This document shows positions 1 to 31,118 of a stretch of 31,118 nucleotides of DNA, one piece after another. The position numbers and the translations under genes are program-made. The notes under the pieces were generated by a model. It saw nothing but the letters and a program-made list of their open reading frames with translations, was not told the origin of the DNA and searched no databases. Every line of letters begins with the position of its first letter. Within the stretch, counting starts at the first letter, position 1. The DNA is taken from positions 1-31,118 of the IMG/VR virus record IMGVR_UViG_3300021425_000111, one strand, 5' to 3'. The stretch comes from a virus.

Positions 1-3000
1 GTTACATCATCGGTAGTTCCGACTGATTGACCAATCGCAACCGAACCATCGGTGATTGTGACACCAGTTCCACCAGAGAAATGCGCTCTTGTTTCAGATG
101 CACTTGGGCCAGTGTATGTGATTACACCCGTACTAGAATTATAAGATGCAGAACCATCTCCACCCGCATCGGTAACGGAGAACATTGCTCGTATCTCAGC
201 AGAAGTGTGTTGATCTGATTCTGTTAAAGAGAATTCTCCTGTACCACTATTATAGGACAGGTCTCCGCCAGCACTAAACATTGCTCTGATTTGTGCGGAA
301 GTGTGTTGTGCAGAATCAGTAAATGAGAATACACCCGTACTAGAATCGTAAGATAAGTCACCCGCAGCAGAGAGTTTACCTCTCACAGCTGAGTCTGTAA
401 CTCCCGCATCAGCAACATTAATACTGAAGACACCAGTCGCTGGATTGTAGTTTAGATCACCACCCGCACTAACAGCATTCTTCGCATCACTATCGGCACG
501 AGCAGTTGTATAGTAAAGGTTAACACCCTCACTCAGATAAGAAGTCGATCTACTTTCAAGACGAATATCAAAGTCAGAATCACTTCTTGCGGTAGTATAA
601 TAAAGATTATTCCCTTCTGAGATATTAGTGGTCGATTTGGTTGTCAGACGAATATCAAAGTCAGAATCACTTCTTGATGTTGTGTAATATAGGTTACTAC
701 CCTCACCAAGATCAGATGTTGTTTTGGTAGCAAGTCTAGTATCAAAATCTGTATTTGCTCTTGCAGTGGTATAATAAAGGTTTGACCCTTCATTAATATC
801 TGAAGTGGTATTCAGTAGTGTTGTAAATGACAGATTACCGATACTCGCACTATCAGATGCAATATTAGTAATTGTACCATTAGTAATTGTACCATTAGTA
901 ATTGTGCCATTGGTGGTGGTAAGTGTTGTAATACCCGCACTGTCAATTTGTGTTTGTAATCTAGTTGAGAAGTCACTGTCAAAGTTTGCTTGAGAGTATA
1001 TGTCCTCAACATCAACCGAAAACGCACCAGTAGTAGAGTTATAGGATAAGTCACCACCCGCAGAGAACATTGCTCTGATTTGTGCAGAAGTATGTTGTGC
1101 TGAGTCTGTGAAACTAAATTCACCTGTTCCCACATTATAACTCAAATCTCCGACAGCACTAAACAGACTTCTTATGGAAGCTGGGTCTCTATCAGAATCA
1201 CTATATGAGAATTCACCAGTAGATGCATTATAACTTAGGTTACCACCCGCAGAGAACATTGCTCGTATCTGGGCAGAAGTGTGTTGTGCTGAGTCTGTGA
1301 AACTAAATTCACCAGTACTTGAGTTGTAGGATAGGTCACCACCAACACTGAATAAACTTCTAATCGATGCGGGGTCTCTATCGGAATCAGTATACGAGAA
1401 TACACCAGTTGCAGCGTTATAGGATATATTACCTGAACCGCTAAACATTCCTTTGATATTTGAAGAATCAATATTGAATGTTCCGTCAGAATAAGATAGT
1501 CCTTTATTACCCGCAAACATTCCTTTGACATTTGCAGAGTCAACATCAAATACACCCGTAGATGAATTGTATACAAGACCCTTATCTCCAGAGACATATC
1601 CACGGATTGTTGATGTGGATGTTGTATCACCCAATGCAGAGTCAAATCTCGCACGAGTGTAATACAGGTTAGACCCTTCAGTCAAGTTAGTAGTTGTATA
1701 TGGGTCAAGTGTTGCGGTGGTAACAAATGATGCACCATCAGCAGTTCCGATAGTAAGATTGCCATTGGATGAGTCGAATGAGAATGAGGACACACCCGCA
1801 ACTGCGACTGAACCCGCACTATCAAGTTGACCTTGTGCATTTACCGTGAATACAGGAATCTGTGTTGCAGAACCATATGTTCCCGCAGTGACTCCAGTGT
1901 TCGTAATAGAAATTGTGTCTGTGGCAGAATCATAGGTAATACCTGTTCCACCATCAAGAGCTGCGCCCAAGTCAGAATCAAAGTTCGCCTTGGTGTAGAC
2001 TTGTTCTACATCAAACGAGAATGTACCTGTCGAACTGTTATATGACAGGTCACCAGATGCAGCAAAGTATCCACGAATAGCGGCAATAGATGTCGCATCA
2101 CCAATCGCAGAATCAAATCTCCCACGAGTATAATAGAGATTACCACCTTCATTGATATCACTTGTTGTGTTGGTAAGGTGGTTAAATGTTAGTGTCTGAA
2201 TAGCAGCACTATCGAATGTCGCATCTGTACCAATCGTAGTAGTTGGATTCAGATTATCAATGTTCGCAGTAGTAATACCCGCAGTAACAATAGATGCATT
2301 GTTAGATGTCAGATTGTAAACTTGTTGAAGTGTGGTAGTGTCCGAATCAAGAAGTCTGTGCCAGTCACCCGCATGAGCATAGTATCCACGACCAGTGTTG
2401 TGTACATGGGCATACATACCGTGATACTGAGATGCAGACGGAAGAGACGCTTCTGAATCATAAACATTACCATACAGAATCTTACCAGTGGTCTCAAGGT
2501 TTTTGTCATCCAATGTCCAGTGACCAGCGATTTCTGACCATAGGAAAGATACATTTGCAAGGTCACCACGTTCAATCTCAATACCAGCGTCTTGGTTTGG
2601 TGTTCCTGTTGCATTAGAGTTGAGGACAATAGTGTTGTCTGCAAGATTGATAGTTTCGGTATTGACAGTTGTCTGTGTTCCTGATACAGTAAGGTTACCG
2701 TCAAGAACAGTGTTACCCGTAACTCTCAGTTCACCAATATTCGCACTATCAACAGTCGCTTGGCTTCCCGTTAAAATTACATTAGCAAGGTTGGTGATAC
2801 TCGCACTGTCAAAACTCGCTTGATTTCCAATCAGTTGCGTGTTCGCAAGGTTTGTGATGGTTGCACTATCGACAGTCGCACCATTGACCACAGTCACACC
2901 TTGGTGGAAAGTCTCGGTGATGTCAGTTCGTGCGACATCTGAATCATTGAATATAAGTCCACCTTCTTCACTATCAAATGTCAAGATGTTGGGATTGTTA

Positions 3001-3446
3001 CCAACAAAATGAATCTCAAGTGAGGACTTAGTCGAGGCGCTATCGATAACAACAAACTTACCATCACTATCTTTTAATTGAAGACTTCCGAGGTTGATTG
3101 TTGAACCAGCGAGATGCAAGTCCTTCCATTTCTTTGTTGGACTACCGAGGTCATATGCTTCATTTGAGTCGGGAACGAGATTACCAGTAAACTGATCACC
3201 CGTGAAAGTAAAGGTAAAACTAGTTGTTGAACTATCATAAGCAACACCCAAATTACTAGAACCACTAAGTTTTGTCGGTTCGTAATTCCCACTAGATGTT
3301 CTATACGAAAGGATAGTACCATCAGATTCCGTACCAACTGAAGTATCTACGCCTCCTAGATTGTCGATGGAGAAAGCACCAGACGAGATTCTTTTTATTG
3401 GTGTCCCGACAATAATCTTTTTTAGGATGATTTTATCAACGGCCAT
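1..3446 (-). CDS. Giant repeat-rich tail fibre protein (C-terminus beyond window)
   Basis: An uninterrupted frame opens at an ATG and runs off the left edge, giving at least 1148 residues. The start is preceded by AAGGG eight bases upstream, overlapping the stop of the previous gene. The N-terminus reads [16 protein letters not shown]. Around residues 285-310 there is a segment ([17 protein letters not shown]) of a kind common in marine T4-like phage fibres. The rest is repetitive. About nine modules carry the pattern [20 protein letters not shown], several with [10 protein letters not shown]. At least six copies carry EGxNLYYTxAR, four of them evenly spaced near residues 880-980. Such modules are known from long phage fibres, so a trimeric host-recognition fibre is likely. 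The receptor-binding tip would lie in the missing C-terminal part. Fibre identity is fairly secure; which fibre it is cannot be told. Confidence 0.85.
480..800 (-). repeat. Four in-frame NLYYT fibre modules
   Basis: Four successive modules of about 84-90 bases each encode EGxNLYYTTxRxDSDFDxRL with small variations. Further single copies of NLYYT lie near bases 1655 and 2140. They are coding repeats of the giant fibre and probably form its shaft. Confidence 0.8.
864..908 (-). repeat. Three tandem 15-bp units encoding GTITN
   Basis: The 15-base unit attagtaattgtacc occurs three times in a row; the third copy has one change. It encodes three GTITN pentapeptides within the giant fibre, so gain or loss of a unit would keep the frame. 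Confidence 0.85.
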
Positions 3447-3456
3447 TATTGTTCCC

Positions 3457-3825
3457 TTATTTTGTCACTGAAGGTGAGACTTCAATTTGTCCTTCAAGGA
3501 CTCTTTGGATTATTGTGTTGGAATCACTATCCACATAGGATAGTTCGACATCGTAGACATAACGACCACGAGTCTTTAATGAATCGGTTTGGGTATTAGT
3601 TAAAGACAGACTAATTACTCCGTCTTCTGGAGGAGACATTACATTGGCACTGAAACTTAATGTATCGGGATCGCCCGCAGAATCAGTATAACTTCTTTTC
3701 ATTCTTGCGGCAATTTGTCTGCCAGTTAGATCGTATGCACTACCACTATCATGTGCAAGGTGGAGTTCGATTGCAACATCTGCCCCTTGGTTGATAATGA
3801 TATCTTCGTAATTTGGTGCTGCCAT
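3457..3825 (-). CDS. Small virion structural protein, probably fibre- or baseplate-associated
   Basis: A 122-residue acidic protein beginning [21 protein letters not shown] do not recognise a named family with certainty. The opening, an early ADVAIEL strand, a central [12 protein letters not shown] and a late GRYVYDVEL followed by [14 protein letters not shown] suggest a single beta-sandwich domain like those found in small phage baseplate or fibre adaptor proteins. It is the first gene after a late promoter and lies ten bases upstream of the giant fibre gene, so it may help attach or fold that fibre. The ribosome-binding signal is weak (GGGTAATTCTAA before ATG). No signal peptide or membrane segment is seen. 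Confidence 0.7.
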
Positions 3826-3861
3826 TTAGAATTACCCATATAAAAACATTTCTTATGTTGT

Positions 3862-3869
3862 TATTTATA
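3862..3869 (-). promoter_or_regulatory. T4-type late promoter (TATAAATA)
   Basis: An exact TATAAATA box read on the minus strand lies in the 64-base gap after the 2OG-oxygenase-like gene. It leaves 36 bases before the ATG of the 122-residue gene. T4 late promoters need only this octamer around -10, recognised by the phage sigma factor gp55. It would drive the small structural gene and the giant fibre. Confidence 0.75.
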
Positions 3870-3889
3870 AGGATTCTGAGTCTAACAAA

Positions 3890-4558
3890 CTAGTAATCTG
3901 ACATTATTTCTTCGATGATTTCGTCTTGCAGACCCATAGACATATCAGTGCGGTCAAACATATATGAGACGGTGATTCTCCAACAGTCTGTTTCGGCTGC
4001 ATGATAGACACGATTATACCAAGGTTCACCATAAGCACCAAAGTATCCTGCCTTACATTGCCATCCTTGAACATCTTGCATAACAACTTCATTGCCAGTA
4101 TGACCATCAATGTACTTGAAACATCCATCACCTGTCTCTGACCAAGTGAAGATTAGATTGTATGCAGATGCGTTTGCATTATTATGCCATGAGATGAATC
4201 CATCGGGTGGATACATCTGTGTCAATGCATTGTTTCGTGTGCATAGAATTTGACAAAGTTGTGCATTATATTCAGCGTATCTTTCAATCAGGTTTGCCGC
4301 TTCTTGATTTTTTCCTGATCTGGGTTCTAATCGGTCTCCTTTCAATGAATAAGAACGAACATAATCTGGATACCCCTCATGGTCTAAATCCATTGCAACA
4401 ATTTCATCACGGTATAGATCACTCATCCATCTTTGTCTATCAGAAGTTTCACCGTTTAGTCGCAAAGTATTTGCGACAACATCCTTGTTATCATAATACC
4501 ACAAGAAATTGTTGAGTGCTTCTAATAATTCTTTATTGTTTATGGGAATGTTCTTCAT
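3890..4558 (-). CDS. 2OG-Fe(II) oxygenase-like protein with HxN motif
   Basis: A 222-residue protein whose C-terminal half reads as a double-stranded beta-helix oxygenase: FISWHNNAN at 121-129, then YNLIFTWSE, GCFKYIDG, and VYHAAETDCWRITVSYMF at 184-201. H125 and H186 fit the two iron-binding histidines, and R194 fits the 2-oxoglutarate-binding arginine. The usual acidic ligand of HxD is asparagine here (N127). Such oxygenases are frequent in marine T4-like phages and are thought to hydroxylate proteins or small molecules; the substrate here is unknown. The start overlaps the stop of the glycosyltransferase gene (ATGA), so the two are probably translated together. The family is fairly likely; activity is doubtful until the HxN change is understood. 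Confidence 0.7.
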   Translation of the reverse strand: MKNIPINNKELLEALNNFLWYYDNKDVVANTLRLNGETSDRQRWMSDLYRDEIVAMDLDHEGYPDYVRSYSLKGDRLEPRSGKNQEAANLIERYAEYNAQLCQILCTRNNALTQMYPPDGFISWHNNANASAYNLIFTWSETGDGCFKYIDGHTGNEVVMQDVQGWQCKAGYFGAYGEPWYNRVYHAAETDCWRITVSYMFDRTDMSMGLQDEIIEEIMSDY

Positions 4559-5313
4559 ACTATAAGTTTGTCTTTCGTCAAAGACCCAGAATAATGTCTA
4601 AGAATAGGTGGTTTACCTTCGATTGATTTCAAACATTCGTATTGATATTGTGTGAAATAGTTCCAACGAATATCGTCATGGAAGAAACCGATCTTCAAGT
4701 CTTTGTACTTATCCATCTTCTCTGTCATATACCACAGAGTTGTTTGGTCAAAGTGTTTTAGGTCTTTATCAAATTGTTCCTTTTCAAAACCAGTTGGTTG
4801 CCACATATTGTTATATTGTTTATTGAATAGTTCAAACCATTCTTCCATAAACTCACGAACCAATGGGTTGCCACTTCTATAGAGACAGACTCCACCACAT
4901 AAAGTAAACTGTTCTGTACGACCCTCGTATTTGAACTCACGAATCGCATAATACTTGGAGCGTTCTGGTGTCAGTTCATGAAACACCAAATCACGGTCAC
5001 CAAGTTCGTCCCAGACTTTCATGATGTCTTCGTGTTCACAATCCATATCAGCATCAACATACATGGTAACATCATAAGGAGATTGCGACATACCCCACAG
5101 TTTTGCACGATAGTGATTATCACAGAAAATAATCTGGTCAGCTTCGTCAGCACGATCATCAACGAATCGTTCTTCGGTTACCAAACAGATTTTTGCTTCT
5201 GGATAGAAGTCTTTGATTGACTCTATTAAGTTAACTGCATATGTATAGAAGTTTTGATTTCTTGATGCTACTATTACAAAACCTTTACTTGGTGTTGTCA
5301 TCTTCAAGGGCAT
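4555..5313 (-). CDS. GT-A type glycosyltransferase
   Basis: A 252-residue protein with a Rossmann-like opening (GFVIVASRNQNFYTYAVNLI, 11-30), a metal- and nucleotide-sugar-binding DAD motif in MYVDADMDC (D87, D89), a CGGVCLYR loop at 139-146 and a C-terminal LRHYSGSLTKDK. This order fits GT-A glycosyltransferases, which transfer sugars from nucleotide donors. It is co-expressed with the oxygenase-like gene downstream and overlaps the coiled-coil gene upstream. The first ATG overlaps that gene by 29 bases and has an AAGG almost touching it. An ATG four codons later (MTTPSKGFV, base 5301) has a better-placed AAGG about 12 bases upstream and may be the true start. The acceptor is unknown; virion fibre protein or cell-surface glycan are both possible. 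Confidence 0.8.
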   Translation of the reverse strand: MPLKMTTPSKGFVIVASRNQNFYTYAVNLIESIKDFYPEAKICLVTEERFVDDRADEADQIIFCDNHYRAKLWGMSQSPYDVTMYVDADMDCEHEDIMKVWDELGDRDLVFHELTPERSKYYAIREFKYEGRTEQFTLCGGVCLYRSGNPLVREFMEEWFELFNKQYNNMWQPTGFEKEQFDKDLKHFDQTTLWYMTEKMDKYKDLKIGFFHDDIRWNYFTQYQYECLKSIEGKPPILRHYSGSLTKDKLIV

Positions 5314-5734
5314 CCTTCACAATCATCATAGCATATAGATTCACTTCTGGAATCGACTTAGAGCGTCTCAGTTTAGATTTCAACAGACGGTTTTTAGATT
5401 CTTTGATTTCTGGAATCTCAAAAGTTTCGAGTTTGTACTCAAAGAGTTGTTCTAATTTCTTGGCACGTTCGTGTTCAAGTTTCTTTTGTTTCTCAAGTTC
5501 AGCCTCCGCCTGTTTCTTTTCCAGACGCTTCTTACTTGATGCATCAATCACATCTTCTCCAAGAAATGCAATCACTTCTTGGAACATTTCATTCTCTGAA
5601 CCATCTTCATTGAGTTTATTTAATTTATGAACTTGACGAATCTGACGATTTTCGATTTCTTCTTCACTAATGCAATTCAATAATTCTTTCTTGGGAGTTT
5701 CCCAGAACGCATTATCTAACCATTTTCTTGCCAT
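5285..5734 (-). CDS. Unrecognised coiled-coil protein
   Basis: A 149-residue, highly charged protein with no family I can name. It opens MARKWLDNAFWETPKKELLN. Residues about 80-120 form a dense Lys/Glu/Leu stretch (KKRLEKKQAEAELEKQKK) that should be a long helix or coiled coil. It ends LYAMMIVKDALEDDNTK. A strong ribosome-binding site (TAGGAG, seven bases from ATG) supports the start. It is the first of three overlapping genes with the glycosyltransferase and the oxygenase-like protein, which suggests a shared task, such as scaffolding the enzymes or serving as a fibre-assembly chaperone. This is inference from position only. Confidence 0.7.
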   Translation of the reverse strand: MARKWLDNAFWETPKKELLNCISEEEIENRQIRQVHKLNKLNEDGSENEMFQEVIAFLGEDVIDASSKKRLEKKQAEAELEKQKKLEHERAKKLEQLFEYKLETFEIPEIKESKNRLLKSKLRRSKSIPEVNLYAMMIVKDALEDDNTK

Positions 5735-5772
5735 TGCAAATCTCCTAAATGTTTAAATTATATATATCAAAA

Positions 5773-8376
5773 TTATGCGGTTCTTTGATATAAAGTATAT
5801 GTTGTGATTATAGATGTTCCCGAATCAATTGTTGTACCTACATAGTTGCCCACATAGTTACCACCATAGTTACCCACATAGTTACCTACGAAGTTGCCGA
5901 TATAGTTACCTGTAAAGTCTCCAACAAAGTTACCTGTGAAGTTGCCCACATAGTTACCTGTAAAGTCTCCAACAAAGTTCCCACCGAAATCACCAGTAAA
6001 AGTTGTCGTTGAGGTTCTTGTTCTACTGTAGTTACTTGAACGAAATACTGTACTCGTTCTAGTAAATACCGCAAGAGAATTTCTGGTAGAGTCTCTTGTA
6101 AAGGTTTGGTTAAAATTACTGTCTCGTGTTCTCTGATAATTCGCACTGTATATTGATGTTCTTGTTCTAGAATAATCGGCTGAGTATGTTGAAACACGAG
6201 TCCGTGAATAATCGGCAGTGAAACTTCTGTTGTAGTTACCAAGATACTGACCAGAGAAGTCACCCGTATAGTTTACGACATTATTTCTGGTATAGTCTGC
6301 GCTGTAATTACGAGAATAGTTACCAACATAATTACCCACAAAGTCGCCTGCATAGGTAGTAGCACGATTGCGTGTATAGTCTGCGCTGTAATTACGAGAA
6401 TAGTTACCAGTGTAATCACCAAGAAAGTTACCAGTGTAATTAGTCGCTCTGGTTCTTTGGTAATTGGCGCTGTAATTACGACCATAGTTACCAGTGTAAT
6501 CACCAGTGAAGTTGCCAGTGTAATTACCCGCAAAGTCGCCAAGATAGTTACTACTGCGATATCTTATGTAATCACCTTGGAAGTTACCAGTGTAATTACC
6601 CGAAAAGTCGCCAAGATAGTTTACTAGACGATTTCTTATATATGCTCTTGCATAATTCCCTTGGTAATTCCCTGCACGATTTCGTGTAAAATCGAATTCT
6701 CCGTAAATATTGTTGTTAACATAGTTACCAACGAAAGTTACTCCACGATTACGAATAAACGCACGAGCATAGTTGCCCTGATAATAACGTCCATAGTTTG
6801 TGTTACGGTCTCTGGTATATGTAGTAGCACGAGTTCTACTATAATTACCAGTGAAAGACCGAGCGTAATTTGTATTTCTGTCTCTGTTATATGCGGTTGC
6901 TCTGGTTCTTTGGTAGTTGGCACTAAAGTTACGAGAATAGTTACCAGTGTAATCACCAAGAAAGTTACCAGTGTAATTAGTCGCTCTGGTTCTTTGGTAG
7001 TTGGCACTAAAGGCACGACCATAGTTGCCCACATAGTTACCAGTAAAATCACCAACAAAATTTGTTATACGAGTGCGTGTATAGTCTGCACTAAAGGCAC
7101 GACCATAGTTGCCCACATAATTGCCCGTGAAATCGCCTGCATATGTGGTTACCCTTGTTCTGGAATACTCAGCCGAATATGCACGAGCATAATTACCCGC
7201 ATAGTTACCTATGAAGTTTCTGGAATAGTTACCAGTATATTCGCCCGCAAAGTTTCTTGAGTAGTTACCAGTGTAATCACCAAGAAAACTTGCGACAAAA
7301 TCACCCACATAGTCGGCTATGTAATTACCAGCGAAGAACCTAGTATAATCACCAGTATAATTTTGAGCGAAGCTCCTTGAATAGTTACCAACATAATCGG
7401 TATTTCTTGAGAATGTGTTGGTACTGGTTCTGGTCGAATCTACTGTATTATTTCTTGTGAATGTATTAGTACTGTCTCTGGTAGAATCTGCTGTACTATT
7501 TCTTGTGTAATCTGTTGCTCTAGTTCTTGTATAATCTGTTACTCTAGTTCTTGTATAATCCGCAGAATAATCGGTGTTTGTTAGATCGTATCTGGTATCT
7601 GTTGCAATTCCTCTTGCAGTCCATGTCCCCGTATCTGTTGGAGCGCCTTGGACATTACTTCTTAATTGGTATGTTCCTATACCCGCAGAACCATTCATTG
7701 CACGAGACTGGACTCTTGAACCAAAGGTGGAACGTATCTCCGCATCGGTCATCTCTTGGAGACCTTGGAAAGAACCAGTCAATCCTGAAGACCGTTTGAT
7801 TGCAACAGGTCTTACTGCTGTTGGTGAAGTCATGGAAGACTTGACATAAAGATTGTATGCCGTTCCAGCAGTATTTGTTCGAAGTCTATCTTCAAACACA
7901 TTCGATTTATATGTTGAGTATGTTCCGTCTGGTGCAGACGAACCCAATTTAAACACGCCTGGATATTCTGATACTGCAATACGAGATAGGAGCCTATCTG
8001 AAAGAGTGTCTACCTCTCCCGAATCAAGTTCATGAATTTCTGCTGTTCCGCCATTGTCGGTGAATTCAATAGGATATCTAAAAGTAGATGCAATAGGAGC
8101 GACACCCTCTTTTTGATACAAAGAGGTTGTTGTTTGTGTAACAGGAACATTACCATTAGAGAACCCGTGAGTGCCGGGCCCATCACCAAAGTTAGTATCT
8201 GTGTATGTACCAATTGAAGTACTACCAGAACTTGAGGCAGTAAGGGCATACACATCACTAGAATCCAACCCAGCAAGATGCAACCCTGCCTGATATGCAA
8301 GATAGTTCTCTTCTGTGGTTGTTATCTCTTTAAGGTCACCATTAGTGCCTTCGAGTTTTAGTGCAGTAGTTCCCAT
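5773..8376 (-). CDS. Tetrapeptide-repeat virion/fibre protein, paralogue A (867 aa)
   Basis: The N-terminal 265 residues are non-repetitive and include TEENYLAYQAGLHLA (22-36), ISRIA-to-EYPGVFKL and SFQGLQEMTDAEIRS segments. From about 270 to 847 the chain is made of four-residue units of the form (N/D/T)-(Y/F)-x-(G/R/A), for example NYTG, DYSR and NFVG, with some RTRx units; that is about 145 units. The last 20 residues (TTIDSGTSIITTYTLYQRTA) are non-repetitive. The N-domain and C-terminal tail match those of the neighbouring 717-residue protein. I infer a long, thin fibre or sheath-like appendage, with the N-domain as attachment site and the tail as cap or trimerisation element. No enzyme motif or membrane segment is seen. 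It starts with GAGG four bases before ATG. Confidence 0.85.
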   Translation of the reverse strand: MGTTALKLEGTNGDLKEITTTEENYLAYQAGLHLAGLDSSDVYALTASSSGSTSIGTYTDTNFGDGPGTHGFSNGNVPVTQTTTSLYQKEGVAPIASTFRYPIEFTDNGGTAEIHELDSGEVDTLSDRLLSRIAVSEYPGVFKLGSSAPDGTYSTYKSNVFEDRLRTNTAGTAYNLYVKSSMTSPTAVRPVAIKRSSGLTGSFQGLQEMTDAEIRSTFGSRVQSRAMNGSAGIGTYQLRSNVQGAPTDTGTWTARGIATDTRYDLTNTDYSADYTRTRVTDYTRTRATDYTRNSTADSTRDSTNTFTRNNTVDSTRTSTNTFSRNTDYVGNYSRSFAQNYTGDYTRFFAGNYIADYVGDFVASFLGDYTGNYSRNFAGEYTGNYSRNFIGNYAGNYARAYSAEYSRTRVTTYAGDFTGNYVGNYGRAFSADYTRTRITNFVGDFTGNYVGNYGRAFSANYQRTRATNYTGNFLGDYTGNYSRNFSANYQRTRATAYNRDRNTNYARSFTGNYSRTRATTYTRDRNTNYGRYYQGNYARAFIRNRGVTFVGNYVNNNIYGEFDFTRNRAGNYQGNYARAYIRNRLVNYLGDFSGNYTGNFQGDYIRYRSSNYLGDFAGNYTGNFTGDYTGNYGRNYSANYQRTRATNYTGNFLGDYTGNYSRNYSADYTRNRATTYAGDFVGNYVGNYSRNYSADYTRNNVVNYTGDFSGQYLGNYNRSFTADYSRTRVSTYSADYSRTRTSIYSANYQRTRDSNFNQTFTRDSTRNSLAVFTRTSTVFRSSNYSRTRTSTTTFTGDFGGNFVGDFTGNYVGNFTGNFVGDFTGNYIGNFVGNYVGNYGGNYVGNYVGTTIDSGTSIITTYTLYQRTA
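5836..7569 (-). repeat. Coding region of period-12 tetrapeptide repeats (paralogue A)
   Basis: A 12-base coding periodicity gives aromatic-x-Gly/Arg-Asn/Asp units. Larger units are also duplicated, including a perfect 71-base direct repeat (6392-6462 and 6929-6999). Breaks in phase occur, for example around NNNIYGEFDF. Confidence 0.9.
6392..6462 (-). repeat. 71-bp direct repeat, copy 1 (copy 2 at 6929-6999)
   Basis: Both copies read ttacgagaatagttaccagt at the left and end with gctctggttctttggta, and I find no mismatch over 71 bases. The offset is 537 bases (179 codons), so the reading frame is kept, but it is not a multiple of 12. Confidence 0.85.
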
Positions 8377-8384
8377 AACACCTC

Positions 8385-8392
8385 TATTTATG
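8385..8392 (-). promoter_or_regulatory. Late-promoter-like box (CATAAATA)
   Basis: Seven of eight bases match TATAAATA on the minus strand, overlapping the stop codon of the 717-residue gene. Only eight bases separate it from the ATG of the 867-residue gene, so a transcript from it would have almost no leader. It may be a chance match. Confidence 0.3.
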
Positions 8393-10541
8393 CAGTTCTA
8401 ACATAGAGAGTATAAGTCTCAATATTTGTATTTCCAGACCCTATTGTTTCGCCTGCGTAGTCTCCAGAGAAGTTTCTTGAGTAGTTACCAGTAAAGTGTC
8501 GTGCATAATCACCTGTAAAGTTACCCACAAAGTTTCGAGAGTAATCACCTACAAAAGTGTTTGTGAAGTTGCGAGCATAGTTACCAATAAACTCGCCAGC
8601 AAAATCCCTTGAGAAGGCATCTTCACCAAGATAGTTGGAACTACGAGTGGACACGAAATTTCTAGAATAATCACCGATGAACTGTCTTGTATAGTTACCA
8701 GTGTAATCACCTAAGAAGTTACCCAAGAAGTCGCCAGTGTAATTACCTAAGAAGTTACCCAAGAAGTTACCTAAGAAGTCACCAGTATAATTTGATTGAC
8801 GAGTTGGTTGTCTGGTTCTAAAAAAATCACGAGAATAATTGGTGGTTCTAGTGACTCGAGCGAAATTCTTTTCTACATCACCCGTATAGTCTCCAATAAA
8901 TTCAAAGGCACCATATAAAGCATCTTCGAAAGGCCTTGTTCTAAGGTAATCTCTGGAATAAGTACCAGTATAATTACGACTAAAGTTACCAAGATAATTT
9001 CTAGCATAATTACCTAGATAATCTCCAAGAAATCCACGACTATAGTTTGTCTCTCTGTTTGCTTCACGAATATAAATATTGTCATCTACAGTATATGCAA
9101 TACGAGTAGCTGTTCTATCCGTAATACGATCCCTTAAATACTCACGAGAATAGTTACCCAGATAATTTCTGGAATAATCACCAGTATAATCCCTTGCGTA
9201 ATTCACACCATCACTAGCGGCTGTCAAACGGTCACGTATGAAATTGCCAAGATAGTTTCCTTGGTAGTTACCCGTGTAAATATCAGTGCGAGAATAGTTA
9301 CCAGTGAAACTCTCAGAAACATTTCTACTAAACTCATGTACATTAGTACTTGATCTGGAATAATCACCTACGAAGTTACCACCCCTGAGTCCCGCAGAGT
9401 TTCTTGTATATGTACCAAGATACTCATGAGCTCTTGAGTAACCTTGTACGGTGTAAACTATTGTGTTTCGAGTATACGAATCAACATTAACATCACCTCT
9501 CGTGAAGTCATCGATACGAGTATTGGTATAGTTACCTACGAAGTTACCAACAAAACCAGTCACAGTATACAAACTCGTTCTGGTTTTACTATATGTTGCA
9601 GTGTAATCTCTTGAGAAATTTGTAAGAGATGTCCTTGCGTAAATACTACTTCTTGTTCTAGCATATTCGCCAGCATAGGTAGATGTTCTCAACCTAGTGT
9701 ATGTCGATGCTCTACTTCTGGTATAGTTTGCATCAACGATTGCTTGACGGGTATCAGTTACAGTTCCTTTCGAAGTCCATGTGCCAGATAAACCATTGTT
9801 AGTTGGTGTGCCTGCGGCAGAACTGTATATTCTATAGTTACCAATGTCTGTGGTATCAGACGATATCTTGTTTTGTAAACGAGTACCAATAGAATACTTT
9901 ACTTGGTCATCGGTCATCAACTGAAGACCTTGATATGTACCCGTATCACCACCAGAGCGTTTGATTGAGAATGGCAACACCTTGGTCGGTGCAGTCATAG
10001 ATGTTCTTCTGTACAGGTTATACGATATATTTGTGCCGTCTGTACGAGTATCAGTTGTCAAAGTCTTGACAGAAGTATAACCACCAGCGGGAGTTGATGT
10101 TGCAAGTTTGTATGAGCCTGGATAGTCAGATGTGAAGATACGAGAACCGACTCTAGTAAGTAATGAGTCCATATCAGAGTCATTCATCTCACGAATAACT
10201 CTTTGACCGTCACTGTCTCTCTGCATTACAGGAAGACGATTGTTCGCCCCAGATGGAGTAATCGTTCCTCGTGTTTGTCTGAGTGGAGTTGTTACAGTGG
10301 TAAAGGTAAGAGTTGCTTGGTCACCACCTGTTCCTATTGCGGAATCGTATGAGGTATCAACAACAAGACCAACAAGGTTCTCAGTTCCATGAGTGCTTAA
10401 CGCAAGAGAACCCACATCCGAACTGTCTTGGGATGCGAGGTGTAATCCTGCCTGATATGCAAGATAGTTCTCTTCCGTAGAGGAGAAGACTTGCAATTCA
10501 GTTGGTGCAGCACTGTCTTTTAACTTCAATGGAACAGTCAT
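8388..10541 (-). CDS. Tetrapeptide-repeat virion/fibre protein, paralogue B (717 aa)
   Basis: This has the same architecture as its neighbour. The N-domain of about 270 residues contains STEENYLAYQAGLHLA (21-36), SDYPGSYKLATSTPAGGY (138-155) and TGTYQGLQLMTDDQVKYSIG (200-219). Four-residue aromatic repeats run from about 272 to 695 (for example GDYT, GNFL, RNYT), and the C-terminal tail is GSGNTNIETYTLYVRTA. The repeats are less regular than in paralogue A, with more interruptions such as TVDDNIYIREANRE and ALYGAFEFIGDY. The pair looks like a tandem duplication that diverged; the ends are conserved and the repeat length is free to change. GGAG lies 11 bases before ATG. A structural fibre-like role is inferred; I cannot name a characterised homologue. 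Confidence 0.85.
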   Translation of the reverse strand: MTVPLKLKDSAAPTELQVFSSTEENYLAYQAGLHLASQDSSDVGSLALSTHGTENLVGLVVDTSYDSAIGTGGDQATLTFTTVTTPLRQTRGTITPSGANNRLPVMQRDSDGQRVIREMNDSDMDSLLTRVGSRIFTSDYPGSYKLATSTPAGGYTSVKTLTTDTRTDGTNISYNLYRRTSMTAPTKVLPFSIKRSGGDTGTYQGLQLMTDDQVKYSIGTRLQNKISSDTTDIGNYRIYSSAAGTPTNNGLSGTWTSKGTVTDTRQAIVDANYTRSRASTYTRLRTSTYAGEYARTRSSIYARTSLTNFSRDYTATYSKTRTSLYTVTGFVGNFVGNYTNTRIDDFTRGDVNVDSYTRNTIVYTVQGYSRAHEYLGTYTRNSAGLRGGNFVGDYSRSSTNVHEFSRNVSESFTGNYSRTDIYTGNYQGNYLGNFIRDRLTAASDGVNYARDYTGDYSRNYLGNYSREYLRDRITDRTATRIAYTVDDNIYIREANRETNYSRGFLGDYLGNYARNYLGNFSRNYTGTYSRDYLRTRPFEDALYGAFEFIGDYTGDVEKNFARVTRTTNYSRDFFRTRQPTRQSNYTGDFLGNFLGNFLGNYTGDFLGNFLGDYTGNYTRQFIGDYSRNFVSTRSSNYLGEDAFSRDFAGEFIGNYARNFTNTFVGDYSRNFVGNFTGDYARHFTGNYSRNFSGDYAGETIGSGNTNIETYTLYVRTA
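8457..9728 (-). repeat. Coding region of period-12 tetrapeptide repeats (paralogue B)
   Basis: About 105 four-residue units with aromatic at position 2 and Gly/Arg at position 4. The most regular stretch is near 8690-8790, where GNFLGNFLGNYTGDFLGNFL is encoded by near-identical 12-base units. Confidence 0.85.
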
Positions 10542-10559
10542 GTTCGCACTTTCTCCGAA

Positions 10560-12044
10560 TTAATTTAGTTGTGTTCCATTCTCATCGTATATAAGTGGAA
10601 TGTCTGCCCTCAATGCATTAAGTGCTGCAACGAAATTATCTCTTTCTGCACCCACAAACCCATCAGAGTCAAGTAAATTCAAACTTCCCAATCTACTATT
10701 TACAGTAGTCTGGTCTGCATCAAGCAATGCAATATCATCGGCAAGTGAATTCGCTACTCTTACAAGATTGAGTCGGTTACCAATTGTTCCGTCATCATTT
10801 AAATCATCAAGGTCACCAATTGCACTGTCTAATCTATATAGACCAAGACCAATGTTGTTATTCGCAAGGTTACCATTGAGACCATCAGAGTCGATATCCT
10901 TACCGATAGTGGTGTGTACTTCATTGATTGCACCACGCAATGTCGTGGCAGATGTATTCAGAGCGGCAGCGCCAATCTCTGTATCGTGTTCGTTAATTGC
11001 GCCCGCAAGTGTTGTTGCAGTAGTAGTAAGTGTTTCACTACCAATCTCTGCATCCAACTCATTGATAGCGTCCATCGCTGAGTTTGCAGTTGTTGTTAAT
11101 GCTTGGTCTGGTTCAACCTTTGAGTTGAGGAAATCAATCTCTTGTTCTAATTCAAAGATTGCACCTGATACAGTTGATGCGGTAGTACCCATTGCACCCG
11201 CAGTAATTGTACCCAACTCTGCATCAAGTTCGTTAATCGAAGAAACAACTGTTGAAGCCGATGTTGTTAATACAGAAGCAGAATCCCCAATCATCTCATT
11301 GATGGCATTGATGTGTCCAGTGACAGTCGATGCTCCACTGACCTCACTCCCCATTGCAGAGTCACCAAGTTCCGCATCAAGTTCATTCACTGCATCTGAT
11401 AATGTAGTTGCAGTAGTAGTTAATGCTTGGGCAGGTTCGACCTTTGTATTAAGTGTGTCAATCTCGACTTCAAGTTCAGAAATGGCAGCACCAACTGTTG
11501 ATGCAGTTGTACCCATTGCATTTGAAGTGATTGTTCCGAGTTCTGCATCCAGTTCGTTAATTGCAGCGACAAGATTCTTTGCAACGGTTGTTAGATTGGT
11601 ATGAGGTCTCGCACCTACATCACTATCAAGTTCGTTGATTGCAGCAGTAAGATTCTTTGCAATGGTTGTCAGAGTAGTGTGTGGACGAGCACCAATGTCA
11701 CTATCAAGTTCATTGATACCAGATATAACATCATTTGCGATAGTTGTCAAGTCTGTGGAAGCAGCACCCCCACCAGCACCGTGTAAGTCTACATCAAGTT
11801 CTACTAATGCAGATACGATGTTGTTTGCGGTAATACCCGCTTGTGATAAATCAGTTGCAACTAGGTCATTAGAAGTACCACGAATGGCAAGTTCCAGTTC
11901 GTTAATCGCTGCAACGGCACTAGAATCTTCGTTTGTATTTAATCGACCAGTTGCACCCAAGTCTAAAGACACTGTATTGGTATTGGTTACCAATGTAGTG
12001 AAAGTATCATTGATAGTTGTAATTGTCGGTTTGCTTGTTGCCAT
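10560..12044 (-). CDS. Repeat fibre protein with AINELDxxIG modules
   Basis: A 494-residue protein of about fifteen modules of 18-30 residues, each of the type LTTTATTLSDAVNELDAELG. This pattern (T-T-A-x-x-L-x-x-A-I-N-E-L-x-x-x-I-G) is widespread in phage fibre and baseplate stalk proteins, where short helices are expected to form trimeric coiled coils. Two modules of 65 residues, at 163-227 and 271-335, are close duplicates, both containing AMGTTASTV and KVEPxQALTTTA. The protein is very poor in Cys and aromatics. It ends with LIYDENGTQLN. The start codon overlaps the stop of the 68-residue gene (TAATG). A tail-fibre or whisker-like role is likely; attachment partner and receptor are unknown. 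Confidence 0.8.
   Translation of the reverse strand: MATSKPTITTINDTFTTLVTNTNTVSLDLGATGRLNTNEDSSAVAAINELELAIRGTSNDLVATDLSQAGITANNIVSALVELDVDLHGAGGGAASTDLTTIANDVISGINELDSDIGARPHTTLTTIAKNLTAAINELDSDVGARPHTNLTTVAKNLVAAINELDAELGTITSNAMGTTASTVGAAISELEVEIDTLNTKVEPAQALTTTATTLSDAVNELDAELGDSAMGSEVSGASTVTGHINAINEMIGDSASVLTTSASTVVSSINELDAELGTITAGAMGTTASTVSGAIFELEQEIDFLNSKVEPDQALTTTANSAMDAINELDAEIGSETLTTTATTLAGAINEHDTEIGAAALNTSATTLRGAINEVHTTIGKDIDSDGLNGNLANNNIGLGLYRLDSAIGDLDDLNDDGTIGNRLNLVRVANSLADDIALLDADQTTVNSRLGSLNLLDSDGFVGAERDNFVAALNALRADIPLIYDENGTQLN
10890..11762 (-). repeat. Coding repeats of the AINELD fibre
   Basis: Successive units encode (T)TTAxTLxxAINELDxEIG. The region also holds a larger duplicated block (11364-11558 and 11040-11234, offset 324 bases or 108 codons). 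Confidence 0.8.
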
Positions 12045-12250
12045 TACAGTTTCTCTACTAGTTTATTGAGGAGTTCTTTTAATTCACTGACTTCATGTTT
12101 TAGTTCTTCAAACTCTCTGTCCTTGTTCTTTCTTTGACTCTTTGCCAATCGTGCTTTCTTAATCTCATCTTTATTTATATTAATTATCGCACCCGAATTT
12201 GGGTCTCTTGCGAGACCCGAATTACCGTCAACTGCAATATACTGTTTCAT
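12044..12250 (-). CDS. Small coiled-coil virion-cluster protein (68 aa)
   Basis: A 68-residue protein starting MKQYIAVDGNSGLARDPNSG. Its C-terminal half (REFEELKHEVSELKELLNKL) has leucine or valine at heptad spacing and should form a coiled coil. It overlaps both neighbours by one base (TAATG on each side), which argues that it is a real gene translated with the 1736-residue protein and the AINELD fibre. No named function is recognised. A small adaptor or chaperone for the adjacent fibre is plausible. Confidence 0.75.
   Translation of the reverse strand: MKQYIAVDGNSGLARDPNSGAIININKDEIKKARLAKSQRKNKDREFEELKHEVSELKELLNKLVEKL
12172..12179 (-). promoter_or_regulatory. Internal late-promoter box (TATAAATA)
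   Basis: An exact TATAAATA on the minus strand lies inside the 68-residue gene, 127 bases upstream of the ATG of the AINELD fibre. It could give extra transcription of the fibre block, but it also simply encodes Ile-Asn-Lys, so a chance match is possible. Confidence 0.35.
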
Positions 12251-15200
12251 TATACTGCCAATGCGATTGCCCTAAAGTCCTTGAATACAGGGACTCTAGC
12301 GGAGTTATTGGAACGCATTACAATCTTAAATTGGTATTGAGTGAATGGGTCAACATCACCACCGTCACCACCAATTAAGAATCGATAGTCACGGAAGTTG
12401 TTTACATCTGGTGCAATAGTCTGTTCTGCTGATTGTAGTGTCCAGTCCACATCAAAGATGTTCACACCATCGTTTGCGGTTCTGAAGTACAAGTCGAATT
12501 CTGTACCAGAAGGTCTTAGTGCAGATAGGATTACTTTTAGACCCACAGCATCTTCTTCCAAGTTTGCAACACTTGTAATATGTTTCGCAAGAGAAGAACC
12601 ACCAAACGCAAGTGTTTCTGCGGCATATGATAATGGTACATTAAATCCAGATGCCGCACCAGCAGCCTGATTATCAATCAAGTTAGTTGATGTCGATACA
12701 GAGACTCTCTGCGTATCAATCAATGGGGAAACATCTCCACGAATTGTACTCATGTCAACTTTGTATGATAATGATTTAACTCCAGAACCCAGTTCCGCAG
12801 TTTCGTTTGCAGTCTTGGCAATGAGTCTTGGAGCATTAAAGTAGTTCTCATCATTCACCACAACTTCAGAAGACCAACTTGCATCTTTCTGATATCTGAC
12901 CTGTTGACCAGTAACAGCAGCAAGTGATTTACCCGTAGTCAGTTTGGTCTGGAATGTGAGTGATGTGTCATCTGGTTGTAATGTGGTAAAGTTTGGTGTG
13001 ATAGTATCAAACTGAACTTGTCTATCCGCAACAACATCATCACCACCGAATCTACCAGACGATGTCGCAGCAGCGGCCGCCTCAAATGTTAGACCGAATC
13101 CATCGACTGCGGTAACAGTTCTTGTACCATTAATCTGACTTCCCAGAACACCATTGTAGGATGTACCATCAACCAGACCAGAGATTTCGATTGTGTCACT
13201 CACATCATAACCATGATTCGGGAACAACATGGTAACTGTTGCATCACCACTAGTCATGAAGAATGGGTTTCCATCAACAGCATCCTCTTCAACAGGAGCA
13301 TTCTCAAATATCGCATAACCACCCGCAGTACTAAACTCTGCTTGGAAGATTTTGAATGCGAGGTCTTTTGTTTGGTCTGGCTCCCAAGTCTTACCATTCT
13401 GAGACTTAAAGAGTGAACCCATAGACGGTTGACGAGCGATTCTTTTCTCGGTTGAACCAAGTTCGAATGCATATGTCTCTGCGACATACGCTTCGTAGTC
13501 AACAGATTCCGCAAGAAGTACAATACAGTAATCTGTATCGGGATTCAAGAAGATTGGTTCATCGAACTCAAAGGTTGTTGGTGTCGCAATAACAGATGCC
13601 TGAGTCTGTGAGGACGGAAGGTTTACCGAACTTGGACTCAAGAACTTACTTGCGTTACCGATAATCTCAGTTGCAGACGGAATACCATTAACCATAGGAC
13701 GAATCTGTAGTTCAACAGGAACAGTAGAATCCTTGGTTTTAAAGTAAGTCTGAACCTTAGTTACAAACATACCTGAAGGTTTATTCACAGTAAATGATTG
13801 TGCAAGTGGATCACGGTTTCGTACTCTTGTAGTCTCTGTCCATCTACGAGTTCTGGTTTGAGTGATACGAGTAGATGTAATAGTCTTCTGTCTAGTATCC
13901 AAAGTACCCTGTGCAGTATAGTTCAATGATGTACGAGACAATGCAGCCGCATCGTCATTCACACTAATATCAAGTAGTTTGAATTCACGAGTACCCGCAC
14001 GGAAACGATTGGTCGGACTAGATGGAATGAAGAATGAACCCTCAATCTCACCATGAGTATTAGATATCAACTCACTTGAACCCTGTGGGTGTGCAGTTGA
14101 CAATCTGTATCGGTTACCATAATAGTTCGATGAACCACGAGTAACAGAGTGTCTTTGGAATGTTTCTTCTCTACAGAAATCACTTACTGACTTACCATCA
14201 AAGAATGGGAAGTACTTGGTGTTGGGTTTCAGACCTTCTGCTTTAAAGAATACTTTTCGTGAACGAATGAATGGTAGGAATGTTAAGGATACCGTTCTGT
14301 CACCAACTTGTTTACGAACAGTCCTAGAACCAACAACAACTGTCTGGTTAAAGGAACGAGTCGTTACACGGAAGTTACCTTCTTGTCTACCTGTAACATT
14401 GGTCTGGTTAATACCATTAGAACTTCTTTGAGTATTGATACCATTCCAGTTCCATTGTCCAGCTCCTCTCCATCCACCAAAGAGATTAAAACCACCAAAG
14501 ATACCAAAACCAAAGATTGGAATGAATGGTGAAGCTGCTTGCCATGTCCAACGATTTCTTAGACCCGAAAATCCTCTTGCGGTTGCAGTACCAGCAGCAA
14601 GAGCACCTTCGTTAAGGTCTGGAAGTTGTTCCTTCGCAGTCTTGTTGATTACATTTGCGGGTTTGTATTTTGTCTGTTGCCATTCGTCAGATGCGGGTGA
14701 TAGAGTAAGAGTACCCTCACCAGTGATAACTGCGAATGGATTTACATTCTCTGTACCAGAAACTAGGGGTTGACTAATTGCAACTTTATCTGTATAATTA
14801 AGGTATACAGTATCACCCTTCAGAATAGTGTTGGATGATTTTGCACTGTCATATACAAGAGCAACATTATCTTCAAATGTTGCGGGTGCAAGAATATTCT
14901 TTGATGGATCAATAGCTGCACGATATTCGGGATTCTCTGCATCCGTGAAACTTCTGTCTGCAAAGTTATCTACAAAGAAACCAGACTTGGTTCTAGAGTT
15001 ACCCGCAGAGTCAAGTACTAGAAGTGAAGATGTATCGACTTCAAGAAGACTTAAAGAAGTGACTTCTTCTAATTTATCGATTCTAGTCTCCAGTTCGGAG
15101 ATGTCTTTCATTGTGAATCCCTTCGCCTTGATGGGAGTTACAACGACATCTGAATCATTTAGACCATATGCATTATGTTCTAATTCAAAGAGTGCTAGTG

Positions 15201-17460
15201 TATTTGATGGTGTAGCGGGAATCTGTGAAGAGAATCCTGCCTCACCTTGAATTGTTTTAATCTCACCCTGTGTACTTACAACAATCTTATCTGCACGAGG
15301 AACATAGTATTCTACATCACCTTGGAAGATATCACCATTAGTAGGTATTTCGTTGATTGCACCACCAGTACCAGTAAACAATCCATTACTACCAACCGAT
15401 GAACGGAAGTCAATAACATCACGCAAGTTTACTGAACTACGAGGCCCAGCTTGATATGAATGAATGTCTTCATATTCTACCTGACCAGTATATGAGTTTA
15501 CAGAGAAGTAATCACCCGTACCGTGAGTAAAGTGTTGGAATTTACAGTAGACATTACCGCCTGGGGCCGATGCACCACCCTCAAGAACTAGGCGACCATT
15601 GTCATAGAAACCTGCTCGTTGACCATTGTCAACAGTAAAGAGGTGAGAAATATCTGCACCACTAGAGTTTGTTTCTTTTATCTCAGAGACACTATAGATG
15701 TCTGATTTTCCGAGGTCAATATATTGTTGACCAGTGATTGAGTCTGTTGAAATCGTAGTGGTTTGAGTAGTTTCGACCAATGTCTTCTGTCTAACAGAAG
15801 GTTGTGCCTTATTGACCTTTGCATATATGGTAACTGCTTGACCACTAGGAAGACTACTGATAGTCACCGACTGTGTGCCAGCACCACTAGTACCAAAACC
15901 TGTTACAACCGCACCAGTGTCATCTCGTGTGATAATCCACTGTGAAGTGTTTACCAATGTCTCACCAGTTGCGGTAACAGTGATTGTTAAGTTAGTACCA
16001 GTAGCTGTTCCTGTGAATATTCTTTGAACTTCAAAGTCAACATCACTGACCGTTCTTGGTCTTGGATTAGGGAGAGGATATACCAAGTTAACCTTGGTCG
16101 ATTCTTTGATAACTGCTTTGCTACTTTCAAGAACTGGGTTGGCATACTTAGTTGAACTTGTTCCCAAAGATTTAACATTACGCAGTGATTGTCCACTGTT
16201 CATCTTGATATCAAACAAATAGACACGATGGTTTGCACCATCTTCTTCTACATAACGAACTCTTGCAGTACCGATAGTTGAACCACCATAGTCTACCGCA
16301 CTACGCAAATTGAGTGTTTCGAATTCGGATACATTTAGGTTACCCTCTAAAGTACCACAAACAAAGTATTGACCATAGGTAACACCTACAACTTCATTGG
16401 CTGTAGTTGATGTAGTTCTTGGTTTTGGAATAGTAAGAGGTGTCGCTTTTTCTGTTGCACCACGATAACCGTTGATGTATGCAACACCGTCTGATACAGA
16501 TGCAATCAGATTTGTTCCTGAGTCACTGAAGTCTACAGTAAAGTCTTTTGCAATATAGTCACCAGATTCTTCACTCGTTCTTTGTGCAAGAAGTGTATTG
16601 GGGGCGTTATATGCATCCGCACCTGTTACTTGGTCAACGATATTACCGTCTACAACATCACAGTAGTAAACAAAGTTTTCGTCCGAATCAATTAAGTCTG
16701 CGGTTGTTAGGGTTAAGGTGATACGATATCTGTCAGCTCCAGGCGAGGACAGGTTTGGAGTCGCACCTTGGTTATCATACAACTCTTGTGTATCTGCAAC
16801 AGTAACAATATCTTCTGTTGATTTAAAACCAATAGTTGCAGTCGGGAATCTTGTGTACTTAGATAGAATGAGTGACTGAGGTGCAACGAATACAAAGTGA
16901 CCACGAGTAAAGAAGTCACCAGCACCATTCGCAATTTTACAACCTTGACCAACAGCAGGATTTGCGACTGTGTTGACTGATTGTACAGTAAGTGTATCAC
17001 TTCCGTTTGAGATATCTTCGCCCGAACTCATACGGATTGGATTCTCACCAGAAACACCACCAGATGTATTGGTGTACTGGACATAAAGTGTTGCGGGATC
17101 AGAACCTTCTGCCTCAACAACCTCAAGTACTCTTGCCTTTACACCAGATGTCTGTCCAGTAAATTCTGTTCCAACCAATGTGGATGTGTCAGAAGGTAGT
17201 ACATTGGTTGTCGTGTTTAATTTAATAAACTCGTAATCACTAGTGATTGTTGGGCCGCCTGGATTTACAGATGCACCTTCAAGGAAGATGTTTCGACCAA
17301 ACCGAGCAATCTCTTCTTGGATAATGGTCTGCATCTGAGTAAGTTCACGAGCCTGCAATGCACGACCACTGTTAAACAGAATGCGGTGATAATTATCACT
17401 ATCCTTGAAATCATCCTTGTAGGAAGAAGAGAATACGTTAGATGTAAATGTCTTTGGCAT
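12250..17460 (-). CDS. Large virion structural protein, DUF4815-like (1736 aa)
   Basis: The N-terminus (MPKTFTSNVF, then LFNSGRALQARELTQMQTII at 28-47 and RFGRNIFLEGASV) matches the opening typical of large DUF4815-type structural proteins of marine T4-like phages. A small beta module (VGTEFTGQTSGVKARVLEV) lies around 95-165. A Gly/Phe/Trp-rich hydrophobic stretch lies around 969-1007 (IPIFGFGIFGGFNLFGGW). The following part is Arg- and Thr-rich (RITQTRTRRWTETTRVRNRD) and leads to DPLAQSFTV. The C-terminal part has several beta-rich segments and ends RVPVFKDFRAIALAV. It sits after gp8 and before fibre genes, so it probably connects fibres to the baseplate rim. AAGG lies upstream of the ATG, over the stop of the gp8 gene. 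Its structural role is strong; its exact place is inferred. Confidence 0.8.
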   Translation of the reverse strand: MPKTFTSNVFSSSYKDDFKDSDNYHRILFNSGRALQARELTQMQTIIQEEIARFGRNIFLEGASVNPGGPTITSDYEFIKLNTTTNVLPSDTSTLVGTEFTGQTSGVKARVLEVVEAEGSDPATLYVQYTNTSGGVSGENPIRMSSGEDISNGSDTLTVQSVNTVANPAVGQGCKIANGAGDFFTRGHFVFVAPQSLILSKYTRFPTATIGFKSTEDIVTVADTQELYDNQGATPNLSSPGADRYRITLTLTTADLIDSDENFVYYCDVVDGNIVDQVTGADAYNAPNTLLAQRTSEESGDYIAKDFTVDFSDSGTNLIASVSDGVAYINGYRGATEKATPLTIPKPRTTSTTANEVVGVTYGQYFVCGTLEGNLNVSEFETLNLRSAVDYGGSTIGTARVRYVEEDGANHRVYLFDIKMNSGQSLRNVKSLGTSSTKYANPVLESSKAVIKESTKVNLVYPLPNPRPRTVSDVDFEVQRIFTGTATGTNLTITVTATGETLVNTSQWIITRDDTGAVVTGFGTSGAGTQSVTISSLPSGQAVTIYAKVNKAQPSVRQKTLVETTQTTTISTDSITGQQYIDLGKSDIYSVSEIKETNSSGADISHLFTVDNGQRAGFYDNGRLVLEGGASAPGGNVYCKFQHFTHGTGDYFSVNSYTGQVEYEDIHSYQAGPRSSVNLRDVIDFRSSVGSNGLFTGTGGAINEIPTNGDIFQGDVEYYVPRADKIVVSTQGEIKTIQGEAGFSSQIPATPSNTLALFELEHNAYGLNDSDVVVTPIKAKGFTMKDISELETRIDKLEEVTSLSLLEVDTSSLLVLDSAGNSRTKSGFFVDNFADRSFTDAENPEYRAAIDPSKNILAPATFEDNVALVYDSAKSSNTILKGDTVYLNYTDKVAISQPLVSGTENVNPFAVITGEGTLTLSPASDEWQQTKYKPANVINKTAKEQLPDLNEGALAAGTATARGFSGLRNRWTWQAASPFIPIFGFGIFGGFNLFGGWRGAGQWNWNGINTQRSSNGINQTNVTGRQEGNFRVTTRSFNQTVVVGSRTVRKQVGDRTVSLTFLPFIRSRKVFFKAEGLKPNTKYFPFFDGKSVSDFCREETFQRHSVTRGSSNYYGNRYRLSTAHPQGSSELISNTHGEIEGSFFIPSSPTNRFRAGTREFKLLDISVNDDAAALSRTSLNYTAQGTLDTRQKTITSTRITQTRTRRWTETTRVRNRDPLAQSFTVNKPSGMFVTKVQTYFKTKDSTVPVELQIRPMVNGIPSATEIIGNASKFLSPSSVNLPSSQTQASVIATPTTFEFDEPIFLNPDTDYCIVLLAESVDYEAYVAETYAFELGSTEKRIARQPSMGSLFKSQNGKTWEPDQTKDLAFKIFQAEFSTAGGYAIFENAPVEEDAVDGNPFFMTSGDATVTMLFPNHGYDVSDTIEISGLVDGTSYNGVLGSQINGTRTVTAVDGFGLTFEAAAAATSSGRFGGDDVVADRQVQFDTITPNFTTLQPDDTSLTFQTKLTTGKSLAAVTGQQVRYQKDASWSSEVVVNDENYFNAPRLIAKTANETAELGSGVKSLSYKVDMSTIRGDVSPLIDTQRVSVSTSTNLIDNQAAGAASGFNVPLSYAAETLAFGGSSLAKHITSVANLEEDAVGLKVILSALRPSGTEFDLYFRTANDGVNIFDVDWTLQSAEQTIAPDVNNFRDYRFLIGGDGGDVDPFTQYQFKIVMRSNNSARVPVFKDFRAIALAV

Positions 17461-17470
17461 TTTTTATACC

Positions 17471-18826
17471 TTAAATTTGGATTACGATTTTAATATCTTC
17501 AGTCTGTTCAGCACTTCGTGTGACTGCACCACGGTTATCAATATATAGTACTTCACCAGACATAGTATCAACTTCGGGATTAACATATGGAGCGAAGGTA
17601 GCATTCAAAGTACCAGCACCATTTCCGTCAGTTTCAGTAATACTTTCTCCAGAATCAAAGTTACCAAATCCTGTCGCTTCTGTCTGGTGATACCAAACAT
17701 TCGAAGAATCTACTTTATCGATAAGTGCCTTAACACCAGATGTTCCACCGAGAATAGTATTGTCTGCGGTAAACTCTGAAGTGACACTAGAGAAAACTAA
17801 TTTTTTCAATGCAAGACCAGTAGACTCAGTGAAGTCTGCCGTGCCCGCACTATCTTTTAGATTCTTTATAAGACCAACTTGACGGAAATCATTACCGATA
17901 ATGAAGTCATCGCCTTCAACACCTTCGGGTTTTGCGTTGAACATGATTGCGGTAGAACGAAGGTCATCTCTTGGGTCAGCACCAAGTCCTAATGGAGTAC
18001 TCAAGATTGCACGAACAGCAGCGGGTTTTGTTGGTGAACCGCCAGTCAATATAACATCAGCAAAATTATATCCAGAACCCAATGTGTAGTTGCCAGAACT
18101 ATCGATGAGTTCTACCTTAACTACCTGACCACCCGAAATAGTTGCAGCAGCTTTTGCCTTTGTTCCGTTACCTCTAACAGTCACGGTAGGTGTGGACGAA
18201 TATCCAGAACCACCTGAATCCATTGCATAACCAATAATCTGACCTACAATTGCAGCGTCCTGTACTGCCTTCTGTTCGATTACCGCAGCAGGTGAATCCG
18301 AGTCAGTTGAAGTTACAAGTTCTACAGGAATATAGTTTGCAGAAACATATTTGTTGGCATCCAATGCACCGATAGAATATAAGAACTTCCAGATGTAACC
18401 ATCCGCAGTATCAAACGGAGTACCTGTTGTATTACCTGTTGGTTGTACTGTGGATACTTGTGCTTGACCCGATGCGTTCTTACCTTGTTGGATACACATA
18501 TAAACTTGGTTGTTGTCGTTCACGATGTAGTATGCTTGTGAAGGATAACCAACTACACCATCATCGTATGCAGAATAGATCGCACCTGATGACCAGTTGT
18601 AACGAGGAACAACAAAAGAATAATCATTAATGTTTTTTACAGACTGCAATCCAAGACGGAAGTTTCTTTCTTCTCTCATACTGTTTAAAACAGTCGGTGC
18701 GATATCAGAATCGTTCCAATCCTCAGATCGTCCGATTCCTATAAAGTAATTACTAGCCGAATCAGCGATATCAGTTTTGATTGATTCAATAACTTGTTTT
18801 TTAATTCTGTTAGTTACAATTGCCAT
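17471..18826 (-). CDS. 8: Baseplate wedge protein gp8
   Basis: A 451-residue protein with the landmark order of T4 gp8: YFIGIGRSEDW (27-37), VVPRYNW (72-78), VYMCIQ, DGYIWKFLYSI (142-152), and a C-terminal SGEVLYIDNRGAVTRSAEQT (423-442) leading to EDIKIVIQI. gp8 is a dimeric part of the baseplate wedge, bound to gp7 and gp10 in T4. It is longer than T4 gp8 (334 residues), and two inserts explain this. One is a GSGYSSTPTVTVRGNGTKA module (about 205-275). The other is a GGTSGVKALIDKV module (about 355-410) shared with two other proteins here. It lies between the gp9/gp10-like gene and the 1736-residue structural gene. Confidence 0.88.
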   Translation of the reverse strand: MAIVTNRIKKQVIESIKTDIADSASNYFIGIGRSEDWNDSDIAPTVLNSMREERNFRLGLQSVKNINDYSFVVPRYNWSSGAIYSAYDDGVVGYPSQAYYIVNDNNQVYMCIQQGKNASGQAQVSTVQPTGNTTGTPFDTADGYIWKFLYSIGALDANKYVSANYIPVELVTSTDSDSPAAVIEQKAVQDAAIVGQIIGYAMDSGGSGYSSTPTVTVRGNGTKAKAAATISGGQVVKVELIDSSGNYTLGSGYNFADVILTGGSPTKPAAVRAILSTPLGLGADPRDDLRSTAIMFNAKPEGVEGDDFIIGNDFRQVGLIKNLKDSAGTADFTESTGLALKKLVFSSVTSEFTADNTILGGTSGVKALIDKVDSSNVWYHQTEATGFGNFDSGESITETDGNGAGTLNATFAPYVNPEVDTMSGEVLYIDNRGAVTRSAEQTEDIKIVIQI

Positions 18827-18833
18827 TTCTCAA

Positions 18834-19865
18834 TTATCCTGTTGTTGTGCCGTTATTGGACACGAAAAACCATTTACTCTTTGTGTCATTCCACACTAGT
18901 ATACAACCATCTCCCTCATCGAAACTGACAAAACCACTACCAGAGTCAACACCAAAGATGTTTGATGAACCACCAGCCGGAGTAAGACGAGTTTCACCCG
19001 CACCCACATTGATGAATGTTTTTACTTCACCCTGAATAGCACCGTCTCCAATAGTCGGAGAAATCAAACTGCCTGCATTAAATACAGTTGATGGTTCTGT
19101 TAAATCTACCGCAACACTAGTTGCGACATCTGTTCCCTTTTCAAGAACAAGTTTGTTCACAATCTCCACACCACCAGTACCCTTTGCACCGAGTCTGAGA
19201 CTGATATTAGTATCGTCACCATCTACATCGATTTCAGGGCCATTACCTGTTGCAGCGTTTGTAATAGTTGCAAAGTTAACTGCACTAGAAACATTCTTCA
19301 ACTGAAGGTATTCATCACTCGCACTGTCGAGAATAAATGCACCACCATCAACACCACCAAAGGTAGGGTTAGTTACTTCCAAACCATTAATTGTTTTGTT
19401 ATTAAGAGTCTGGGTTGCATTTGCAAAAACAAAAGTGTCGTGTGTAGTAAGTAGTGGAAGCGTGATATTACGATTCGCAGATAGGTTACTTACCACAAGA
19501 TTGTATGAATGACTTAAATCAGCATCTTTGATAGACGGAGTGGTCAATGATGGACTCAGAATAGTCTTGTTGGTCAATGTCTGAGCACAAGAATCTAGAA
19601 CCAGTGTTCCACCATCATTGGGAACATAGACAATATTATCCGCAGTAGGTTCTACCGCACACAATGTGGTTTCATAAATGTCTTCGGTTTGACCCTCAAA
19701 CACCACACCAGATTCAGTCAGAGTTACACTGGACTGTGCGGAATCACCGCCAATTGCGGTGTAGAGTTCCTGAAAGTTCTCATTAATCTTTTGAGCAGCA
19801 GTCCGTAAGGTATCACCTGTACCGTCATTTGCTGTTGTTCCACGATTTAGATTTTGTCTTGCCAT
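18834..19865 (-). CDS. Structural protein with gp9/gp10-like wedge-docking N-terminus
   Basis: A 343-residue protein beginning MARQNLNRGTTANDGTGDTL, followed by KINENFQELYTAIGG. This resembles the N-termini of T4 gp10 and gp9 (DDGTGDxLRxGGxKINENFxELY), which join these proteins to the wedge. The remainder does not follow T4 gp9 or gp10. It has phage fibre-like motifs such as TLTNKTILSPSLTTPSI and TLNNKTINGLEVTNPTF, which recur in many tail fibre proteins, and a C-terminal GCILVWNDTKSKWFFVSNNG. It is probably a baseplate-attached short fibre or fibre socket. A late promoter stands just upstream and GGATTAACC precedes the ATG. The docking motif is visible; which T4 protein it replaces is uncertain. 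Confidence 0.7.
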   Translation of the reverse strand: MARQNLNRGTTANDGTGDTLRTAAQKINENFQELYTAIGGDSAQSSVTLTESGVVFEGQTEDIYETTLCAVEPTADNIVYVPNDGGTLVLDSCAQTLTNKTILSPSLTTPSIKDADLSHSYNLVVSNLSANRNITLPLLTTHDTFVFANATQTLNNKTINGLEVTNPTFGGVDGGAFILDSASDEYLQLKNVSSAVNFATITNAATGNGPEIDVDGDDTNISLRLGAKGTGGVEIVNKLVLEKGTDVATSVAVDLTEPSTVFNAGSLISPTIGDGAIQGEVKTFINVGAGETRLTPAGGSSNIFGVDSGSGFVSFDEGDGCILVWNDTKSKWFFVSNNGTTTG

Positions 19866-19887
19866 TGGTTAATCCGTCTGTTTTATC

Positions 19888-19895
19888 TATTTATA
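19888..19895 (-). promoter_or_regulatory. T4-type late promoter (TATAAATA)
   Basis: An exact TATAAATA box on the minus strand lies in the 41-base gap after the gp7-like gene, 22 bases before the ATG of the gp9/gp10-like gene. It probably drives the gp8 and fibre half of the block. Confidence 0.75.
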
Positions 19896-19906
19896 AGAGT
19901 TGACAA

Positions 19907-20908
19907 TCAAAGTGTAAAACTTTTTAAGTATTGGTCTGAATCTGGACTGTACCAAATATGTTTCTCTTGGTCAATCGTTTCAAACTTAAAGTCATTGGAT
20001 AAGTCCATACCGTTAGTCTGGAATTGATCCGAATCATCAAATGTTGGTGATGTTGCGGTTTGTGCTTCACGCAATGATGAGTATTGATTCTCAATTTTCT
20101 GTATTTCTTCTAGAGAGAATGTACTCATACCTGTAAGTTCTGCATTGATTCTACTCAACACACCATCTGAATCACTATATAGGTCATCCACTAGAGAAGT
20201 AATATCGGTAGTTGCTAGGTCACCAAATAGTCCAGTGTTCTCTATAACAATTGGTGGTACAGGTGCGGGGATGACTAATGGTGCAGTCATCGTATCTGTT
20301 ACCTGAGATACAATCTGAACCTCACTACCAATAAACATCCCAGCAGGGTGAGTGAATAGTTTATAGGGTTCTCTCCACTCATTAAATGCAAGTTCTGACT
20401 TGACAAGGATAGCGAATGTCTGATATAATTTGTTATCAGTAATGAACTTCTGAGAGTTGAATCCAATCTGAGAATCGTCTTCTCCAACCTTAAATACATT
20501 TTCTTTGGTATAAATCACATCGGGGTCAATACCAAAGAAAGTTCTAAAGAACTGTTGAATAGAATACTTCGTACCCTTTGAACGATATAGTGTGTTGGAG
20601 TACTTTGCGGCCGCTCTCTTATCTGCAAATCCTTCAAAGTAGGATTGTCCCAAAAGAAGTTCGTCTTCGATATATGATAGAAGTTCTAGGTCTGTTTGTG
20701 TGATGTCTCGACTATAGAATAGTTCACTCACCAATCTTGCGGGAGCATCCTCAGTATCATCAAACTCATAGTAATGTTCTAACAGAGTAATGAGTTTGGG
20801 ATACTCTTTGCCAAAAAAGTCAGGTAACACTTCCTTGATGCTTGTTTTAGGAAAGGCAATATCTCTTCGATTGATATCCCTCAGAGTATCATTGTGGTTT
20901 GTTGTCAT
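19907..20908 (-). CDS. Shortened gp7-like baseplate wedge protein
   Basis: A 333-residue protein placed directly after gp6, where T4 has gene 7. Residues about 25-150 (DFFGKEYPKLITLLEHYYEF; ELLSYIEDELL; FADKRAAAKYSNTLYRSKGT; SIQQFFRTFFGID) follow the same order as the C-terminal third of T4 gp7 (tail-end helices, ADKRDAVARFFESRSYDFYSTKG, then a FLFKVLY-type helix). A later REPYKLFTHPAGMFIG resembles the gp7 segment ending FVHPVGF. T4 gp7 has over 1000 residues, so this would be a reduced core. In T4, gp7 and gp6 form the core bundle of the wedge. It overlaps gp6 by one base (TAATG), which supports paired production. The alignment is from memory and needs a profile search. Confidence 0.65.
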   Translation of the reverse strand: MTTNHNDTLRDINRRDIAFPKTSIKEVLPDFFGKEYPKLITLLEHYYEFDDTEDAPARLVSELFYSRDITQTDLELLSYIEDELLLGQSYFEGFADKRAAAKYSNTLYRSKGTKYSIQQFFRTFFGIDPDVIYTKENVFKVGEDDSQIGFNSQKFITDNKLYQTFAILVKSELAFNEWREPYKLFTHPAGMFIGSEVQIVSQVTDTMTAPLVIPAPVPPIVIENTGLFGDLATTDITSLVDDLYSDSDGVLSRINAELTGMSTFSLEEIQKIENQYSSLREAQTATSPTFDDSDQFQTNGMDLSNDFKFETIDQEKHIWYSPDSDQYLKSFTL

Positions 20909-22734
20909 TAGTTTGTAACCCCAGGCTCAACATCAACGATACGAGAGAACGAACGACCAGCGTCATGTTCAATAACATCTTGTCGGAACGGAGTTACCGC
21001 AGACTCATTAGCAGGTTTTGCAGATACCTTAATAAATCCATCTGCACCCAGAAGGTTATCAATTTGTAAACCTACAATAGAGACAGTGTCGCCACTATAA
21101 GAACCCACATTATCCACAATCACTTCACGGTCATCTTGGTTGAAGACTTCTAGTTTGTTGGTATTCAACTTGTTTCGAACAGTACAAGTCTTGTTCTTGT
21201 AAGTAAATGCGGTTGAAGTGATGATATAATTTACATCATCGGGGTCTGCCAGTTGGGCAGCATATCTCAATGTGTGGTCTTCAATCTTAGTCAGTGTTGG
21301 AGTGAATCGTCTTTGGATACGAACTTCCGCACGAGAAGATAAAATGGCAGGACTGACATCATCAATCAATGTTAATAGGTTAGATCGTCTGAATGATTGT
21401 TTGAACTTACCAGTATTGACAGTGAAGTAATCAGAAATAGTCTGATTCACATTGTCTTGGATAGTATTCCTAGAAAGTGTAGTCAGATTGGGATTGAACT
21501 GGAAGAACAATTCAGTTTCAACAAATGTCTTGACTGGGTCGGTAAATTCGATATTAAACGATGCAACTGATAGTTGATCCGCAAGGTCTAGGATAGACTG
21601 TTTGGTCGTTTCTTCGGTTGTCGCATCCACATCTGAATTAAACAGAATAGACATGAACACAGTACCAAACTTAGGTTCAAGTGCATCCTCACCACCAAAG
21701 GATTGAATGTCCTTGATGAGTGTGGAGAAGTTTTTCAATACCAAGGTAGAGTAGTCTACCGCAGTTACCATTCTATTCTGAGATGCATATTGGAATGGTG
21801 CAACTTGACGAATGGATTCGATGGATTCCTTCTCACCACCACCAACAGCATTTGAGACTGTGGTTACCGATACGGGGTAGTTTGTACCAACAACACTGAC
21901 TCCAGTCTGTGGTTCAAATGTCTTTGCTGTATCTGAAGCTGCACCAGAAGATGCAAGATATGTGAGAGTAACCTTGTTACCCGCATCTGGTGCCATACCA
22001 AGAGTTGTACCATTACCAAATGATAATTCATAGAAACCATTGGGTGATTCTTTTAGAATGTATAATGTTGAAGCGGCACTGATTGTTGTCGCCTTCAGTA
22101 GATTTGTATATGATGAGAAAGAAGAAGATGTTGGTGTTTCATAAACACGAACTACCGCAGTGTCAATATCCATTGATGTATCGGGAATTATATAAACTGC
22201 ATTGTCTTCTTTCCTTGTTACGAGGAATGTCTTTACCCTTTCAATTCCTTCGTATACTTTAATCTCTGTACTACCGCCTGCATCTTTAAATATATAAAGA
22301 CCTTCACCGTTGTCAGATGCACTCAAGTCTTCCTGTGTTTGGAATACATATTCGGTCTCATCAACAGTCGCATTGAATTTGAATCCCGATTCTAATTGTA
22401 GGTTTGCGGGGCGACCACTTACTCCATTAAGATTGACAGACATATTGATAATTGCCTGAGAGGATGTCTTGGAGTCTGGAATATATCCAATACCTTCTGC
22501 AAGGGATACAATAGAACTACGCAATTGTGCAGTCCCAAGGAACGATTCGTTCAAGGCAAAATTAGCAGTCAATCCATTGTAGTGAGTGTTATATGCAAGA
22601 ACATCCAAGATATTTGAGAGACCAGACGCCTCAAAGTTATAGTCTGTAAACTCTTCTTTCTCTGCAAGAAAGGTCTTCAGATTATTCTTGATTGCATCAA
22701 AGTCTAATGAAGTTGATTTTATTGTTGTTGCCAT
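20908..22734 (-). CDS. 6: Baseplate wedge protein gp6
   Basis: A 608-residue protein with the gp6/gpJ-family signature near the start: FLAEKEEFTDYNFEASGLSN, then ILDVLAYNTHYNGLTANFALNE (about 42-63) and SIVSLAEGIGYIP. gp6 builds the inner iris of the baseplate and joins neighbouring wedges. The later QYASQNRMVTAVDYSTLVLKNF region (about 315-340) is also typical of the family. Length is close to T4 gp6 (660). It follows gp25 with one base between and overlaps the gp7-like gene, giving the usual 25-6-7 wedge order. Confidence 0.93.
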   Translation of the reverse strand: MATTIKSTSLDFDAIKNNLKTFLAEKEEFTDYNFEASGLSNILDVLAYNTHYNGLTANFALNESFLGTAQLRSSIVSLAEGIGYIPDSKTSSQAIINMSVNLNGVSGRPANLQLESGFKFNATVDETEYVFQTQEDLSASDNGEGLYIFKDAGGSTEIKVYEGIERVKTFLVTRKEDNAVYIIPDTSMDIDTAVVRVYETPTSSSFSSYTNLLKATTISAASTLYILKESPNGFYELSFGNGTTLGMAPDAGNKVTLTYLASSGAASDTAKTFEPQTGVSVVGTNYPVSVTTVSNAVGGGEKESIESIRQVAPFQYASQNRMVTAVDYSTLVLKNFSTLIKDIQSFGGEDALEPKFGTVFMSILFNSDVDATTEETTKQSILDLADQLSVASFNIEFTDPVKTFVETELFFQFNPNLTTLSRNTIQDNVNQTISDYFTVNTGKFKQSFRRSNLLTLIDDVSPAILSSRAEVRIQRRFTPTLTKIEDHTLRYAAQLADPDDVNYIITSTAFTYKNKTCTVRNKLNTNKLEVFNQDDREVIVDNVGSYSGDTVSIVGLQIDNLLGADGFIKVSAKPANESAVTPFRQDVIEHDAGRSFSRIVDVEPGVTN

Positions 22735-22735
22735 T

Positions 22736-23185
22736 TTATCTTAACCTTGAGAGTGTTGTTGTGAACTCAAGTTCTTCTTCTGTGTTCACTACCTTGAATT
22801 TAATAGTTACATCTAAACTGTGGTTATCAGGTTGCACATTTACAATTACATCTAATACTTCGGCTCTTGGTTCGAACACTTGTATGTTTTCTATAATACT
22901 TCTACGCATAACAGAAGAACGACCCCTGTCTGCCAACTCAAATAACTGCGCTCTTACATTACCACCGAAACGAGGACGAAATGGTTTCTCTAGTAAGTTT
23001 GTCATTACTAGTGTCTTTATCGACTGTTTAACAGCTGCACCATCGGTCTTCTTGTAGATTTCTCCACTAGACGGTTTCGCCTTAAATGTAAGGTCGATGT
23101 CAGTATACTGTCTCACACGACTGGTCGTTACAGTTGCAGTCTGTAAGTTAGTATCTTCTTGTGCGAATGCTCTTCGTATTGCCAT
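22736..23185 (-). CDS. 25: Baseplate wedge protein gp25 (GPW/gp25 family)
   Basis: A 149-residue protein with the family features: a conserved MTNLLEKPFRPRFGGNVRAQ (about 61-80), then a helix and IIENIQVFEPRAEVLDVIVN (97-116) holding the EPR motif. gp25 nucleates sheath polymerisation at the baseplate and binds gp6. It is slightly longer than T4 gp25 (132), owing to an N-terminal extension. The start is preceded by AGAAG very close to the ATG. Confidence 0.93.
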   Translation of the reverse strand: MAIRRAFAQEDTNLQTATVTTSRVRQYTDIDLTFKAKPSSGEIYKKTDGAAVKQSIKTLVMTNLLEKPFRPRFGGNVRAQLFELADRGRSSVMRRSIIENIQVFEPRAEVLDVIVNVQPDNHSLDVTIKFKVVNTEEELEFTTTLSRLR

Positions 23186-23190
23186 ACTTC

Positions 23191-23198
23191 TATTTATA
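23191..23198 (-). promoter_or_regulatory. Late-promoter box (TATAAATA) close to the gp25 start
   Basis: An exact TATAAATA on the minus strand fills the 20-base gap between the 197-residue gene and gp25, but only five bases separate it from the gp25 ATG. A transcript from it would begin at about the start codon, so it could make a leaderless message, serve only downstream genes, or be chance. Confidence 0.4.
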
Positions 23199-23205
23199 AC
23201 CTTTT

Positions 23206-23799
23206 TTAGTCACTTTCTTTAATTTCTACTAATTCGTCTGCACTCATCAACTCATTATTAAAATAAGTTTCTACCTCACGATCAAAGGTCAAATCAAAAG
23301 AAGATGGGACATTAGGAAACTCTAGACCAATCTGTGCTGTCAGACTCTTGTCCACATTGTATGTGTCATAGTCTAGTTTCAAAGTACCATAGTTGATATA
23401 ATCTTTCCAGTATTCTGCCACATCAAATGTTTTCTCTAGGTCGATGTTACCATCCCTGTCAACAACTTGATAGTATACTAATCTACCGTTACCCTTTTTA
23501 CCCATTGTCTCATCACCAAGATCACCACTCTTTAGGTCAAAAATACCTTCCGACACAATCAATCTGACATTGTTGAAGTTCTCTGTGTTACCATTGATGA
23601 TTCTCATCGCCTCTGCCTGTAGATACAGATTACGAGCAGTCTGTAGTCTGGATGATTGACTGACCACATGATTAAATGGTGTTCTATCACCATACGCACC
23701 AAGGAACTTTGCAATTGTTATGCCTGGGGCCAGTTTGGTTGCAGAGTTAATCGTACTCTGTAATTCTGGATTGTATACGGGGTCAACTAATACTATCAT
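23206..23799 (-). CDS. Hub-region protein of unknown function; possible degenerate M15-peptidase fold
   Basis: A 197-residue protein that overlaps the spike gene (ATGA) and precedes gp25. I do not recognise it firmly. The layout is reminiscent of M15/DD-peptidase domains: a SRLQTARNLYLQAEAMRIIN helix (50-69), a VRLIVSEGIFDL strand, then GRLVYYQVVDRDGNIDLEKT followed by FDVAEYWKDYINYGTLKLDY. In active M15 enzymes this central strand would carry His and Asp zinc ligands (SxHxxGxAxD), and none are visible here. A structural role at the hub or tail tip is likely from its place between spike and wedge genes. The M15 link is a hypothesis only. Confidence 0.65.
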   Translation of the reverse strand: MIVLVDPVYNPELQSTINSATKLAPGITIAKFLGAYGDRTPFNHVVSQSSRLQTARNLYLQAEAMRIINGNTENFNNVRLIVSEGIFDLKSGDLGDETMGKKGNGRLVYYQVVDRDGNIDLEKTFDVAEYWKDYINYGTLKLDYDTYNVDKSLTAQIGLEFPNVPSSFDLTFDREVETYFNNELMSADELVEIKESD

Positions 23800-25247
23800 G
23801 GTGTAAACCTCTTTCCTCTATTCTCAATTGCATTACCAATAGGTTCAAATCCGAATCTAGACGATGGGGATTTCTTTGCAGTTCTACCGATGGCAGGAGG
23901 AGTCTTTGTTTTGTAATCAGGATTCAGTCTTTCTTCGGAAACAAGAATACCACCCACCTTGTCTCGTGTGCCAGCATTTCTAAATGCAGAACGAATCTCT
24001 TGGGTCGTAGGAACTTTATCAAACACATTCTCATAGTCATCGGATAACAGGATTCTATTCTTTAATGTATCACCCGCATCGACCACAACATTCTTGATTG
24101 CATACGAACCTGAAGTTGCGTGTGCGACTACGAGAATTGGTGTGATTGGCTCTTCACCTGTAATCGTTGCCTGTGTCTTGGTTGCGGCATCAACACTTGG
24201 GTCAGATGCAGCACCCGCTGCTCCCAATGAACCCGCAGTTCCCGCCTTCTGTGCTTGGAATGCAGTCTTCGCTGCATCTGCCACATTCGCATTATAGGAA
24301 CGAATCGCTTCGTCTGCAATACCTTTAAATGTACCATGAAAGATTGCACCAGACCCTTCGGCAGTTGCACCTTCGTTACCTTGATACACATTACCAGTGA
24401 AGTCAACCTTCTTACCACCGATTGCACCCTTCTGTCCCAATACCGATACATACTTCGCACCTGTGATATTGGTGTTCTTGGATGATACCGCAAAGGATTC
24501 TTTACCAGACATGAAGATGTTATCCTCAGATGCAACCTCAATCGCACCCTCAACATAGTTGGTCTGGTCAAGTTTAACATATTGGTTATTGTCTGCCAAC
24601 ATGATATCGGTGTGTGTTCCGATAGTCTTGGTTGTCTTGGTTTTCTTGGTGGTGTATTGTGAGTGTCCAGTTACGGTAGTTCTGTGATTGTGTTCAATCG
24701 CCTCTACCTTATTACCCGCAACATTTACATTATAGTTACCACCCACATCCACATTGTAATCACCTGTTACTTTCAGATTAAGATTACCATTGTAGATTAG
24801 ATTTCCGTGTCCCTCAACAATAACAGTCTGATCACCACCCGTGACTTCTACCTTGTTATTGACCGCAGAGATAACAACAGAACCATCTGCTCTCATCTCT
24901 ACACCCGCACCCTTTCTATGTTTGATGAGGATTCGTTCCCCGCCTGGCGTGTCATCATATTCTACGACATGACCAGATTGAGTTTCGTTTACATCATTGA
25001 ACGGATATTCGGATGGTCTCTGGGGTGCGATATTCAACGGAACACCAAAGTCACCACCCCCAACATAGAGGTCGTTTATCTTTATTCCACGAGCAGCCTT
25101 GTTGATAGAAGAACCATAGTTGTATTCTCGTTTGGGATATTCACCTGTGGGGTCTTGCATCCCGTCATAGGATACACCCAGAGTCTCTTCATTACCCTCA
25201 CCGAGTTTATCAACTCTTAAATCAAAATTATCTTTTTTAGTTGTCAA
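23796..25247 (-). CDS. 5: gp5-like central spike protein (beta-helix), TTG start
   Basis: A 483-residue protein matching the non-lysozyme parts of T4 gp5. MQDPTGEYPKREYNYGSSIN (30-49) resembles the T4 linker SDPTGQYPRR. SGHVVEYDDTPGGERILIKH (91-110) resembles SGHIQEFDDTPGQERYRLVH. From about 130 to 210 the chain follows octads of the VxGx type (NLKVTGDY, NVDVGGNY, NVNVAGNK), the pattern of the intertwined triple beta-helix needle. No lysozyme domain lies between the two conserved segments. The C-terminal 200 residues are of unknown fold. The frame opens just upstream at a stop, so the only start that keeps the N-terminus is TTG, with GGAG seven bases before it inside the end of the amidase gene. 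An ATG at codon 30 is a weaker alternative. Confidence 0.85.
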   Translation of the reverse strand: MTTKKDNFDLRVDKLGEGNEETLGVSYDGMQDPTGEYPKREYNYGSSINKAARGIKINDLYVGGGDFGVPLNIAPQRPSEYPFNDVNETQSGHVVEYDDTPGGERILIKHRKGAGVEMRADGSVVISAVNNKVEVTGGDQTVIVEGHGNLIYNGNLNLKVTGDYNVDVGGNYNVNVAGNKVEAIEHNHRTTVTGHSQYTTKKTKTTKTIGTHTDIMLADNNQYVKLDQTNYVEGAIEVASEDNIFMSGKESFAVSSKNTNITGAKYVSVLGQKGAIGGKKVDFTGNVYQGNEGATAEGSGAIFHGTFKGIADEAIRSYNANVADAAKTAFQAQKAGTAGSLGAAGAASDPSVDAATKTQATITGEEPITPILVVAHATSGSYAIKNVVVDAGDTLKNRILLSDDYENVFDKVPTTQEIRSAFRNAGTRDKVGGILVSEERLNPDYKTKTPPAIGRTAKKSPSSRFGFEPIGNAIENRGKRFTP

Positions 25248-27042
25248 GGTTTATCTCCGATGGACTCAATGGTGAACTATTTGCTGGGTCTGTTGTAACA
25301 TTAGTTTTACGGAATGTAGATTCAACATAGTCAATAACATCAAAGTATGGGTCAAGTTCTACAACATCAATATCATTATGACCAAACACTTGACCACCAG
25401 AATATTTACGATAGAATGATCTCAGGAACTTTTCTAGTGTTGTGAACTGTTCACGAGTAAATGATTGAGCAGACCTATGGTCTGTTGGATTATCATCACC
25501 TGTTGCAACATTCAATCCACCGACCATTACTATACCGATGGAATAGTTGTCATGATCATTTACTACAGCGTGTTCCCCTTTACGGTTGATTGGTCTACCT
25601 CTCTGTAATCTACCGTCTCTTCTAATCACATAATGATAACCAATACCATCATGACCTAATGCGTTATGAATGTTATTTATCTCTATCGCACCAATGTCTT
25701 TATTGGTATAAGTTTCGGTTGCATGAACAATTACTTCGGTTATGTCTCTCTTGATACTTGCGAACTCAGCGTCAAGTTCTTCAACAGATGCGATATAGGT
25801 GAATATGTCGTTATCACTATTGCGCCCCCTCCACTTCTGATTGTTTGCATCAACAGGAACACCTTCATCAAATAAACTTGCTTCAACAACAACACTTCCA
25901 CTGATTGTCGTGTCCAATTCACCCAGTTTGGTATCAACAATAGTAATCTCGTTTATCGCCGCCTGACTTTCTTCTTTGGGTACACCAGTCTTATCTGCCT
26001 CATTTGCAACCTTATCCGCCAACTTCTGTGGTGTGGTTGCGTTAGTTCTCTGAATAATACCCTTCATTCTGTCAGATACATTAGGAGATTTGGTAGTCAG
26101 AGTCTTTACTGCTTTGGTTTTCTCTACGGGATCATCACTTGCAAACTGGGCAAGAATTCTCTGTCTTTCTGTTTCTGTTGTAGAGATACCGCCAGACACA
26201 ATGTTCTCAAGAAATGCGGCCGCATCTCCTGTCAATCCTTCCGCAAGGTTTTGTAGGACTCCACCTAATCCCTTATCAATTCTTGTGGAGAAGTCATCTA
26301 CGAAATTTGTTATGTCATCAGCGAATCCATTCACTACAGATGTCACATCATTGAATACACTCTTACCAAGGTCACCAACACTACCGAACTTAGATAGTTC
26401 ATTCTTGGGGTCGGGTAGTTTTGCGGTCAATCCACCAATACCCGTTGCATCCGATACGGCATCCTTTAAACCTTCTCCAACACTACTGAGACTTGCAACA
26501 GGAGTAATCTCTCCAACCACATCATCAATACTAGGAATCTTTAGGTCAGGAAGTGCGGCAGTAATCGCAGATAGTTCATCACCAGATGCGATACTTGAAG
26601 TGAATGTAGATATGTCTGACATTGCTTCACCAGAGATAGTCTCTACCTTTTCTACTGCGGATTGAATATCTGTGGGTGCGCCACCACCGACTGCCGCCAT
26701 TGCAGACTTAGCAGTATCACCACCCGCCTTGGTCATCTCAGGTAATCCCAAAAGAGACGGTAGTGAAGAAGAAGGAGTTGCAGTCCCACTTAGGCCTGGA
26801 ATTGAGTCGGTGATTTTACCGATACCATCTTTGAGAACTTCGTTTGGAGAAATACCTGCTTCACCGATACTCTTAATACCACCCAGAGTTTCTCCGTCAA
26901 CCGCACCAATCTTACTGGTAGTTTTTGCAAAAGTCTCTTCTACACTCTTGACCGCAGTGTTAACATACTTAGCATTCTTTTCACTAAGTTTGTTCTTTTC
27001 TGATTTTAATACTACATCAAGGTCAGTTTTATTTAATGCCAT
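25237..27042 (-). CDS. Baseplate-associated N-acetylmuramoyl-L-alanine amidase with long N-terminal region
   Basis: A 601-residue protein. Residues about 435-575 are an Amidase_2 (AmpD/T7-lysozyme type) domain: VIVHATETY (zinc ligand H440), GIGYHYVIRRDGRLQRGRPI (Y469), GEHAVVNDHDNYSIGIVMVG, VFGHNDIDVVELDPYFDV (zinc ligands H555 and D564). Such enzymes cut the bond between MurNAc and L-alanine in peptidoglycan. The Lys usually two residues before the last ligand is Glu here (E562). The first 430 residues are low in aromatics and rich in Gly, Ser, Asp and helices (DGIGKITDSIPGLSGTATPS), and look like a structural or tethering region. The gene lies between the two halves of a split gp5 and overlaps both, so it is probably carried in the virion for local wall opening. 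Confidence 0.85.
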   Translation of the reverse strand: MALNKTDLDVVLKSEKNKLSEKNAKYVNTAVKSVEETFAKTTSKIGAVDGETLGGIKSIGEAGISPNEVLKDGIGKITDSIPGLSGTATPSSSLPSLLGLPEMTKAGGDTAKSAMAAVGGGAPTDIQSAVEKVETISGEAMSDISTFTSSIASGDELSAITAALPDLKIPSIDDVVGEITPVASLSSVGEGLKDAVSDATGIGGLTAKLPDPKNELSKFGSVGDLGKSVFNDVTSVVNGFADDITNFVDDFSTRIDKGLGGVLQNLAEGLTGDAAAFLENIVSGGISTTETERQRILAQFASDDPVEKTKAVKTLTTKSPNVSDRMKGIIQRTNATTPQKLADKVANEADKTGVPKEESQAAINEITIVDTKLGELDTTISGSVVVEASLFDEGVPVDANNQKWRGRNSDNDIFTYIASVEELDAEFASIKRDITEVIVHATETYTNKDIGAIEINNIHNALGHDGIGYHYVIRRDGRLQRGRPINRKGEHAVVNDHDNYSIGIVMVGGLNVATGDDNPTDHRSAQSFTREQFTTLEKFLRSFYRKYSGGQVFGHNDIDVVELDPYFDVIDYVESTFRKTNVTTDPANSSPLSPSEINLDN

Positions 27043-27908
27043 TATACTATCCTATCCGTCATTCGTCTAGCCTTCAATTCAACTTGTTTGATAAAAGTCT
27101 TATCAATTCTACCAAGATAGTATCTACTGAATATCTCACACGCTCCAGTCTTACCCTCAAGTTTATCGGTCTGTAGTAATCTAATGTTTGCACCAGTTTG
27201 TGAACCATTTAATTCATATGCAATAAATGCTAGTTGAATCATGAACTGTTGATAATTATTAGAAAAGTTCTGTAAATCTGAATACCTAGTTTTGGAGAAA
27301 TTCGCTAGACCTTTTGATTGTGGATTAACACCTGTTCGCATACCAGAAGAATAAGATAGACCAGATACAATAGCAATAGACTGTTTTACTGTATATCCCA
27401 GATTCAAAAAGAATTGTACTGCGGTCTTTTCCCTAGATTGTTTTACTCTATTATTGATGTTACCAGAGTTATCGTTTTCGATATCTGCATCTTTAGGTTT
27501 TACAGCAGCAATAACACTTTCCCATAGACCTTCTGGTTTGTTATCTTCTCCAACATCTTCGAGTGGTTGTTGTAATTGTGTTTGGGTCGGTAGTTCCACA
27601 TGAGGAATCGAACCAATCACAATAGGTGTCTGTGAGTTGACCCCGTCCATAAACATACCGAATACCAATGCATTGGATTGAATCTTAGGCATTCTACCAA
27701 CACCAGACACCCCACCTTCTGTGGACGGCAGAACACACTGCGCCCAAGGTAAGTCACTCTGTGGAATTAGTTTGGTAGACGAGGTGTGCAATCCGTGTAC
27801 ACGAATCTTGACTCGTCCCTCAAAACCATATGGTGGTGATGCATCCACAACAGTTGCAATGAACCATCGTGTGTTGTCACCATAATATTCTGATAAGATA
27901 GGTTTCAT
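27042..27908 (-). CDS. gp5 N-terminal OB-fold protein with lysozyme-like C-domain
   Basis: A 288-residue protein. Residues 14-103 match the OB domain of T4 gp5: RWFIATVVDASPPYGFEGRV, KIRVHGLHTSS, DLPWAQCVLPSTEGGVSGVG, and VFGMFMDGVNSQTPIVIGSI. In T4 this domain binds the gp27 ring. Residues about 161-268 (AVQFFLNLGYTVKQSIAIVS; GLANFSKTRYSDLQNF; QLAFIAYELNG) have the layout of a Phage_lysozyme2-type tail lysozyme domain. The segment that normally reads GNxxxESG is SGLSYSSG here, so the catalytic Glu appears replaced by Ser187. The protein carries no spike; that part lies two genes downstream. It overlaps both neighbours by TAATG. Confidence 0.78.
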   Translation of the reverse strand: MKPILSEYYGDNTRWFIATVVDASPPYGFEGRVKIRVHGLHTSSTKLIPQSDLPWAQCVLPSTEGGVSGVGRMPKIQSNALVFGMFMDGVNSQTPIVIGSIPHVELPTQTQLQQPLEDVGEDNKPEGLWESVIAAVKPKDADIENDNSGNINNRVKQSREKTAVQFFLNLGYTVKQSIAIVSGLSYSSGMRTGVNPQSKGLANFSKTRYSDLQNFSNNYQQFMIQLAFIAYELNGSQTGANIRLLQTDKLEGKTGACEIFSRYYLGRIDKTFIKQVELKARRMTDRIV

Positions 27909-29263
27909 TATCCCTGTCTCTCCAATTTACACAAGTTCATTGATACGATATGTTGTGTTCCTCTAAAGGTGTGACGAGTGTCATAGACGATAAAGTCGCC
28001 AGACCTAGTCGCATCTATCAAATCATCTTCACTGCCAGTCTGAGACATTTCGACACTGTCGTTCACAACTTTGATATTTACAATGTCACCAACACTAGCC
28101 TTTGACACAATGAATCCCGCACCTTCTACAATAACATTCATCATATTCTTATAGAGATGATTTAGGATGGCAGTATTTTCTATTTTCTTTTTGAACTTGG
28201 TCGCATCGAACTCATCATGATAACTCTTGTATCTACCATATGTGCCACTAGAGGTTACAGTATGAAAGGTCTTTGATTCAAAAGTATCCACACGAGATTC
28301 GTCTACCTTAAACTCACCATCAAACACATTTTGATTATTACCTATCACTTCTTGTTGTTGTAATTTATTCAAGGTGTTTCGAATGGTGTGGTGTTGTGAA
28401 AATATTTGACCCGTATTAATATTTGTGTTAGAATATCTGGATGATACTGCACCCTCTTGTATTAACTTCAAGGTGTTTGCCATCTTGGATGTTTTCAAAT
28501 CCTTGATGGTAAATGTCTTTTCGAGTTCTGTTTGAGTTTCGGCTTCTGCAATATTTGCTGGATTGAAAGTGTAGGGTAACCTTGAATTAAATGCTTTTTG
28601 TGATAACATGGAATCCAGATTACCTAGACGAAGATTGTTATCGTGCATCGATGCATAAACGAAGAATGGTGAACCAGTTATGGTAGTCGCTCTTTTGGTC
28701 AACCATCTGACCGCCTCAATCGGATGTAAATTGGGAATAATACCTTTTATGTTAGTCTGCACTGGGGCAATCTTCTTACCATCACCAACAAACAAATACG
28801 AAAGATCGATATCCATATTCATTTCGGTTGCAAGAAGTTTGGTCAGAATATCATCGATACTTCCGTTAAAGGATTTACTAATCTTTTTCAATTCACTCAG
28901 AAAGGCGTGTTCGTCTAATAGTGTAAACACATACACACTAGATTTACCATTGTCGTTTGACTTGACAGACCGTTCAATACCTGTCATAATAAAGGTTCGT
29001 TCAAATACTGTATCTAAATCATTGTCAACCGATGCCATCTTGACACGGAATCGTTCTGTTCCTTGAAAGTCCATCTTGTCAAAGAGCGCCTTGTCATCAA
29101 GGATAACAACCGTACCAGTAAGATACGGTTTATCTAAAGATTCGTAGATGTTTAGTTCACTTACGGATGTTCGGACATCAAAAAAGTTACCACCGAATCC
29201 ACCGATACGGTCAGCAGTGATTGACGCTTCCGTAATCTTGAACTGTTGAGATTGTGTAGGCAT
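27908..29263 (-). CDS. gp27-like baseplate hub protein
   Basis: A 451-residue protein starting MPTQSQQFKITEASITADRI. Early strands (SELNIYESLDKPYLTGTVVI; ERTFIMTGIERSV) and the middle segment NLHPIEAVRWLTKRATTITG followed by SPFFVYAS are typical of gp27/gpD hub proteins, whose trimer forms the ring that holds the spike and joins it to the tail tube. The C-terminal part has DIVNIKVVNDS and a final YDTRHTFRGTQHIVSMNLCK beta hairpin, also usual for this family. Its position directly upstream of the OB-domain gene (TAATG overlap) fits the gp27-gp5 complex. Sequence identity to T4 gp27 is low, so I infer the name from motif order and context. Confidence 0.72.
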   Translation of the reverse strand: MPTQSQQFKITEASITADRIGGFGGNFFDVRTSVSELNIYESLDKPYLTGTVVILDDKALFDKMDFQGTERFRVKMASVDNDLDTVFERTFIMTGIERSVKSNDNGKSSVYVFTLLDEHAFLSELKKISKSFNGSIDDILTKLLATEMNMDIDLSYLFVGDGKKIAPVQTNIKGIIPNLHPIEAVRWLTKRATTITGSPFFVYASMHDNNLRLGNLDSMLSQKAFNSRLPYTFNPANIAEAETQTELEKTFTIKDLKTSKMANTLKLIQEGAVSSRYSNTNINTGQIFSQHHTIRNTLNKLQQQEVIGNNQNVFDGEFKVDESRVDTFESKTFHTVTSSGTYGRYKSYHDEFDATKFKKKIENTAILNHLYKNMMNVIVEGAGFIVSKASVGDIVNIKVVNDSVEMSQTGSEDDLIDATRSGDFIVYDTRHTFRGTQHIVSMNLCKLERQG

Positions 29264-30045
29264 TAACTTACCTGTCTATGGAAGTTATTGAATTCACTTA
29301 CAACCTTATCAACCACATCTGGTTTCAGAACATTAATTTCTTTCAACTCATCATTTCGTTGTTCGAGTCTGTTTCTATATGTGATTGGTGTCCAACTGGA
29401 CGATGGATTTGCAAAATCATACAATGTTAGGTCTTGCCATACACCGTCTGCATCTTCATAGTGGTGAACCGCATTGTACTGTTCGGATTCTTTCACCAGT
29501 ACTGCAATGTAAGTCGCACCTTCCTCAGAGATATATGAGATCGTTTCGGTATCTCCAAAGTTTTCTAGGTTAGGACTTTTACCGTAATTGTCGCCAGGCG
29601 TCAATGATGTATCAATAATCAACTGACCAAAGTCTAGATTTCTTTTTACAATCTTTCCTACTGTGCCACTGGTCTGACCAGTAACAATTGTACCAACAGG
29701 GAATGTATTAGATATATCCGCATTAGTAGTGACTATTCTATGAGGATACTTCAACTTCGCTTGATTGAGTAGGTCAGATGTTGCAACAGGCCAACCAGAA
29801 ATACGCAAGTGGTCATTCATCAAAAAGAATGTCCAATAGTAATCTGTCGTGCCATATAGTTTGTATGATAGAGTGTCTGGTCGGTCATCTGATACGATTG
29901 TATACTTGTTATAAAAAGAAATGTTATCCTTCAGACCATCAATGATATCCACATACTGTGTGAGATTATCAAATAGGACTGGACTCTCGTTATCACCAAA
30001 GTTATAACCGACAAGACCAAAGTTTTTAAAATATTTTGTGGTCAT
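29263..30045 (-). CDS. 53: Baseplate wedge protein gp53
   Basis: A 260-residue protein with the gp53 core: DDRPDTLSYKLYGTTDYYWT (53-72), FFLMNDHLRISGWPVATSDL (73-92), AKLKYP, and the C-terminal helix RNRLEQRNDELKEINVLKPD (224-243) then VVDKVVSEFNNF. gp53 binds gp6 at the top of the wedge. T4 gp53 has 196 residues; the extra length is an insert at about 112-175 (GTIVTGQTSGTVGKIVKRNL) of a module also seen in gp8 and the 1736-residue protein. It overlaps gp48 upstream and the hub gene downstream by TAATG. Confidence 0.9.
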   Translation of the reverse strand: MTTKYFKNFGLVGYNFGDNESPVLFDNLTQYVDIIDGLKDNISFYNKYTIVSDDRPDTLSYKLYGTTDYYWTFFLMNDHLRISGWPVATSDLLNQAKLKYPHRIVTTNADISNTFPVGTIVTGQTSGTVGKIVKRNLDFGQLIIDTSLTPGDNYGKSPNLENFGDTETISYISEEGATYIAVLVKESEQYNAVHHYEDADGVWQDLTLYDFANPSSSWTPITYRNRLEQRNDELKEINVLKPDVVDKVVSEFNNFHRQVS

Positions 30046-31025
30046 TAGAATCCATCCTCTTCAACATCTTTTCTGTTGAGTGTTCTACTTTCTTGGAATG
30101 CCAATGTCATTTCAATCTCTTGGAAGTTACCGTCACTGTGCATGGACATTGCAGTGTTGTTATATGTTACACTCACATCTCTTAGATAACAGGGTTTGAT
30201 TCTGGTCGCAACTTCCTCACCATCATATTCAACATTGATTTGAAACTTGTTGGGGAATCTGTAACCAATAGAAATTTCACTACCACCAACCCCAAGATTA
30301 ATATTTTCGGGATATAGTTCTGTTCGGAATAGTTTTATGATTTCTTTAATCTCTTCTGCTTCTGCGGAAGATGTCGCAATGAACTTAAATGCAAATGAGA
30401 ACTCACGGAGTCCAACAGACTTGAACAATACACGAGTATTTGGGTTTGTGGTTACACCAGCGGCAGACCTAAACGCACCAGACACCTCATCTGGTAACGC
30501 ACTTGTAAGTTTTACTGCGGCCAGTTTCGCAACATCTTTATTGGCTGCACCACCGAGACCCGCACTGAGTGTTGACTTGAAGTTGTCTACCATAGCGGAG
30601 ACTGCACCACTACCAGACTTCAGACCCGCTTCTGCTGCACTACCCATGCCACCCAAGTCCATATTGTCGTATGCAACATTGTCACGATACTGGAGACCGA
30701 CAGGTAGATAAAGGGAAACTCGTCTTCCTGTATCAATCAAAGGTCTATCTTTGATGATAGGAAGATTGTTCAATCCTCTGTGTTGTTGTTTTGCCTTTGC
30801 AACTTCTTCGGGATTCTCTGATCCAATTGCCCCCTTTATATCCTCACCAACAGATGCAGTGAACTTCGCAGCTGCATCCGCAACATTACCTAGATCAGTT
30901 TCGGGTTCTTCCATAACATTGAATACCAATCTACCCTTATATTCATCTGGATTGTTGAGTGGATACTCAAGGTCTTTGAGTTTTAACCCCTCTATTATAC
31001 CTTGAACAGTATTTGGTTCTGCCAT
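30045..31025 (-). CDS. 48: Baseplate tail-tube cap protein gp48
   Basis: A 326-residue protein. The C-terminal part (GNFQEIEMTLAFQESRTLNR at about 300-319) closely resembles the end of T4 gp48 (FTLEITMREIITLNRASL). The middle has ARVLFK-type strands and a helix (ATSSAEAEEIKEIIKLFRTE) like the tube-protein fold. The N-terminal third is Gly/Ala-rich and probably flexible. gp48 caps the hub and starts polymerisation of the tail tube. It is the first gene of the minus-strand block, after a late promoter. The ATG has only a weak GGA upstream. gp54 is a less likely alternative. Confidence 0.82.
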   Translation of the reverse strand: MAEPNTVQGIIEGLKLKDLEYPLNNPDEYKGRLVFNVMEEPETDLGNVADAAAKFTASVGEDIKGAIGSENPEEVAKAKQQHRGLNNLPIIKDRPLIDTGRRVSLYLPVGLQYRDNVAYDNMDLGGMGSAAEAGLKSGSGAVSAMVDNFKSTLSAGLGGAANKDVAKLAAVKLTSALPDEVSGAFRSAAGVTTNPNTRVLFKSVGLREFSFAFKFIATSSAEAEEIKEIIKLFRTELYPENINLGVGGSEISIGYRFPNKFQINVEYDGEEVATRIKPCYLRDVSVTYNNTAMSMHSDGNFQEIEMTLAFQESRTLNRKDVEEDGF

Positions 31026-31036
31026 TTTATTTTTCC

Positions 31037-31044
31037 GATAAATA
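31037..31044 (+). promoter_or_regulatory. Late-promoter-like box (GATAAATA) facing gp4
   Basis: Seven of eight bases match TATAAATA on the plus strand, 36 bases before the gp4-like ATG. It lies inside the leader of the opposite transcript, giving a divergent pair with the gp48 promoter. Confidence 0.5.
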
Positions 31045-31064
31045 AGTTAGAAATCATTTATCTT

Positions 31065-31072
31065 TATTTATA
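31065..31072 (-). promoter_or_regulatory. T4-type late promoter (TATAAATA) for the baseplate block
   Basis: An exact TATAAATA box on the minus strand leaves 39 bases before the gp48 ATG. As the only full match ahead of the gp48-53-hub-spike genes, it is the likely main promoter of the right half. Confidence 0.75.
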
Positions 31073-31080
31073 AGGTTTTT

Positions 31081-31118
31081 ATGGCATATTCGGGAAGATA
31101 CAGAGTAAAAAATCCTAA
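31081..31118 (+). CDS. 4: Start of a gp4-like head completion protein (cut by window edge)
   Basis: Twelve complete codons read MAYSGRYRVKNP and continue off the edge. This resembles the N-terminus of the gp4 head-completion family of T4-like phages (MAYSGKWxPKN), a small protein with a nuclease-like fold that finishes filled heads before tail joining. TAAGG five bases before the ATG is a good ribosome-binding site. The family call rests on only 12 residues, but the position beside gp48 and gp53 in a T4-like phage supports it. Confidence 0.68.
   Translation, partial: MAYSGRYRVKNP

Follow-up and report, generated by a model that had tools for sequence, protein, structure and literature searches.

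Paralogous aromatic tetrad-repeat proteins next to a predicted oxygenase and a probable glycosyltransferase: candidate modified host-contact arms of a T4-like marine myovirus

The uncultured marine bacteriophage IMGVR_UViG_3300021425_000111 carries two adjacent genes for proteins, here termed A and B, in which a tyrosine or phenylalanine recurs every four residues over most of the chain. The window, i.e. the whole stretch of DNA that was analysed, comprises 31,118 bases. A and B are paralogues: both contain TEENYLAYQAGLHLA near the N-terminus and they end in TYTLYQRTA and TYTLYVRTA, respectively, which bears out the initial annotation, where twin neighbouring genes with a common N-domain and C-tail (YTLYxRTA) had been noted.

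The window represents the tail region of a T4-like myovirus. When named phages were ranked by means of the baseplate wedge protein, C48C1 (Kyanoviridae) came first, followed by pelagibacter, methylophilales and cyanobacterial phages. On the minus strand, the baseplate genes are followed by the genes for a VrlC-type protein, a small virion protein, a tail fibre protein, B and A, and then by CH, GT, OX, a fibre-assembly protein and a large fibre-like protein (Table 1). The host recognition cluster, as PMC7029224 names the genomic place that corresponds to the A/B locus, is bounded on one side by the VrlC-type gene, and the order matches that of VrlC in HTVC008M and Mosig. With the VrlC-type and tail fibre genes on one side and the genes for the fibre-assembly protein and the large fibre on the other, A and B belong to a tail-fibre cluster. 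The gene encoding the large fibre-like protein contains tandem repeats of 87 and 189 bases at the DNA level.

Table 1. Genes and protein segments of the A/B locus, in the order of the minus strand
Feature	Position	Strand	Basis
VrlC-type structural protein	12250..17460	(-)	phrog_358, 1248 bits; named from size and gene order
Small virion protein	12044-12250	(-)	
Tail fibre protein, directly upstream of B	10560..12044	(-)	phrog_25848 tail fiber, E 4.5e-17
Gene B, 717 aa	8388-10541	(-)	
B head, residues 1-272, three homologous modules	9726..10541	(-)	41% identity to A head
B tetrad array, ~residues 273-697, less regular, without globular island	8451..9725	(-)	Aromatic spacing
B C-tail, predicted closing strand of module 3, with stop	8388..8450	(-)	Shared C-tail; homology to A
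Gene A, 867 aa	5773-8376	(-)	
A head, residues 1-268, three homologous modules	7573..8376	(-)	AlphaFold pLDDT ~90; hhalign
A tetrad array, residues 269-846	5839..7572	(-)	Aromatic spacing; pLDDT ~28
A longest perfect run, 20 tetrads, residues 328-404	7165-7395	(-)	
A C-tail, residues 847-867, predicted closing strand of module 3, with stop	5773..5838	(-)	AlphaFold; hhalign
CH, 149 aa, charged, probably helical, directly downstream of A	5285..5734	(-)	
GT, 252 aa, probable GT-A type glycosyltransferase	4555..5313	(-)	DxD; weak Pfam matches
OX, 222 aa, predicted 2OG-Fe(II) oxygenase fold	3890..4558	(-)	AlphaFold; Foldseek
Fibre-assembly protein	3457-3825	(-)	
Large fibre-like protein, long repeats, open at window edge	3-3446	(-)	

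The periodicity of the arrays is pronounced. Past residue 260, A contains 85 pairs of Y/F at a spacing of four, as compared to a mean of 24 and a maximum of 39 in 2000 shuffles, and the corresponding values for B are 50 pairs versus a mean of 14 and a maximum of 27. In both proteins similar peaks are present at spacings of 8, 12 and 16, and other spacings are rare. The claim that an aromatic residue recurs every four residues is thus firmly upheld. The repeat numbers given together with it, about 145 and 105, agree with the array lengths divided by four, from which they derive; the aromatics number 121 in A and 82 in B, over about 145 and 106 tetrads, and the arrays contain gaps and register slips. 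Uninterrupted runs of at least four tetrads hold 87 aromatics in A and 45 in B, the longest in B comprising 14 tetrads, and the register in A slips repeatedly (Y/F positions modulo 4, 50/46/15/9). The consensus derived from 5578 tetrads of 111 family proteins reads N/D - Y/F - T/A/S/V - G/R, with mostly Arg or Ser filling the skipped aromatic positions. Moreover, the tetrad NYSR is spelled by six DNA variants in its eight copies in A and by five in its five copies in B, the copies differing at synonymous sites, which indicates that the repeat is kept at the protein level and does not stem from fresh DNA slippage.

The initial annotation knew of no characterised fold with this unit, and our searches concur: employing A, B and the head, neither Pfam, PHROGs, PDB sequences and BFVD nor Foldseek yielded anything usable for the array or the head, the Foldseek query being the model of A including the low-confidence array rather than the head alone. 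Likewise, no Pfam or PHROG family names or covers the tetrad repeat proteins, and literature searches for the tetrad repeat, with many subscription papers outside their scope, found nothing. A reading of the head as a MABP beta-prism was dropped (Foldseek rank 26, E 5.3, TM 0.27).

To place the array within the protein, A was modelled by AlphaFold as a monomer together with 31 other family sequences. Such a monomer model had been proposed as a check beforehand; it returned a confident head (residues 1-268, pLDDT ~90) and a confident C-tail strand (residues 847-865), but left the array at a pLDDT of ~28. The head reads as three modules, each of which consists of strands around one helix. Using hhalign, module 1 aligned with module 2 (E 1.9e-6), and module 2 aligned with module 3 over 66 columns (E 2.3e-10) without the C-tail and over 80 columns (E 1.1e-11) when it was included. 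As the tail extends the match between the modules, the C-tail appears to be the closing strand of module 3, and on the basis of alignment and model the array is best described as a loop insertion in the module 3 hairpin, with both ends anchored together. The hairpins of modules 1 and 2 that match the array site are short, and a natural relative of 63 amino acids (L068:11973-12164) consists of one module plus the closing strand with no array between. With the C-tail completing module 3, the array would not be a shaft between two end domains. The fibre shaft of the initial annotation, taken as a plain rod that has the N-domain at one end and a C-domain at the other, is thus not supported in this form by the alignments and the model.

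The monomer model leaves room for a trimer in which each C-tail would complete the head of an adjacent chain. In a homotrimeric shaft of this kind, the tetrads of three chains would be wound, like the T4 gp5 needle, as a triple beta-helix or beta-solenoid that turns its aromatics and glycines inwards, with modification being incidental or absent. In a strand, the even period brings the aromatics to the same face as G/R, and a coil of 12 residues might underlie the additional, weaker periodicity at three and six tetrads (position 4, z 8.3 and 9.0), yet tandem duplication explains part of this super-period. In addition, a tail-fibre-like protein of S-RIM2 with N-V/L-T-G tetrads (L002:12376-12798) weakly matches T4 gp5 needle constructs (E 0.002-0.013); however, the best match in this comparison is a low-complexity protein, and such matches mean little. 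Moreover, Arg, which occupies 28% of position 4 and many skipped sites of position 2, would be hard to bury, the register slips, and the array tips have no convincing match to solved structures in the PDB sequence comparison. We regard a trimeric shaft as unlikely.

Conversely, the array might be a disordered sticky polymer, with Y/F and R as stickers and G, N, S and T as spacers, serving as a flexible adhesive or a condensate-forming brush. The composition of the array, dominated by Y, F, R, G, N, S and T and in A comprising 65 Arg and zero Lys, Pro, Cys or Trp, would suit such a polymer, as would its low pLDDT and the wide range of protein lengths among the sampled relatives. Nevertheless, composition alone would not call for so strict a period of four, in which each position has its own set of letters, and AlphaFold handles repeats poorly when their alignment is gappy, so that the low pLDDT proves neither disorder nor the absence of structure. 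We consider the polymer quite improbable. The array may nonetheless present a sticky aromatic surface, which the presence of Arg without Lys in A would fit.

Relatives of A are encoded at 109 places in viral contigs. The sampled family proteins range from 403 to 3347 amino acids, some being cut at contig ends. Tandem copies are common, as a full-length copy directly upstream is found within the fetched sequence for 25 of the 83 distinct A-position proteins. In a distant branch (L069-L079), Y/F every four residues is kept, with T/S at 67% of position 3 and G at 68% of position 4, whereas N/D occupies position 1 in 19% of the tetrads as compared to 74% in the main group. C48C1 is the only one of 50,697 phage records in which relatives of B, CH, GT and OX were found, yet marine virus contigs often contain the cassette. 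A also matches S-RIM2-type records via unrelated N-V-T-G tetrads; these matches were rejected as homologues, since the alignment sits in the N-V-T-G stretch of a different fibre. Bacterial genomes, searched with one pattern, yielded no relative.

Several variants deserve mention in their own right. Small separate tetrad ORFs without a head (156-283 aa) are located upstream of a giant tetrad protein at L041:7186-8573, L047:7186-8573 and L067:7265-8520. The tetrad protein at L068:9986-12164, which adjoins the array-less copy of 63 amino acids, has an array rich in Pro, Cys and Thr units (DPTSF, DPCFF, APTTY). Upstream of CH-GT-OX, L236:6213-7760 encodes a tyrosine-rich protein with longer repeats (SYTGDGGTSYLATYSSVFDDPTPASE) that ends in WTLYVRIA.

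In many relatives the array is interrupted. At least 100 residues of non-tetrad, globular-looking sequence were found inside the array in 20 of 29 B-type and in 20 of 83 A-position proteins. Two pairs of B proteins were sufficiently close for a comparison of these islands. In the pair L018 and L022, B is near-identical except for a clean island of 117 amino acids in L018. In the pair L003 and L004, B is ~97% identical, whereas the islands share 57% identity overall and 33-53% in the core. In these relatives the islands thus vary as expected of a swappable receptor-specificity domain, judging from sequence comparison. Compared to Pfam, they returned nothing, and with PHROG they gave weak matches to a tail fibre (0.005) and a host-range protein (0.002). 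The position of the islands bears on the topology as well: as a loop that leaves and re-enters at one point has its middle at the far tip, islands in mid-array would be expected. In modest agreement with this expectation, the island centres lie at a median of 0.58 of the array and are more central than expected for randomly placed islands (p 0.03), although the sequences are related to one another and some islands are off centre. A and B of the window contain no island; the longest non-tetrad stretch of B, 83 amino acids, is tetrad-like.

The genes downstream of A provide a further clue. CH is possibly an assembly chaperone. GT is probably a GT-A glycosyltransferase, although its family assignment is weak: D87 and D89 (DxD) are invariant, Glycos_transf_2 is matched by 10 of 33 members, at best with E 0.0019 and thus below curated strength, and Nucleotid_trans by one. 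GT and OX share 4 bases, at the end of the former and the start of the latter. OX has no match in Pfam and no PDB sequence match, and hhalign against two 2OG families aligned the WHxD motif alone (E 0.004-0.08); therefore, the fold was assigned by structure. AlphaFold predicts a double-stranded beta-helix fold (pLDDT 94.2), and Foldseek places hardly anything but 2OG oxygenases among its top PDB matches (prob 0.9-1.0); a bacterial prolyl hydroxylase (7e-6), PHD2 and AspH head the ranking, at modest TM-scores (0.3-0.4). H125, H186 and R194 are invariant in the family, and N127 stands where the HxD/E metal triad has Asp/Glu. The structure model thus predicts, with high confidence, that OX is a 2OG-Fe(II) oxygenase resembling protein hydroxylases.

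A second OX relative lies away from the tetrad cassette, beside the genes for the tail tube and the major head protein, at L080:18267-18920 (C48C1, 40% identity to OX of the window), L224:4583-5215 and L228:2427-3059, and it may modify another virion protein. Separately, the genome of cyanophage S-RIM2 R21_2007 (L002) contains eight stretches that match 2OG-FeII_Oxy_3, four of them above the curated cut-off.

The linkage of these genes to the tetrad proteins is strict. CH, GT and OX are present together in 51 of 51 testable loci, i.e. those whose downstream sequence continues for 2.6 kb or more beyond the last tetrad protein, representing 38 distinct heads. Reciprocally, loci fetched with GT contain CH before and OX after it in 80 of 80 cases (51 distinct GT sequences), and all 77 with room for it have a tetrad or head protein upstream; this set comprises the best 80 of more than 550 GT matches, and the test hence leans toward near relatives. 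Marine virus contigs contain at least 559 relatives of GT and at least 594 of OX. It might be argued that OX and GT act elsewhere, on another fibre or on a surface polysaccharide of the host, and are mere neighbours of the tetrad proteins within the cluster. Glycosyltransferases of the host recognition cluster have indeed been read as modifying the host O-chain (PMC7029224), and in three loci fetched with OX (L213, L215, L238), where the tetrad protein is present, one or two other fibre-like genes are found between it and the enzymes. However, the linkage in the testable loci holds without exception down to an enzyme identity of ~30%, and the predicted structure of OX resembles protein hydroxylases. 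We therefore consider a target elsewhere doubtful.

Taken together, the position in the tail-fibre cluster, the loop arrays on a head, the variable inner domain and the constant company of OX and GT suggest that A and B are probably modified, host-touching arms. The reading we favour, to which we assign an even chance, is that both proteins are host-contact arms of a T4-like marine myovirus, modified by its own OX and GT and equipped with a swappable tip. The sequences and models show the repeat, the topology of the insertion, the linkage of the cassette, the predicted oxygenase fold and the variation of the islands, whereas the location in the virion, the modification and its target residue, receptor binding and the conformation of the arm are what we infer here. 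The head of three modules would anchor the arm in the virion, and the giant tetrad loop would project from the module 3 hairpin and return to the same point. The globular island, when present, would sit at the tip and touch the receptor, B of the window being a version without island. CH may help assembly, and the adjacent OX and GT would modify the array surface after translation, following the logic of collagen hydroxylation and glycosylation. Modification might fall on Thr/Ser (position 3), Tyr (position 2) or Asn/Asp (position 1); the distant branch, where N/D is scarce at the first position, speaks against Asn/Asp as the only target and weakens it as a universal one. The more specific proposal that a widespread group of marine phages has tyrosine/arginine tetrad arms, hydroxylated and glycosylated by two dedicated enzymes as a phage counterpart of collagen modification on a repeat unrelated to collagen, is put forward tentatively.

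The enzyme cassette and the swappable island, which go beyond the view of the initial annotation, say most about function. The tetrad cassette makes hydroxylation and glycosylation of phage adhesins testable, since its repeat is simple, its length varies naturally, its inner domain can be swapped, and it probably brings its own modifying enzymes. Furthermore, it provides a possible protein substrate for glycosyltransferases and oxygenases found in the host recognition clusters of marine phages.

The genomic place and the likely role of A and B are of a known kind, that of phage tail fibres. The libraries searched do not contain, and the papers searched do not describe, the repeat, its head, the way in which the array is inserted, or the strict association with an oxygenase and a glycosyltransferase. 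Like the fibres of the pelagimyophage and cyanomyophage host recognition cluster (PMC7029224), A and B are located behind VrlC, adjoin glycosyltransferases and vary from phage to phage. Unlike these, they belong to no Pfam or PHROG family, carry the array inside a head module, and are strictly linked to an oxygenase in addition to a glycosyltransferase. CDS0201 of C48C1 (3347 aa, OQ984149), annotated as hypothetical protein, has a homologous head and tetrads and is followed by relatives of CH, GT and OX, but is a single giant protein with several embedded islands. The N-V-T-G tetrads of the S-RIM2 (L002) fibre share the period and the polarity of N/D, hydrophobic residue, T and G; however, they are aliphatic instead of aromatic and occur in a different protein without homology to the head. 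With the C-terminal triple beta-helix of T4 gp5 (VxGxxxxx octads), the array has in common the hydrophobic-x-Gly spacing, the short repeat and the occurrence in a phage tail, whereas its period is four, it contains aromatics and Arg, and A lacks a significant PDB sequence match. OX resembles P4H, PHD2 and AspH in the predicted fold and in the two invariant His and the Arg, but differs from them in the lack of a Pfam match and in the Asn that replaces the metal-binding Asp. Finally, mimivirus possesses a collagen repeat protein together with a virus-encoded 2OG hydroxylase and glycosyltransferase (PMC9546862). Although the tetrad array differs from collagen in its period of four, the absence of G-X-Y and, in A, the absence of proline, mimivirus collagen would be the nearest working analogy, though not a relative, for the tetrad cassette.
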